Below the pieces are notes generated by a model. It was given only the letters and a program-made list of their open reading frames with translations, had not been told where the DNA came from and made no database searches. Positions 1 through 64,000 of a DNA stretch of 64,000 bases are shown piece after piece. A program made the position numbers and the translations under genes. Source of the DNA: Methanosarcina barkeri 3 (lineage in GTDB: Archaea; Halobacteriota; Methanosarcinia; Methanosarcinales; Methanosarcinaceae); NCBI RefSeq assembly GCF_000970305.1, contig NZ_CP009517.1:2604001-2668000 (forward strand). Reading direction: 5' to 3'. How positions within the stretch are numbered: the first letter of the stretch is position 1; each line of letters begins with the position of its first letter.

Positions 1-333
1 CTCAAAAAGGCTGATCTTGAAGGTGCCTATCTTCAAGAAGCTGATTTTCTAGCAGCCAAACTAAGGTCAGCTAATCTTAAAAAGGCTAATCTTTGTGGAG
101 CTGATCTTGAGGAGGCTAATCTTTGTGGAGCTGATCTTGAAGGAGCACACCTTAAAGATGTTAACTCTTCTCCAGAGTTTCCCGGTCTAGATGCAATCGT
201 ATCAGTTGACCAGCTGTCTAAAGTAAAAACGCTTTATAACGCTGAATTAGATGATGAGCTAGAAAAAATATTAAGAGACAATCATCCTTATCTATTTTCT
301 CCTACAGGAAAGCACCCTGAAGATTACTTCTGA
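1..333 (+). CDS. Pentapeptide-repeat protein, C-terminal part
   Basis: Reading frame 1 is open from the first base to the TGA at 331-333 (110 residues). The first ~50 residues show the A(D/N)L-x-x five-residue rhythm (ADLEG, ANLKK, ANLCG, ADLEE) that forms a right-handed quadrilateral beta-helix in the pentapeptide family. The last ~55 residues are non-repetitive and charged. The start lies outside the window. Such proteins have varied roles and no specific function can be assigned. It sits just outside the first tRNA-Val fragment, so it may belong to a further accessory cassette. Confidence 0.8.
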   Translation, partial: LKKADLEGAYLQEADFLAAKLRSANLKKANLCGADLEEANLCGADLEGAHLKDVNSSPEFPGLDAIVSVDQLSKVKTLYNAELDDELEKILRDNHPYLFSPTGKHPEDYF

Positions 334-773
334 AATAAAAGAGCAACTCTTATAAAAAACTAAGCTAAAACTTAAATTTCGACAAAATCGAAAAAAATAA
401 CAATCGTTAACCAGAAGTAAAATTTGATCTTGAAGCAAGAATTGAAGTATTGGGAAAAAGCTCAATACGCTTTTAGAATCCGAAATAAGACTCTAAAAAG
501 TGGGCCCGCTGAGATTCGAACTCAGGACCTCCGCCGTGTACTGTTGCCTTATAAAAATATACCACATTTACTTACTTTTTCTCGACCAAATACCATCCTA
601 TTCCTGTATGTTCTGTAATGTTAAGTAAACAAGCGAATTTCATAAAAAAGGATTGATAAAATTATTATTGTCAACCTTTCACTGATCTATGTGTCAAAAA
701 CTAAATCGAAAAACAGATGTTACTATATCGAGTTATAATGTTAAATTTTATACTATTGTGGTTAGTGATAAAT
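334..773. other. Intergenic region with first attachment-like repeat
   Basis: No convincing gene. Positions ~410-470 encode a degraded copy of a short coiled-coil tail (reading EARIEVLG) that recurs near 3600 and 7490. It is followed by a 40-base copy of the tRNA-Val 3' half at 500-539. The rest is AT-rich. Confidence 0.6.
500..539 (-). repeat. Partial tRNA-Val copy (att-like), copy 1
   Basis: These forty bases are identical to 7558-7597, the 3' half of the intact tRNA-Val gene: discriminator, 3' acceptor strand, T arm, variable loop and 3' anticodon stem. Identity stops inside the anticodon loop. A tRNA 3' half left as a direct repeat is the usual footprint of site-specific integration of an archaeal mobile element. 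No integrase gene is intact nearby. Confidence 0.8.
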
Positions 774-2120
774 ATGGAAGAGATAAAATGTAGAGAACAG
801 TTTGTTCCTTTATTTCCATTCAATGAACAGAACAAATCTGTAGTTATTGCAAAAGATCAAGTATTGATTAAAGATAGTAATAAGATTGATTTATTTACCC
901 TCAATGCAGAAATTCATCTTGATTTCCTTCCAAAACCTCGGATTCATATACATATTACCAACATAGATGAATTAGATTATGTTCATAGGGTAGAATTATT
1001 CGCACTTATTTGCACACCAGAGCTCTATTCATTAGAGCTAAAAAGCCACAAAAAAAATATTGAAGCATGGATAACAACTTCAAATCCTAAGGAATACTCA
1101 TTGATTTTCTCCCCACCTTCTGAGCCAATAGTTGGACTTGGAGATGAGGATACCCAGATGCATTATGTTGTTTTTCATTTATTTAATTTCAAAAAAATAT
1201 GTGCAAATAAAGGAAAATATTGTGAAGATGTTCACTTAGAAGCAGATAACTGGATCATAGAACTCAAGCCTTCGGGAAAATCTGAAATGAACTTTGAAAA
1301 ATTAAAAAAAGAAGGTGGCTATTGTCTAACGCATATAGGTCATTTACGTAAAAAAGATAATACTCTCATTTCAGGTAAAGAAGCTGCACATATGCTTAGC
1401 ATGCTATATTATTTTTTCTCTTTTGCAAAAGGAAACTGGTGTAATCCCGTATGTGCAGTAGGTGTTAACTCCTCAGATAGAGTATGGGAATCATGGTCAT
1501 CTCCAAAAGAATCTTGTTCCTCTGCAAAAGGATCATGGTTTGATGAACATCATTCTGAGCAGTTAGAAAATATTTTTCCTGGTTTTATGAATCTTTGGGT
1601 TTCTGAAGACTGGAAGGAGACTTTTCAGAAGGTTATATACTGGTATATAATTTCTAACACTTCCAATATTGATGCTGGAGTAATCTTAACTCAGTCTGCA
1701 CTTGAAAGGTTATACTCTGAGCATTTTAAAGCAAATTCATCAAGGAACATTAATGCCGCAAAGAAGTTGGAAGATCTTTTTTGTGATTTGAATATTCCTA
1801 TAGACTTAACTGATAATACACCTAAGTTGAAAAAGCTAGCAGAAGATGTCAATGATCAAATAGATACAAAAAAACTAGACAAAAATACGAAATGGATTAA
1901 TGCACCTATTGCTTTGACTAAAATGCGCAATTATTTGGTACATCCTAGAAACATATATGAGCCTTTAAAATTTGGTTCAGCCATCCATGACTCATGGAAT
2001 CTGGGTCTGTGGTACCTTGAGCTTTCGTTGCTTAGAGAGTGTGGGTACTTAGAAGACTATCGTAATCGTTTAATTCCTAGATGGGTAGGAGAAGTCGAAA
2101 AAGTTCCATGGAAAAAATAA
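774..2120 (+). CDS. HEPN-domain protein, possibly ApeA-like
   Basis: A protein of about 448 residues. The N-terminal ~250 residues are beta-rich with no motif I recognise. The C-terminal ~150 residues are helical and contain RNYLVHP, a match to the R-x4-H catalytic signature of HEPN RNases. The two-part layout resembles ApeA-type abortive-infection proteins (beta-rich N domain plus Apea-like HEPN), but that assignment is inferred. An upstream in-frame ATG at 717 would add 19 hydrophobic residues. I prefer 774 because that extension is AT-rich; neither start has a good ribosome site. It lies between two tRNA-Val fragments, which fits an accessory defence gene. Confidence 0.7.
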   Translation: MEEIKCREQFVPLFPFNEQNKSVVIAKDQVLIKDSNKIDLFTLNAEIHLDFLPKPRIHIHITNIDELDYVHRVELFALICTPELYSLELKSHKKNIEAWITTSNPKEYSLIFSPPSEPIVGLGDEDTQMHYVVFHLFNFKKICANKGKYCEDVHLEADNWIIELKPSGKSEMNFEKLKKEGGYCLTHIGHLRKKDNTLISGKEAAHMLSMLYYFFSFAKGNWCNPVCAVGVNSSDRVWESWSSPKESCSSAKGSWFDEHHSEQLENIFPGFMNLWVSEDWKETFQKVIYWYIISNTSNIDAGVILTQSALERLYSEHFKANSSRNINAAKKLEDLFCDLNIPIDLTDNTPKLKKLAEDVNDQIDTKKLDKNTKWINAPIALTKMRNYLVHPRNIYEPLKFGSAIHDSWNLGLWYLELSLLRECGYLEDYRNRLIPRWVGEVEKVPWKK

Positions 2121-2543
2121 TTTATAAATCTACCAAATAATTTCGAAACCTGTTTATAGATAAACGAAGATTTTTAGTAGCTCTGATGTGAGAGGAAATC
2201 TCCCAAAAACTCCATGTGATGAACTAAGAATATCTGTAGCCAGGAGGCTGATTACTCATACTTAGCCAGTGACTTGGTACTGGTTACTAGTTATTACCTA
2301 TTTATGAGTTTCAGATATCATTGTAAAAAATATCGGAGGTATAATATGACAGACGATATGCATCATGTGGAAGTTATTCTCATCTGTATCACTGTTATTA
2401 TAACTTTGTTACGTTGATTGAGGGGAAGAGGGACTCCACATCAGGGTTACATTTGCGTAAATAATAATGTTTACTTTAGTTCGCTATTGTTAACACGTGC
2501 TGTAAAGAATCGAGTATTTTGTCTTCTATTGCCTTCTCAAAAT
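2121..2543. other. Intergenic region around a short peptide gene
   Basis: This stretch holds the 23-codon ORF at 2346-2417. An 8-base inverted repeat flanks it (CTGATGTG at 2183-2190, CACATCAG at 2437-2444), so an RNA enclosing the ORF could fold back. No other coding potential was seen. Confidence 0.4.
2346..2417 (+). CDS. Putative 23-residue hydrophobic peptide
   Basis: The ATG at 2346 lies five bases after a perfect GGAGGT Shine-Dalgarno (2335-2340), the best ribosome site in this accessory region. The peptide has an acidic/His start (MTDDMHHVEV) and then a hydrophobic helix (ILICITVIITLLR) ending in Arg, enough for one membrane span. It sits between two convergent HEPN genes. A small membrane effector or toxin is conceivable, but only the ribosome site and the hydrophobic span support the gene. 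Confidence 0.4.
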   Translation: MTDDMHHVEVILICITVIITLLR

Positions 2544-3188
2544 TTACCTCAATAATATTGTACACGCTTTAAGGTAAAATTTCAGATATTGCTCATAGTT
2601 TGTTTGGTCAGCTTTTATTACTACGTTTTCTCCAAGCGGAGGGAATGAAAAGATGAGCTCTCCATTAATCCAATCTAATTCTATTGAATTTAAATCCCTT
2701 CCTTCGTCATCCTCATAGATTATGCTTAAATAAGTAATTGCCTGAAACAGATATTTATTTGTGTAATTTATGAAAAGTATAGCTACATCTAATGCATCTT
2801 CAACCTCTTCTTCGCTTGGATTCTTATACTCATGTTCTAAAAGATTTCTTTTTCTGTTGATTTTGGTCAAAATTCGGGGTGAAATCACTCCTATATTATT
2901 TAAGAATTCAATCTTTTTGGGGAAATTCAACTTTTTCAATCTTTCAGATAAACCAAATCCAATTAATAGGGAATCTAATTGGGAATCAATAGCTCTTTTA
3001 GTATTAGATAATGAATTCACTAAGTGATGGTCATATTTAGCTGTCAAATCATACTCAGCATATGTAAGAAAATCTTCTGGGGATATTTCAAAATTTGTTT
3101 CGATATTATCATAAGAGCAATGCTCAAATTCACCCATTTCAAAAACATGATTAAGAGATTCTAAACTAAATTCTCTCACGTACATCAC
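2544..3188 (-). CDS. HEPN-like protein (R-x4-H)
   Basis: A 214-residue acidic helical protein. The segment RKRNLLEHEY (about residue 115) carries the R-x4-H signature of HEPN nucleases. It is followed by an acidic helix (PSEEEVEDALDVA), as often seen after the HEPN motif. The C-terminal third has alternating beta-like segments. It is convergent with the other HEPN gene, so the two are not one operon. Role unknown; an RNase acting in stress or phage defence is the natural guess. Confidence 0.65.
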   Translation of the reverse strand: MMYVREFSLESLNHVFEMGEFEHCSYDNIETNFEISPEDFLTYAEYDLTAKYDHHLVNSLSNTKRAIDSQLDSLLIGFGLSERLKKLNFPKKIEFLNNIGVISPRILTKINRKRNLLEHEYKNPSEEEVEDALDVAILFINYTNKYLFQAITYLSIIYEDDEGRDLNSIELDWINGELIFSFPPLGENVVIKADQTNYEQYLKFYLKACTILLR

Positions 3189-3910
3189 CCTTGATAATCA
3201 ATCAATAAGAGCCTAGGAAAAGTCAATTATATGTTGTAAACATTACAACAGAATATAAACCATTCTATTCAATTGCCCATGTGCTCTGAATTTCACCTTG
3301 CTTGAATTTTTCGTTTTTTAGTATCTTTTTTTATTTTCGGAGTTCTGGATTCTAGTCAGAACAGAAAAAGTATACTTATCTTTTCTGAAAGCAATTTAAC
3401 TTAGCCTGTTTATCTCTTCAATTGAAGTTTAAATATTGAATGCTTGCCTACATATGTTTTCATTTTGTTTTTTATCTGCCCCTTATTTTAATATAAATGA
3501 CAATGTTTATTTTAGTTCACAACTGATAACTTATACGCAATTTCCCTTGATGAAAATTTGATGGTAAGATTAGTGTGCAACCAGAAGCAAAATCTGACAT
3601 CGAAGCAAGAATTGAAGCATTAGAAAAGGAAGTTTATAAAACCTCTAAATCAGAAAAAGAAAGTGGACCCGCTGAGATTTGAACTCAAAACCTCAGCCGT
3701 GTAAAGTCCATTTAGATCTGATGAAGAAAACAAGACTATTATGCCGAATCTACGTCAGATAGAAATACTCGATCTCGAATCCTTTTAGAAATATAAGCTT
3801 AAATCACTTCTTTTTGAAATTAATTGTCATTTTTTTAGCTTTTAAGAACAAAATAAGTTTTAAGGGATCTCAATGCAAGTTTCTAATACATCTGACGCAT
3901 TAATATATTT
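3189..3910. other. Intergenic region with second attachment-like repeat
   Basis: AT-rich. At 3580-3663 there is a readable coiled-coil tail (SDIEARIEALEKEVYKTSK) in frame with the tRNA-derived segment, ending at the TGA around 3682. A second, diverged tRNA-Val fragment follows. A TATA-like ATTAATATATTT lies directly before the ATG at 3911. The rest shows nothing recognisable. Confidence 0.5.
3663..3702 (-). repeat. Partial tRNA-Val copy (att-like), copy 2, diverged
   Basis: This aligns over 40 bases with the 3' half of the intact tRNA-Val at 7558-7597, with five substitutions, some in stem positions. It is therefore older or unconstrained. It is preceded by the same coiled-coil coding tail as the other two copies. 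Confidence 0.75.
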
Positions 3911-5197
3911 ATGAAACCCTTCCAGCTGACTGCCGCAATCTTCTGCCTGACCCTAATACTCATTGCAACCGGATGTACAGATCAAAAAGAGACTCCGATT
4001 GAAACAGCTTCGGAACAAACAACTCCTACAACTACTCAAGATACCGTTACTATATCAGGCCAGAATCTTACCGTGCATTTCCTGGATGTTGGTCAGGGAG
4101 ACTCAATGCTCCTAGAGATTGATGGAAAATCCATGTTAGTTGACGCAGGAGAAAGTGATCAGGGAAAAGTTGTCACAGCTTACTTGCAGGACCAGGGAAT
4201 TTCAACACTGGATTATGTAGTTGCAACCCATCCGCATTCTGATCATATCGGAGGGATGAACGAGATCCTTAACAACTTCCAGGTAGAGCATTTTGTTGAC
4301 AGCGGATACCCTCATACCTCTAAGACTTACGAGAATATGCTGAAGACTATTGATCAGAAAAATATTCCCTTCCAGGTAGCTCAAGCTGGTCAAAAAATCG
4401 AGTTTGATCCTGCTGTTGATATTGAGGTCTTAAATCCTGCAAAGACATATTCTGAAGATTTGAACGAAAACTCAGTAGTCCTCAAGGTAACTTACGGAAC
4501 CACTTCATTCTTGCTCATGGGTGATGCAGGCCTTGAAACAGAAGAACATATCATGAAAGCTGGATATAATGTGGATTCTGACATATTAAAAGTCGGACAT
4601 CACGCCAGCAGATCTGGCAGTGGAGCATCGTTCATTTCAGCTGTAAGTCCTGAAGTAAGTGTTATCGAAGTTGGAGCAGGAAACGACTATGAACATCCTC
4701 ATGCTGAGATTCTTGAAAGACTACAGAAAGCTTCAAAAGTCTACAGAACAGACTTGGATGGAACAATTACTGTTACAACCGATGGATCTACTTATACCAT
4801 AACAACTGAAAAAACCGGGACCATTTCCAGTAGAAATGGAGCCTACACTTCTACAGATTCAACAAGTGAAGAGTCGGAAACTCCAGGTTCTGCAAAATCG
4901 ACTGTTTATGTGAGCGACCTGAATCTTCAAGATGAATGGGTTCGGATATCAAACACAGGGTCTTCTCCAGTTTCTTTGAACGGCTGGAAAATTGAAGATG
5001 AAGGCAGTAAACATATCTATACGTTTCAGTCTTACACCCTGAATGCAGGAACCACAGTAATTATATTTACTGGAAAGGGCACAAACTCAGCTACTGAGCT
5101 TTACTGGCAATTAAACGACCCTATATGGAATAACAATGGTGACACAGCATATCTCTACGACAATAGTGGAAAGCTGATCTCAAAACTGGAGAGCTGA
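3911..5197 (+). CDS. ComEC/Rec2-like metallo-beta-lactamase lipoprotein with lamin-tail domain
   Basis: 428 residues. The N-terminus is a lipoprotein signal (hydrophobic stretch, then LIATGC with the lipobox Cys near residue 22) followed by a Thr-rich linker. Residues ~50-300 are a metallo-beta-lactamase fold of the ComEC C-terminal type: DVGQGDS, the metal motif HPHSDHIGG, MGDAG and VGHHAS. Residues ~330-428 look like a lamin-tail/LTD domain (VRISNTGSSPVSLNGWKI). Extracellular hydrolysis of nucleic acid or a phosphoester is the likely activity. The DUF3006 gene follows after 2 bases, a pairing also seen in bacteria. Confidence 0.85.
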   Translation: MKPFQLTAAIFCLTLILIATGCTDQKETPIETASEQTTPTTTQDTVTISGQNLTVHFLDVGQGDSMLLEIDGKSMLVDAGESDQGKVVTAYLQDQGISTLDYVVATHPHSDHIGGMNEILNNFQVEHFVDSGYPHTSKTYENMLKTIDQKNIPFQVAQAGQKIEFDPAVDIEVLNPAKTYSEDLNENSVVLKVTYGTTSFLLMGDAGLETEEHIMKAGYNVDSDILKVGHHASRSGSGASFISAVSPEVSVIEVGAGNDYEHPHAEILERLQKASKVYRTDLDGTITVTTDGSTYTITTEKTGTISSRNGAYTSTDSTSEESETPGSAKSTVYVSDLNLQDEWVRISNTGSSPVSLNGWKIEDEGSKHIYTFQSYTLNAGTTVIIFTGKGTNSATELYWQLNDPIWNNNGDTAYLYDNSGKLISKLES

Positions 5198-5199
5198 AG

Positions 5200-5430
5200 A
5201 TGGAAAATTTCAAAGTTACTCTTGACCGTATAGAAGAAGGTAATGCAGTGCTGCTTATAAGGGATGACGAGTCAATAAAAATTGACATCCCTCTCTTTTT
5301 GTTGCCTGCATGCAGCAAGGAAGGTGATGTTCTGGATATTACCATCACCAAAGATGTGCAAGAGACAGAGAATGCGAAGGAAAGAGTATCAAACCTGCTT
5401 GAGAAGCTTAAGAATAAGAATCGAGGATGA
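5200..5430 (+). CDS. DUF3006 family protein
   Basis: A 76-residue acidic protein starting 2 bases after the metallo-beta-lactamase stop, so it is very probably co-translated. It begins with the family pattern of a small beta barrel (VTLDRIEEGNAVLLI, then DIPLFLLP and EGDVLDITI) and ends in a charged helix. DUF3006 proteins commonly accompany ComEC-like metallo-beta-lactamases. The molecular role is unknown. Confidence 0.8.
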   Translation: MENFKVTLDRIEEGNAVLLIRDDESIKIDIPLFLLPACSKEGDVLDITITKDVQETENAKERVSNLLEKLKNKNRG

Positions 5431-5784
5431 TAGTTGTATTTCTATCTCTGAATTTGTTAAAATTACCGAGGATGAAGAAAATATCACTTAAAAAACTAAT
5501 CATTTTTTAAGGGGTCTATTTCTGAGTACTAGAAAAAATTTTGCAAAAATCCAGGACGTATTCTATACAAAATACCTTCTCCCTGGAAATGGTTCATAGC
5601 AGGAGGACAGCTAACAGTTGCTCTCATTACATCTAAAGCTTTTCTGGACGCACCCAGTAGATTCAAGATACGCTGACAGAATCTATACCTAAGGATCCTG
5701 ATGCAACCCCTCTAAATATCCAGGGCATTTACCAATGGATAAGAGATCCCTTTCTGCTATCAATATCGAAAATAGGGGATTAAT
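5431..5784. other. Intergenic stretch, possibly decayed coding DNA
   Basis: Between the DUF3006 gene and the photolyase, short peptide-like runs in shifting frames (for example KIQDVFYTKYLLPGNGS near 5535-5595) suggest a gene eroded by stops and frameshifts. The parent family is not recognised. Confidence 0.3.
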
Positions 5785-7404
5785 ATGGATCAAGTCAGAA
5801 CAGGTAAAAAAGTTTATACTGAGTCCGGAAAAGGAAGAGGAAGCTACGAAAAGCTTGCTCTTGTTCCAGGAAGTTGTTTATATTCTTCTCTCATAGGGCT
5901 TAAACCTGATGAGAAGACCCTTTTTTTCATGGCTGAAGATCCTGGACTCTGTACTCATTATACTTTTCATAAGTTGAAGCTGGTCTTTGTGCTTTCAGCT
6001 ATGCGCTCTTATCGGGACTGGTTAAGCAACCAATATAATTTAGTCTACTGGGAGCTTCCTGCAATAGATGCACCCTATTATAACAAAAGGCTTGATGAAA
6101 AAGAAAATCTAAGTTATGAGGTAAAACTGAAAAGTGTTCTTAAGGATTACTCGATACCGAAAATTGTAAGTTACGATATAGAAGACTCCTTTTTCAGGGA
6201 TCGTATCAGGAATTTTTGTGCACAAAATAATATCAAGCTTGAAATTGTGGACTCGCCGGGTTTTTTAACGCCAGTTGAGACATTCAGAAGGTACAGGAAG
6301 AATAGAAAAAAACTAAGATTTAATGATTTTTATATATGGCAGCGAAAACGCCTGAAAATACTTTTAACCGATGACGGGCTTCCGCTAGGAGGCAAATGGA
6401 ACTTTGACCAGGAAAACCGAGAGTCAATACCCCGCGATTTAAAAATTCCCACGGTTAGAGCTGCTCCAAGAACCCAGCACACTGAAGATGTAATCGCCAT
6501 TGTTGATAAACTATTTTCTTCTAATCCAGGTAAATCATCGGAATTCTATTTGCCCACAACCAGAAAAGATGCCTTTACTTGGCTCGATTCTTTTCTTAAG
6601 GAACGTTTCTTTTATTGGGGACCTTATGAGGATGCTCTCGCAAGTAATGAGCCTTTTCTATATCATTCTGTTCTTTCCGCAATAATGAATTTCGGGCTAC
6701 TTACTCCTCAAGAAGTTATCGAAAAAACTATTGAATATTACGAAAAGTATTATGCAGGAGGAAATAACGAAAATACATTTCCTTTTTCCAGCCTTGAGGG
6801 TTTTGTCCGCCAGATCATTGGCTGGAGGGAATTTATGAGAGGAATGTATCACACGTCCGATATAAAAGGCAATTTTTTTGGGCACGAAAGGAAGTTAGAC
6901 TCTAGATGGTATACAGGAGAAGTAGGAGTCGAACCTGTAGACATTACTATCCGGCAGATACAAAAGTATGGGTATGCTCATCACATCCAGAGACTAATGG
7001 TGCTTGGAAACTTCATGCTTCTTTGTGAAATCCACCCGGATGAAGTATACCGCTGGTTCATGGAATTCTTTGTGGATTCCACAGAGTGGGTGATGGTCCC
7101 AAACGTCTACGGTATGAGTCAGTTTGCAGATGGGGGAACTTTTGCTACAAAGCCTTACATTTCAGGATCTGCCTACCTTATGAAGATGGGAGATTACGAA
7201 AGAGGAGAATGGAATGATATCTGGGATGCTCTCTTCTGGTCCTTCATTGACAAAAAAAGGGACTTCCTACTGAAAAATTACAGAACTGCGTTACTCGTAA
7301 GCACCTGGGACAAGATGCGTGAAGACAAAAGAAACAAGTTAAGAGATATAGCTGCAAATTTCCTGGAAAAAATAGATTCACATGAAAAGAGAGATAGTGT
7401 ATAG
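5785..7404 (+). CDS. Photolyase-related flavoprotein (FeS-BCP/CryPro family) lacking the cluster cysteines
   Basis: 539 residues. The N-terminal Rossmann domain is typical of DPRP/PhrB-like photolyases. The FAD-binding C-terminal half has the family blocks GFVRQIIGWREFMRG, FFGHERKLD, YAHHIQRLMVLGNF and VYGMSQFADGGTFATKPYIS. Members normally bind a 4Fe-4S cluster through four C-terminal cysteines. Here the second half has one Cys (about residue 414), and the region after MGDYERGEW lacks the expected Cys pair. A photolyase or photoreceptor role is likely. It ends with a TAG, followed two codons later by TAG-TAA. A GGGGA ribosome site precedes the start. Confidence 0.85.
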   Translation: MDQVRTGKKVYTESGKGRGSYEKLALVPGSCLYSSLIGLKPDEKTLFFMAEDPGLCTHYTFHKLKLVFVLSAMRSYRDWLSNQYNLVYWELPAIDAPYYNKRLDEKENLSYEVKLKSVLKDYSIPKIVSYDIEDSFFRDRIRNFCAQNNIKLEIVDSPGFLTPVETFRRYRKNRKKLRFNDFYIWQRKRLKILLTDDGLPLGGKWNFDQENRESIPRDLKIPTVRAAPRTQHTEDVIAIVDKLFSSNPGKSSEFYLPTTRKDAFTWLDSFLKERFFYWGPYEDALASNEPFLYHSVLSAIMNFGLLTPQEVIEKTIEYYEKYYAGGNNENTFPFSSLEGFVRQIIGWREFMRGMYHTSDIKGNFFGHERKLDSRWYTGEVGVEPVDITIRQIQKYGYAHHIQRLMVLGNFMLLCEIHPDEVYRWFMEFFVDSTEWVMVPNVYGMSQFADGGTFATKPYISGSAYLMKMGDYERGEWNDIWDALFWSFIDKKRDFLLKNYRTALLVSTWDKMREDKRNKLRDIAANFLEKIDSHEKRDSV

Positions 7405-7558
7405 AAAGTTTAGTAAATTTTTATTTACAAGTTACACACAGATTTTACAACAAAACCTGCTTATTTTTAAAGGAGTCAGACTTAGAATTGAGACTTGAAG
7501 CATTAGAAAAGGAAGTCTATAATACCTCTAAATAAGAAAAGAAAGAATAAACAGACAG

Positions 7559-7632
7559 TGGGCCCGCTGAGATTCGAACTCAGGACCTCCGCCGTGTGAA
7601 GGCGACGTCATAACCGTCTAGACCACGAGCCC
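7559..7632 (-). tRNA. tRNA-Val (CAC)
   Basis: On the minus strand the acceptor GGGCTCG pairs with CGGGCCC (one G-T type pair) plus discriminator A. The anticodon stem TCGCC/GGCGG encloses the loop TTCACAC, giving anticodon CAC. The T arm is CTGAG-TTCGAAT-CTCAG. There is no encoded CCA and no intron. Its 3' half is repeated at 500-539 and 3663-3702, so it serves or served as an integration target. Confidence 0.95.
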
Positions 7633-8009
7633 ATTACTTTTTGAAATTTAGAAAGAATAAGCACCATAAAATAGAACTTCTTATGTATAAGCTTATCGCT
7701 TGTTAACAACGGTAGAGGCTGACCCGACACGTTATGAGATTGCTATTATATTTACTCAATCTGGATTTCAGTTTTTTTCAATCTCTTCTCGATCTCTTCT
7801 CGATCTCTTTTCAATCTTTTCTCGATCTCTTTTCGATCTACTTTCAACCTTAATATCAAGTCGGTTCAGCTCGTTTCTACTGTGCTGAAATTTCAGATAG
7901 GAACTGAAATCTTCAGTTGTTCTGCAAGAAACGTTTTTTACATAATCAATAAAGTAAATAAGTATGAAATATGAATAACTGTAAAAACTAATTTCATTGC
8001 AGGGTTGAA
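7633..8009. other. Intergenic region with a short tandem repeat
   Basis: This is the promoter side of the prepilin peptidase gene. An 11-12-base pyrimidine-rich unit (TCTCGATCTCT and variants) repeats about six times at 7780-7845. No gene seen. Confidence 0.5.
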
Positions 8010-8774
8010 ATGATAGAAATCCTCAAAATTCTCTTCAGCATGCCCTTTTTATTGTACTCGTGTTATTCGGACCTTAAATCCCGCAGAGTCTCAAATAAGG
8101 TCTGGAAATGCATGCTTACATCGGGTTCGGGATTTGTTATTTATCAAATTTACACAGATGGACTTTCCTACCTCATATCTCTTCTTTCTTCAGGAATTCT
8201 TGTTTTTACCATCGTCTATATCCTGTTTCAGTTTGGGGCTTTCGGAGGAGGAGATGCAAAAGGATTGATCGTGCTTTCCATCCTTTTTCCTTCTTATCCG
8301 GTGTTTGGTTTTTCAGGGAAAATATATCCTCTACTAGGAGTTCCACCAATAGGTTTTTTCACATTTACTGTCCTGGGAAACGCTCTTCTGTTGACAACAC
8401 TTGTTCCTCTCGGGATGTTCGGCTACAATCTTCTTCATTTCTCGCCTGAAATGATTAAAAATCCGCTTTACATGTTTATAGGATACAGGACAGAGATTTC
8501 TTCACTGAAATTTAAAAAACACCTTGGCCTGCTTGAAAAATTTGAGCTTGACGAAACCGGAAGCCTCATAAAAAAGTTTGCTCGTACAGGCCTCGACTTC
8601 GATGCGGACCGAAAACCGGAACTTGAAGAATATCTAAAAAAAGGTTTGATTGAAAAAGAGATATGGGTTACTCCTGGTCTGCCGTTTATGCTTTCAATTA
8701 CAGCGGGATTTATTACTGCTGTTGTTTTTGGAGATTTGATCTTTTATACGATCATGAGTCTAATAGTAAGTTAA
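8010..8774 (+). CDS. A24-family archaeal prepilin/preflagellin peptidase
   Basis: 254 residues with several membrane segments. It has the two aspartates of type IV prepilin peptidases: YSDLKSRRVSN (about residue 20) and GGGDAKG (about residue 80, the GxGD-type site). It would cleave class III signal peptides of archaellins and archaeal pilins at the membrane. A charged soluble loop (about 165-215) separates the core from a C-terminal hydrophobic helix, as in other archaeal members. A ribosome site AGGGTTGA lies just before the ATG. No pilin genes flank it. Confidence 0.85.
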   Translation: MIEILKILFSMPFLLYSCYSDLKSRRVSNKVWKCMLTSGSGFVIYQIYTDGLSYLISLLSSGILVFTIVYILFQFGAFGGGDAKGLIVLSILFPSYPVFGFSGKIYPLLGVPPIGFFTFTVLGNALLLTTLVPLGMFGYNLLHFSPEMIKNPLYMFIGYRTEISSLKFKKHLGLLEKFELDETGSLIKKFARTGLDFDADRKPELEEYLKKGLIEKEIWVTPGLPFMLSITAGFITAVVFGDLIFYTIMSLIVS

Positions 8775-9052
8775 AACTCATGATCAGTTAAAACTCATGG
8801 TAAGCTACATTTCATAGTAAGTCATGGTAAGCTAAATTTTTGGTAAGTCAAAGTAGGTTAAACTTCATGGTAAGTCAAGGTAGGTTAAACTTCATGGCAA
8901 GTCAAACCTCAAGCCATGTTAAATCCGGAGATATCCAGAGATAGATTTCAGTACTATCACTTGTTTCGCCGCACACTGAAAATCATAGACTTTACAGAAC
9001 TATCGGTCGCACTGGATTCTGCCTATCTGACAGCCGAAAATCTGTACTCGGT
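8775..9052 (+). repeat. Degenerate tandem repeats after the peptidase gene
   Basis: At 8797-8912 a ~38-base unit (containing CATGGTAAGTCAAGGTAGG) recurs about three times with variation. It lies between the convergent peptidase and cbiE genes, so it is probably untranslated 3' sequence. Confidence 0.6.
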
Positions 9053-9646
9053 TCAAGAATTGCCTTTTTGTACGACAAGCAGCCCGTAAAGATTTGTTTC
9101 CGGAACCGGCGGGTTTTCAGGCGTGCCTTTTGCAATCCTTTCTTCAGGATAGCCGAGGTTCTCGCAGGTATAAAGTTCAGCTTCAATACCCAGCTCTTTA
9201 AGGATTTCTGCGACCTCAAGTGAGCCAAAAGTTTCTTCCGGCAGCAGGAAGATATTTCTTCCGTTCTTTAACTCCCGAATCAACTCGGCTTTTGCAGGTT
9301 CCCATTCCCTGCCGTGGGCTGTGATTGCACAGAGGTTGGTAAGGTTCACTTTTGTACGCGCACAGGCAACCTGCATAGAGGAAATCCCGGGTATGACCGT
9401 ATCTTGTTCCCTTGCAAATTTCCCGAGCCCCGAAAACATGGGATCGCCTGTAGACAGGACGACTGCATCGGCTGGCAGCAGGTGAAGTGATTTATAGTCC
9501 TTAATCGGTTTTGCTTCACATGTAATATATTCCTGAGCAATCTCAAGGGCTCTTTTTGCGCCATAAACCACAGAAGCTTTCCTTATAGCGTTAATTCCTT
9601 CTTCCGTGAGCATTCCGGGCCCAACTCCGACTCCTACGATGATCAT
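9053..9646 (-). CDS. cbiE: Cobalt-precorrin-7 (C5)-methyltransferase
   Basis: 197 residues, the usual length for stand-alone CbiE. The N-terminus has the tetrapyrrole-methylase glycine loop VGVGVGPGMLT, then VLSTGDPMFSG and VIPGISSMQVACAR, the SAM-binding signatures of this fold. It methylates C5 of the corrin ring in the anaerobic cobalamin route. It lies 25 bases after cbiD on the same strand. The cofactor is needed by the MtbC and MttC corrinoid proteins encoded further along. Confidence 0.92.
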   Translation of the reverse strand: MIIVGVGVGPGMLTEEGINAIRKASVVYGAKRALEIAQEYITCEAKPIKDYKSLHLLPADAVVLSTGDPMFSGLGKFAREQDTVIPGISSMQVACARTKVNLTNLCAITAHGREWEPAKAELIRELKNGRNIFLLPEETFGSLEVAEILKELGIEAELYTCENLGYPEERIAKGTPENPPVPETNLYGLLVVQKGNS

Positions 9647-9671
9647 TATTTCTTCCCCTTTCCTGTCTTAA

Positions 9672-10694
9672 TTAACTCTCGTTCTTACTGTCCATTAGTA
9701 CCGATCCATCCCTGTCGATTACCACGATTCTTGCACCCTTTCCTTTCTCGACTGCCATTTCAAAAGCTTCTTTCAGGCGTATGTGCTCAGGCTCTTTTTT
9801 AAGCATTTCGACAACGGTTGCGTACCCACTGCCTTCAAGCATCTCAGGGTTTCCCCATTTAAGGACAAGGCCAGGAAGTCCGCAGATAATTACATCGCCT
9901 GAGGCGTAACCAAGTCCTTCCGAGATCCTGCTTCCGACCATAACGACTGTATAATCAGGAAAAAGCATATGGGAGTAACGCATTCCTATCCGGCCTGTAG
10001 TCAGAACAACTCTATCCGTGCAGCGGATCAGGTCTCCCCTCATTTCCCCAAGGTGGTCGTTCCAGGGTTCAACAAAACCTGTGCTCCCAAGTACGGAAAT
10101 TCCGCCTTCAACCCCTATCCTGCTGTTTAAGGTCTCTTTTCCGATCCTCTCTCCATCCGGAATTGAAATTGTAACCTCGGCTCCACTCAGACCCAGTTCT
10201 TCTACAGCTTCCTGGACTGCGGCCTTTATCTGTTCCATCGGTTTTGGATTAATAGCTGGCTGGCCTTTCGGAACCTGGAGCCCGTCCCTTTTGACAATTC
10301 CTATGCCTTTTCCTCCTAGAATCCGTATCCCTTCAGCTTCCCTGGCTTCTCCCACAAACTCAAGCCCTCGAGTAATATCGGACTCATGGTCATTCGGAAT
10401 CTTTTTTACAATTGCACGCCCCTGTGAAGCTTCACTGACCTCAAGTTGTGCTCTCAGTCCCACAGGAGTTGGTACGGATACATTATCGACTGTTTTTTTC
10501 TTAAGGGAAAGAACCGCTGCTTTTGCAGCAGCACTTGCTGTAGTTCCAGTAGTGTATCCTCGTTTGAGGACAGACCCGTCACTCAGAACCACAATCATCC
10601 CGGATGCTACTTTTTCTTCAAGTTCTTCCCTGGCAAGCCCGGTACGGACAATCCATTCTTCAGGGATCTTGAAATTGTTAACAGGATCTATCAT
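9672..10694 (-). CDS. cbiD: Cobalt-precorrin-5B (C1)-methyltransferase
   Basis: 340 residues. Family marks are the N-terminal [22 protein letters not shown]-type strand, [22 protein letters not shown] and GSTGFVEPW. CbiD transfers a methyl group to C1 during anaerobic ring contraction. It is first of a two-gene cbiD-cbiE unit. About 200 bases upstream on the opposite strand lies the structured element at 10902-11038. Confidence 0.93.
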
Positions 10695-11439
10695 GGAAGA
10701 ATACTCGGAGGTTTTTTATTATAAATGTATTGACGTGAAAATCGGAAAATAACCCGATTGATTTTCAGGACAAGTCTTGCTATATTTCTGGTTTTACTGC
10801 ATATGACAGAAGTAAATACAACCAAAATATAGAAAAAAATATAGAAAAAAATATAGAAAAAAGTATAGAAAAAAATATAGAAAAAAGTATAGAAAATAGA
10901 TGGCATCATCCCAGGATTGGGGAGTCGTTTTTAGGAAATGGGGTTTTATCCTGGATTCTTGAACGATTGGGGAGTCGTTCTTTATTTGGGGTATTGGGTT
11001 GGTGTGTGAAAAATAGCCTTGGGAATGATGCCTTTTTCTAATGCCAGTACTAGTCTGACACAGTACTACATCTTAAGTTCTATTATATAAATATATAGGA
11101 AACTAAGAATGATCTTCCAATATAGAAATATATTGATCGATTAATTATGGACATGCCAATGATATATCTCCATAATATTTCCATAGGATCCTCATACTTT
11201 GGTTCTCCAGCTTCATTTTTCAACTTTGAAACAAATTTCTCACTAGAACATAGATTCACTACTTTTAAATGATGAAATTAAAGATAGGAGGGGTTAACGG
11301 ACTTGAATCAAGAAATTAGCGAAAAATTGAACTCGATAGATAAATAAAAAGCCGGACAGCTATTTTTTCATATACAGCCTGAACTGCTATTTTTTCATAT
11401 TACAGCCCGGATTGCTATTTTTTCATATTACAGCCCATT
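10695..11439. other. Intergenic region: AT-rich repeats and candidate RNA
   Basis: 10826-10900 has six copies of ATATAGAAAAAA/GTATAGAAAAAA. 10902-11038 is a foldable element listed separately. 11350-11435 has three ~30-base units (GCTATTTTTTCATATTACAG) just after the mutL stop and may act in transcript ending. Nothing recognisable lies between 11040 and 11350. Confidence 0.6.
10902..11038 (+). ncRNA. Candidate structured RNA with G-rich loops
   Basis: Closing arms GGCATCAT/ATGATGCC (10902-10909 with 11025-11032) extend through CCCA/TGGG and GG/CC with small bulges, and TTTTT follows at 11033. Inside, GAACGA/TCGTTC (10961-10966, 10975-10980) presents the loop TTGGGGAG. CCAGGAT/ATCCTGG (10911-10917, 10948-10954) forms another stem that competes with part of the closing arm. 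The motif ATTGGGGAGTCGTT occurs twice. Strand is inferred from the T run. No known family is recognised. Confidence 0.4.
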
Positions 11440-13542
11440 TTACTGGACTCTTGCAAACATGCGGTCCAGTTCTCCCTTCGTAAATGTGATAACAGTGGGC
11501 CTGCCGTGAGGACAGGAGTAAGGGTTTTCGGCTTTTTTAAGCTGTTCTATTAGCTCTTCCATTTGTTTGGGGCTGCAAGCAGCTCCTCCTTTAATTGCAG
11601 CCCTGCATGCAATGGTCTTGCAGACTCTTTCCGAAATTCCCGTATCTTTTTTAACTTTTCCCGAAGCTAATAGATCCGAAACTACATCATGTATAATCTC
11701 GGGATCCTCAAGCCGTCCGAAAACCTCAGGTATGAAAGTTACTACGTATGTATTGTCCCCGAATTCCGAAATCCCGAAACCGCACTCTTCCAGATGAGGA
11801 ATGTATTCTTCCATAAGGACTTTCTCTTTAGGAGTAAGGTCTATGGTTACAGGTGTGATCAGCTCCTGCACCCTGGACTTTTTCATTTTTAAAACCTGCT
11901 CGTAAAGAATTCTCTCGTGAGCAGCATGCTGGTCAATAAGCACAAGGTCTTCTCCCCTTTCAGCAAGGATATATAGCTTAGACACCTGCCCTATAACTCT
12001 AAGGTTTTCAAAAGAGTTCGTGTTCGATTTTTGTTTTGGTTTTGAACCATTTTCAGTACTTATATCCCCAAGTTCTTTATCTTCCAAACCTGCCTTTTTA
12101 GTTTGATTCTCTCGAATATCTGTAATTCTCTTTTCACTCTCTCCTTTTTTTTCTATTTCCCTTTCCTGCTCGGTTTTAATATCCAGCTTTTTATCACCTG
12201 AGATTTCCTGCGCTTCTCCTTCTGCAGTTAAATCCAGGAGACGCTCAGAACGTTTTAGTCTCCTCTCGGTATCTTTTACCGGATAAACGTAGGTCTCAGA
12301 CTTATCTTTTACAACCTTGCCCCTTTCATGAAGGCCGGTATCCGGAATTCCGATGTCCTTACCAGCATCCTTCCTTCCAAAAATTTCCGCAGCTTCGGAG
12401 ACCTGCAGTATACCCGAAGAGCTTGAAACCTTGAACGTCTTCTGAAAAGTTCGGTCTCTTTTATCCCGGATTTCAGGAGCCAAAGCATTTTCAGAAAGTA
12501 CTTTCTCTATCGCAAACGTGACCGCATCTCCAAGTTCTTTCTCCCGGCTGAAACGCACTTCGGCTTTACGGGGATGTACATTAACGTCCACTTCCCCGGG
12601 ATCGACAATAAGAGAGAGCACTGCCACAGGATAACGCTCTTTAGGGATTTTAGTATAATACCCTTCTCGAATAGCTTTATTGATGGCTCTTGAGGTTACC
12701 GGACGGGTATTTACAAACAGGAAAATCTGGTCGCTTTCTCTTCGAGTGGTTTCGGGCTTTGATATGTACCCCAGAATTTCAAAATCTTCGGTCCTGTATT
12801 CCAGGGGAAGCATTGAACGAGCAGTATCCGGGCCCAGAAGGTTTACGATGCTTTTGAAAGGATCACTTGAACCTGCGTTTCTTATGACTGGTTTTCCTTC
12901 ACTGAGCAGAGTAAAGGAAATCTCCGGATTTGCCAGAGCAAGCTGCGTTATCGTATCTGTAATATGGGCAAGCTCGGTACGGTCACTTTTAAGATATTTC
13001 TGCCTTGCCGGAGTGTTGTAAAACAGGTCTTTTACGTGCACAGACGTACCTGGAGCCGTACCTGCGTCCGAAGTTTCCAGAACTTTTCCACCCTGGATCA
13101 CTATCCTGGTACCTGTAATCTCTTCAGGGGGCCGGGTAAGAATCTCGACCTTCGCAACCGCTGTAATAGAAGAAAGGGCTTCTCCCCTAAAACCCATTGT
13201 AGAAATAGTGTTGAGATCTTCAATCCTCGTGAGCTTGCTCGTTGCATGCTTTTTGTATGCAAGCAAGGCATCCTCCCTACTCATTCCGCATCCGTTATCC
13301 CGGATAAGAATGGAACGTTTTCCACCCTTTTCGATTTCAATTCGAATATCCGTAGCTCTTGCATCAATTGAATTGTCTATCAGCTCTTTCACTACGGATG
13401 CAGGCCGCTCGATTACCTCACCTGCTGCAATTTTGTTTATGGTATCCTTATCAAGGATCCGAATTTTGTTTCCCTTAGCTTGCTTCTTTTCTTCAATGTG
13501 TTCTTCCATCATTCCTTTGCTCCATCCAGACCAAAATTCCAT
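11440..13542 (-). CDS. mutL: DNA mismatch repair protein MutL
   Basis: 700 residues. The N-terminal GHKL ATPase has KIAAGEVIERPASVVKELIDN, DNGCGM and TMGFRGEALSSI. A ~150-residue charged linker follows. The C-terminal dimerisation domain has the nicking-endonuclease motif DQHAAHERILYE (DQHA-x2-E-x4-E) plus CRAAIKGG and CPHGRPT. It is thus an endonuclease-type MutL, not the E. coli type. It lies downstream of mutS on the same strand. A start at 13512 (MMEEH) or later is also possible, since the conserved region begins near KIRILDKDT. Confidence 0.95.
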   Translation of the reverse strand: MEFWSGWSKGMMEEHIEEKKQAKGNKIRILDKDTINKIAAGEVIERPASVVKELIDNSIDARATDIRIEIEKGGKRSILIRDNGCGMSREDALLAYKKHATSKLTRIEDLNTISTMGFRGEALSSITAVAKVEILTRPPEEITGTRIVIQGGKVLETSDAGTAPGTSVHVKDLFYNTPARQKYLKSDRTELAHITDTITQLALANPEISFTLLSEGKPVIRNAGSSDPFKSIVNLLGPDTARSMLPLEYRTEDFEILGYISKPETTRRESDQIFLFVNTRPVTSRAINKAIREGYYTKIPKERYPVAVLSLIVDPGEVDVNVHPRKAEVRFSREKELGDAVTFAIEKVLSENALAPEIRDKRDRTFQKTFKVSSSSGILQVSEAAEIFGRKDAGKDIGIPDTGLHERGKVVKDKSETYVYPVKDTERRLKRSERLLDLTAEGEAQEISGDKKLDIKTEQEREIEKKGESEKRITDIRENQTKKAGLEDKELGDISTENGSKPKQKSNTNSFENLRVIGQVSKLYILAERGEDLVLIDQHAAHERILYEQVLKMKKSRVQELITPVTIDLTPKEKVLMEEYIPHLEECGFGISEFGDNTYVVTFIPEVFGRLEDPEIIHDVVSDLLASGKVKKDTGISERVCKTIACRAAIKGGAACSPKQMEELIEQLKKAENPYSCPHGRPTVITFTKGELDRMFARVQ

Positions 13543-13561
13543 TGGGCATCCTTTAATCGAC

Positions 13562-13745
13562 CTTCAATCCAGCAATTAATTGACCCTTAATCGCCCTTTA
13601 ATCCAGCAGTCAATTGATCCTCAATCGACTTTTAACCAGTAATTAATTGGACCTCAGTCGAGACTTTTAATCCAGCAATTAATTGATCCTCAATCGACCC
13701 TTAACCGACCCTTAATCCTGTAATTAATTGACCCTAATCGATATA
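13562..13745. repeat. Degenerate ~48-base tandem repeats between mutL and mutS
   Basis: About four imperfect units built on CAATTAATTGACCCTTAATCG and ATCCAGCAATTAATTG separate mutS from mutL. No reading frame runs through them. They are intercistronic spacer of unknown effect. Confidence 0.7.
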
Positions 13746-13751
13746 GTCCAA

Positions 13752-16454
13752 TTAATTCAGCAGCCTCTTCAGCTCATGGAGCTTATTCAGGGCTTCTATT
13801 GGTGTCATCTCTTCCACATTCAGTTTTCTAAGAGCTGTTTCTACAGGACTGGGCCTGTTTACCTCTGCTGGATTTTCATCGTTGTTTCCATGGTCAAAAA
13901 GCATCATCTGGGTGTAACGCGCTGTAGCTTTGCTTTTCCTCTTTTTCCCATTGTTGCCGTCTTCAGCTTCTTCAAGCACGTTCTCTCTTTCGAGGTCTTT
14001 GAGAATCTCATTTGCTCTTTCAATTACCTTTTCAGGAACGCCTGCAAGCCTTGCAACCTGGATTCCGTAACTCCTGTCCGTTGCCCCAGGCACGATCTTT
14101 CGCAAGAAAACTAACTCATGACCTTCTTCTTTTACAGCGATATGATAATTTTTAACTCTTTTTAATTTCTCTTCAAGGGCTGTGAGCTGGTGGTAATGAG
14201 TTGCAAATAGAGCCCTTACTCCTACTTTCCCCCTGTTATGCAGGAATTCCACAACGGCTTTTGCAATACTGTACCCGTCATAGGTACTTGTTCCCCTGCC
14301 GATCTCATCAAGAAGCACAAGGCTTCTGGGACTTGCATTATTCAGGATGTTCGCAAGCTCAACCATTTCTACCATAAAGGTACTCTGTCCGCTTGCAAGA
14401 TCGTCAAATGCCCCAATTCTTGTAAAGACCTGGTCAATAATCCCTATTGAAGCATAGGATGCAGGAACAAAAGAACCTACCTGAGCCATAATAGCTATAA
14501 GCGCTGTCTGACGCATGTAAGTGGACTTGCCTGCCATATTCGGGCCTGTTACCAGCAAAAACTGGGTTTCCTTGCAGTCCACTTCAGTATCGTTTGGGAC
14601 AAAGCCGCCATGTGCGGTATTTTCAACTACAGGATGCCTTCCATCCCGGATAAGAATTTTGCAGTCGTCCGTAAGCTGGGGCCTGATATAATTGTTATTT
14701 TCTGCTACCTCAGCCAGGTCTGCAAGGACATCAAGCGTGCCTATTCTTTCGGCAGTTTCCTGAAGTTCTCTTGAATGAGCTGAAAGTGTCCGCACAATTT
14801 CAGTAAAGATTTCGTACTCGAGAGCTATAGCTTTTTCATTGGCTGTCAGAATAAGACTCTCTTTTTCCTTGAGTTCAGGAGTAAAGAAACGCTCGGCATT
14901 TGACATGGTTTGTTTTCTGATATAATCATCAGGCACCTGGCTGCTGTTGGCATTAGTCACCTCTATATAATATCCAAAAACCTTATTATATCCCACTTTC
15001 AGGGATTTTATGCCACTTCTTTCTCTTTCCTTTTGCTGAAAATTTGCAATCCACTGCTTGCTATTGCTTGCAATATCCTTGAGTTCATCAAGTTCCTCAC
15101 TGTATCCCGACTTTATCATACCTCCCTCACGAACTGAGACAGGTGGTTCGTCCACTATTGCTCGATCTATTATTTCAGCCAGATTTTCAAGTTCGGAAAA
15201 TGATGCAAGCCCGATTGCAATCTCATTTAAGTCTTCGGATTCAACCTTATTCAGAAGAGAATCACGGACAGAAGGCAGAGCTTCAAGGGATTTTTTCAGA
15301 GATACAAGGTCCCTTGAATTTGAATTTCCATATACTACCCTGCCTACAAGGCGTTCGATATCCCTTACTTCTGAAAGCCAGTTTCTGATATCGTAGCGGA
15401 GCAGAGGATTTGCTGACAGTTCTTCAACAGCATCAAGCCGATGATTAATTTTTTCTACGGAAAGCAGAGGTTTCAAAAGCCACTTTTTCAGGGTACGGCT
15501 TCCCATCGGTGTTTTCGTACTGTTCAAAACACGGTAAAGGGAATTTTCGTCCCCTTCATCTCGCACATTTTTAACGATTTCGAGATTCCGCAGGGTTACG
15601 GAATCAAGGATCATAAATTCGGAGTTCGAGTAAGTTCTCAGGGTATTGATATGAGTAAGCTCCCGCATCTGCGTAGTCTGTGCATATTCCAGGGCAGCCC
15701 AGGCCGAATACACTGCAAAGTCCAGCTTCTCACAGCCCATACCTTCAAGAGTTGCAACCTTGAAATGGGTTTTTAGCCTTTCTCCAGCTTCCTTTGCTCC
15801 GGAAATATTGGGAGCAAACTCCTGCACTATAGTATGAGCTCTCAACCCCTCCGCAAGGTCTGAATTTTCATATAGGGAAGGAGGAAGGATGCATTCGGAT
15901 GGCCGCATCCGAGCAAGTTCGCTTAGAAGCTTTTCAAAACTTTCTGAGTCCCTGAACTGAGTTGTAAGGAATTCCCCTGTGGAAATATCAAGAAAGGACA
16001 CTCCAATTTCTATTTCCTTTTCAGCATGTTTTCCGGACTTTCCGATTTCTCGCCCAGCAACTGCCATAAGGTAATTGTTTGAAGCATCCGAAAACATGGA
16101 TGAGTCAATTGCCGTACCTGGCGTGACCACCCTGACAACCCCTCGTTTTACAACCCCCTTTGCTTTTTTCGGGTCTTCAAGCTGTTCGCAAATTGCAACT
16201 TTATACCCTTTATTTATGAGCCTTGGCAGATAGGTGTCAATTGCATGGTAGGGTATTCCTGCAAGAGGCATTCTCTCTCCTGATTTATCCTTGCCTCGGG
16301 CTGTAAGCGTGATCTCGAGTTCTTTTGCAATAGTTTTTGCATCTTCCCCAAAGGATTCATAGAAATCCCCCATACGGAAGAAGATAAGGGTGTCAGGATA
16401 TGCCTGCTTGGCTTCGTAGTACTGGCGCATTGCAGGGGTCATCATTTCAGTCAT
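13752..16454 (-). CDS. mutS: DNA mismatch repair protein MutS
   Basis: 900 residues, bacterial MutS1 type. The N-terminal mismatch-binding domain has FFRMGDFYESF with the Phe-x-Glu mismatch wedge. The core clamp domains lead to the ATPase with Walker A GPNMAGKSTYM, Walker B LVLLDEIGRGTST and the ATHYHQLT switch. It binds mismatches and recruits MutL, encoded next. Many Methanosarcina carry bacterial-type MutS-MutL, taken to be an ancient transfer. Confidence 0.97.
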   Translation of the reverse strand: MTEMMTPAMRQYYEAKQAYPDTLIFFRMGDFYESFGEDAKTIAKELEITLTARGKDKSGERMPLAGIPYHAIDTYLPRLINKGYKVAICEQLEDPKKAKGVVKRGVVRVVTPGTAIDSSMFSDASNNYLMAVAGREIGKSGKHAEKEIEIGVSFLDISTGEFLTTQFRDSESFEKLLSELARMRPSECILPPSLYENSDLAEGLRAHTIVQEFAPNISGAKEAGERLKTHFKVATLEGMGCEKLDFAVYSAWAALEYAQTTQMRELTHINTLRTYSNSEFMILDSVTLRNLEIVKNVRDEGDENSLYRVLNSTKTPMGSRTLKKWLLKPLLSVEKINHRLDAVEELSANPLLRYDIRNWLSEVRDIERLVGRVVYGNSNSRDLVSLKKSLEALPSVRDSLLNKVESEDLNEIAIGLASFSELENLAEIIDRAIVDEPPVSVREGGMIKSGYSEELDELKDIASNSKQWIANFQQKERERSGIKSLKVGYNKVFGYYIEVTNANSSQVPDDYIRKQTMSNAERFFTPELKEKESLILTANEKAIALEYEIFTEIVRTLSAHSRELQETAERIGTLDVLADLAEVAENNNYIRPQLTDDCKILIRDGRHPVVENTAHGGFVPNDTEVDCKETQFLLVTGPNMAGKSTYMRQTALIAIMAQVGSFVPASYASIGIIDQVFTRIGAFDDLASGQSTFMVEMVELANILNNASPRSLVLLDEIGRGTSTYDGYSIAKAVVEFLHNRGKVGVRALFATHYHQLTALEEKLKRVKNYHIAVKEEGHELVFLRKIVPGATDRSYGIQVARLAGVPEKVIERANEILKDLERENVLEEAEDGNNGKKRKSKATARYTQMMLFDHGNNDENPAEVNRPSPVETALRKLNVEEMTPIEALNKLHELKRLLN

Positions 16455-16722
16455 TTTTTACTCACTGTAAGCCTTGAATCATTCTGTAATCATTCTGTTT
16501 GAAATTAGGATTTTATTGGGAATTCCAGGTTTCTAAGGGTTCCTCAGGTACTGGGGAATACCTTTGTAAGACATCCTTTTTAGGCGTTCTGATCAGGATT
16601 CCATAAATACTGGGTAATACATTTAAATATTGATTAATAGAGATGATATCTTTATTAAAATCATCCTTCTTATATATATTTAACAACTCGATATTGAAAG
16701 CCAATTTGAAGGAGAAATTGCT

Positions 16723-16941
16723 ATGGATCAGGAAAAACTCATAGAAGTTTGCCCTGTCTGCGGAAACGCAGATTTATATTATGAAGTTGGAGGGTATGCA
16801 GGTGCAGTTTACCACTGCAAAGAATGCGGTTATGTAGGAGCCTTTGTTATTGAAGCTAATGAGGAAATGATCGAAAAAATCCGGGAAAATTACCTGCGTG
16901 GAAGAGTTATTGAAAATAATAAAAAGAATGAAAATAAATGA
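16723..16941 (+). CDS. Small zinc-ribbon protein
   Basis: 72 residues. Two Cys pairs, CPVCGNADLYYE and CKECGYVGAF, about 18 residues apart form a probable zinc ribbon, followed by a charged helix. GAAGGAGA lies just before the ATG. It is divergent from mutS. Function unknown; such archaeal ribbons often belong to RNA or transcription machinery. Confidence 0.8.
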   Translation: MDQEKLIEVCPVCGNADLYYEVGGYAGAVYHCKECGYVGAFVIEANEEMIEKIRENYLRGRVIENNKKNENK

Positions 16942-17132
16942 GAGAATAAATTATTAGTAAAATCAATTTACAGAAATTTGTCAATTGAGTTTTAATGAAG
17001 ATGGTTACTGATTCTGTTTTACATAGGCTGAATAGTTACCTCTTTTTTATTTTATTATGTCCCTAGCAAATATTTTTTGCAACGGAACCTCGATTTGGTA
17101 GTTCTTGCAAAAATACCCAAGTTGTAGTGGGG

Positions 17133-18095
17133 TTATTTAATAGAACCATATCCATATCCTTTTAATACCCAATAATTAACATTTTTGTCGGATGGATCCA
17201 TTATATTCCCTGAACCCGAACCCATAGAGATATTCCCAACATTCCATAAAACATTATCATGAACAGAAACAGAACCATTTGCATGACGTGGTTGGACTGC
17301 AGCGTTGCCTGATAAACCTCTGTAATCATGGAAAATATTGTGATCTATTTCTGCCGAAACATTCTCTTCCATTTCAGTACAACACCAGCCAGATCCGTGT
17401 AGACCGTAAAAGGTGTTGTGGTCAAGTCTAATGCCTTTTGAATCTCTTACCCTGATGCCAGTATTAACTCTAATATCAATATCATTATTATATGCTCGAC
17501 AATTGGAAGAACCTAAAAGGAATGATATTCCGTCATGTCCTGTACGAGCCCTACAATTATACACGGTTATATTGGAACCCTTTTCCACTCGTACACCATC
17601 ACAGTAAAGGTAGGGGGTAAATAAAATATCATGTACTGTACTATTGTTAGTCGAGTTTAGATTAATACAAAATCGACCGCCCTTATGACCACCGTCTTGA
17701 GGCCCCCTTGCTGTACTCTGGAATTGGAGGTTACATATTTCGACATTAGAAACATTTAACCCATATATATATGCAGGTGCTTCATTGGAGGTACAAACTG
17801 AACCATTAGAAAAGATTATTGTGCTGTCGCCTGCACCTTTTAGTACTACATTGGATTTTAAATGTATCGGTCCGCTTATATTATATATGCCAGCATTAAG
17901 GAGTACATATCCCGGGTTATTTGATGTTGCACCTGCGGAGACGGAATTTATTGCACTATTTATTGAAGTCTGTGCATCTGTTATAGATGTAGCATTCACG
18001 GATATTGTACTCTGTGCGCATAGTACACAAGGTATGGTAGTTAAACTAAGAAATATTACTAGAAATATGTGTACTAAATATCTTTTTAACATCAT
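17133..18095 (-). CDS. Secreted right-handed beta-helix protein
   Basis: 320 residues with an N-terminal signal peptide (LVHIFLVIFLSLTTIPCVLCAQ). Afterwards comes a run of short strand repeats rich in Asn and Gly (GLNVSNVEICNLQF, GSNITVYNCRARTGHDGISF, SKGIRLDHNTFYGL) typical of PbH1/pectate-lyase-like helices. AAGGTGG precedes tandem ATG codons. No catalytic set can be assigned; it is likely a cell-surface or polysaccharide-binding protein. Such proteins are abundant in Methanosarcina. Confidence 0.75.
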   Translation of the reverse strand: MMLKRYLVHIFLVIFLSLTTIPCVLCAQSTISVNATSITDAQTSINSAINSVSAGATSNNPGYVLLNAGIYNISGPIHLKSNVVLKGAGDSTIIFSNGSVCTSNEAPAYIYGLNVSNVEICNLQFQSTARGPQDGGHKGGRFCINLNSTNNSTVHDILFTPYLYCDGVRVEKGSNITVYNCRARTGHDGISFLLGSSNCRAYNNDIDIRVNTGIRVRDSKGIRLDHNTFYGLHGSGWCCTEMEENVSAEIDHNIFHDYRGLSGNAAVQPRHANGSVSVHDNVLWNVGNISMGSGSGNIMDPSDKNVNYWVLKGYGYGSIK

Positions 18096-18262
18096 ACCAC
18101 CTTTGGGTTGGATTTTTATCTTAAATTAACAGGATCTCAGATTTCATAATATGTAAATAGGGTTATTACTTCTGCTTTTTTGTTACCTCACCTGGCATTT
18201 ATACAATATGGATACTTTTATTTTTATTTTATTAGTACATGAATATAAAAACAATAATATAA

Positions 18263-18673
18263 GTGTTTTCTACAATTCCAAACAAGAATATGGGTATGGT
18301 AGTTCCAAAAATTAGTTCTTCAATGGCGAGACTGCACTTTTCGCAAGAGGTAACAAAAGATTTAATTAACCGCTCGGTATCAATTTGGGAGAACACTTAT
18401 GTATACGCTGCCCAAGCTGCAAGTTTGCAATTAAACCGGACCGCAAAGGAAATAAGTTTGTTTCCAAATGCTAGAAAATTGTATTTCTGGTTAGTTGATC
18501 ATTACGGTTATAGTGTAAATATTCCAAAAAAAGAAGTTTATGCCAGCAAAATATTTCACGTTGTTGAGTTGGAAGAGGCCGTCCAGAATTTACTGGAAAA
18601 GGGAGCTTTATATGCTCCAGATAATAACCATGTAAGATTAGTGGAAATTTACAACTCGACGCAGAAGCCTTGA
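18263..18673 (+). CDS. Hypothetical protein, 136 residues
   Basis: The open frame begins at GTG 18263; ATG 18290 is an alternative start nine codons in. The sequence is mixed helix/strand with no recognised motif, and the last third (FHVVELEEAVQNLLEKGAL) looks helix-turn-helix-like. No good ribosome site was seen. It lies in a gene-poor, eroding region. Reality is supported only by length and by plausible composition. Confidence 0.5.
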   Translation: MFSTIPNKNMGMVVPKISSSMARLHFSQEVTKDLINRSVSIWENTYVYAAQAASLQLNRTAKEISLFPNARKLYFWLVDHYGYSVNIPKKEVYASKIFHVVELEEAVQNLLEKGALYAPDNNHVRLVEIYNSTQKP

Positions 18674-18674
18674 T

Positions 18675-18980
18675 TTTGAATTTGAAAAAGCAGACTCTGA
18701 ATGTTTCTTTGTAATTGCAACTATTGAAATGAATAACGCTGAGAATGTCAGTTACAATATAAATCCTAATGAATGAGTGTTGGAATGGGATGAAGTAATG
18801 TACAGTCCAGATATACCAGCTACTTACACTGATGGAATAAATCACCCTCAGACAATAGCAGATAATGAATTTTTAGTAAACCCTGATGAAAAAGCAAATT
18901 TCCAACTTTTTTTCAAATACAAAGTGTCTTATCTTCTGAGCCAAACCCTGAATACCATATTTATTATTTGGGTGAATTGA
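18675..18980 (+). pseudogene. Eroded C-terminal remnant, DUF4352-like
   Basis: Reading in one frame gives FVIATIEMNNAENVSYNINP, a TGA at 18774-18776, then EWDEVMYSPDIPATYTDG and NPDEKANFQLFFKYKV. This alternation resembles immunoglobulin-like DUF4352 domains of archaeal lipoproteins. There is an internal stop, no start and no signal peptide. Family assignment is tentative. Confidence 0.35.
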
Positions 18981-20241
18981 AAAGTTTTTAACTACATAAG
19001 CAGATTCTAACTATCGATATTTTTTACTTGAAACTACGAAAATGGAGCAGGATAATGAAGATTAACAACAAATTACGTCCAATTATTATAGAATCAATAA
19101 CGCTGATTTTATGTTTAGGAACGATAAAGATATAACTTCAAATTTTCATTGGGAATTGATCTATAGTTATATCCTTTAAATAATCATGTGGCAACAAAAA
19201 CCCTTGATGTTATATTTTAATCATTTCTAAGTTATTTTGTGGTGGGTACTTAGTTGTGTTTGTTGTTGCGAGAATATACGATAGTGCCTTATCAATGACA
19301 AAAGCAACAACATAGAACCCACATTCCGCAGTATTTTTTTGAAAATCAATATTTTTCCTAATAGCGTTTTTGGAACAAATGCAAATAATTTGGATTTTTA
19401 ATGACATCTGGTGAAAATTGAATGATATCGTTTTTTGTTTCTAAATACACCAAATGGTTGCTTTTACCTACTGCATAAAAATCCAATAAATCCACGTTTA
19501 ACTAAAAATCGATAGCGGTAAAAATATGAATTTACGAAAATTTACTGCGGAAAGTGGGTAGTAACTTTAACTTCCGTGTTTTTAAGCACATCAGACGCAA
19601 GGCAATGCTCTAAATCGCAGTCATCTAGCTTCTCAGAGATAGCGTATCTGTACCTAAAAAGCGGAAGTTCGGATATAGTAATCTAGGTGATTTTTTAGGT
19701 GTAAACTTTCAGATATCAAATGATATGAGACTGTGTATAACTAACATATCACTCCCTTTGAAACTCTTGTAAATATTTTGGTTTATGACGTACAGACCCC
19801 ACTAATAAGAGTATCCTGAAACTCAGTGAAAGATGCTGAGTACCTTAACTTCATTTGACACAGTTTTCGACATCAACGACCCAGATTTACTTTATCAGTC
19901 TTAGTTTTAAGTGTATATGAGTCGTATAATTGTATATAGGTAGTATAAGCATATATAACTTTTTGTCGACTGAATTTTCTAAATATCGAATACAACTATT
20001 ATATCTAATTTAAGTTGGTAGCTAAAAGTTAAAATTGATAAAACGAAATTGAAGAACGTACACACAGTTATCGAAAATAAAAGTACACAGGTTATTTCCT
20101 TTCTATTATGACAAAAGAACAATAAAAGAATCTGAAAATTGAACCATACACAAAAGCAGGTAAAACTAGAGGTAAGTGCAAAAACATGTAAAGTGCAAAA
20201 CGTAGAAAATCTGTCAAAATTAGATATAAATAAGGTTTTGG
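18981..20241. other. Gene-poor region
   Basis: About 1.2 kb without an intact gene. A 46-codon eroded coding fragment lies at 19542-19682. A ~100-base segment at 19569-19669 is bounded by inverted AACTTCCG/CGGAAGTT. The rest is AT-rich and featureless. Confidence 0.5.
19542..19682 (-). pseudogene. Unidentified protein remnant
   Basis: The minus-strand frame reads ISELPLFRYRYAISEKLDD, then CDLEHCLASDVLKNTEVKV, then TTHFPQ and a stop. It has protein-like composition but no start and no upstream continuation. It looks like the C-terminus of a decayed gene; the family is not recognised. Confidence 0.25.
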
Positions 20242-20316
20242 TGGGGCCGCTGAGATTTGGACTCAGGTCGCAAGACCCCCAGTCTTGCAGGATGGACCAG
20301 GCTACCCTACGGCCCC
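20242..20316 (-). tRNA. tRNA-Pro (GGG)
   Basis: On the minus strand GGGGCCG pairs with CGGCCCC plus discriminator A. The anticodon stem CAAGA/TCTTG holds the loop CTGGGGG, anticodon GGG. The T arm is CTGAG-TCCAAAT-CTCAG, with C at position 54 in place of the usual T. No intron. Confidence 0.93.
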
Positions 20317-20509
20317 GCAGAGCAGGTTGTACTTTCTTAATGGCAAATCTCTTTCTTTGTTTACCATCGTCAACTATTGTAATCAAATATGTAGTATAAA
20401 TGAGTATCGGTAGAAGAGAGTAGGGAAATTCTTTTTACTGTTATTTGCACAGTATTCCATTGTTCATAAACGTTATCTTCGTCTGTATCTTTTAGCTGGA
20501 TCAGGCTTG

Positions 20510-21073
20510 TTACGGTTTTTGAGAATCAACTTCAGAAGGCTTACTCAATATGCTTTTTGCCCGAAGGACTCGTTGAATAATAGTAATATGGGAAAATACA
20601 GCTACAAGTACTAGAGCCCAGCTGAGAAACCCTGAAATTCCTCCCAGAGCCAGAAGAATCATTCTTTCCGTACGTTCGGCAATTCCGACTGACAGTTTTC
20701 GGCAGCCTGCGGATTCTGCACGAGCGCGAGTGTAGCTTACCAGGAAGGAGCCTATCAGAGCAAAGCCTGCCCAGAGCCAGCCTTCGATTTGCACAATAGG
20801 AGAAAGGACAAGCCTGCCGTTGACTGCGCCTGCTATTATCCCGAGGAACATCAGGCCGTCAGAGTACCGGTCGCAAACCGAATCGAGTACACCTCCAAAA
20901 GGTGTAATCCGGCCTTTTGCCCTTGCAACTCCTCCGTCAAGAATATCAAAGACTCCGCTAAAAAGAATAAGAAGGCCACCCGCAAAGGGTTTACCCAGCG
21001 CAAATGCCGCTCCCGCAGCGACGCTTACGGCAAAACCAAGTAACGTGAGAGTGTTCGGAGATAAAGGAACCAA
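20510..21073 (-). CDS. CDP-alcohol phosphatidyltransferase (archaetidylinositol phosphate synthase-like)
   Basis: At least 187 residues. It has the full catalytic motif of the family (D-x2-D-G-x2-A-R-x8-G-x3-D-x3-D), seen as FDILDGGVARAKG and GGVLDSVCDRYSD, and five or six membrane helices. It would join a CDP-archaeol head to inositol phosphate or a similar alcohol in membrane-lipid synthesis. The TTG at 21073 is only the first conventional start codon. The frame continues upstream through a typical N-terminus (GLKIFDELKNSARTLIIPIA) that has no ATG, GTG or TTG. An ATC at 21127 lies behind GGAAGGGG. Confidence 0.85.
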   Translation of the reverse strand: MVPLSPNTLTLLGFAVSVAAGAAFALGKPFAGGLLILFSGVFDILDGGVARAKGRITPFGGVLDSVCDRYSDGLMFLGIIAGAVNGRLVLSPIVQIEGWLWAGFALIGSFLVSYTRARAESAGCRKLSVGIAERTERMILLALGGISGFLSWALVLVAVFSHITIIQRVLRAKSILSKPSEVDSQKP

Positions 21074-21744
21074 GCGGGCAATGGGAATTATCAGCGTTCT
21101 TGCACTGTTTTTGAGTTCGTCAAAGATTTTTAACCCCTTCCTTTTACTGGCTGCGTGTATAGCTACATATAGATGATAGTATGGTTGAATATTAGCTTAT
21201 CTTTTTGGGGAAAAACATTTCCGCACTTCCAATCTGCTATTAAGAGCTTCCTGAAGTGGGATGATTATCCAGACAGAATGTAAACAGGGACAATAAAAGA
21301 GTTTCTGTCAAAAAGAGAATTTTTAAAGATTTTCTGGTGATTTTAAGGAATTATTTCAATTACTTACTGACTTCACAGTAAGCCCTGAGTGGTTTTTATG
21401 GTTTACAAGCGGTTTTTAAGTAATTTCACGACTTAGAAGCGATTTGTAAGTGATTTTTATCAAGAAAAACTGATAAGAACTCATATCAAGGAGGAACTTT
21501 TAAGGATCTCCTGCTAAAAAAGAAGTTTTAATGATTTCTATTAAAGATATTGCTAAATATTCGGTAAAGAATACCTGATAAAAATACCTGATAAAAATAC
21601 CTGATAAAAATACCTGATAAAAAATACCTGATGTGAAACATCTGATAAAAAATACCTGATAAAAAGTATTAGTTAAAAAGTATTAATAAAAAATATTAAA
21701 GAGATAATAAGTTGCATGAATTTAAAATAATATGGAGTTAAAAA
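21074..21744. other. Intergenic region with ~14-base tandem repeats
   Basis: 21074-21140 probably encodes the N-terminus of the minus-strand phosphatidyltransferase. 21565-21690 carries about eight variants of AAAAATACCTGAT. The rest is AT-rich leader to the gene at 21745. Confidence 0.6.
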
Positions 21745-22893
21745 ATGGGAATCGTAGAAAAGCACAGGTCAGAGTGTAAAAAATGCGGGCAATGTCTTAA
21801 GGTTTGCCCTCGCTACAATGACCTGAGTTTGCTTAACCGATTGTATGGATATCTGGAAGGAAATTCGGATATTGATGACGGCTCTCTTATGCGCTGTCTG
21901 ACCTGCGGACTCTGTACAAATGCCTGTCCTGCGGGGCTGGGAATAAAAAAGCTTATTTCTCCTGCCAGACAAAAGTGGGTCAGTGAACACGGACTTACCG
22001 ACAGGCAGACAATGGTAGACCCTGAGGCTGAGAACAATCTCTTTAAGAAGATTGCCGAGCTGGATGGAACTCCAATTTATAAGGAAAGCTCAGGTTCAGT
22101 AGTCTATTTTCCAGGCTGTGCAGGCACATATATTAACAAAATCATGGCACAGGCTACGGTTGCACTGCTGGATAAAGCTGCAGTTGACTATAGTGTCCTG
22201 AGCGGGGTAGAGTACTGCTGCGGAGCCGTATCTGCTGGCTCAGGAGATCCGGGACCTATCCACAGAAACGGAAAGCGGAACATTGAAGAAATCCGAAAAA
22301 GGGGAGCCAAAACTCTTATTACAGCCTGTCCTGGCTGCTTTAAGGCGTTTAAAGATATCTACCCTCGAGTTTTTGGGAAACTTAATTTTCAGGTATTGCA
22401 CGTTTCTCAGTACCTTGAGCTTCTTATAAGGGAAGGAAAACTCATTCCGGAAGCTGTGCTCAAGCATAAAGTGTTTTATCATGACCCATGCCATCTTACC
22501 AGGGCAATGGGAGTATATCAAGAAGCAAGAGATGTGCTTGAGCAAATTCCAGGCACCGAACTTGCCAATGGAACTCCTCAAAACTCGGCTTGCTGTGGCT
22601 TTGGAGGTGGAGTAAGGGTCAACTACCCATCTGAGTCCCTGGACGTGGCCTCTGACCGCTATAGAGTTGCCGAAAAACTGAGCTGTGATATAATTATAAC
22701 TAACTGCGGAGGCTGCATGCAGAATCTTATTGAAGCCGGACAGGATGAAAAAATAAAAATTTTTGACCTTGCCGAATACCTTTCCCTTGCCTGCGGAATA
22801 AAAATAGAGAGGGAAGATTCCAGAATGCTGGAACTAGTCAACAGGGCTTACAAACTCTGCATTTCAGGGTACGAGGAACCTGAAGGTTTATAA
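21745..22893 (+). CDS. HdrD-like (Fe-S)-binding protein with two CCG domains
   Basis: 382 residues. Two 4Fe-4S ferredoxin motifs come first (CKKCGQCLKVCP and CLTCGLCTNACPAG). Two cysteine-rich CCG domains follow (CCGAVSAGSGD...CPGCF and CCGFGGGVRVN...CGGCM). This is the layout of HdrD and of glycolate/lactate oxidase Fe-S subunits. It is a probable cytosolic or membrane-peripheral electron carrier/reductase; the partner is not encoded beside it. It could reduce a disulfide other than CoM-S-S-CoB. GGAG lies before the ATG. Confidence 0.85.
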   Translation: MGIVEKHRSECKKCGQCLKVCPRYNDLSLLNRLYGYLEGNSDIDDGSLMRCLTCGLCTNACPAGLGIKKLISPARQKWVSEHGLTDRQTMVDPEAENNLFKKIAELDGTPIYKESSGSVVYFPGCAGTYINKIMAQATVALLDKAAVDYSVLSGVEYCCGAVSAGSGDPGPIHRNGKRNIEEIRKRGAKTLITACPGCFKAFKDIYPRVFGKLNFQVLHVSQYLELLIREGKLIPEAVLKHKVFYHDPCHLTRAMGVYQEARDVLEQIPGTELANGTPQNSACCGFGGGVRVNYPSESLDVASDRYRVAEKLSCDIIITNCGGCMQNLIEAGQDEKIKIFDLAEYLSLACGIKIEREDSRMLELVNRAYKLCISGYEEPEGL

Positions 22894-23733
22894 TTACCAT
22901 AATAACTCATATATCCTTTTGATTTCATTATTTTTTCTGATGTCATTATCTTTTTTGCCAAAAAGAAACTCAGTCTTCAATGGTGGATATGGAGGCTATA
23001 GAACTTGCAGGACCTGCAACACAAAGAGTGGAAAGCTATAAATAGTAACACATAATACAACGGTTGCCTACTTCCGCATATAAGAGTGCAAATAGAGAGA
23101 AAAGTAAAAGATAAGACAGATAGCAATCTATGGAAGAGGGCATTTGAAAATCACTATCATGAAGATCTGACTGCGGTCCTTTCAACCATTGGCAACAAAA
23201 TTTTGTTTGTGGGACGCAACCTGTAAGCAGTCTCCAGCTGAATGTTACTTGAGGTCTGAATCAAAAAACACTTTACAAAAATACACTTTGAGCATTTAAT
23301 ATTTATATTTTTTGATAATTTTATTTTATTTTCTTCCTTAATATACAAATGAAAATTGAAAAACCGAAAACTATAAATAATACCCTTGATTTCATTACAG
23401 AATTTTTAGAAAAATATATATAGGCGAATAACCAACAAAGTAGTGGAGACATCTGAAAGATGAGTTATCAGACGGGATTAAAATGGCACAAAAAACACCC
23501 CCATCTGCTAAAACACTCATGAACCCCAATCAGCGTAATCATGAATTCTTCATGGTTTCATTGTCTCGCTTGAGGTGATCATGGTTTCCCACCCATGGTG
23601 ATCGTGAGTTTCTTCCTGTACATTCATCGCTTCACCCAGAAGCATGAGCTTACAGCCTGAATGTTCACGATTATTCGTGATAATTACAGGAGAGAAGTCT
23701 CTATATCTCAAAAACTAAAACGGAGGATGCAAC
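22894..23733 (+). promoter_or_regulatory. Promoter and long leader of the methylamine operon
   Basis: A TATA-box sequence (AAAAATATATATAGG, near 23410-23425) lies about 310 bases before mtbC. This implies a leader of roughly 280-290 bases, a length typical of methyltransferase operons in this genus. The leader has repeated motifs (GGTGATCATGG near 23575 and CATGGTGATCGTG near 23597) and ends with GGAGG at 23722-23726. Nothing coding was seen. Confidence 0.5.
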
Positions 23734-24375
23734 ATTAGCAAAGAAGAATTGCTTCAGGAACTTGCAGATGCTATAATTTCCTGCAAGAAGGATACAGTAC
23801 TCGCTGTAGTTGAAAAAGCTAAAGGAGAACTGGAACCTTCCGAAATAATTGAAAAAGGGCTTGCCGTAGGCATGAATGAGGTTGGTACCCTTTTCGAAAG
23901 AGGAAAACTGTTCCTGCCACATGTGATGATGGCTGCCGATGCGATGAGTGCAGGAGTTGCAGCTCTTAAGGATCTTATGCCTGAAGGAGCTTCCGGCTCA
24001 AAGCTCGGTGTTATTGTGAACGGTACCGTAGAAGGTGACGTTCATGATATTGGAAAAGCAATTGTATCCACAATGCTCCAATCTGCCGGTTTTGAAGTAT
24101 ATGACATCGGCCGTGATGTTCCAATCAGGAACTTTATTGAGAAGGCAAAAGAAGTCAATGCTGATATGATTGGAATTTCCGCACTTATGACCACAACTCT
24201 CCAGGGACAGAAAGGAGTAATCGAGCTCCTCAAAGAAGAAGGACTCAGGGACAAAGTTAAAGTCATGGTAGGCGGTGCACCTGCAACCCAGGCCTGGGCT
24301 GATAAGATCGGTGCAGACTGCTATGCTGAAAACGCAACCGAGGCTGTTGCAAAAGCAAAAGAGCTTCTGGCTTAA
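23734..24375 (+). CDS. mtbC: Dimethylamine corrinoid protein MtbC
   Basis: About 213 residues. An N-terminal helical cap precedes a B12-binding domain with EGDVHDIGK (the D-x-H-x2-G cobalt-ligating motif, about residue 105) and VMVGGAPATQAWADKIGADCYAE. It carries the methyl group from dimethylamine via MtbB to coenzyme M through MtbA. The start appears to be ATT at 23734, seven bases after GGAGG, giving (M)SKEELLQELADA. The first conventional codon, TTG at 23749, is 22 bases from the ribosome site. First gene of the operon. Confidence 0.93.
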   Translation: MSKEELLQELADAIISCKKDTVLAVVEKAKGELEPSEIIEKGLAVGMNEVGTLFERGKLFLPHVMMAADAMSAGVAALKDLMPEGASGSKLGVIVNGTVEGDVHDIGKAIVSTMLQSAGFEVYDIGRDVPIRNFIEKAKEVNADMIGISALMTTTLQGQKGVIELLKEEGLRDKVKVMVGGAPATQAWADKIGADCYAENATEAVAKAKELLA

Positions 24376-24400
24376 ATTATTCTTATTCGGAGGTTAAAAA

Positions 24401-25888
24401 ATGGCAAAAAATAACGCAGTTGCTGGATTTAATTCACTTAATGGCGTAGAATTAAACCTTTTTACTACTGATGAACTTAAGGCAATTCACTATGCAACCA
24501 TGGAAGTTCTGATGAACCCGGGCATTCAGGTTTCTGATCCCGAAGCAAGGCAGATCTTCAAAGAAAATGGCTGTGAAGTCGACGAGAAGACTAACGTTGT
24601 AAAAATCCCTGAATATCTCGTAAGAAAAGCTCTTCAGTTTGCACCCTCCAGATTTGTCCTCTGGGGCCGTGACAAAAAATTCAACACTGTTCAGGAATGT
24701 GGCGGTAAAGTACACTGGACATGTTTCGGTACCGGTGTAAAGGTTTGCAAGTATCAGGACGGCAAGTATGTAACTGTTGACTCCGTCGAAAAAGACATTG
24801 CAGACATTGCAAAACTCTGTGACTGGGCCGAAAACATTGACTACTTCTCTCTTCCGGTCTCTGCCAGGGACATTGCAGGCCAGGGTGCACAGGACGTCCA
24901 CGAGACTCTCACTCCGCTTGCAGGCACCTCAAAACACTACCACCACATTGACCCTGTTGGCGAAAACGTCGAGTACTACTGGGACATCGTAAAAGCCTAC
25001 TATGGTGGCAACGAAGAAGAAGCCAGGAAGAAACCAATCTTCTCTATGCTCGTCTGTCCAACCAGTCCACTCGAACTCAGTGTAAATGCCTGCCAGGTCA
25101 TCATTAAAGGTGCACGCTTCGGAATACCGGTTAATGTCCTGAGTATGGCAATGTCCGGTGGCTCTTCTCCTGTTTACCTTGCAGGAACTCTTGTAACCCA
25201 CAATGCTGAAGTCCTTTCCGGAATTGTGCTTGCCCAGCTGACAGTGCCTGGGTCCAAGGTATGGTATGGAAGTTCCACAACTACCTTCGACCTGAAGAAA
25301 GGTACTGCTCCTGTCGGATCTCCCGAACTCGGTCTCATAAGCGCTGCGGTTGCAAAACTTGCCCAGTTCTATGGTTTACCCTCCTATGTGGCAGGTTCCT
25401 AGTCTGATGCCAAGGTCCCAGACGACCAGGCTGGTCACGAAAAGACCATAACAACCCTTCTACCTGCTCTTTCTGGTGCCAACACCATATACGGAGCCGG
25501 GATGCTTGAGCTCGGAATGACGTTCTCGATGGAACAGCTTGTTATTGACAATGATATATTCAGTATGGTCAAGAAAGCCATGCACGGAATCCCTGTCTCA
25601 GAAGAAACCCTCGCAGTCGAATCTATCCAGAAAGTAGGCATCGGAAACAATTTCCTGGCCCTTAAACAGACCAGGCAACTTGTGGATTACCCGTCTAATC
25701 CAATGCTCTTTGACAGGCGCATGTTTGGAGACTGGGCTGCAGCAGGTTCAAAGGACCTTGCAACAGTTGCACACGAAAAAGTCGTGGACGTTCTTAAAAA
25801 TCACCAGGTAACCCCAATCGATGCAGACATTCTCAAAGACATGCAGGCAATCGTGGACAAGGCTGACAAAGCCTTCAGAGGCATGTAA
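24401..25888 (+). CDS. mttB: Trimethylamine methyltransferase MttB (pyrrolysine protein)
   Basis: 495 residues when the in-frame TAG at 25400-25402 (codon 334) is read as pyrrolysine. The frame continues without a break ([18 protein letters not shown]) to TAA at 25886-25888, giving exactly the family length. MttB moves a methyl group from trimethylamine to the corrinoid of MttC, with the Pyl residue in the active site of a TIM barrel. GGAGG precedes the ATG. It lies between its operon mates mtbC and mttC. A caller without code 15 would split it in two. Confidence 0.97.
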
Positions 25889-25918
25889 TTAATATCCAGA
25901 TATTCAGGAGATCTAAAA

Positions 25919-26572
25919 ATGGCAAACAAAGAAGAAATCATTGCAAGAGCAAAAGAAGCAATCACCGACTTTGATGACGAACTTGCAGAAGAAGTGGCAA
26001 GTGAAGCCCTTGCTGCAGGAATTGACCCTGTAGAGCTTATTGAGAAAGGCTTTACTGCAGGCATGGAGGAAGTAGGAGAAAAATTCGGTCAGGGTGAACT
26101 CTTCCTGCCCCACGTACTTGCAGCTGCCGAAGCAATGAATGCCGGTATAAAAGTTATCACCCCGGAAATGGAAAAGCGTAAGTCTCAGACCAAGAGCCTC
26201 GGAACCGTTGCTATCGGAACCATCGAAGGCGATATTCACTCCATCGGAAAAGACATTGTAGCTTCCATGCTCAACATTGCAGGTTTCAAAGTCATAGACC
26301 TTGGAAGAGATGTCTCAATTAAGACTTTTGTAGAAAAAGTGAAAGAACTCAAACCACAGGTTGTCGCATCCTCCGCACTTATGACAACCACAATGGTAAA
26401 CCAGATCCAGATTGAGGAACAGCTGAAAGAAGCAGGCGTTCGCGACCAGGTAAAGACTATGGTCGGTGGCGCTCCTGTTACCCAGGACTGGGCAGACAAG
26501 ATAGGTGCAGATATCTATGGTGAAAGCGCTAATGATGCAGTCGCCAAGGTAAAAGCAGCTTTGAACGTCTGA
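25919..26572 (+). CDS. mttC: Trimethylamine corrinoid protein MttC
   Basis: 217 residues. The cap domain (FLPHVLAAAEAMNAG) is followed by a B12 domain with EGDIHSIGKDI (cobalt ligand His) and TMVGGAPVTQDWADKIGADI. It accepts the methyl group from MttB and passes it to MtbA. It is paralogous to MtbC. AGGAGA precedes the ATG. A 15-bp perfect hairpin follows the stop. Confidence 0.96.
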   Translation: MANKEEIIARAKEAITDFDDELAEEVASEALAAGIDPVELIEKGFTAGMEEVGEKFGQGELFLPHVLAAAEAMNAGIKVITPEMEKRKSQTKSLGTVAIGTIEGDIHSIGKDIVASMLNIAGFKVIDLGRDVSIKTFVEKVKELKPQVVASSALMTTTMVNQIQIEEQLKEAGVRDQVKTMVGGAPVTQDWADKIGADIYGESANDAVAKVKAALNV

Positions 26573-26598
26573 GAAAGCAGCCTTAGTAAATGGATTAA

Positions 26599-26636
26599 GT
26601 TGCAGAAAATGTACGTTTGAATACATTTTCTGCAAC
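26599..26636 (+). terminator. Perfect 15-bp hairpin after mttC
   Basis: GTTGCAGAAAATGTA (26599-26613) and its exact reverse complement (26622-26636) flank an 8-base loop, followed by TCTATTTTGTG. It may end or attenuate transcription, or protect the 3' end of the abundant mtbC-mttB-mttC message from decay. Confidence 0.7.
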
Positions 26637-26947
26637 TCTATTTTGTGCAATATTTGTGAAACTGTAGCTTAGGATATAGCTGGAACAGTTCTTGCAAATC
26701 ATACCACTCAAGGGAATATTACAAAAACGGCTGAAACGATTGTAAAGGTGGAAAACTTATAGACAGTCAGAAAAACAGCTAAAGGTAATAGTTGAAAAGA
26801 AGTTTGAATTTAAAAAACTTGAAAAATATTCCCAGGTATGAAAACCCCAAAAAGAGCTTTTGGGCTGCACTTTCAGGTTGTGGAGATGGACTGGAGATTA
26901 TGTCCTGAGGGAACTCCACAGCGTTCTGAAAAATGGAGGGAGTTTTC
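26637..26947. other. Leader between mttC and mttP
   Basis: No gene. It contains a second hairpin, CCCAAAAAG/CTTTTGGG (about 26851-26870), followed by sequence leading to the GGAGGGAG ribosome site of mttP. It may be an untranslated spacer or a separate promoter region. Confidence 0.4.
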
Positions 26948-27994
26948 GTGGATTTGAGAACCTTAAAAAAACAGGAAAGTAAAAGAAAGATCAGTAAAGG
27001 GTATATGTGGGCCCTTTTCTGTGCTGTATTCTGGGGTATCTGGTATCTGCCGGGTACTGTCGTCTGGGTGCTTAACCCGTTCGATCAGATGTATGCAGCT
27101 GTTGCCAAAACAGGTGGAGATGGTACAGCTCTTGTTATAACTGCTGTTCTCATCACTGCTTTCAATGCACTTACGGTTATGGTTGCACTGATGATCTGGA
27201 ACGGAGTACTTGGTAAATACGGAGAGCTTGTCCGAACTCTTAAAGAATTCCATCCATGCTCTAAATGGTTCTTCCTTGCCTCTATTTTCGGAGGTCCTAT
27301 GGCAATTCTAGGTTCTTTTATTGCTATGGGCTTCATTGGTGGAGCATTTGCAGCGGTTGCTGGTCTTCTTTATCCTGTAGTGGGATCGATTCTAGCTTAT
27401 TACTGGTATGGAGAAAAGATCTCCAAAAGAGCAGCTATGGGCATAGGAGTCATTATCATTGGAGGTATTACAATCTTCGGTGGTGGGCTTCTTTCTGATC
27501 TCTCTTCAGGTAATGTTCAGTGGATAGGATATCTGGGTGGTTTGATGGCTGCTGCAGGCTGGGGAATTGAAGGCGCAATTGCAGGCAAAGGACTTGACAT
27601 TTCAGAGCCTGATGCCGGACTGACTCTTCGTTTCCTTGGAGAAAATATTATCTGGTGGATAATTATTGTTCCTGTGCTTGCAATCTTTGGTTTCCCTATG
27701 TATTCCTTCGCTATCCAGGCATTTGAACCCCTGACTCTACTGGTCCTGATCTTTGCAGGAATTACCTTTGGTTTCTGTTACGTTTGCTGGTACAAATCCT
27801 TCCCGCTCATAGGGGTTGGAAGAGGCCAGGGTATCGGAAATCTTTACGGACTATGTTCTATTATCTTCATTTTCCTCTTCTTTGGAGATGTCCCGCAGTG
27901 GACTATCCTTGTCGGAGGCACTCTCTGCGTAATTGGCAGTTTTGTTATGTTTACGGAAGATGCAAGTGCACTTGAAACTCTGAGAGGTGAATGA
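26948..27994 (+). CDS. mttP: Trimethylamine permease MttP
   Basis: About 348 residues with some ten membrane helices; the two halves have the internal similarity of DMT-type carriers (FGGPMAILGSFIAMGFIGG, AGWGIEGAIAGKGLDIS). The position, after mttC and before mtbB, is that of the methylamine permease of this genus. The GTG at 26948 lies five bases after GGAGGGAG and is preferred over the ATG at 26933, which overlaps that site. It overlaps or abuts the next small gene. Confidence 0.85.
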   Translation: MDLRTLKKQESKRKISKGYMWALFCAVFWGIWYLPGTVVWVLNPFDQMYAAVAKTGGDGTALVITAVLITAFNALTVMVALMIWNGVLGKYGELVRTLKEFHPCSKWFFLASIFGGPMAILGSFIAMGFIGGAFAAVAGLLYPVVGSILAYYWYGEKISKRAAMGIGVIIIGGITIFGGGLLSDLSSGNVQWIGYLGGLMAAAGWGIEGAIAGKGLDISEPDAGLTLRFLGENIIWWIIIVPVLAIFGFPMYSFAIQAFEPLTLLVLIFAGITFGFCYVCWYKSFPLIGVGRGQGIGNLYGLCSIIFIFLFFGDVPQWTILVGGTLCVIGSFVMFTEDASALETLRGE

Positions 27995-27995
27995 A

Positions 27996-28292
27996 GTGAG
28001 CGGAACTCGTCCTATAAAGTTCAGGATTCTGGAGATTCTTCTGGATGGGAAAGAGTACTGGAACTATGAGATAGTTTCAAAAATCCAGGAAGAGTACGGC
28101 ATGAATAGTGCATATGGCAGAGACAGCATTAACTTTGACATTATTGAACTGGCATCTGGAGGAATGCTGAAGGATGTGGAGCAGAAAATTGACGAAGAAG
28201 GAATTTACAAAAAAGAATTCCTTCTGCACAAGTATGTGATCACAGACTTTGGGAGATCCCGAGGTTCTGATGCCTGCTTGAGAAATTTGTGA
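27996..28292 (+). CDS. Winged-helix-like small protein in the methylamine operon
   Basis: About 98 residues from GTG 27996, five bases after GAGGTGA, two bases past the mttP stop. A GTG at 27987 is also in frame. It begins IKFRILEILLDGKEYWNYEIV and continues with a PadR/winged-helix type pattern (helix-helix-turn-helix, then LLHKYVITDFGRSRG). It could sense operon status or bind DNA. The family is not further recognised. Confidence 0.7.
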   Translation: MSGTRPIKFRILEILLDGKEYWNYEIVSKIQEEYGMNSAYGRDSINFDIIELASGGMLKDVEQKIDEEGIYKKEFLLHKYVITDFGRSRGSDACLRNL

Positions 28293-28309
28293 CCATAAGG
28301 AGGATAAAT

Positions 28310-28459
28310 ATGACGCAAACAGCAGCTGCTCTAGAAGCTTACAATGCATATTGGGCAAACTCCTTCATACCGGAAGCAAAGATCCTTTGGATGATTTTGA
28401 TCCTTATTCTGGCAGTAGTGGCCCTCTGGCAAGCCAGAACTTTTGTATCAAAATTCTGA
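28310..28459 (+). CDS. 49-residue single-span membrane protein
   Basis: ATG 28310 follows AAGGAGG at good spacing. The peptide has an amphipathic start (MTQTAAALEAYNAYW) and one hydrophobic span (ILWMILILILAVVALW), and ends ARTFVSKF. It lies between the winged-helix gene and mtbB in the same orientation. It could be an accessory subunit of MttP or a membrane anchor. Its size makes it easy to miss. Confidence 0.7.
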   Translation: MTQTAAALEAYNAYWANSFIPEAKILWMILILILAVVALWQARTFVSKF

Positions 28460-28517
28460 ACCCCAGAATACAGTTTCCTAAATTTAATTAATAAAATAAA
28501 AAGAAAGGAGAATAAAA

Positions 28518-29921
28518 ATGGCAACTGAATACGCTTTGAGAATGGGAGACGGAAAACGTGTCTTCCTTACCAAAGAGAAAATAATGGCTGAGATCGAGGC
28601 CGGAACTGCTAATGCTGCCGACCTTGGTGAGATCTCTGCCCTCAGCGCCGATGAAATTGACAAGCTTGCAGAAATTCTTATGATGCCAGGCAAGGCTGTA
28701 AGTGTCGAGCAGGGCATGGAGATTCCCGTAACGCACGACATCGGCACTATAAGGCTTGACGGTGACCAGGGTAACAGTGGTGTCGGTATTCCTTCCAGCC
28801 GCCTGGTTGGCTGCATGACGCACGAGCGTGCTTTCGGTGCCGATACAATGGAACTCGGACACATCGATTACAGTTTTAAGCCTGTAAAACCTGTCGTATC
28901 AAACGAGTGCCAGGCAATGGAAGTCTGCCAGCAGAACATGATCATCCCATTGTTTTACGGCGCAATGCCAAATATGGGACTGTATTATACCCCTGATGGA
29001 CCATTTGAGAATCCCGGCGACCTTATGAAAGCTTTCAAGATTCAGGAAGCCTGGGAATCAATGGAACACGCTGCCGAACACCTTACAAGAGACACAGTAT
29101 GGGTTATGCAAAAACTCTTTGCCTCTGGGGCAGACGGTGTTAATTTTGACACAACCGGTGCAGCAGGAGACGCTGACATGTATGGTACTCTCCACGCAAT
29201 CGAAGCCCTCAGGAAGGAATTCCCTGACATGTACATCGAAGCAGGCATGGCAGGAGAATGCGTACTCGGTATGCACGGAAACCTTCAGTACGATGGCGTT
29301 ACCCTTGCAGGGCTGTGGCCTCACCAGCAGGCTCCACTTATTGCAAAGGCAGGAGCAAACGTTTTCGGGCCAGTATGCAACACCAATACCAGCAAAACTT
29401 CAGCCTGGAACCTTGCCCGTGCAGTTACCTTCATGAAGGCAGCTGTCGAAGCCTCTCCGATTCCCTGTCACGTTGACATGGGCATGGGCGTTGGCGGAAT
29501 TCCTATGCTTGAGACTCCTCCTATTGATGCGGTTACAAGGGCCAGCAAGGCAATGGTAGAAATTGCAGGCGTAGACGGCATATAGATCGGGGTCGGCGAC
29601 CCATTGGGTATGCCGATCGCACACATAATGGCTTCAGGTATGACTGGAATAAGGGCTGCAGGAGACCTTGTCGCAAGAATGGAGTTCTCAAAGAATATGC
29701 GCATAGGCGAGGCAAAAGAATACGTGGCAAAGAAGCTAGGGGTCGACAAGATGGACCTCGTAGACGAGCATGTTATGCGCGAGCTGCGTGAAGAACTTGA
29801 TATTGGAGTAGTAACTTCAGTACCAGGTGCTGCAAAAGGTATTGCTGCAAAGATGAATATTGAAAAGTTGCTCGATATTAAGATTAATTCCTGCAACACT
29901 TTCAGAAAGCAGATAGCTTAA
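28518..29921 (+). CDS. mtbB: Dimethylamine methyltransferase MtbB (pyrrolysine protein)
   Basis: 467 residues when the TAG at 29583-29585 (codon 356) is read as pyrrolysine. The flanks GVDGI and [18 protein letters not shown] are in frame, and the total equals the family length. It methylates MtbC from dimethylamine, releasing monomethylamine. AAAGGAG precedes the ATG. It ends the operon; a structured, T-rich region follows. Confidence 0.97.
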
Positions 29922-31137
29922 GAAAAAACTCAGGCAGCAGCCTGAATGTTCCTCCACAGCAGGGATAAACAAGATCCAAACTGGACAAAATCGGACCTGC
30001 TAAAAACAGCAGAAAAGCGACCATCAAACCATTCAGGCAGGTCCGAAAAGTCTTCCTTGGAAAATAGCGACCACCGTCCCTGCTGTCATTTTATTTTTAT
30101 AGATTTTACTCATTTTCTGACACAACCCAGCGGATTCTCAACTGTAATCCACCGTGTAGAGCTATATCTGGGAGGTATCTGCGCTGTAAATGTCAGAGTT
30201 ATACTGACAGAATTACACTGACCGAGTTACACTGGCAGAACTTACATTTACTCATGAAGTTGTTGAAACTACAAAAAATATTGATAGTAAACATTTAACA
30301 TCCTTTTTATTGTTGATTTTTCCATACTTTCCGCAGACAATGGCAAACAAGGATGTTGTAAACAATGCCGTCCTAATTTCTTGAGCTTCACAAATTTTTG
30401 ATTCTTCTGTGTTATTTTTATACTGATTTTCGATTCTTCTGTATTATTTTTGTACTGATTCTATAAATTTCCTTTGCTTTCATCTAACTTGTTCTATTAT
30501 TGATAAGATTTTTATCCGTACTCAACCCGTTTCGAAATATTTATATATTTTTACGTGCTTTTATTTATTGGCAAGTCAAGTTTACTTGATTTGCTCAATA
30601 AGGTGCCATATTAAATCTCCGTAAATCTGCAGACTTCTGAGTTAATTTGCCTTTGAACCTCCATTGATTTTTCTCCTTTTTTTATTTTTTACACTTAGGC
30701 TTCCTTTTAGATTTTACTTACATCTTTCATCATCAAAAAAAGCAAAATATAAACGGATTCCAGCTCCTTGCCTTCCAGCTCAAAGTTTATACCTTCAAGC
30801 CCAAAGTTTATTAGTTGAAATGATAATTATGCAGGAAACTCAAAGTTTTTCGCTTAAACCCTTTTTTAAAAGGCTTGCGATAATTATCCAGAGATAAATG
30901 GTTTTCCAACGGGTTTCTATCAAACCTTTTGAAAAGGATTGTTACCATACCTCATAGAGAGGTTTTCGATCAAGCCTTTTGAAAAAAGGCTTGCAGTCAC
31001 GTCGATCATATCATTTATGGGCTTTTCGGTCAAGCCTTTTTTTAAAAGAGTTGTTTTAAAAGGGTTGTTTTAAAAGAGTTGTTTCAAAAGAGTTGTTTCA
31101 AAAGGATTGTTTGAAAGGCTTGATTCTGGTGAGAAAT
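29922..31137. other. Long intergenic region: operon 3' end and lysK leader
   Basis: 29932-30100 is strongly foldable (listed separately). 30860-31130 has repeated inverted motifs built on AAGCCTTTTGAAAAGG and TTTCAAAAGAGTTG, probably leader of lysK. The middle (30110-30850) is AT-rich without a gene. Confidence 0.5.
29932..30100 (+). terminator. Nested inverted repeats after mtbB
   Basis: CAGGC/GCCTG forms a short hairpin at 29932-29944. ACAGCAGGGA (29956-29965) pairs with TCCCTGCTGT (30077-30086). CGGACCTGC (29992-30000) pairs with GCAGGTCCG (30037-30045) inside it. CATTTTATTTTTAT follows. The nesting favours a folded 3' untranslated region ending in a terminator; a separate small RNA is possible. 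Confidence 0.55.
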
Positions 31138-32751
31138 ATGGCAGACACAATTCACTGGGCAGACGTCATAGCAGAAGACGTGCTAAAAAAGAACGACAAG
31201 CATCTTGTTGCTACAGGCATTACTCCGTCTGGACACATCCATATAGGCAACATGAGAGAAGTCGTGACTGCAGATGCTGTTTATAGGGCTCTAATTGATA
31301 AAGGAGCAGATGCCGACTTTATCTATATTGCTGACAATTATGATCCCCTGCGCAAGGTTTACCCATTCCTTCCCGAGAGTTATGCCGAACATGTGGGAAA
31401 GCCGATCTCCGAAATTCCCTGTCCCTGCGGAGACTGTGCAAACTATGCCGAACATTTCTTGAAACCTTTCCTGGAAGCTCTCAGGCGACTTGGAATTACT
31501 CCTCAGGTTTACAGGGCAGATGAGATGTACAAGACAGGTAAGTACACTGAAGCAATAAAAACTGCCCTTATTAAAAGAGATGCCATTGCGAAAATCCTGG
31601 AAGAAGTATCGGGAAAAACTGTAGCTCCTGATTGGAGCCCTTTCAATCCCAGATGCGATCAATGCGGAAGGATCACAACCACGAAGGTAACGGGCTTTGA
31701 CCTGGAGGCCGAAACCGTGGACTATGTCTGTGCATGCGGGCACTCCGGAACCGTACCTATGGCAGGAGGAGGAAAACTTACCTGGCGCGTAGACTGGCCT
31801 GCTCGCTGGTCAATTTTAGGGGTGACTGTAGAACCTTTCGGAAAGGACCATGCTTCGAAAGGTGGTTCTTATGATACAGGAAAGAGAATAGTAAGAGAAA
31901 TTTTCGGGCATGAACCTCCGTATCCAGTTGTCTATGAATGGATAATGCTTGGAAAACAAGGGGCAATGTCTTCTTCTACAGGAGTAGTTGTCTCCATTTC
32001 TGACATGCTGGAAGTTGTGCCTCCTGAAGTTCTTCGCTACCTGATCATCCGCACAAAACCTGAAAAGCACATCCAATTCGACCCTGGACAGCCTCTTCTC
32101 ACCCTTGTGGACGAATATGAACGGCTCAGGACGCAGTTCAGGGAAAATGATCCTGCTCTCGGGGCTTTTCAGAGAAGAGTATATGAACTTTCCAGGGCAA
32201 CTGGAATTTGCCAGTCCGAAATTCCTTTCAAGCAGATGGTGACTATATATCAGGTAGCAAGAGGAGACTTTGACCGAATCCTGAAAATTGTAAAACGTTC
32301 AGGTTTCTCAACTGAAGACAAAAAGTGTATAAAAGAACTGGCAGACAATGTATCTAAATGGCTAAAACTCTATGCTCCACCCTTTGCCAAGTTTAAGGTT
32401 AAAGAAAAGGTGCCTGTACAGGCAGCAACCCTGTCCGAGCTTCAGAAAGCCTTTCTTTCAGCATTTGCAGCCCTTATCGAGTCAAGAGGTGAAATCAGTG
32501 GAGAAGAATACCATATGCTGGTCTATTCTGCAAAGGATGAGGGTTCCGAACTGAACAAGCGGATTGCAGAAAAGCTGGAAACTCCTGCTCCACAGGTTGA
32601 TCCTAAGGAGCTTTTCAAAGCAATTTACATTTCATTACTCGGGCAGAGCTCAGGCCCTAAAGCAGGATGGTTCCTATCTTCGTTTGAAAAGGAGTTCCTG
32701 GTAGAAAGATTTGAGGAAGCTTCAAATTATAGCCCTGAAAAACACGCATAA
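31138..32751 (+). CDS. lysK: Class I lysyl-tRNA synthetase
   Basis: 537 residues. The class I signatures are SGHIHIGN (HIGH variant, about residue 32) and MSSST (KMSKS variant, about residue 280). Two Cys pairs between them (CDQCGRI, CACGHSG) form a zinc element. It attaches lysine to tRNA-Lys. Methanosarcina usually also has a class II enzyme. The ATG at 31138 gives [15 protein letters not shown]; the upstream frame is repeat sequence. The SAM methyltransferase gene follows after 18 bases. Confidence 0.95.
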
Positions 32752-32769
32752 ACATGATAAATCGCAAAC

Positions 32770-33450
32770 ATGGATAAAACAGACACTTTTAGCCTCGCAG
32801 ATTCACAGGCAAGCTCCACGAAAAATCACTTTCTGGCCTGGGACAAAGAATACACCCACCTGAAATGGGGTGGGCCAGCCCCTATCCGGGATTTCCAGAC
32901 TCGTCTTCTGCCCGGATCCAGGGTTCTTGATGCAGGCTCAGGAAACGGCAGATATCTTGGTGAACTTGTAAGGCATTACAACACAATAGGAATTGACATT
33001 TCTTTAACAGCCCTTAATGTTTCCAGAGATCAGCTTGCAAGGAGTGGCAGGTTCGCAGAGCACCTTGGTGCAAGTATCCTGGATCTGCCCTTCAAAACCC
33101 GAACTTTTGACGGAGTTCTCTGTTACGGGGTACTTCAGCATCTCTTCAAAGCAGAAAGGGAACTTGCTGTCAAGGAACTCACTCACATACTGAAAGAGGG
33201 AGGTTTTTTCTTCTTTGAGGCCTTCGGCTATAAAGATATGCGTTGCGGAGGAGAAACTTCAATCCCTTTTGAAGAGAGGACTTTTGCCCGACAAAATGGA
33301 ATAATCTATCACTATTTTACTAAAGAAGAGGTCAGGGCCCTTTTCAAGGATTTAGAGATTATAGAGTTGGAAGATGCAATAAAAGAAAAAAACTTCAGAG
33401 GGACAGTTTACAGGAGGCATCTGATAAAAGGAATCTTTCGAAAACCTTGA
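32770..33450 (+). CDS. Class I SAM-dependent methyltransferase
   Basis: 226 residues. Motif I is VLDAGSGNGRYLGEL; then GIDIS, the motif IV-like FDGVLCYGVLQHL and LKEGGFFFFEAFG. It is a soluble Methyltransf_11-type enzyme; the substrate cannot be told. The opening FLAWDKEYTHLKWGGPAP is characteristic of an archaeal subgroup. It starts 18 bases after lysK, so it is likely cotranscribed, and a tRNA- or translation-related substrate is possible. Confidence 0.85.
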   Translation: MDKTDTFSLADSQASSTKNHFLAWDKEYTHLKWGGPAPIRDFQTRLLPGSRVLDAGSGNGRYLGELVRHYNTIGIDISLTALNVSRDQLARSGRFAEHLGASILDLPFKTRTFDGVLCYGVLQHLFKAERELAVKELTHILKEGGFFFFEAFGYKDMRCGGETSIPFEERTFARQNGIIYHYFTKEEVRALFKDLEIIELEDAIKEKNFRGTVYRRHLIKGIFRKP

Positions 33451-33472
33451 ATTCCTTCTCTCAAAATTTAGA

Positions 33473-33655
33473 AAAAAGCTTTACCGAAAACTTTTTAGAA
33501 AAAAGTTTTATCAAAAACTACATAAAAAAGCTTTATCGAAAACTTTTTAGAAAAAAGTTTTATCAAAAACTACATAAAAAAGCTTTATCGAAAACTTTTT
33601 AGAAAAAAGTTTTATCAAAAACTACATAAAAAAGTTTATCAAAAAGAATTTAAAA
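33473..33655. repeat. 52-base tandem repeat, three and a half units
   Basis: The unit contains AAAGCTTTATCGAAAACTTT, then AGAAAAAAGTTTTATC and an AAAACTACATAA spacer. Units are nearly identical. AAAACTTTTT/AAAAAGTTTT in each can form a hairpin. It lies between convergent genes, so a role in bidirectional transcript ending is possible. Confidence 0.85.
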
Positions 33656-33712
33656 ATTTTTATCAAATGTCTTCTCGTATCTTTAAATTCCTTTAGTTTT
33701 TTACCTATTTAT

Positions 33713-33970
33713 TTATACGAAAGCTATTTTTAGATAGTTCAGCACAATTATAACAAGCGCCCCTATAACGCCCCCTATTGCGCAGATAAGAACTGCTACC
33801 CAGGTAATTGCGATTTCAAGTCCGAACAAAAGTTTTGCCGCCGTAAGGACTAGGACCCCAAGTACTGCATTTATTGCAAGGCTGGTTGCGGTCTTCAGGA
33901 CTTTATATAGGACAAAGGCCACTACGATTGCCAGAATCAGTACTAAAACTTCTATAATTTCAACTACCAT
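33713..33970 (-). CDS. BofA-like small membrane protein
   Basis: 85 residues, almost wholly hydrophobic, with three membrane spans (IIEVLVLILAIVVAFVLY, INAVLGVLVLTAAKLLFG, ITWVAVLICAIGGVIGALV). It matches the pattern of the pro-sigma-K processing inhibitor BofA family, which is common in methanogens without sporulation. Its job in archaea is not known. Confidence 0.7.
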   Translation of the reverse strand: MVVEIIEVLVLILAIVVAFVLYKVLKTATSLAINAVLGVLVLTAAKLLFGLEIAITWVAVLICAIGGVIGALVIIVLNYLKIAFV

Positions 33971-34113
33971 AATCCTACTTAGGGGCTCAACTTATTTATA
34001 ATTATCACCGAGTTTTATAATACGGTTATAAGCCATAAAGATTACAATCAGGGTTTGGCAGGGCATCCAATGGCGTTTCTTTCGAAAAGAAGGATAACGT
34101 CAGGCTTTTATTC

Positions 34114-34572
34114 TCAAAGAGACCGGATAAATTCAATAATAATTTTATTAAGTGAGGTTTTGTCCGGATAAGCTCTTGCCTTAAGTAAATGGTCTGGATT
34201 TCCCAATACCATTGCCGAGACTGCTTTATCAGGGCTGTAAACACATAGCACGGGAATTCCCAGTACAAGGGCTCTGCAGATTTCATAACCCACACCTGTG
34301 GAAGGTACTGTTACTTCTGCAATCAGGGCATCACTTTTTACAAGCAAACCCATATCCCTGGCATAGATTTCTTCTTCTGTCATTTTCATTTCGGTTTTTT
34401 CCAGCTCAGGGTCTGCAACGTGCCAGCTTAGCACTTCAGCCCCTGCCTCTTCGAGAGTGTCAAACATAAACCTGTATGTTTCAAGCAGTTGCCTTCCTCC
34501 ACGGATAGAGCCAGACAAGAAGATCTTGGGGCTTCTTTTTTCCGAAACCTTCATTTTTTCCAGTTTTTCCAT
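34114..34572 (-). CDS. 2'-deoxynucleoside 5'-phosphate N-hydrolase-like protein
   Basis: 152 residues from the ATG at 34572, which follows AAGGTG; a longer frame to 34713 overlaps the upstream gene and is unlikely. [13 protein letters not shown] and [18 protein letters not shown] are the nucleoside deoxyribosyltransferase/Rcl (DNPH1) fold motifs: substrate loop and catalytic Glu region. It would clean up damaged or non-canonical deoxynucleotides. It lies 43 bases downstream of the U32 gene on the same strand. Confidence 0.8.
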
Positions 34573-34615
34573 ATTTCTTTCACCTTTCAGCCTGTTTTTC
34601 CGGCAATTCCGGCTT

Positions 34616-37231
34616 TTACTGTACACCCCTGAAATAATGTCCGGTCGTAAAGCCCTTTCCAAGCTTCTCGCAATTTTCAGATCCCTTTTTCCCGGTTTCA
34701 AGATAAGTATCAATTGCTTTTCTGTAAGCTCGGGTCACTTTTCGGATCTCATCCGGATTATCCATTCCCAGAGTTTCAACCCTCAGGCTTGAAACTCCGC
34801 TTTCGAGAATTTCAGGAAGATACTCAAGCATGCAGAGTGATCTTGAGTTAAGGAGATGCAGCCTGCATTCATAATCCATGAGCAGGGGAAACTCGTAATT
34901 TTTTTCATCTACCAGTGTAAACTTTCCTGACCTGCATGGGGCATTACATTGCCCATTGTTGTTCCCGAGAAGCCCGCCTGTAAGGCAGTGTTCTGATTCC
35001 ATTAATTCAAGCCTGCCGTAAACAATACACTCTGCAGGCCCATGAGGTGTAACACATTTTAATTCCTCAAGGGTCAGTTCCGGAGAAATTACAGCCATTT
35101 GAGCCCCTTCCTGCAATAAAAAGGCAAAAGTACGGCTGTTAAAGATATTCAGAGGGCTGTCCGCAATAAAAGGAATTTTTCCGGCTTTTACGAGGCCAAG
35201 GGTCCCCAGATTTGAAACAAGGACCCCGTCAGCCCCCAGTTTCCTTACGTGAGAGAAGATTTTTTCTATGGACTCCATTCTGGAGTCTTTTACAAGCTTT
35301 GGAGTAATCAAATAGATTTCCTTGCCTGCCTTTTGAGTCTCTGCAATAGCTTTCTCGAAAACTGCTTCAGATCCCTTTGCCGAACCTTCTTCTTGCCCTG
35401 TTATTTCCGGCCTTCTGAAAAGTCCTTCCCCGAAATAAATCCTATCGGCTCCTCCTGCAAGCGCCCCTTTAAGCCCTTCAAGGGAATAAACGGAAACCGA
35501 GAGCAAGGAATGCATAGGAAGATGCTCTTGAATAGTTTTTTCGGCTTCTTGACCTGCATTTTCTACGGATTCCTTTTTTTCAGATTCTTTTTCTACTGAT
35601 TCCTTTTCTTCTAATCCTTTTTTTACTGATCCCTTTTCCTCAGATTTGCAGACCTGTAGAACATCAAGAGGTTCACGTTTCCACCTGGAAATTCGCAGGT
35701 TTTCAAGCTGTTCCACTGCTTTTGTCCTTAACTCGTTCAACTGCCCCACAGGAACAAAAATATCTTCTTCCATCGTGATATAAAGTTCAGCAGCCTCAAA
35801 AATAGTGTTTCCTAATTTTGAAAGTTGTTTTTCGATGCTGGCTTTTGAAGTTGGCTGCTTTTCGGCTTTCTCAACCAGATATTCGGACTCAATTGTTACT
35901 GAGTTTGCATCCCTGTCTCTTATCTCAAGCCCGATAGGTCTTCCAGATATAACGGTTGCCATAATGGACACAGGGATTTTAGCCCTCAGGCTTCCTGATT
36001 CGCTTTCCTTTTTGAGGGAGTCCATAAGTTTTTTGTCATGCGTCCTGTATACCGTGCTTCCTGAGGGAGCCCTTGAATCAAAAGGAATTTCTACCGTATC
36101 TCCCACTCCTGCACTATATACTGAACCCTTTCCAACATACATTGAGGATATGATTTTTCCTTTATCTTCGGGTCTGGTCTCTGCATTTTCAACCATTATC
36201 CCATCTCCGAGACGAAGAGGCCGGGAAAGTTTTAACCGGATACGGTTTGAATGCCTGTCATACCCTGTAACCGTACCTGCCGGAACTCCACGGTTGTGGG
36301 GATTTTCCCTGCTCATGAGCTTCCAGCGTGGATTTTCAAAAAAGTAACCCTTAGTAAAACCCCTGTTGAAGAGCTGGGTAAGTATTTCCTGCTCTTCTTC
36401 GGAAACATAATACTCTGCGGGATTTTCAATATACCTGTCAATAAGGCGGCGGTAAATCCTGACGACACCTGCAACATATTCCGGCCTTTTCATCCGGCCT
36501 TCGATTTTGAAAGATTCAATCCCGGCTTCTATAAGGGCTCCCAGTCCTGAGGTCGTATTAAGGTCTTTCGGGCTTAAGAGATAGCTGCCTGTTGTTTTTA
36601 CCTGCTTTCCTTCGCAGTACAGTCTGTATTTTTTACGACATGGCTGGGCACAGAATCCCCGGTTTCCACTTCTTCCCCCTATAAGGCTGCTCAGAAGGCA
36701 CTGACCGGAATAGGAAATACAGAGAGCCCCATGTATGAAAACCTCAATTTCAGTCCCTGTTTTTTCTTTGATTCTTATTATCTCTTCAAGCGAGCACTCC
36801 CTTGAGAGAACTACCCTCTCTATTCCCATTGTTTTTGCGAGTTCAACTCCTTCGCTATTATGCAAAGTCATTTGGGTACTCGCATGCAGCGGGAGGTCAG
36901 GCAGATATTTTCTTGCAAGCGATATAAGCCCCAGATCTTGAATTATGATCGCATCGGTCCCGATGTTTCTTAGCCAGGAAAGCAGCTTGAGGGCATTTTC
37001 TATTTCATCTTCCTTGAGTAGCGTGTTAACAGTTACGTAAACTTTCACGCCTCTCAGATGAGCATAATCAATGGCTTCTTCAAGCTCTTTCTCTGAAAAG
37101 TTAGAGGCATACCCCCGAGCACTGAAAGCCCGAGCTCCGAGGTACACGGCGTCCGCCCCATTTTCTACGGCTGCAATAAAAGCTTCCATGCCTCCTGCCG
37201 GGGCAAGCAGTTCCGGTTTTTCAGGCTTCAT
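34616..37231 (-). CDS. Peptidase U32 family protein (long form with DUF3656)
   Basis: 871 residues. The N-terminal U32 domain has [20 protein letters not shown], the family signature [15 protein letters not shown] and [13 protein letters not shown]. The middle has a DUF3656-like region, with a Lys/Glu-rich linker (about 555-580). A second U32-like half has [13 protein letters not shown] and [11 protein letters not shown]. Bacterial relatives (RlhA, TrhP) act in RNA hydroxylation and bind Fe-S through the Cys set; a tRNA/rRNA modification role is more likely than proteolysis. Confidence 0.88.
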
Positions 37232-37426
37232 CGAAAGGATTAGAGAGCCTGCCCTTAATTAAACTTTGGCATACGTTTTTTGTATACAAGGCCAATAGTT
37301 AAAGTTTATAAAAAGAAGTTAAAATTAAAAATAGGTAAAAATAGGTAAAAATAGGTAAAAATATATAAGAACAAACGAAGCCCAGCCTGAGTGATTCTTG
37401 CCGGACAGGTCGGTTATGTTTCAGTA

Positions 37427-37828
37427 TTATGCTTTCGGCCCTATTATGCAGCTCACGGTTCTCCCGGCTTTCTCATCTTTTGAAGCTTCGCAGAGCATTT
37501 TCCCATCGTGCATGTGGCATTCACACGAGTAGCTGAGGTTATCTGTTTTTCTCACGTATCTGAAGTGTATTTTACAGTACCCTTCCGTACACCCCAGCCC
37601 GTACTTAACCCAGCCTTCAATGTCCGCTCCACCTTCACAGCTCCCTTCGCATGCAATGAGCTCAAAGCTCTTTTCTTCATAAGATTCAATTTTAGCTGGA
37701 GCCTGGTGACCTTTTTTAAATTTTCCTTTATCAATTTTCTCAGCTTGGAGCACAAGATCCTCATCAGTATTGTTAAGAATCTTCAACTGCAAACCCTCAA
37801 GAAGTTCCATGGTGTCGGCTTCTGACAT
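37427..37828 (-). CDS. Small aegerolysin-like protein, tentative
   Basis: 133 residues without a signal peptide. LKILNNTDEDLVLQAEKIDK, GKFKKGHQAP, SFELIACEGSCEG and EGWVKYGL follow the aegerolysin pattern of a short beta-sandwich (N-terminal strand with Asn, GKF loop, then GxEG-x strand). Seven cysteines, several in C-x-C or CEGSCEG spacing, are unusual for that fold and could bind metal. A stand-alone archaeal beta-sandwich of unknown role is the safe description. Confidence 0.6.
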   Translation of the reverse strand: MSEADTMELLEGLQLKILNNTDEDLVLQAEKIDKGKFKKGHQAPAKIESYEEKSFELIACEGSCEGGADIEGWVKYGLGCTEGYCKIHFRYVRKTDNLSYSCECHMHDGKMLCEASKDEKAGRTVSCIIGPKA

Positions 37829-38113
37829 ATATATCCCCCGATAATGGAGAATCCATATAAGAATTCCACATAAGAAATTGCCTCTAAGAAATAAAAAAGT
37901 ATCTCAAAATATATGAAAGATAATATGAAAAAAACTTCCGAAAGAACAAAAGCCGGGGCAACCAAGATATGGAGACCGAATTCTGAAAATAAGCCTTCGG
38001 AAAATAAGCCTTCTAAAAGTAATTCCTCTAAGAATTAGTCCTTTAAGAACTAGTCCTCTAAAAATAAGCCTTCTGAAAAATCAGGCTCTTCAAACAAAAT
38101 ACGTTTACAGTAC

Positions 38114-38401
38114 TCAATCCGTACATATACAGGGCTTCTGCTTGCATGTAGGGCACATACCGGGATACTTCTTGAGAAAGGCTTCTTCGAGGTTCACGCC
38201 GTAAAGATTGGCAAGTGCCCCTATCCATGCAAAACAATCTGCAAGTTCCTCTTCTATATTTTCTGACTCTTCCCTACGAATGGCTTCAGCAAGTTCTCCA
38301 ATTTCCTCAACCAGCCAAAGCATGGTAGCCTTCCCTCCCCTCTTTCTGTCATTATGCGCATACAGCTCGGACATCAGTCTCTGAAATTCTAAGATTTCCA
38401 T
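38114..38401 (-). CDS. MazG-type nucleotide pyrophosphohydrolase
   Basis: 95 residues. EEIGELAEAIRREES, then EEELADCFAWIGALAN, is the E-x2-E...E-x2-D magnesium motif of the MazG/all-alpha NTP-PPase fold. The C-terminal extension CPTCKQKPC has three cysteines, which may bind zinc. It would hydrolyse NTPs or damaged nucleotides. hisF lies 38 bases upstream on the same strand, so cotranscription is possible; HisI/HisE-like use is not supported. Confidence 0.85.
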   Translation of the reverse strand: MEILEFQRLMSELYAHNDRKRGGKATMLWLVEEIGELAEAIRREESENIEEELADCFAWIGALANLYGVNLEEAFLKKYPGMCPTCKQKPCICTD

Positions 38402-38439
38402 TACTCTTCCCCACTCCGATATTTTCTACTTTTTTCAAT

Positions 38440-39261
38440 TTAGAGCCTTACAGGAATTTCCTTTTCCCTCAGATATTCTTTAACTTCTTTAATCGAGTAC
38501 TCCCTGAAGTGGAAAATACTTGCTGCAAGGGCGGCATCGGCTTTTCCAATTGAGAAACCTTCATAGATGTGCTGAGGGTTTCCGACACCTCCTGAGGCTA
38601 TAATCGGAATATCGAGCTCCTCTGAGAGTTTTTTCGTGATTGGCAGGTCATAACCGGCACATGTTCCGTCCCGATCCATGCTTGTGAGCAGGATTTCTCC
38701 GGAACCCAGTTCTTCTGCTCTTCTTGCCCACTGCACGGCATCGATTCCCGTAGCTTCCCGGCCTCCGTAAATTACAACCTCATACCAAGCAGGCGTTCCG
38801 TCCTCGAGCTCCAGAATAGTTTTGTCGGGATTGTTCTTTATGTCAGTGTTTCGCTTGCAGTCAATTGCAGTGACAATACACTGGGCTCCGAATATATCTG
38901 AGGATTCTTTGATGAAGTCAGGATTCTTGACTGCAGAGGTGTTAACTGAGACCTTATCTGCCCCAGCCCGAAGAATCTGGCGAATTGCATCAATGGAGTT
39001 TATTCCTCCTCCAATCGTAAGAGGAATGAAAACTTCATCTGCAGTCCTTTCGATCACATCGATCATAGTTTTCCTGCCATGAGCCGAAGCTGTAATGTCC
39101 AGAAAAACAAGTTCATCTGCGCCTTCTTCATTGTAGCGCTTGGCGAGTTCCACAGGGTCTCCGGCCTCTTTCAGGTCCACGAACTCAACCCCTTTAACAA
39201 CACAGCCACCTGCTCTGTCAAGGGTCACATCAAGGCATGGTATAATTCTTTTGGTGAGCAT
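38440..39261 (-). CDS. hisF: Imidazole glycerol phosphate synthase subunit HisF
   Basis: 273 residues, a TIM barrel with [20 protein letters not shown] (catalytic Asp), [11 protein letters not shown] and [11 protein letters not shown] phosphate-binding ends. It is the cyclase half of the IGP synthase of histidine synthesis and works with HisH, not encoded here. An insert around residues 140-150 ([15 protein letters not shown]) is typical of methanogen HisF. Confidence 0.95.
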
Positions 39262-39756
39262 CTATGGGATAATAAATTAAACTTTTATTAAAAGCTTGTT
39301 GAAATTAAGCCAATACCAGTATTAGTTCCATTCCTGGATTAGCGGCAGTACTGGATCAATGGCAGTATTAGATAGTAGTCTCTATCAAAAATAGTCCTTC
39401 TGTACCTGACAGAAGCTTACAGATCAATGATAGTCATGGGTAATAAGCTATAAAGAATATTTATAAACTTAAATCTTTTCAAAGGAAAGGGAAATGCCTA
39501 AAAATCACTAAACATAATTCCAAAACTGATTTTTTCCAAAACTGATTTTACAGCCTTAAAAGCAGGATTAAGAGAAGATAAGTGAAAATAAGTGACGGTA
39601 AATAAAGGGAAATTTAGGTAAATTAAGGTAAGCAAAAGTAAGCAAAAGTAAGCAAAAGTAAGTAAAAGTAAGCAAAAGTAAGTAAAAGTAAGCAAAAGTA
39701 AATGAAAGTTAACAGCTCATGAAAGGAATCTTCACATGAAATCTGCATGTTCCAAT
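39262..39756. repeat. Intergenic region with 10-base tandem repeat
   Basis: 39622-39705 holds about eight copies of AGTAAGCAAA or AGTAAGTAAA. Upstream (39330-39370) GGCAGTATTAGA-like units recur twice. No gene seen. Confidence 0.7.
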
Positions 39757-40221
39757 CTAGCCGAAAATATTCATCACTCGGGCGCCTTCAAGCCTTGACA
39801 TCTCGACTTCGGAACTTTCAAGCACATTTTTTCTGACTCTTATTGGGGCTCCAACACGCAAGGCAAGGGCAATGCAGTCGCTTGGCCTTGCGTCAAACTG
39901 CATGATACTGTTATCCTTTCTTATCAGGAGCCTGGCATAATAGATTTTATCCACTTTTTCATCAATCAAGGCTCCCTCGATTTTTATATCGAGCCTGTCG
40001 AAAATATTGAGCATAAGGTCATGAGCCAGAGGTCTGGGCGGAGAAACCTTTTTAATTACGTTTCCTATTGAGAGAGCTTCGAGATGCCCGATGTATATAG
40101 GTAGCATATTTCCCTGCAAATCTTCAAGAAGCACTATAGGAGTCGGGTCTGTAAAAACATCGACTATATAGACATCCTTGACTCGAATTTCCTCAAAATC
40201 CTCATAACTGTCGATGTCCAT
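39757..40221 (-). CDS. Bifunctional nuclease family protein (DUF151)
   Basis: 154 residues. PIVLLEDLQGNMLPIYIGHLEA and FDARPSDCIALALRVGAPIRV are the conserved blocks of DUF151, for which DNase/RNase activity has been reported in a plant member. It is a soluble protein with an acidic N-terminus. Physiological role in archaea unknown. Confidence 0.87.
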   Translation of the reverse strand: MDIDSYEDFEEIRVKDVYIVDVFTDPTPIVLLEDLQGNMLPIYIGHLEALSIGNVIKKVSPPRPLAHDLMLNIFDRLDIKIEGALIDEKVDKIYYARLLIRKDNSIMQFDARPSDCIALALRVGAPIRVRKNVLESSEVEMSRLEGARVMNIFG

Positions 40222-40545
40222 ATTTATTAGATGATTTTAAACTTATTAATACTTAATTTAATTTTTTAAAATATATAAAAAACACTACTTGAAGATCGAA
40301 ATTGGCTTCTTTTATCAGAACTTTCAGCCTGGTTTTTGCTTCAAGGAAATAATTAGAGAAGTTCAGGGTAGAACTATTATAAGTTAAAGGTAAAACTGTC
40401 ATAAGTTAAGGGTAGAACTATCAGAAATTCAGAGTAGAATTATTAAAAATTCAGAGTAGAATTATTAAAAATTCAGAGTAGAATTATTAAAAATTCAGAG
40501 TAGAATTATTAAAAATTCAGAGTAGAATTATTCTTACCAGAGTTT
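40222..40545. repeat. Intergenic region with 22-base tandem repeat
   Basis: 40417-40533 has five near-identical units of ATTCAGAGTAGAATTATTAA followed by AA. It lies directly after the pcm stop. No gene. Confidence 0.85.
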
Positions 40546-41355
<810 letters not shown>

Positions 41356-41896
41356 CCCTTACCTTGATTTTATTAATGAAAAGACGTTTATTTCCCACTC
41401 TTTCTTCTGCTCCTACAACAAATTCATAATCACCAGGCACACGTTTTTCAAGAACCTCGGTTTTTTCAGTCCCTTCCTGTGCGGAAAATTTTACGGTTAC
41501 TTCATCAATGGCTCTGCCCCAGATTGCCTCGGTATCTTCTGCCCGGGCAATCTGGACCCGTTTTCCTCCTGCATCAAGAGCAGTAATCAGGATAGGTATA
41601 ACTACTCCTGTTTCTTCATCGTCTATAACCAGCTCATCGTCTACTTGAAGGATAGTCTCTGAGTCAAGTTCAGTCCTGTAGGTATTTGTGACATCCATTT
41701 TGCTGATTATCACTTTCAAACTGACGGATTTGGGGGTTTTAAGCTTCACTGCATGAACCTGCCCGCATTCCAGACAGCGAACAAGCGGACTCTGGCCCTC
41801 TTTCAGAACCTCATGCCCTATCTCTTCATCAGGAGAGCATGAGGGGCACTCAACTTCAATTTCTCTTGTCATGGTATAATCAATAGATGGATTCAA

Positions 41897-42288
41897 GATA
41901 CTAAATACTTAACTTCTCCGGCGACATTTTCCCAGGAGATAAATTTTTTAATATTTTCTGGTTCTTTTTGAATTTTAAAAGAATGATAAAAAACAGGATA
42001 GAACGTCATCCGAGTTTATTAAACTCTTCTCCTTATTTCAGAAACAGCGATCTATCCGAATTTTCATCAATACAAAAACAGGAACTAATATATTGCCTTT
42101 GAATATCATTTCAAACTGATATATTGATTATTTTGTTTCCTTTTTCTATTAGAAAGAGTTTGTTTAATAAAAGTGACTACTCCCACAACTGAAGTTGCGA
42201 GCATCCTGTTTAAAGGTCTTGAAAATACATATTGAGGAAGTGCACACAGACGAAGGATTCTGAGGTGAGTGATTAAAGTGTGAAGATA
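41897..42288. other. Intergenic region, nothing recognised
   Basis: AT-rich sequence between minus-strand genes. No open frame with coding character, no clear repeat. Confidence 0.5.
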
Positions 42289-42567
42289 TTAAGGAAAAAT
42301 TAAATCGTTATTTCTTTTTTGTGATTCATTAAATTCCTCAATTAATTTGTCCTGCTTTTCTCTGTATATACTCAATTCTTCACTGATTTTTTTCTTTTCA
42401 TCTTCAAGATTTGAGGAAAATAGTAAACTCATGTCATATATCATCATTAAAAAACTTGAAAAGAGCAAATAAATTTTTCTTATGATTCTTTGAAGTCTTA
42501 GAGTATACACGTGGTGAGTGATGCATTCTAACCAGTTTTCAAAACTCACTCTGCGAATTCTCACCAC
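42289..42567 (-). CDS. Possible small coiled-coil protein
   Basis: 92 codons. The first half is basic and hydrophobic; the second (LEDEKKKISEELSIYREKQDK) is a heptad-like coiled coil. There is no clear ribosome site and no recognised family. It lies 18 bases after the secreted protein gene on the same strand and may be chance. Confidence 0.3.
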   Translation of the reverse strand: MVRIRRVSFENWLECITHHVYTLRLQRIIRKIYLLFSSFLMMIYDMSLLFSSNLEDEKKKISEELSIYREKQDKLIEEFNESQKRNNDLIFP

Positions 42568-42585
42568 GCAAGTACACTTATATCA

Positions 42586-43632
42586 TTATAAACGGTTGAT
42601 GACCGACAATAGTAAAATCCCTAAAATAACCATTATTGAAGTAAATCCAGAAGTTTGGTTGGTTGTCCCATTAATTTTTTGTTTTGTTTTATTATCTTTA
42701 ATTGTAAGATTTCCATCTTTGTTGATATCGGTCTCATTTTTGCTTAGATCTATATAATTTCCGTCTTTGTCTTTGATAGCAACAGTTTCGTCATCTACGT
42801 CTGATTCATTGGCTGGTGCTAAGTCATCCGTTATGCGTATGAAAGTAAAAACTACAGGTACATCACTGATGCCTTTCTTTTTAAAGTGCTCATCTATTAC
42901 TTGATATATTTCATCAATTACTGATTCATTCACTTTCTCTGCAGTGGATTCCTCGAAACCTACTATTAAATATCCATGTATGTCGGCTCCAAAACTATTA
43001 ACTGGGCCGCCGAATCTAGTCAAATATGGATTAATTCCTGCAGGTCTAGAACTAGAACGACTATACTCAGTAAGTAAATCTACCCATTCACTTTTTTCTT
43101 CTTCCTGGTGAATTTCAGGCATTGTCCCTCGAGCAGTTATAAATCCTGGAAACAACTTTTTAGCTTCTTCAAAAGATTCAGGACCATAATCTGATAACGA
43201 AAGATCTTCTTTGACTTGTGCCCACATAAAGACCACAGGTATGTCACTTATACCCTCTTGCTGTTCGCAATAATTAGTAATATTTTGATAGATATTGTTA
43301 ATTCTGGAATCATTGATTTCTTCTTTATACGCAGGACTTAATTCAATTATTATTATTTTATTGTTGGTGGCAACGCTATCTATAGAGTTGTCAAGCTCTG
43401 AATATAATGGTCCCATAAGGGTGAGATTTAGCCAGCAATTAGCAATTGAATTTTCCCACGCTTGGTCAACTGTTTCAGGTAAGATTCCTCTGTATGCTAT
43501 GAATGAGGAGTCATTTGCAAGTTCTTGTATAGAAGGATCAGAGAGTCCATTATATTTAGAATCATTCAATTTACTATCACCTGCGCTTACAGAACAGGAT
43601 AATGATGCGCAAAGAAATAACATAAGTATCAA
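42586..43632 (-). CDS. Secreted two-domain protein, paralogue of the neighbour
   Basis: At least 348 residues. Signal peptide (ILMLFLCASLSCSVSAG); two copies of an alpha/beta domain, each ending GISDIPVVF or GISDVPVVF (about 165 and 265); a C-terminal hydrophobic tail after TSGF (SIMVILGILLLSVINRL) that resembles a sorting signal. The TTG at 43632 gives a signal without the usual basic start. The frame continues upstream (KKSKTGKILTLKL) without ATG, GTG or TTG. Family unknown. It is related to the protein at 44328-45443. Confidence 0.7.
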   Translation of the reverse strand: MILMLFLCASLSCSVSAGDSKLNDSKYNGLSDPSIQELANDSSFIAYRGILPETVDQAWENSIANCWLNLTLMGPLYSELDNSIDSVATNNKIIIIELSPAYKEEINDSRINNIYQNITNYCEQQEGISDIPVVFMWAQVKEDLSLSDYGPESFEEAKKLFPGFITARGTMPEIHQEEEKSEWVDLLTEYSRSSSRPAGINPYLTRFGGPVNSFGADIHGYLIVGFEESTAEKVNESVIDEIYQVIDEHFKKKGISDVPVVFTFIRITDDLAPANESDVDDETVAIKDKDGNYIDLSKNETDINKDGNLTIKDNKTKQKINGTTNQTSGFTSIMVILGILLLSVINRL

Positions 43633-44327
43633 TAATTTAAGCGTTAAGATTTTGCCAGTTTTGCTTTTCTTAAGTATGATATCAACCCCAAGTTATGTTT
43701 TATCCAAACTCTACGGCGACTAATTATTATATAATGAGACAAGCAATAATAAAGTATATCCATAAGTTTTTGACTTATTTTTGCTTTTGGAGAGACTTCA
43801 TCTTATGTTAGCATGCAAATGATTGCATCCACTACTCAGTTTATTCAATATAGTTAAATTAAAACCTTAACTCAACTTTTCACGTGAAAATCAACTAAAT
43901 AATTCATTCTTCATATTAATGGGTTCAAATCTTAACTTGTTCTGTTAGATCTCGACAATGATTAATAGAAAAATTTGGAATTTATTTCGAATTTCCTGTT
44001 GGAAACCGAAAATATGAAAGTCTTATTTAAGTGAAACAATAATAAATATAGACTTTTTTGCCTATATATTGTTTAATTCTGACTATACTGGTGTAATCAA
44101 TTAAAGAGTTTGAAGGACGAGAACTTAACATTATTGTGCATGCACCTGAATAAATTGCTTTAACCTAGGAAATCTAAAAAATTAGATTTGGTGTTTTGTT
44201 GAGGTTGACGGGCTGTATCCCACCATTAAACTGACGGCGATTAGCCCTTCTTTTTCCTCAAGAGACTGAAAACAAACAAGCAAAAAGACATTATGCCATT
44301 CAGCTGTCTGGCAATCAAAGTCCTGTA
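43633..44327. other. Intergenic region carrying conserved element copy 1
   Basis: Contains the ~233-base element at 44017-44249 and short AT-rich flanks. No gene seen. Confidence 0.7.
44017..44249 (+). ncRNA. Conserved noncoding element, copy 1 (candidate RNA)
   Basis: About 85-90% identical over ~233 bases to 45707-45940, though neither encodes a protein. Shared parts on the plus strand: a TATA-like CCTATATATTG (44061), the palindrome GTGCATGCAC (about 44136), an AAATCTAA/TTAGATTT hairpin (44170-44189) and a closing hairpin GGGCT/AGCCC with ATC/GAT (44210-44247), then TTCTTTTT. This reads as promoter, ~160-base RNA and terminator. Strand is inferred. Family not recognised. Confidence 0.5.
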
Positions 44328-45443
44328 TTACTTCTTCCTGAACTTCCATCCACCATACAGGCAGATAAAGTTTCCTAATAATCCAAAACCCGGAGTAACT
44401 TTCTTATCACTCGATTTATTTCCATTTGAGTTAGTGGTTAAATTTCCGTTTGAGTTAGTGGTTAAATTTCCATTTGAGTTAGTGGTTAAATTTCCGTTTG
44501 AGTTCGTGGTTAAATTTCCATTTGAATTCGCTATTACATCAGTATAGTTTCCCACACTTTGAAAAGCAACAGGGACATCGGTCACATTTAGTTTTCTTGC
44601 TTCTCCATCAATTATTGGATAAATTTCTTTAGAAATAGTCATCTTTTCTTCACTTGATATATTTTCGGGAATCCCAACTTGCAGCCTAGTTAACTCTAAT
44701 CCAAATGATCTAAGCTGACCTTTATCCATATATGCATCTATTTTTTCACCAACGCGCTTATAAACCAAATCCAATTTATTCGCCCATACATTGTACTCAT
44801 TCTCATCTTTAAACAGAGGAATAGTTCCATAATTTGCAATATCTCCACCTTTGTAGATGGGTTCATGTCTTTGTTTCATGTACTCTTCGATAAAATATAT
44901 TTTCGATTCAGAAAGGTCCTTTACATCTGGGCTTAGTGGAACATCCGCCTTAAAATAAGTACCATACCCGAACTCTACAGGGATATCCTGTATGCCCATC
45001 TCTTTTGCAGAATTATCAATTAAAGAGTATATCTCATTCATCAACGATTTATCAACATTACCATATTTGAATAAAATCACAAAGTATCCCTTTGCATTAG
45101 CTCCACATGTTACTACCTGCCCATGAGGATACATGTATTTAGAGGCAATAGTACCTTTTATTTTATTACTAAGTTCTTCAAGAGTAGAGTTCCAGCTTTT
45201 CTTTTGTTCCACAGTTTCCAGTACAGGAAGTTTGCCATATCTGGTAATTACGGTGTTTCCGTACGAGTTTAAGCCCCAAAATTCGTGATAATAGTCAAAA
45301 TTTACATTGCTCACTTCAGAATCCAAATAATCACCCGACTGGAATGATTTATTATCAGTTGAATTTATTCCGAAAGCAGTACCTGTAGAACAACAAAAAA
45401 TCAAAATAACTGATAATATGAAGAGAATTTCTCGCATTGCCAT
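44328..45443 (-). CDS. Secreted protein with PGF-type sorting tail and NSNGNLTT repeats
   Basis: 371 residues from ATG 45443, which follows GGAAGGT. Signal peptide (ILFILSVILIFCCSTGTAFG). Two alpha/beta domains end MGIQDIPVEF and LNVTDVPVAF, as in the neighbouring paralogue. Then five tandem eight-residue repeats NSNGNLTT, each with an N-glycosylation sequon. The C-terminus is TPGFGLLGNF, a short hydrophobic run and WKFRKK, a PGF-type archaeosortase signal. It is probably anchored to the cell surface. A frame extension to 45491 exists but lacks a ribosome site. Confidence 0.8.
   Translation of the reverse strand: MAMREILFILSVILIFCCSTGTAFGINSTDNKSFQSGDYLDSEVSNVNFDYYHEFWGLNSYGNTVITRYGKLPVLETVEQKKSWNSTLEELSNKIKGTIASKYMYPHGQVVTCGANAKGYFVILFKYGNVDKSLMNEIYSLIDNSAKEMGIQDIPVEFGYGTYFKADVPLSPDVKDLSESKIYFIEEYMKQRHEPIYKGGDIANYGTIPLFKDENEYNVWANKLDLVYKRVGEKIDAYMDKGQLRSFGLELTRLQVGIPENISSEEKMTISKEIYPIIDGEARKLNVTDVPVAFQSVGNYTDVIANSNGNLTTNSNGNLTTNSNGNLTTNSNGNLTTNSNGNKSSDKKVTPGFGLLGNFICLYGGWKFRKK
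44427..44545 (-). repeat. 24-base tandem repeat within the surface-protein gene
   Basis: About five units of GAGTTAGTGGTTAAATTTCC (plus-strand reading, 24-base period) encode NSNGNLTT. Units differ by few bases, so copy number may vary between strains. Confidence 0.9.
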
Positions 45444-45491
45444 ATAAACCTTCCAAAGCAAGTATAGAGTTCGTATGAACCGGGAAAGCAC

Positions 45492-46189
45492 ATTTGAACT
45501 CCATAAACTTCTCTTTCTTAACTCCTTATAAGTTTTATGTCCACCCTCTCTAACAATGCAATTTTCAAGCGGATTTTGAGTCTGGATTAATTTCCAATAT
45601 TTTTATTGTTTAATGATTTGGCCATGAATTATTTATTTGAGTATTATGCCTTAATTCATATTCAAAAATGAGTATAAAATAAAAAATTACTCAATCTTAA
45701 TGTATTAAAGTCTTATTTAAGTCAGTAAATGATAAATATAGACTTTTTTGCCTATAGATTGTTTAATTTTGACTATATTGGTGTAATCAATTAAAGAGTT
45801 CGAAGGACGAGAATTTACCGTTATTGTGCATGCACCTGAGTAAAATTGCTTTAACCTAGAAAATCTAAAAATTTAGATTTGGTGTTTTGTTGAGGTTGAC
45901 GGGCTGTATCCCACCATTAAAATAACGGGGATTAGCCCTTATTGTTATTAAAATTTTATTGTTTTGCATGATTTGAAAATGGAACTGGAAACCAGAGAAT
46001 AGTAAAAAGTTTCTAAAACCATCAGTATTAACCTCCCTGAGAAAGATATTGTATATTAGCTCAAAGCTTTAGAAATTTTTTGTATTTTATATATTGAAAG
46101 GTCATTAAAATACACAAACAAAAGGTAGATACAGAATTATAACGCTTAACTATATTAATATATACTACAATTATCTTGGGTGTGATAAT
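45492..46189. other. Intergenic region carrying conserved element copy 2
   Basis: Contains the element at 45707-45940 and the promoter of the gene at 46190 (TTAATATATACTAC about 25-35 bases before its ATG). Confidence 0.6.
45707..45940 (+). ncRNA. Conserved noncoding element, copy 2 (candidate RNA)
   Basis: Partner of 44017-44249. The hairpin at 45861-45880 is AAATCTAAA/TTTAGATTT. The terminal hairpin has more pairs here (GGGCT..ATCCC with GGGAT..AGCCC). The TATA-like box has changed to CCTATAGATTG. It stands ~260 bases before the start of the surface-protein gene, as copy 1 stands ~390 before its paralogue. Confidence 0.5.
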
Positions 46190-46594
46190 ATGGTAAAATT
46201 AGATGAAAAGATGAAGACTGCATTTTCGAAGGTAAAGATTTTTCCCGTAGCTACGGCCTCAAAAGAAGGAGTTCCTAACGTAGTGCCTATAGGATTCTGC
46301 CAGCTTGTGGATGATGAAACAATCTGGATTGCAGACAATTTTATGCTTAAGTCCCTGGAAAATCTAAAAGAGAATCCAAATATTGCAGTTTACGTTTGGG
46401 GCCCTGATACAGGCGGCTGTTTCCAGATAAAAGGTAAAGCTGATATTATTGATTCAGGGGAAAAGTTTGAAAAAATGAAAGAAATCGTGCATACAGCAAA
46501 ACCTGGGCTTCCTGCAAAAACTCTCATCGAAGTCAAGATTACAGAGGTCTTCCAGTGTGCTCCCGGCCCGGATGCAGGAAAGAAACTACTCTGA
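46190..46594 (+). CDS. Pyridoxamine 5'-phosphate oxidase-like flavoprotein
   Basis: 134 residues. FPVATASKEGVPNVVPIGF, IWIADNFMLKSLENLKENP and QIKGKADII form the split-barrel flavin-binding fold. A small FMN or F420-linked reductase or a flavin store is likely; substrate unknown. A GTGTGATAAT leader precedes the ATG. Confidence 0.85.
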   Translation: MVKLDEKMKTAFSKVKIFPVATASKEGVPNVVPIGFCQLVDDETIWIADNFMLKSLENLKENPNIAVYVWGPDTGGCFQIKGKADIIDSGEKFEKMKEIVHTAKPGLPAKTLIEVKITEVFQCAPGPDAGKKLL

Positions 46595-46986
46595 TAAAAA
46601 CTCAAGTTATTCTCTGTAGAAACCTGATTTGAGATTACTATAAGGTCCTGTATAGTCTTCGGGAAATCAACATATTATAAGTACGCAACTGGCTAAAAAT
46701 AGAATAAGTTCTCGAAGACTTTACATCTACCTACATATTGTCAGGCTATATATCGATGTGCTGATCATAGAAGAAGAATGATGCAATTTGAACTTAAACC
46801 TGATAATGGTTAAGATTATGTATATGAAATCTCTAATTCTCAGACAAAAAAGACTTTAAGAGAGTACAAAAAACTATCTCTATAGATTCTTCCTATAATT
46901 CTTTTTATACATTTCCGTGTATTGTGTCCTATAATTTCTGTGTATTGTATCCTATAATTACTTAAAAACATGAGGAGTTAAAAAGA
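46595..46986. other. Intergenic region
   Basis: AT-rich. A 24-base near-repeat (CCGTGTATTGTGTCCTATAA and TCTGTGTATTGTATCCTATA) occurs at 46914-46960 just before the next gene. Nothing else seen. Confidence 0.5.
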
Positions 46987-47256
46987 ATGGTAGATAACAA
47001 GTCTGAACATTCTAGACCTCTAGATCCCAATACTCTCAACTATTTAAGAATAAAGATGCTAGAACGAATAAGGCATGCAGTTGACGAAGGGTTTGTAAAT
47101 ACTTCTGATTCTCATTTACTCGAAGTTGTGACTGATCTCAGGACCTTGCTTGAAGATGTAGAAACTGAAATGACTAACAGAGGCATGAAGTTAAAAAAAC
47201 TGAGCTCAAAACCTTCAGCTAGACCAGGTAAAATGCAGAAACTTATGCATCAGTAA
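46987..47256 (+). CDS. Small helical hypothetical protein
   Basis: 89 residues with GAGGAG before the ATG. Mostly helical and charged (LNYLRIKMLERIRHAVDEGF, LLEVVTDLRTLLEDVETEM) with a basic, Pro/Ser-containing tail. No known motif. Good ribosome site and composition make it a likely real gene. Confidence 0.65.
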   Translation: MVDNKSEHSRPLDPNTLNYLRIKMLERIRHAVDEGFVNTSDSHLLEVVTDLRTLLEDVETEMTNRGMKLKKLSSKPSARPGKMQKLMHQ

Positions 47257-47480
47257 AAACAATGAATTTGGATTTTGTGTTAAAAATAATAAGAAGTTAA
47301 TTTGAGTTTAGATAACTTTCGGGACATACTATTTTCCGAGTTTTTGATTTATTATTGCCAACTGCCAGTAAAATTGATGTTAAATTTTAGCAATCCCAGA
47401 AGATACTAAAAAATTTCCTTAAAAGGCATCAGGTGGACTTTGCTATCAAAAGTTTTATTATAACGGAATGCATTGTATAA

Positions 47481-47516
47481 CATCTCATAATTGAGATGCA
47501 TCTCAAAATTAAGATG
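47481..47516 (+). promoter_or_regulatory. Two abutting 18-bp palindromes before ribK (putative RbkR operator)
   Basis: CATCTCATAATTGAGATG (47481-47498) and CATCTCAAAATTAAGATG (47499-47516) lie directly next to each other. At their junction they share the perfect palindrome TTGAGATGCATCTCAA (47491-47506). They end ten bases before the GTG start. Archaeal RbkR proteins (HTH plus riboflavin kinase) are known to bind palindromes upstream of riboflavin genes; the assignment here is by position. Confidence 0.7.
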
Positions 47517-47526
47517 GGTGCCGACA

Positions 47527-48204
47527 GTGCCTGACATTGAATACCTCAAAAAACTCGCACTTATGGGAGCAGTAAATAAAACCATCAAGGTCTCATCGAG
47601 CGAGTTTCAAAAGCATACAGGAGCGAGCTCCAAAACTGCAGCAAGAAAGCTCAAACAGCTGGAAGAAGAAGGGCTGATTGAAAGGAAGATCGTTCCCGGT
47701 GGCCAGTTGATAACAATGACAGAAAAAGGGATTGAAGTTCTTAAGAACGAGTACGTCGATTATAGCAGGATCTTTTCTCCGGAATGCGAGATTCTCGAAC
47801 TTGAAGGAAAGGTGCTCAAGGGACTCGGCGAAGGTCAGTATTATGTAAATATACCCGGATACAGGAAGCAATTTGAAGAAAAATTGCATTTTGTACCTTT
47901 CCCTGGGACTCTGAACGTACAGCTTTCTGAAAGCAGTTCACCTCTTAGAAATCTTTTACGTGAAATGCCGGCTGTCCGGGTAGAAGGTTTCAATGACGGA
48001 GAACGTACATTCGGAGGCGGGAAATGTTATCCAGTTGTCATTGGTGGTATAGAGGCTGCTGTAGTCGCTCCAGAAAGAACACACTACCCATCGGATTTGA
48101 TTGAGATTATTGCACCTGTAAAGTTAAGAGACGCCCTGGGATTGAACGATGGGGACAGAGTTGTGGTGCAGTTAAAAAAACAGGGAATGGAGAACCAGAA
48201 ATGA
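47527..48204 (+). CDS. ribK: CTP-dependent riboflavin kinase with HTH domain (RbkR type)
   Basis: 225 residues from GTG 47527. The N-terminal winged helix (SSSEFQKHTGASSKTAARKLKQLEEEGLIER) is followed by the archaeal riboflavin kinase barrel: GLGEGQYYVNIPGYRKQ, PFPGTLNVQL, GGKCYPVVI and THYPSDLIEIIAP. The enzyme makes FMN with CTP. The fused HTH makes it a likely autoregulator, and a double palindrome lies just upstream. The stop overlaps the ribB start by 4 bases. Confidence 0.93.
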   Translation: MPDIEYLKKLALMGAVNKTIKVSSSEFQKHTGASSKTAARKLKQLEEEGLIERKIVPGGQLITMTEKGIEVLKNEYVDYSRIFSPECEILELEGKVLKGLGEGQYYVNIPGYRKQFEEKLHFVPFPGTLNVQLSESSSPLRNLLREMPAVRVEGFNDGERTFGGGKCYPVVIGGIEAAVVAPERTHYPSDLIEIIAPVKLRDALGLNDGDRVVVQLKKQGMENQK

Positions 48205-48941
48205 GCGGAAGTACGGTTTACGAATGTCTTACGTACAGAAATGAAAATATCAACCGGGCGCTGGAAGCCCTGAGGGCCGGAAAAATGATCCAGATTTACG
48301 ATTCGGACTCAAGGGAAGGAGAAACTGATCTTGTAATTCCTGCTAAAGCGGTTACTTTCAAAGATGTGAAATGGATGCGAAAAGATGCAGGCGGCCTTAT
48401 ATGTGTGGCTGTAGATCCTGTAGCATCAAAACAGCTCAGGCTGCCTTTTATGGCTGAACTTGTCAGGGAAGCCGGTAAAACCAGTGATGTGCTCGGGGAA
48501 ATTGTAGAAAAAGAAGGCGATCTTAAATATGATTCTCATTCTTCCTTTTCTCTCTGGGTCAATCACAGGGAGACCAGAACCGGCATTCCTGATAACGAAA
48601 GAGCCCTTACTATCCGGAAGATAGGAGAAATTACGGAAAAAAAGCTTTCAGGGGATGAAATTCATTTTGGGGACGAATTCAGAACCCCTGGGCACGTTGC
48701 ACTGCTAAGGGCTGCTGAAGGACTTCTGGATGACCGCAAAGGCCAGACCGAACTTTCAGTTGCTCTTGCCCGCATGGCAGGCATTACTCCTGCAATGGTA
48801 GTCTGTGAAATGCTTGACGATAATAATGGAAAAGCTCTCTCTAAAGAAGACTCAAAAGAATATGGTAAAGAACACGGATTGGTATTTTTGGAAGGGCAGG
48901 AAATAGTGGAAGCTTATATGAAATGGACAGGCTTGGAATAA
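48201..48941 (+). CDS. ribB: 3,4-dihydroxy-2-butanone 4-phosphate synthase
   Basis: 246 residues. DSDSREGETDLVIPAKAVT is the acidic metal loop, and GHVALLRAAEGLLDDRKGQTELSVALA carries the catalytic His/Glu region. It converts ribulose 5-phosphate into the four-carbon unit of riboflavin. ATGA overlap with ribK implies translational coupling. A two-gene ribK-ribB operon under one operator is likely. Confidence 0.94.
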   Translation: MSGSTVYECLTYRNENINRALEALRAGKMIQIYDSDSREGETDLVIPAKAVTFKDVKWMRKDAGGLICVAVDPVASKQLRLPFMAELVREAGKTSDVLGEIVEKEGDLKYDSHSSFSLWVNHRETRTGIPDNERALTIRKIGEITEKKLSGDEIHFGDEFRTPGHVALLRAAEGLLDDRKGQTELSVALARMAGITPAMVVCEMLDDNNGKALSKEDSKEYGKEHGLVFLEGQEIVEAYMKWTGLE

Positions 48942-49285
48942 AAATTCGTCTTCCGCTTTTCTTCAGTTTACTTTTTCATTTTACTTTCTTTATCTTAGTT
49001 TTTTCATTCTAGTTTTTCACACTACTTTTCACACTACTTTTCACATTACTTTCACACTACTTTCACACTACTTTCACACTACTTTTTCATACTACTTTTT
49101 TTCTTGTCTTATTTTTACCCTTTTTTTAAAAGGCAGAATTTTATATAAAAATAAATCAGTATATCATTGATAGCTTCTTGATAGTCTTCAACCAAATTAA
49201 TTCTCTCAGGATTGATATTCGTAATTGTTTTATTATCCGCCGCCTGTTTTCCGGCTTCGCACATTCGATGTAGGGAGTCAGATTT
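48942..49285. repeat. Intergenic region with 12-base tandem repeat
   Basis: 49013-49100 repeats ACTTTCACACTACTTTTCAC-type units about eight times. The rest is AT-rich leader to the CDF gene. Confidence 0.75.
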
Positions 49286-50182
49286 ATGTTACAGAAACTC
49301 AAAAAAGTACAGCAAGTTCTCATCTATGTACTATTTCTGAACCTTGCAGTTGCGTTTGCCAAAATAATTTACGGAACCTTGACCAGCACACTGAGCATGA
49401 CTGCAGACGGCTACCACTCTCTTTTTGATGGAGTTTCCAATATTATAGGATTGGCTGGGAGTTTCATCGGAGCCCGTCCGCCTGATCTCGGACATCCTTA
49501 TGGACACCGAAAATATGAAACCGTAGCCGCCATTTTTATCGCTTTACTTTTAGTCTTTGTAGGGATTGAGATATGCCTGAACGCTCTTAATCGTTTCTTT
49601 ACCCCAAACGTGCCAGAAGTCACAGCTATAAGTTTTCTCATAATTCTCGGAACGATGTGTATTAACTATCTGGTAACACGGTACGAATATAAACAGGGTG
49701 AACTTCTCAGAAGCCAGGTGCTTATAGCAGACTCCATGCACACAAAAAGTGACATTTATGTCTCCCTCTCGGTTATAGTAAGTCTGGCTGCCGTCAAGCT
49801 TGGTTTCTCCCTTATGGACCCTTTAATAGCCGTAGTAATTGCTTTTTTCATTTTTAGGGCAGGATACAGGATTATTAAAGAAGGTTCAAGGGCCCTTCTT
49901 GATATGTCCAGAATTGAAGAGAAAGAAATTTGTGACCTGGTCATGGGAGTTGAAGGAGTAAAGGGCTGCCATAAAATCCGAACTCGTGGGAGCATGGGAG
50001 ATATCAAGATTGATATGCACCTGCTTGTCCAGTCGGATATGCCACTTGAGGATGCACACCTTGTCGCTCATAAAGTCAGCAAAAAGCTGAAGGGTGAATA
50101 CAAAGATGTCTCTGATGTGGTTGTACATCTTGAACCCTCCATCCAGCGACCCCAAGGATCAAATAGCAAAAAAACCAGTTAA
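49286..50182 (+). CDS. Cation diffusion facilitator (CDF) family transporter
   Basis: 298 residues, six membrane helices and a cytoplasmic C-terminal domain. Metal sites: [12 protein letters not shown] (helix II) and [12 protein letters not shown] (helix V), H-x3-D types usually linked to zinc or iron/manganese export. DGYHS in place of DAxHs is a known variant. The C-terminal dimer domain includes [21 protein letters not shown]. The aroC ATG is only 5 bases downstream, so the two are probably cotranscribed though unrelated. Confidence 0.9.
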
Positions 50183-50187
50183 GATGC

Positions 50188-51285
50188 ATGGCTGGAAACG
50201 TTTTCGGGCAGATGTTTCGAATTACGACCTGGGGTGAATCCCACGGCAGAGCTGTAGGTGTTGTGGTAGATGGACTGCCTGCAGGGCTTCCTTTCTCCGA
50301 AGTTGATATTCAGAAAGAACTGGACAGGAGGCGTCCGGGACAAAGTGAGGTTTCAACTCCGAGACACGAGGCCGATAGGGTTGAAATTCTTTCAGGAATT
50401 TTTGAAGGAATGAGTACAGGCACTCCGGTTTCTATGCTTGTCTGGAACTCGGATGCCAGGTCTTCTGCTTATGATGCTATTAAAGACACTCCAAGGCCCG
50501 GACATGCTGATTTTACGTATATGGCCCGTTACGGAATGAGGGACCACCGTGGTGGAGGCAGATCTTCAGCCCGGGAAACAATAGGCAGAGTCGCAGGCGG
50601 AGCTCTTGCAAAACTCCTGCTTTCCAGGTTCGGAATCCGAATTGTAGGGCATGTGCTTGAACTTGGAGCCATCCGTGCAAAGCCCCTCTCCTTTGAAGAG
50701 ATTCTTGAAAACGTAGAAAAGACCCCAGTGCGCTGTGCGGATCTAGATGCTGCCGGAAAAATGCTTGAGAAAGTTTCTGCCCTTAGGCAGGAAGGAGACA
50801 GTATCGGAGGCATTGTCGAGCTTATTATAAAAGGTGTGCCTGCCGGCCTTGGAGAACCTGTCTTTGACCGACTGGATGCTGACCTTGCAAAAGCACTGAT
50901 GAGTATTCCTGCCGTCAAAGGTTTTGAAATAGGAGCCGGATTTGAAGCTGCTCGCCTGCGCGGAAGTGAAATGAACGATCCTTTCCGGATCGAGGATGGA
51001 AAAATAACCACTTTGAGTAATAACGCAGGCGGGATTCTAGGAGGAATTTCAACCGGACTGGACATTGTCTGCAGGGCAGCAGTAAAGCCAACCCCATCCA
51101 TAGGAAAAGTTCAGCAGACAGTTGACCTCAAAACCCTGGAAAACACTGAAATTGCAATCAAAGGCCGGCATGATCCTACAATTCCTCCGCGAATGGTTCC
51201 GGTTGCCGAAGCCATGGTTGCCCTTGTGCTTGCAGACCATATGCTCAGGAGTGGATTTATTAATCCCAGTACTTTGCTGAAATAA
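50188..51285 (+). CDS. aroC: Chorismate synthase
   Basis: 365 residues. [49 protein letters not shown] and the C-terminal [16 protein letters not shown] are the family signatures. It makes chorismate from EPSP, with reduced FMN as cofactor. It lies just downstream of the CDF gene; the FMN-making ribK lies 2 kb away. Confidence 0.97.
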
Positions 51286-52072
51286 AAGGATGCAACGAAA
51301 CTGAATCCAAATCTACAAAAATATCCATTGCAACTGATGACGTTCCAACTGATACCATTTTAACTGATGACGTTCCAACTGATACCGTTTTAACTGATGA
51401 CGTTCCAACTGATACCATTTTAACTGATGCCAGATTTTCAGAAATGATCAGAATAGTTTTCAAAATAATAAGGTAGCTTTGCGTTTACCCATATTTTTTG
51501 TGACTATCTACCCGTTTTTTTTGTGACTTTCCTTTATAATTCACTTGACAATAAGCATTCTCCTTAGAAAATCCTTTTTAACTCTTTCCACCGCAAAATC
51601 TTTTCAGGTTTCACAGCAAATTCTTTTTCTTTTTGTTCTTGAAAAATGACCTCTTTTAACTAAATGTTCTGCTTTTTATCGAAATTTATTTCCTTTACCA
51701 AATCCGAGTCAAAAAAGAACCTAAAAGAGCCCAAAAAAGTCAAAAAAGAGCCCAAAAAATCTGGTACTGGATTTCAACTTTTATTGGTAAAACTGTCATG
51801 CAAAGGGCCACAAAAGTATGAGGTCACAGTTTCCGTATTTCAGGAAAATAGTTACGGTCTATATCGTCATATAAGCTTTCTGTCCAAAGTCTCTAACAAT
51901 TAAAGGTCAAGAAACAGCTATAATTGGAATACAATGTGAGAAGAATAAGTTTGAAGATTTGGTTAGAAAAACTTATAAAGTGTGTGCTTAAATTAAATTA
52001 TAGAGTTCAATTTATTTTAAAGTTATTAGTTATTAAATTTGTATTTACTTTTGCAGTTTCGAGGGATCTTAG
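51286..52072. repeat. Intergenic region with 30-base tandem repeat
   Basis: 51325-51430 has about three units containing CCAACTGATACCATTTTAAC and TGATGACGTT. A weak open frame at 51664-51903 (Lys-rich, KKEPKK) has no ribosome site and is not called. The rest is AT-rich leader to the DUF3160 gene. Confidence 0.7.
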
Positions 52073-54379
52073 TTGAAAATGAGGGCATTGATAGTTATCT
52101 GCTTGCTTATAGTATCACTGATACTTGAATCAGGTTGCATTGGCAGTAGCAGTGAGCCAGTCAAAGAAACAAAATTAGTTAATGAGACAAAGCTTGAGGA
52201 TGAAACAAACAATCAAACTAGCTCATATAATTCCACCGAAAAAGATGTTTCTGTAGAGAACTCATCTGAAAAGAGCAAAAATTCCCTTACACTTGAAGGG
52301 CAAAGCTCCTTTTCTAACTACTACAATAAGAAAAATCTGCAGTTTGAAGCTGCAGTTCCCACTTATTCCTTACCTCTGCAGGATTCCGAAATTGCAAATT
52401 ATTATCAGTTTACCCAAAAGATTCCCCTAACTAACGAGGAAAAGGATTTACTATACAAAAATGGTGTTATTGTAATCGAAAATGAAACTGCTGAAAACTC
52501 ACTTACAGTAGGACAGACACTCGTAAATGAAACTTACAAGGACCTGAAAGTGGCTGATATTCCTATTTTTATCACATCTGACTCTCTTCTTCACCTTTAT
52601 CATATCCAGTTTGATGAAACACTAAAAAGAGTAGAAGAAAAGGAATTTTACGATGACCTGTGGAAACTTGATAAAGCTCTCCTTGAAGCTTCCATAGAGG
52701 ATTATAATGGAGCATCAGAGGTAGAAAAAGAAGCTGCAAGAAGAAACGTTGCATACTTTACAGTTGCTTTGAGCCTTCTTGAACCGAAACCTGAACAGAT
52801 AGCAGAAAATTCGGGAATTGCAGAAGAAAATACACCCTTCTATTCGGGGGACGCGAAAGATTACAGTATAGAAGTCCCTTCATTTGTAAAGGATGATGTT
52901 GAAGCCGAACTAAGTCTGATAGAAGCTCATGAAGGTTCTGCAATTTCTCCGATTTTTAAGTATAGTGAAGATTACTCTCAGTACACTCCACGGGGGCATT
53001 ACACAAATTCAGAGAAATTGAAAAACTACTTCAAAACCATGATGTGGCACGGTAGAATGAGTATGCTACTTCGATCAGATGTAATTGCTGCAGAAAACTC
53101 GGAAAATGAAGCGAAAATTCAGACCATTCAGGCTCTTTTGATTTCGGACCATTTTGACAGGGACAAAGACCTTCAGGCAAGATGGAACAGAATCTACAGC
53201 GTGACGGCCTTCTATGTTGGTTTTTCCGACGACCTCGGACCTTATGAATATACGAAGGTTCTGGATACTGTTTTTGGAAATGACAGATACGGAGTAAGCT
53301 TCGACAACAAAAGTCTTACAGCACTGAAGACCGAGCTGGAAAAATATGAAAGCCCAAAAATCTACAGCGGAACAGGGGGAGTAGTTCAGGCAGGCTCTGA
53401 AACCGAAAACAAAACTCTTGAGGCTACAAAAGGGTTCAGGTTCATGGGTCAGCGGTATACTCCAGACTCGTATATTCTCCAGAAACTAAAACCTCCAGCC
53501 CTGAACATTATGGACCTTCTAGGTTCTGAAAGAGCAAGAGAACACTTGAAAAACCAGGGTATTTCTGAGAATGAAGAATACAAAAAAGCTCACATATATC
53601 TGGAAAATGAATTTGGAGCTTTTAACGAAGAGGACTGGAATAAAAATCTTTACTGGGCTCAACTGTACGCTTTAAAACCTCTCCTAATAAGTTCTCCAGA
53701 GGGTTATCCTACGTTTATGCAGACTGAAGCCTGGGAAGATAAACAGCTTAACACAGCTCTTGCTTCCTGGACTGAACTCAGGCATGATACTATTCTCTAT
53801 GCAAAGCAGGAATACTTTACAGGCCCTCCCCAGGTACCACCAGAAGAAAAACCTGTTCAGGGATATGTGGAACCAGTTCCCGAATTCTATGCAAGGATGC
53901 TTGCCCTTACAAAAATGGCACATACCGGACTGACTGAAATGGAAGTACTTGACATGCAGTCTGATGAAGATTTTACAACTCTTGAAAACACACTTGAAAA
54001 ACTACTGGAAATCTCGATTAAAGAGCTTGAAAACAAAGAGCTGACAGATAAAGAGTATAAGTTCATCAGGAACTTTGGGCAAAATATAGCTCCAATGCTT
54101 GAGAATGTGGATATAAAGTCTCAGAACTCAATTCTGGTTGCGGATGTCTGTACATCTCCTGCTGGAGTTTTGGAAGAAGGGACCGGAAAACTGAATCTCA
54201 TAATAGTAGCCTATAAACAGCCTGATGGAAGGATTGTTCTCGGAGCAGGCCCTGTGATGAGTTATTATGAGTTCTGGCAGCCCCCAGGACAGAGGTTGAC
54301 AGATGAAGAATGGAGAGAAGACGTTTTCGAAAACAACTGTCCTGAAAGGCCAGATTGGGTGAAGTCTTTTAAGGTGTAA
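52073..54379 (+). CDS. DUF3160 domain lipoprotein
   Basis: 768 residues. N-terminal lipoprotein signal (LIVICLLIVSLILESGC, lipobox Cys about residue 22), Ser/Glu/Asn-rich linker to ~80, then a large helical DUF3160 region with DIPIFITSDSLLHLYHIQFD, WTELRHDTILYAKQ and VADVCTSPAG blocks. It is an extracellular membrane-anchored protein of unknown role. The TTG at 52073 is seven bases after GAGGG and is preferred over ATG 52079. A decayed second copy lies at ~55.9 kb. Confidence 0.88.
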   Translation: MKMRALIVICLLIVSLILESGCIGSSSEPVKETKLVNETKLEDETNNQTSSYNSTEKDVSVENSSEKSKNSLTLEGQSSFSNYYNKKNLQFEAAVPTYSLPLQDSEIANYYQFTQKIPLTNEEKDLLYKNGVIVIENETAENSLTVGQTLVNETYKDLKVADIPIFITSDSLLHLYHIQFDETLKRVEEKEFYDDLWKLDKALLEASIEDYNGASEVEKEAARRNVAYFTVALSLLEPKPEQIAENSGIAEENTPFYSGDAKDYSIEVPSFVKDDVEAELSLIEAHEGSAISPIFKYSEDYSQYTPRGHYTNSEKLKNYFKTMMWHGRMSMLLRSDVIAAENSENEAKIQTIQALLISDHFDRDKDLQARWNRIYSVTAFYVGFSDDLGPYEYTKVLDTVFGNDRYGVSFDNKSLTALKTELEKYESPKIYSGTGGVVQAGSETENKTLEATKGFRFMGQRYTPDSYILQKLKPPALNIMDLLGSERAREHLKNQGISENEEYKKAHIYLENEFGAFNEEDWNKNLYWAQLYALKPLLISSPEGYPTFMQTEAWEDKQLNTALASWTELRHDTILYAKQEYFTGPPQVPPEEKPVQGYVEPVPEFYARMLALTKMAHTGLTEMEVLDMQSDEDFTTLENTLEKLLEISIKELENKELTDKEYKFIRNFGQNIAPMLENVDIKSQNSILVADVCTSPAGVLEEGTGKLNLIIVAYKQPDGRIVLGAGPVMSYYEFWQPPGQRLTDEEWREDVFENNCPERPDWVKSFKV

Positions 54380-54568
54380 AAGATATTATTATGGATAATT
54401 AATTTTTTATGGATAGTTGATCTTTTTCATCTATTTTTTCATTTTAAGGGTACTCTTGCCTAGTTCAGAAAAAAACATGTAATATACTAGATTTCTAAAA
54501 CTCGAAAAGGCAAGTACAAAAATAAAAAGGCGAGAGGTAAAAGAGGGATAATTCTGGAAGGAAGTAAA

Positions 54569-55090
54569 TTGTTTTCGCTAATAATTATCGGTTTATTCTC
54601 GGCAATTTTTCTTTTATCCCTCTATGAATCCGGTGACTTGTCCTGGGTTACAAATGACGATATTGGTAACTGTGGTGGAGAAAACAGACTGGCTCCTTCA
54701 GATGTAATGCAAAGAATATATGAAAATGATAGCGCTTTTCAAAATTTGACAAAAGGAAATTATAATTACGAAGGTGGAGGGATCTTCAACGAAACCGGGG
54801 AATCCATAGGGTATATTCGAATAAACTACTTTTATGAAGTAACTATTGAGATGCAAAACGGTACGGTACTAAAATCTATTGAGACAGAGAATTCTCTTGA
54901 AGATCTCTACAAAGAAGCAGATGCTCAAAACAGATCTATATCCATTTATCCGCAAATAACAGGTGGTGAATTCTATATGATAACTATTGACACGCCAAAC
55001 GAGACCGTGAAGTCGATTGAAAAGGTGGATGAATTGCCTGAATGGACTACAGAAACTGTAATTGAAGAAGTTTCGGAAGATGAACCTTAA
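54569..55090 (+). CDS. Membrane-anchored hypothetical protein
   Basis: 173 residues starting at TTG 54569 behind GGAAGGAAG. One N-terminal membrane helix (SLIIIGLFSAIFLLSLY), then a mostly beta extracytoplasmic domain with several N-x-S/T sequons and an acidic tail. Family not recognised. It lies downstream of the DUF3160 gene on the same strand. Confidence 0.65.
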   Translation: MFSLIIIGLFSAIFLLSLYESGDLSWVTNDDIGNCGGENRLAPSDVMQRIYENDSAFQNLTKGNYNYEGGGIFNETGESIGYIRINYFYEVTIEMQNGTVLKSIETENSLEDLYKEADAQNRSISIYPQITGGEFYMITIDTPNETVKSIEKVDELPEWTTETVIEEVSEDEP

Positions 55091-55238
55091 GATGTACTCG
55101 GAATCATTGTTTCAGGAAAAACCATCTATAAAGTCTCAAGGTTCTTTTTTCTCATAGAAAATACTAACAGCAATTAAACATGAATTGTTTAATGATCTGG
55201 TCAAAAAGTTTACAATTTATATAGTACATCTTTGAAAA

Positions 55239-55739
55239 ATGTTTAGTGAAGCTCAAAATGATATTGAGAGGTTTCATTGTATGAAAGAGACAACCTCGAT
55301 TCTAAATAAAGCCCTGGATGTAATCGGAATTTTATTTGGACTTATATTATTTTATTCTTGGATCATATTTATATATAGTGTAAAAATGTCATTTTTTTCA
55401 GAAACGACATTTGTAAATGGCAATGAAATAACTATGGCTTCAAATTGGGGTCAAATAGACCAATGGCTTGGAGCAGGTCTTATTTTATTTTTTTTGATGT
55501 TTGGACACTATTTATTGTGTAGTAAGAATATGAGCAGAATTGAAAAAAATAGTGACATCAACGGTATAAAAAGCTCATTAATAGGCTTTATTTTGTGGCT
55601 ATTTATAACAATAATTACTTTCTTATTTAATATTACTATTCCTTATTCTCTCAATATAGGTGGTGGATACATTATATTAATTTTCATTTATTTATTAATG
55701 AGAAAGAATCTATATGCAACTTCAGATTTCGAGCGATAA
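55239..55739 (+). CDS. Hypothetical membrane protein, about four spans
   Basis: 166 residues. Hydrophobic stretches at VIGILFGLILFYSWIIFIYS, LGAGLILFFLMFGHYLL, SLIGFILWLFITIITFLF and YIILIFIYLLM. AT-rich with AAA/AUA codon bias unlike the neighbouring housekeeping genes, which suggests acquired DNA. The first ~20 residues are soluble; a start at MKETTSIL (55281) is also possible. Function unknown. Confidence 0.6.
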   Translation: MFSEAQNDIERFHCMKETTSILNKALDVIGILFGLILFYSWIIFIYSVKMSFFSETTFVNGNEITMASNWGQIDQWLGAGLILFFLMFGHYLLCSKNMSRIEKNSDINGIKSSLIGFILWLFITIITFLFNITIPYSLNIGGGYIILIFIYLLMRKNLYATSDFER

Positions 55740-56224
55740 CAGAATAGTTTTGGCATGTAACTTACATTATAACTTTTTGCCTTTCTTTACATATACTCAA
55801 TCGGTCTCCAGCTCTATTCAACATCTATAGAACCAAAGTAGTTCGTATATCAGATTATGTTCCACATTCATGAAATTGAAGCCTGGAAATAAGCAGCTTG
55901 GCACAGTCCTTTCCTCCTGGACGGAACTCAATAAACCTGTATATAGTAAGAGAAAAAGACACTGGATATATTAATAACTCAGACAGTAAAGATTCTGAAT
56001 CTGGTAATGAAAATATCTCAAAAGGATGTAAATCAAATAAGAATGACTCTGCTCCAGGTTTTGGATAGTTAGGGAGCTTGATTTGCCTATATAATGGATG
56101 AAAGCTAAGGAAAAAGTAACGCAAAGCTGAACTCATATCTTAATGAACTCTAAATTGAACTAAATATTTCCATGTGATAAGAAATTAGGTCTTTTCTTAT
56201 TCTTTCGCAAGGAGAGGATTGCAA
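55740..56224. other. Intergenic region with a decayed gene
   Basis: Contains the pseudogene at 55855-56120 and a good ribosome site AAGGAGAGG (56209-56217) for the next gene. Confidence 0.5.
55855..56120 (+). pseudogene. Remnant of a DUF3160 protein with PGF sorting tail
   Basis: 55880-55960 reads KQLGTVLSSWTELNKPVYSK, matching KQLNTALASWTELRHDTILY of the intact DUF3160 protein. After stops and shifts, 55985-56120 reads SKGCKSNKNDSAPGFG, a TAG, LGSLICLYNG, a TGA and KLRKK, a broken PGF-type sorting signal. Most of the gene is missing, so an internal deletion joined the two ends. Confidence 0.6.
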
Positions 56225-56635
56225 ATGCAGAATTATAAAAAATTACTTTTGTTTCTGTTATTCATACCCTTAGCTGCAATCGCTGGTTATTATTTGTTAA
56301 CATTTCTTCTTGTTGGTCCGGCAGAGGAGAATTTTTTTGAGTTGAAAAACCACGATGCAGGAACCCACGAAGTATCGGTTGAAATACTCAATTCGCATAA
56401 TGAATCCGTATTTAAGGAATCATATAAGCTCCTTCCAGATGAGTCAGTCTCAAAAACAAAACCGTTTAATCTTAAAAACTCTTTTGATCAGAAAAAGTAT
56501 ACATTCAAAGTTGTATTAGATAACGGAGTAGCAGAAGAAAAAGCTTCAATATCTTTGCATCGTTGGAGTACGGCCATTATAGATATATACTGGGATAATG
56601 AGACACCAATAATGATAGAGGTAATTACGGTTTAA
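56225..56635 (+). CDS. Small membrane-anchored beta-sandwich protein
   Basis: 136 residues from ATG 56225, eight bases after AAGGAGAGG. One membrane helix (LLLFLLFIPLAAIAGYYLL), then an immunoglobulin-like domain (HEVSVEILNSHNESVFKESY, YTFKVVLDNGVAEEKASISL). Exported anchor protein of unknown role, like many small Methanosarcina envelope proteins. Confidence 0.65.
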   Translation: MQNYKKLLLFLLFIPLAAIAGYYLLTFLLVGPAEENFFELKNHDAGTHEVSVEILNSHNESVFKESYKLLPDESVSKTKPFNLKNSFDQKKYTFKVVLDNGVAEEKASISLHRWSTAIIDIYWDNETPIMIEVITV

Positions 56636-57064
56636 GGACAATTTATACTATTCAATAAGCTTGCCAGTTATCGAGTTTTTCTACTTTCCGTTATTTAAGT
56701 TATATTTGCAGATCATTGAATTAATATAGACCCTATAAATCCGACTTACGACATCCGTGTTTATGTAAGTGATTATCGACAAGGAGCTTCGTATCCGTTT
56801 ACTAATGATAATTTTTACTAACGATAATTTTCTTGAAAATGTTTTTACTAACGACAATTTTTACTAACGATAATTTTCTTGAAAATGTTTTTACTAACGA
56901 CAATTTTTACTAACGATAATTTTCTTGAAAATATTTTTATTAAATTATCATTTTTTCAGCTATTCATAATATTTTCGGATATACAAAAACTATAAATAAT
57001 TACTGTTACATTTCATAGCCAAGCAAAAAATTAGTTTAGCCGAAAATATTGTGGTGGTACAAAG
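56636..57064. repeat. Intergenic region with 46-base tandem repeat and feo promoter
   Basis: 56797-56936 holds three units of 46 bases built from ACTAACGACAATTTTT and ACTAACGATAATTTTC followed by TTGAAAATGTTTTT. The promoter element at 56971-57015 follows. Confidence 0.85.
56971..57015 (+). promoter_or_regulatory. feo promoter element shared with the CbiX gene
   Basis: 45 bases (ATTTTCGGATATACAAAAAC, TATAAATAATTACTG, TTACATTTCA) matching 61718-61762 at 39 positions. TATAAATA at 56991 is a good TATA box about 70 bases before the first feoA start. The conserved flanks could hold a metal-regulator operator. Confidence 0.6.
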
Positions 57065-57385
57065 GTGACAGAAATCATCGATAAAACCCTCAACATGCCG
57101 GAAATAAGTCAGAGAGCTCGCGTTATCCGGATAAAAAGTAAGGAAAACTCTTGCAAGCAATCTCTTGATATGGGCATGGTTCTAGGGGCAATCCTGAGCG
57201 CAACCAAAAAAGCCCTATTGAGAGACTCTGTCGATATTAAGTTGAAAGAAAACCTATCTTTCAGGAAGCGGGGAGCTGAAATTATAGTTGTTGAACAGCT
57301 GGAGGGTTTTAATTTGACACCACAAATGCCTCTTACGAATCAAGGCTCACTTTACCTATCATATCAACACGGGAGGAATTTGTAA
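57065..57385 (+). CDS. FeoA-like SH3 protein, diverged (first of three)
   Basis: 106 residues from GTG. The core ARVIRIKSKENSCKQSLDMG, then MVLGAILSATKKALLRDSVD and the FRKRGAEIIVVE end, follows the FeoA plan (leucine-rich turn, DMG-x-x-x-G, PLGD-like, R-K-x-A). It has an added N-terminus and a tail. It precedes the next feoA with a 1-base overlap. It probably binds FeoB's cytosolic side; divergence suggests a specialised role. Confidence 0.7.
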   Translation: MTEIIDKTLNMPEISQRARVIRIKSKENSCKQSLDMGMVLGAILSATKKALLRDSVDIKLKENLSFRKRGAEIIVVEQLEGFNLTPQMPLTNQGSLYLSYQHGRNL

Positions 57386-57597
57386 TGATGCCGTTAGTAC
57401 TGGCACAGATTGGAGAATCAAATCGTATCAAAGCGTTTTGGGGACAGGAGAAAATAAGAAATCATCTTGAAAATCTTGGCTTCACCGCTGGTAGTGAAGT
57501 ATGCGTACTGTCAAAAACATTTGGTAATGTGATTGTAAGCATAAAAGATAGTCGAATTGCAATCAGTGAAGAATTAGCTAAAAAAATTATGGTATAA
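57385..57597 (+). CDS. FeoA domain protein (second of three)
   Basis: 70 residues. IGESNRIKAFWGQEKIRNHL, then ENLGFTAGSEVCVLSKTFGN and VIVSIKDSRIAISEELAKKI is a standard FeoA SH3 pattern (LxxLGFxxG, xNVIVxVKxxRIAI). GGGAGGAATTTG precedes the tandem ATG codons. An SH3-like partner of FeoB. Confidence 0.88.
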   Translation: MMPLVLAQIGESNRIKAFWGQEKIRNHLENLGFTAGSEVCVLSKTFGNVIVSIKDSRIAISEELAKKIMV

Positions 57598-57644
57598 AAT
57601 ACTTCAAAAATTTCAAAATATTGCTAAAAAAGAGGCTTATGAAT

Positions 57645-57866
57645 ATGGCATCGTTGAGAGAAGTACCGTGCGGGCAAACAGTCACTGTAGTAAAAATTTG
57701 CGGAGAAGGCGCTCTCAAGCGCAGGATAATGGATATGGGCATTACAAAAGGAGTGGAGATTTTTGTACGTAAGGTAGCTCCGCTTGGAGACCCGGTTGAA
57801 GTGAAAGTAAGAGGTTATGAGTTATCTTTGCGGAAAACTGACGCGGAAATGATCGAAGTAAAATAA
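57645..57866 (+). CDS. FeoA domain protein (third of three)
   Basis: 73 residues from ATG 57645, nine bases after AGAGG; in-frame starts also occur at 57639 and 57621. MASLREVPCGQTVTVVKICG, LKRRIMDMGITKGVEIFVRK and VAPLGDPVEVKVRGYELSLR is the best-conserved FeoA of the three. It stands immediately before feoB. Confidence 0.9.
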   Translation: MASLREVPCGQTVTVVKICGEGALKRRIMDMGITKGVEIFVRKVAPLGDPVEVKVRGYELSLRKTDAEMIEVK

Positions 57867-57950
57867 CACGCTAAAAATGAGAATGAAATCTCCGATTTTT
57901 TACTCACGAGGTTAGAAACTAACTTTAGATTCTTAAAGGAGGTATAAAGT

Positions 57951-60143
57951 TTGCCAGTCACAATAGCGCTTGCCGGAAATCCGAACTCCGGTAAGACCAC
58001 AATGTTCAATGCCCTTACGGGATCATCGCAGCGCGTCGGTAACTGGCCTGGCGTTACGGTTGATAAAAAGGAAGGTAGGCTTAAAAAATATAAAGATGTA
58101 ACGATAATCGACTTGCCGGGTATTTATTCTCTTTCCCCATATACGTTGGAAGAAGTAATAAGCCGAGATTATTTGGTGAATGAAAAACCGGATGTAATTA
58201 TCAATATCGTTGACGGGTCAAATATCGAACGAAATCTCTACTTGACTACACAGATACTCGACGTGGGCATTCCAGTAGTGATCGCTCTTAACATGATCGA
58301 TATTGTAAACAAAAGTGGGGATATAATTGACATTAAAAAACTCTCAGAAACTCTTGGTTGCCCGGTTATTGAAACATCCGCGCAAAAAGGGACTGGCCTG
58401 GAAGTACTTACTAAAAAAGCGATTGAACTGGCAAAGGCCGGGAAAAAAGGAACTTTCAAACGTCAATTTTCGAAGCCTGTAGAACTTGCCCTGTCCAATA
58501 TTGCCGAACTAATCAAAAACAATGTGCCAGACGAAAATCTTCGCTGGTATTCCATAAAGTTTTTTGAACGGGATGAAAAGGTACTAGAGCGAATCACGCT
58601 ATCCGATGTTATAAAAGGAAAAATCGAGCAAATCATTCTTGCCTGCGAAGAAGAGCTTGACGATAACAGCGCATCCATTATCGCATCAGAAAGCTATGAA
58701 TATATATCTGATGTAGTACGCTCCTACGTAAAGAAGTCTCATTCAGGCACGACCTTATCCGATAAGATTGATTCCGTTGTTACAAGTCGCTGGCTTGGTC
58801 TTCCGATATTTGCTGCAATTATGTTTTTGGTTTATTACGTATCAGTTTCAACTGTCGGGTCATATGTTACGGATTTTACCAATGATATGTTTGTTGGTGA
58901 ATGGATACAAGCACCACTTGCAAATTGGCTTACATCAATCGGAACAGCAGAATGGATGATCGGCCTTATTGTGGACGGCATCGTAGGAGGCCTCGGCGCA
59001 ATTATTGGATTTTTACCGCAAATGCTTATCCTGTTTTTCTTTCTCGCCATTCTGGAAGACAGTGGCTACATGGCGCGTATCGCCTTCTTGATGGATCGCA
59101 TTTTCAGGAAAATAGGTTTGTCGGGCAAAAGTTTCATTCCATTACTTATCGGCACGGGTTGCGGGGTTCCTGGCATTATGGCTACAAGAACTATTGAGCA
59201 ACAAAATGACCGGCGTATGACGATTATGACAACCACTTTCATGCCATGCGGTGCAAAACTGCCTCTTATCGCACTTATTTCCAGCGCTGTATTCGGCGGT
59301 ACATGGTGGGTAGCACCTTCAGCGTACTTTCTTGGCATAGGCGCAGTGGTTATATCCGGTATTATTTTAAAAAAGACAAAGCTGTTTATGGGTGAGTCAT
59401 CCCCGTTTGTTATAGAATTACCCGCCTACCATATCCCAATGGCCGGAAATGTCATCCGAAGCATGTTTGAACGCGGTAGCTCATTTGTTAAAAAAGCTTT
59501 CACAGTATATACGTTAGCAAGCATTCTCGTATGGTTTGGCGCCAGTTTTGGCTTCGTAAACGGAACCTTTGGATTAGTAGACAACCTTAACAACAGCGTG
59601 CTACATAACATTGGCAATTCTTTAGCGTTAATCTTCGCTCCTCTTGGATTTGGGCGATGGGAAACTACTGTGGCATCCATTATGGGCCTGGCAGCCAAAG
59701 AACAGGTTGTAGGAGTATTTGGCGTTCTCACATCCATTGGTAATGAAGATTTGACCCTTGAGATGGTTGATTCTGCGAATGTTGGAGGATTGTCTCCGAT
59801 TGCGGCCCTATTTTCGAGTGAAATTGCTGCATACTCATTCCTTATCTTCAACTTGCTTTGCGCTCCCTGCTTTGCGGCGATGAATACTATCCGTACCGAA
59901 ATGAACAACTGGAAATGGACGGTATTCGCAATAGGTTACGAGTGCATATTTGCTTATGTCATTGCGCTGATTTTTTATCAGCTTGGCACGTTCTTCAGCG
60001 GCGGCAGTTTTACCGCAGGAACGGCGGTAGCGTTTATTCTTCTTGCCGTACTTCTCTTTATGTTATTCAGGCCTGCACCAAAACAACATGATATTGAAAA
60101 ATCCGATTCCAACTTATCGGCAACTGCGGGGGTGAGTGAGTGA
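57951..60143 (+). CDS. feoB: Ferrous iron transporter FeoB
   Basis: 730 residues. Start TTG 57951, seven bases after AAAGGAGGT. Cytosolic G domain: GNPNSGKTT (G1), IIDLPGIYSL (G3), ALNMID (G4), ETSAQKG (G5). A helical spacer, then the polytopic membrane part with two Gate motifs including IPLLIGTGCGVPGIMATRTI and MPCGAKLPLIAL. Imports Fe(II). Codons such as CGC, CGT and GCG are more frequent than in the neighbouring Methanosarcina genes and the protein looks clostridial, suggesting transfer. Confidence 0.96.
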   Translation: MPVTIALAGNPNSGKTTMFNALTGSSQRVGNWPGVTVDKKEGRLKKYKDVTIIDLPGIYSLSPYTLEEVISRDYLVNEKPDVIINIVDGSNIERNLYLTTQILDVGIPVVIALNMIDIVNKSGDIIDIKKLSETLGCPVIETSAQKGTGLEVLTKKAIELAKAGKKGTFKRQFSKPVELALSNIAELIKNNVPDENLRWYSIKFFERDEKVLERITLSDVIKGKIEQIILACEEELDDNSASIIASESYEYISDVVRSYVKKSHSGTTLSDKIDSVVTSRWLGLPIFAAIMFLVYYVSVSTVGSYVTDFTNDMFVGEWIQAPLANWLTSIGTAEWMIGLIVDGIVGGLGAIIGFLPQMLILFFFLAILEDSGYMARIAFLMDRIFRKIGLSGKSFIPLLIGTGCGVPGIMATRTIEQQNDRRMTIMTTTFMPCGAKLPLIALISSAVFGGTWWVAPSAYFLGIGAVVISGIILKKTKLFMGESSPFVIELPAYHIPMAGNVIRSMFERGSSFVKKAFTVYTLASILVWFGASFGFVNGTFGLVDNLNNSVLHNIGNSLALIFAPLGFGRWETTVASIMGLAAKEQVVGVFGVLTSIGNEDLTLEMVDSANVGGLSPIAALFSSEIAAYSFLIFNLLCAPCFAAMNTIRTEMNNWKWTVFAIGYECIFAYVIALIFYQLGTFFSGGSFTAGTAVAFILLAVLLFMLFRPAPKQHDIEKSDSNLSATAGVSE

Positions 60144-60349
60144 TTGCCTGGATAATTGCCAATGCTGCAACAATCCTGATAGGTACACTCCTTCTAATCT
60201 TTATAGTGTTTACCATAGGGTATACAGTCAGAAAAGCGAAGAAAGGCCAATGCATCGGCTGCGCAGGTTGTAATGTAAATGATTGTGGTAACAACGATTA
60301 TATTATTCCCTGCAGCAGCCTATCGTCCAACAAAAAAAGGCAAAAATAA
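60140..60349 (+). CDS. FeoB-associated Cys-rich membrane protein
   Basis: 69 residues from GTG 60140, overlapping the feoB stop by 4 bases. One N-terminal membrane helix (IIANAATILIGTLLLIFIVF) and a cytosolic Cys motif CIGCAGCNVNDC. Matches the small FeoB-associated proteins of bacteria; may hand iron or an Fe-S cluster to or from FeoB. Confidence 0.85.
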   Translation: MIAWIIANAATILIGTLLLIFIVFTIGYTVRKAKKGQCIGCAGCNVNDCGNNDYIIPCSSLSSNKKRQK

Positions 60350-60578
60350 CTAAAAACTAAAAAAAATTTCTCTGTAACCTTAATTTTCGGGACTGTAGAG
60401 GAAACCTGGTTTATCGATTAATTATCGATGTCCGGGTGCTATTTGCAGAAAAGTTTGAGGAAATGGACAGCGATTGAAGATCTCAAACCTGCTCTGTTCC
60501 TTGGCTTGATATTTCTTGCATATACATGAGCTGGGAAATAAATTCGAACTTATTAAGCAATGAGGAGGAAATAGATCA

Positions 60579-60905
60579 ATGGTACTGGGATACATGTACG
60601 TGTTAAAACAGATAGCAGAAGTAGAAAAAAAAGGCAATATATCTTTGAGTGAGATATCGAGACATCTGAAAATGAGTACGCAACAGCTTAAAGGTTTGCT
60701 CGAAATAATGGAAAGAATGGGTCATGTTGAGAAGGTTCAGGACAATAACTCCCTTCTCTCCCCTGTCTGTTCCGATTCATGCAAAAGTTGTGGATGTTTC
60801 GGGTTTTTAGAAAAATCTACTATCTCAACATGTACGGTTTACAAACTGACCGAGAAGGGAAAAAGGATCTGTCATGAACAGACGGTTGTGTCTGAGATCT
60901 CCTGA
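60579..60905 (+). CDS. FeoC-like winged-helix protein
   Basis: 108 residues behind GAGGAGG. A winged helix (KKGNISLSEISRHLKMSTQQ and LKGLLEIMERMGHVEKV), then a cysteine loop CSDSCKSCGCFGFLEKSTIS with four cysteines and a fifth in STC, and a final wing. FeoC proteins carry such a Cys loop and may bind Fe-S or oxygen-sense. It could also regulate transcription from the shared promoter. Confidence 0.8.
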   Translation: MVLGYMYVLKQIAEVEKKGNISLSEISRHLKMSTQQLKGLLEIMERMGHVEKVQDNNSLLSPVCSDSCKSCGCFGFLEKSTISTCTVYKLTEKGKRICHEQTVVSEIS

Positions 60906-61471
60906 GGAATAAAAATCGAAGAGTGCCGAAGAGTTTATATGACAACCGAGTTCAAGTCACTGACACTGTAAGACTTAATCACAACAAACATTTTTGCGTA
61001 CTCTTTTTTTAGTACCATGGTGCCAGAATGTTTTTGGTTTCAAATCCTGCGCTTACATATCTGATGCCTGTTATTATCGCTTACTTTTACCGGATTAATT
61101 TATATTCTGCTTCTTGCAAGGGTCCATCATTAACGATTACCCATTATTATTTTTAATACATCACGGATTCATCTTTTCTTCATCGAGCACGTCCACAGGA
61201 CTTAACATTTCATAGAGATTATATAAAATTTTGATGAGATTTGGTTATGTATATATTTAGATCTTGATATGAGATTTGGTCGTGTCCTTGAGTTCTGGAT
61301 CAATTCAAAAAAAGCGTGTGTTCCTGACGTATTTAAGATAAACGCAGAGAGATCTTTATGCACATGGTTTTTAAAAACCACACTCATTATCAGATTTTTA
61401 CCTTTCGTCATAAATTTTTTAATATTAATTATTTCATTAAAAAATACAGAGATATTTTAAATTCATTGGAT

Positions 61472-61533
61472 GAAGGTAACAACTTTCACCTTCTACCCAC
61501 CAGCCTATGGCTGTAGAGGAAAGAGACTTTCCT
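61472..61533 (+). other. Three consecutive hairpins
   Basis: GAAGGT/ACCTTC (61472-61493), CAGCC-TAT-GGCTG (61501-61513) and AGGAAAG-AGA-CTTTCCT (61517-61533) stand in line, followed by CCTTAATTAA. They could be a terminator region or an eroded IS200/IS605-type end. No transposase or TnpB gene is present here. Confidence 0.5.
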
Positions 61534-61717
61534 CCTTAATTAACTGATTTTCCCTTCTGAAGAACTTTCATGTCTCTGACCGGACGTTGTTTCAGAATAA
61601 TTCTCGAAGTCTGTAAGATCTCGAATAGAAAACAAAAAAGAATTTTTCGTAAATACAAATAATACCTATTTTACAAACGTTATTAGATTTTCAAAGAATA
61701 TTTCATATTTTAGTATA

Positions 61718-61762
61718 ATTTTCAGATATACGAAAATTATAAGTATTTACTGGTACATTTCA
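61718..61762 (+). promoter_or_regulatory. CbiX-gene promoter element shared with feo
   Basis: ATTTTCAGATATACGAAAAT, TATAAGTATTTACTG and GTACATTTCA match the feo element at 56971-57015 at 39 of 45 positions. The TATA-like TTATAAGTA sits at the same place. The transcript would have a long leader to the ATG at 62148. Confidence 0.6.
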
Positions 61763-62147
61763 AGTTCACAGAAAAGAATTCGTACCTAAAAATAAATTTT
61801 GTCAATATAGTGCAAGTCCGAAAAAGCAGAAAAGCCTTTCAGGCGCGAAAAACAGGACAAAAGCTCATAAAAAGCCCATATTAAGTAAAACTGAAGGAGG
61901 TTTTGAGCAAAACAGTGAAACAGAGGTTTATTGGAAAATAAAAGGATTAATTCGACTCCGAAATAATGATAATTAGAAAAATTTGAGTTATAAAGTACAG
62001 AATACGGTTATGATGCCATTCTGTTGATTCGTTATCATTTGTAAAAAGAGGACTTGAACAGGTTAGCGTATGCTATCGACTAAAATACCGACTATTTAAC
62101 ATTTTGGTAAATGATCCCCAAGAAAATGACACGAAGAGGAGTTTACT

Positions 62148-64000
62148 ATGGAAAAAATACATATTACCTTAAGTAATCAGCAGCAATTGAGAAGAATTAT
62201 CTCCATGCTGCTGACGGTGACAATAATTTTTTTATTGTTCCCGGTCAATGCGTATGCCTACGATTCTACAGTGGAAAACTGCACCAGCACTACGATCATC
62301 AACTGCGCGTCAGAAAACGCATCCTATGCGGATGGGGAAGAAACAGGAGTATTGACCCGAACAACAGGAATATTGGTAGTAGCGCACGGCTCTCCGGAAG
62401 ATAAATGGAACCAACCTGTACGGGATGCCGTAGAAGATATTGATTGCCCGTACCCGGTAGAATTGGGTTTCCTGGAACATGTTGAGGGAGAAGACATCGG
62501 AACAGCAATTGCCAATCTGGAAAAGCAAGGTGTCGAACATATTATCACCGTGCCGATATTTGTGGCCTCGGCTTCGGATCATATTGAAGAAATCAAATAC
62601 ATCTTGGGACTCCCCAGTTCCATTAAGGAAAAGGAAGCAACTGAGGCAGGGTTGAAAGTAATTTCTCACAATGCTGAGATTGAAATGACACCAGCCCTGG
62701 ACGACCACCAATTGGTAGCGGAAATTCTGGATGACCGTATTGCAACGGTTAGCCAGCAGGCAGACAAGGAAATTGTAGTGTTGGCCGCTCACGGGACCTC
62801 TGACGCGGCAGACCTGGCCGTTTGGAAAAAGAACCTGGCTTCTTTAGGGCAACAGCTCAAAGAGAATTACAAGTTCCTGAATGTTGATTATGGCTTTGTG
62901 GCACTGGGCGAACCTAACATCAGGACGGTTGTAGAAGCCAAACAAAAGGAAAATCCCGGAGCTTCCATTATTGTTATGCCTGTGATGCTTTCCGAAGGCA
63001 CGTTCACAGGTACCAGGATTCCTGAAGTTCTAGACGGATTAACTTACTTATATCCGGCAGAAGGACAGCGTTCTTTACTGCCTCACGATGACATTTCTAA
63101 TTTGATCGTTGCCCGTGCCTATGATGCCATGGGAGTTTTTGCAGGAGGAAACGGAGCAGAGAATTCTCCTTATCAAATCGCAACAGCAGAGCAGCTTGAT
63201 CAGGTGCATAACTACCTGAATAAGGACTTTGTTTTGACGGCGGACATCGACCTCTCCGGCTACAAAAACTGGGAACCAATTGGTGCTTTCAAGCCTTTAT
63301 CTGAAAAACCGGAGGATGAAGAGACCCCGGATCCGGAAGTGGCTTTTACGGGAACCTTTGATGGTAATGGGCATACAATCTGCAATGTGGCCATTAATCA
63401 ACCTGAGGGCATGTCAGTAGGTTTGTTCGGATGCATTGTCGGAAAACAGAATAATCCCTGCTCTATATCCAACCTTAAGGTGAAATGCGCTAATGTGATT
63501 GGAAACTTTTGTGTCGGCGATGTCATTGGCTTTCAATATGGGAACTGCATCCTGGAAAACATAACTCTTACCGGCAATAATACGGCACGAGGTAATATCT
63601 ACGTAGGTGGTATTTTGGGTGGCAGCGATATGGGTAACGACTCTGCAGAACTGAAAGACTGCAATGCTGCAGCTGATATCGTGGTTTTGGGTGATTTTGG
63701 AAATTCGGCGGGTGTTTTAGGTGGCGCTCTGAATGCTTGCTCAGTAATCAATTGCACTGCAACAGGCACGGTAACCGGGGAAGGTGATGAATATTTTGCA
63801 CTGGGCAGCCTGATAGGCGGCGTGTTTGAGGGAGTTGCCGTTATAAACTGCCATGCTGATGATGTTTCTATCACTGCTTCGGGTGAAAACGATACCATGA
63901 TCGGTGGACTTCTGGGTTATGCGGGAACTTATGATGAGGATGCCCCTACACAGATAGCCGAATGCTCGACGAATGTTACTATGAAAGTGTCGGACAGCAC
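62148..64000 (+). CDS. Exported CbiX-like chelatase fused to GLUG-type repeats, C-terminus outside window
   Basis: At least 617 residues, open to the window end; GAGGAGT precedes the ATG. Signal peptide (MLLTVTIIFLLFPVNAYA, ~20-38). Residues ~70-320 hold two CbiX-type halves: GILVVAHGSPEDKWNQPV and EIVVLAAHGTSDAADLAVWK, each with the metal-binding H-G. Then YQIATAEQLDQVHNYLNKDF, DIDLSGYKNWEPIGAF, FTGTFDGNGHTI and VGLFG introduce GLUG/beta-helix repeats (VGGILGG, AGVLGG, IGGLLGY). It would bind metal or tetrapyrrole outside the cell. Base and codon use suggest transfer from a bacterium. Confidence 0.85.
   Translation, partial: MEKIHITLSNQQQLRRIISMLLTVTIIFLLFPVNAYAYDSTVENCTSTTIINCASENASYADGEETGVLTRTTGILVVAHGSPEDKWNQPVRDAVEDIDCPYPVELGFLEHVEGEDIGTAIANLEKQGVEHIITVPIFVASASDHIEEIKYILGLPSSIKEKEATEAGLKVISHNAEIEMTPALDDHQLVAEILDDRIATVSQQADKEIVVLAAHGTSDAADLAVWKKNLASLGQQLKENYKFLNVDYGFVALGEPNIRTVVEAKQKENPGASIIVMPVMLSEGTFTGTRIPEVLDGLTYLYPAEGQRSLLPHDDISNLIVARAYDAMGVFAGGNGAENSPYQIATAEQLDQVHNYLNKDFVLTADIDLSGYKNWEPIGAFKPLSEKPEDEETPDPEVAFTGTFDGNGHTICNVAINQPEGMSVGLFGCIVGKQNNPCSISNLKVKCANVIGNFCVGDVIGFQYGNCILENITLTGNNTARGNIYVGGILGGSDMGNDSAELKDCNAAADIVVLGDFGNSAGVLGGALNACSVINCTATGTVTGEGDEYFALGSLIGGVFEGVAVINCHADDVSITASGENDTMIGGLLGYAGTYDEDAPTQIAECSTNVTMKVSDS

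Follow-up and report, generated by a model that had tools for sequence, protein, structure and literature searches.

Positions 42166 to 45946 of the window, that is, of the 64,000-nucleotide stretch of the Methanosarcina barkeri 3 genome analysed here, most probably constitute an IS605-derived insertion that carries genes for secreted proteins, in which two similar noncoding copies are left ends of the element together with DNA upstream of a promoter, and in which the leader family found next to them serves as a translational switch (we put the probability of this reading at about 0.75). The reading draws support from sequence in several respects: the IS605 ends, the empty site in a relative, the distribution of the leader, its co-varying helices and the position of a short ORF within it.

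The two copies had been described, from sequence alone, as ca 233-bp noncoding repeats beside strongly diverged protein genes, and in both points the description is borne out. The direct repeats are 91% identical across 243-244 bp, and the proteins encoded by the adjoining genes 1 and 2, paralogous and secreted, share 29% amino-acid identity, such that the contrast in conservation between copies and coding DNA is real. Likewise, the motifs GTGCATGCAC, AAATCTAA/TTAGATTT and GGGCT/AGCCC are all present in both copies. The edges originally given to the block (44017-44249 and 45707-45940) are a different matter, since in copy 2 the homology extends past 45707 towards the gene, through the putative promoter and the leader, to about 45463 on the minus strand, and the same is true of most relatives; in copy 1 alone it ends at 44013, with the leader absent. 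Therefore, what the sequence-only reading had before it was the upstream half of a promoter-and-leader region, seen on the strand opposite to the mRNA. Matches to the 240-bp element, full or partial, number 11 in the source genome and occur in 22 of 31 Methanosarcina genomes, and most of the full copies, when aligned in gene sense (minus strand), precede a gene whose product is a signal-peptide or membrane protein. Searches of plasmid and phage collections with the element gave no match. The coordinates of all features are collected in the table.

Features of the insertion, in window coordinates
Feature	Coordinates	Strand	Basis
Whole insertion, missing from relative G003	42166..45946	-	empty site: flanks match to 42165 and from 45947
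IS200/IS605 right end, GATGCTCGCAACTTCAGTTGTGGGAGTAGTCAC	42173..42205	-	matches right ends of intact relatives and of other units
Gene 1, secreted or membrane protein, start codon uncertain	42586..43632	-	ORF; 29% identical to gene 2
Copy 1: IS605 left end and upstream block, leader lost	44013..44255	-	repeat alignment
IS605 left-end palindrome, copy 1	44197..44249	-	match to intact elements
Gene 2, signal-peptide protein with 24-bp repeats coding for (NLTTNSNG)n	44328..45443	-	ORF
R1 match: TATA-like CTTATAA, then P1; short ORF and Shine-Dalgarno hairpin lost	45408..45537	-	73.1 bits, E 2.3e-10
Leader hairpin P1	45463..45505	-	alignment, helix analysis
Conserved DNA linking the putative promoter to the block first described	45538..45706	-	alignment with relatives
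Copy 2: IS605 left end and upstream block	45703..45946	-	repeat alignment
Decayed gene tail KEFEGREFTVIVHAPE*, which includes GTGCATGCAC	45793..45843	+	resembles C-terminus of L008 ORF
IS605 left-end palindrome, copy 2	45888..45941	-	match to intact elements

When read on the minus strand, which is that of the genes, each copy opens with an IS200/IS605 left-end palindrome, and it is this palindrome that had been noticed as the GGGCT/AGCCC hairpin. In other Methanosarcina genomes, IS200/IS605 elements have the same palindrome (AAGGGCTAATCCCCG..GGGATACAGCCCGTCAAC) immediately ahead of tnpA or tnpB, and the TnpB of elements sharing this left end scores 342 bits against the TnpB model. A right end lies on the same strand as the left ends, beyond gene 1, and resembles that of intact Methanosarcina IS200/IS605 elements (GATGCCC..GGGAG(T/C)AGTCAC); with up to two mismatches, the motif has only two occurrences in the 4.56 Mb of the source genome. 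The source genome also contains a tiny IS605 relic (G000:C1:61200-61340, L240), in which a partial left end is fused to a TnpB tail and a right end and which immediately follows a leader-family gene. This right end, at 61 kb, had been considered as a further cargo unit, an idea that was rejected on inspection; together with a right end at G028:C536, it looks like part of a left-end/right-end relic just downstream of a gene.

The outer limits of the insertion are given by the syntenic locus of the relative G003, whose flanks meet with only 7 bp unaligned between them; therefore, the intervening window DNA is an insertion. The empty site adjoins TTTTA and no duplication is seen, which is the pattern of IS200/IS605 members, inserted 3' of a short target without duplicating it. 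The locus is flanked by what we take, from reading of the ORFs, to be a protein-isoaspartate-methyltransferase-like gene on one side and a pyridoxamine-oxidase-like gene on the other. At the orthologous site of G026 and G028 the order is left end, leader, gene 2, C-terminal half of TnpB (residues ~193-366 of 373) and right end; G004 has a right end and gene 1 there, with neither 240-bp block, and the window combines both genes with two left ends. Similar units exist elsewhere. In G003, a unit at 1.69 Mb opens with left end and leader and closes with a right end; between them, the gene runs in frame into the TnpB tail. G004 and G012 have units at rps10, made up of left end, leader, gene and right end with shorter TnpB remnants, and the flanks of that locus are nearly contiguous in G014 and G018.

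Neither tnpA nor tnpB is present in the window. The insertion would be an IS605-end-bounded, transposase-less derivative in which secreted-protein genes have taken the place of tnpA and most of tnpB, and which was presumably moved by TnpA acting in trans. The doubling of the left end and its upstream block would reflect the two gene units that stand in tandem at the site today. The insertion appears to have been rearranged since, and its cargo may have entered either before or after the landing of the element. No intact TnpA element with the left end of the copies was detected in the source genome, and hence any present mobility is putative.

The sequence-only reading had proposed that the block is a functional RNA or control element, with a transcript of ~160 nt, and had counted against itself either the joint lack of a transcript on both strands and of copies elsewhere or copies bounded by terminal repeats, as in a transposable remnant. 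The remnant is largely what the matching right end and the empty site point to, the ends of IS605 being terminal palindromes rather than terminal repeats. On sequence grounds, then, the copies are an IS200/IS605 left end plus DNA upstream of a putative promoter and not a free-standing RNA gene. The conservation of the palindromes, one of them with a compensating change (AAATCCAA/TTGGATTT in some copies), does speak for an RNA, but the palindromes fold on either strand, the final hairpin is the IS605 end, the plus strand bears a decayed gene tail and the orientation of the block is tied to minus-strand genes. Moreover, the Rfam scan of the window found no family at the element, and between 43700 and 46200 the best score was 19.4 bits (to the sRNA162 model), outside the block. 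An RNA encoded by the block itself is, in our view, highly improbable. What survives of the proposal is that the DNA is conserved, for a reason other than coding, upstream of paralogous secreted-protein genes, with a likely control RNA nearby. A palindrome-associated mobile repeat (PATE) of 240 bp that moved beside gene 1 alone would explain why the homology of copy 1 is confined to 44013-44255 and why the DNA upstream of gene 1 beyond 44013 is unrelated to the leader, yet no IS605 right end is found at the gene-side edge, and in copy 2 and most relatives the homology passes that edge, making such a repeat improbable. A 240-bp PATE with AAAGTC..GACTTT as its right end was rejected, since the right end of intact relatives differs and conservation runs through that edge.

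Plain tandem duplication has more in its favour, although we still regard it as unlikely. Here, a gene, its upstream DNA and an old IS605 relic would have been copied by recombination, the flanking ends being present since relics are common nearby. Indeed, secreted-protein genes do form tandem arrays, two other genes are followed by left-end/right-end relics, and the copies at this site have been reshuffled between strains. Against duplication alone stand the agreement of the empty site with the outer right and left ends, the rarity of the right-end motif in the source genome, and the order left end, gene, TnpB tail, right end common to three loci. These features favour the IS605-derived insertion.

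The plus-strand tail KEFEGREFTVIVHAPE* resembles the C-terminus of a ~100-aa ORF at L008 1228-1557, which lies in L008 near an integrase-like ORF; this ORF has four matches in the source genome (166-206 kb), three of them further to that in L008.

The leader itself was followed with a covariance model of the gene-proximal region (R1). It occurs in 27 of the 31 Methanosarcina genomes, with up to 27 copies per genome and 19 in the source genome, and, with fewer copies, in 8 of the 14 genera sampled in the family. Its copies precede secreted-protein genes; among seven downstream genes tested, one Peptidase_C39_2 and one Peptidase_M10 scored above the Pfam cut-off, with matches to Zn-dependent phospholipase C and serine protease below it. 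Neither gene 1 nor gene 2 of the window has a match in Pfam or NCBIfam. Gene 2 has a 24-bp tandem repeat at 44418-44525, by which NLTTNSNG is repeated near the C-terminus. No Rfam family matches the leader at its own cut-off. Many leaders outside the barkeri-type clade are without an IS605 end, from which it follows that the leader is older than its association with IS605. Two divergent copies lie just outside the window in the source genome (G000:C1:2673480-2673610 and 2674474-2674616, L241), and in the second of these the P1 stem is wholly exchanged for GUGAACUUCAAA/UUUGAAGUUCAC.

The anatomy of the leader was drawn from 76 distinct copies. In its 5' part a typical leader has the TATA-like CTTATAA, the hairpin P1 (UAUGGAGUUC..GAACUCCAUA) and then GCCCUAAGAGGCAG; in its 3' part come a short ORF, CUGCCUCCU and an AGGAG just before the start codon. 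P1 is formed in 94% of cells, against 30-45% for an out-of-register slid structure, a test inflated by relatedness of the sequences. A CCUCCU/AGGAG helix of at least 6 bp, placed before the start codon such that it would sequester the Shine-Dalgarno (SD) sequence, is found in 80% of copies versus 18% of shuffles (kinship again inflating the comparison); its inner pairs co-vary, and distant copies have CCUUUUG/CAAAAGG and CCUCG/CGAGG instead. The helix GAGGCAG/CUGCCUC, with which it is mutually exclusive, has weaker support: 2 in 1000 shuffles reach the observed level, compared with 0 in 1000 for the SD helix, both figures being inflated by relatedness. It is nevertheless the predicted minimum for one typical leader (z -6). 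Of the 52 copies with the short ORF (MLALRIFKLA*, MLALSVFKA* or M[IF]SCANI*), 46 have its stop 4-15 nt upstream of the anti-SD strand, and this spacing recurs across different frames. Changes in the ORF are partly synonymous in pattern (TTA/TTG, CGA/CGT/AGG/AGA, AAG/AAA), which suggests that it is translated. The candidate uORF1 (MEF...) was rejected as a conserved peptide, its length ranging from 3 to 49 aa.

From these features the leader appears to be a translational switch for secreted-protein genes, responding to some putative signal. With P1 at the 5' end of the mRNA, the CCUCCU..AGGAG helix would hide the SD sequence in the off state, and in the on state the competing GAGGCAG/CUGCCUC helix would free it; alternatively, ribosomes that end the short ORF MLALRIFKLA* 4-15 nt upstream could do so. 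Copy 2 of the window retains promoter and P1 and has lost the switch half, including the SD-sequestering helix, and gene 2 is therefore probably no longer switched. In leaders of L068, L071 and L072, TGATCCTGCC stands immediately before the anti-SD strand; it resembles the conserved 5' end of archaeal 16S rRNA, a resemblance that may be chance.

A further relation concerns sRNA162 (RF02792; PMC3510493), an antisense RNA of a single locus that is duplicated in M. mazei. Its first 65 nt in M. mazei are antisense to the 184-nt UTR of MM2442, which holds two small ORFs (PMC3510493). The Rfam sRNA162 model matches the antisense strand of several leaders (loci L060-L086), with up to 51.9 bits (L075, E 2.4e-6), against 19.4 bits in the window; no same-strand score in the leaders exceeds the 78-bit gathering cut-off. 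Reciprocally, of 12 sRNA162 loci searched, 11 are hit by R1 on the antisense strand; each match is weak (E 0.0015-0.2), and all lie at equivalent positions. Taken with the overlap at the MM2442 UTR, these reciprocal antisense matches imply that MM2442 appears to bear a divergent leader of the family. In other words, sRNA162, which shares homology with the complementary strand of the leaders, appears to lie antisense to a divergent member of the family, and the overlapped 5' UTR looks like such a member with its small ORFs; the leaders differ from sRNA162 in being sense mRNA leaders, in many copies, that score under the RF02792 cut-off. If the mapped MM2442 start is carried over to the family alignment, a typical leader would start at or just before P1. 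A trans-regulon of sRNA162 across all leaders was rejected on duplex energies, which were not significant in the source genome and only modest in G008.

Among known systems, the leader most resembles in outline the erm-type leader-peptide attenuators, in which a short ORF precedes alternative helices that conceal or expose the SD sequence. It differs in being archaeal and in standing in many copies before secreted-protein genes, and any inducer or ribosome stalling would be putative here. To our knowledge, translational switches are scarce in archaea. With regard to the mobile part, the PATEs of haloarchaea are IS605-related, palindrome-bounded elements that lack a transposase and are described as too short to encode one (PMC3119063). 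The insertion has near-terminal palindromes at both ends and no visible target duplication, as do IS200/IS605 elements and PATEs; like PATEs, it is without a transposase gene, and a TnpB remnant is present in some copies. The difference is that its secreted-protein genes are full-length and come with a promoter and leader of their own. The 5' UTRs of slmA1 S-layer genes of Methanosarcina, conserved, structured, 154-159 nt long and of unknown role, are by description also similar in standing upstream of a surface-protein gene (PMC3361143).

The leader beside the two-copy block belongs to a previously unnamed, many-copy family of mRNA leaders, and in the open-access literature searched, outside which most subscription journals lie, no paper on the family or on the cargo arrangement was found. 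Up to 27 such leaders per genome before secreted-protein genes, some of them with matches to the cysteine peptidase and matrixin families, would amount to a regulon whose signal could then be tested; through the antisense relation, sRNA162, an archaeal sRNA that has already been studied, would be accounted for as the opposite strand of a single family member; and an IS605 unit with host genes and their own leader would show a route for the spreading of regulated surface genes. The combination of all three, namely that a bistable leader controls a Methanosarcina secretome regulon, that an IS200/IS605 derivative spreads it as cargo with its genes and that its opposite strand gave rise to sRNA162, is put forward tentatively, at a little short of even odds.

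Elsewhere in the window, positions 25400-25499 and 29583-29682 hold the pyrrolysine insertion sequences of mttB and mtbB (Rfam PYLIS_3 and PYLIS_2, well above cut-off), and two intergenic arrays are present, one of a 22-bp tandem repeat with ~8 units (40359-40532) and the other of the 11-bp repeat TTTCACACTAC (49000-49100).
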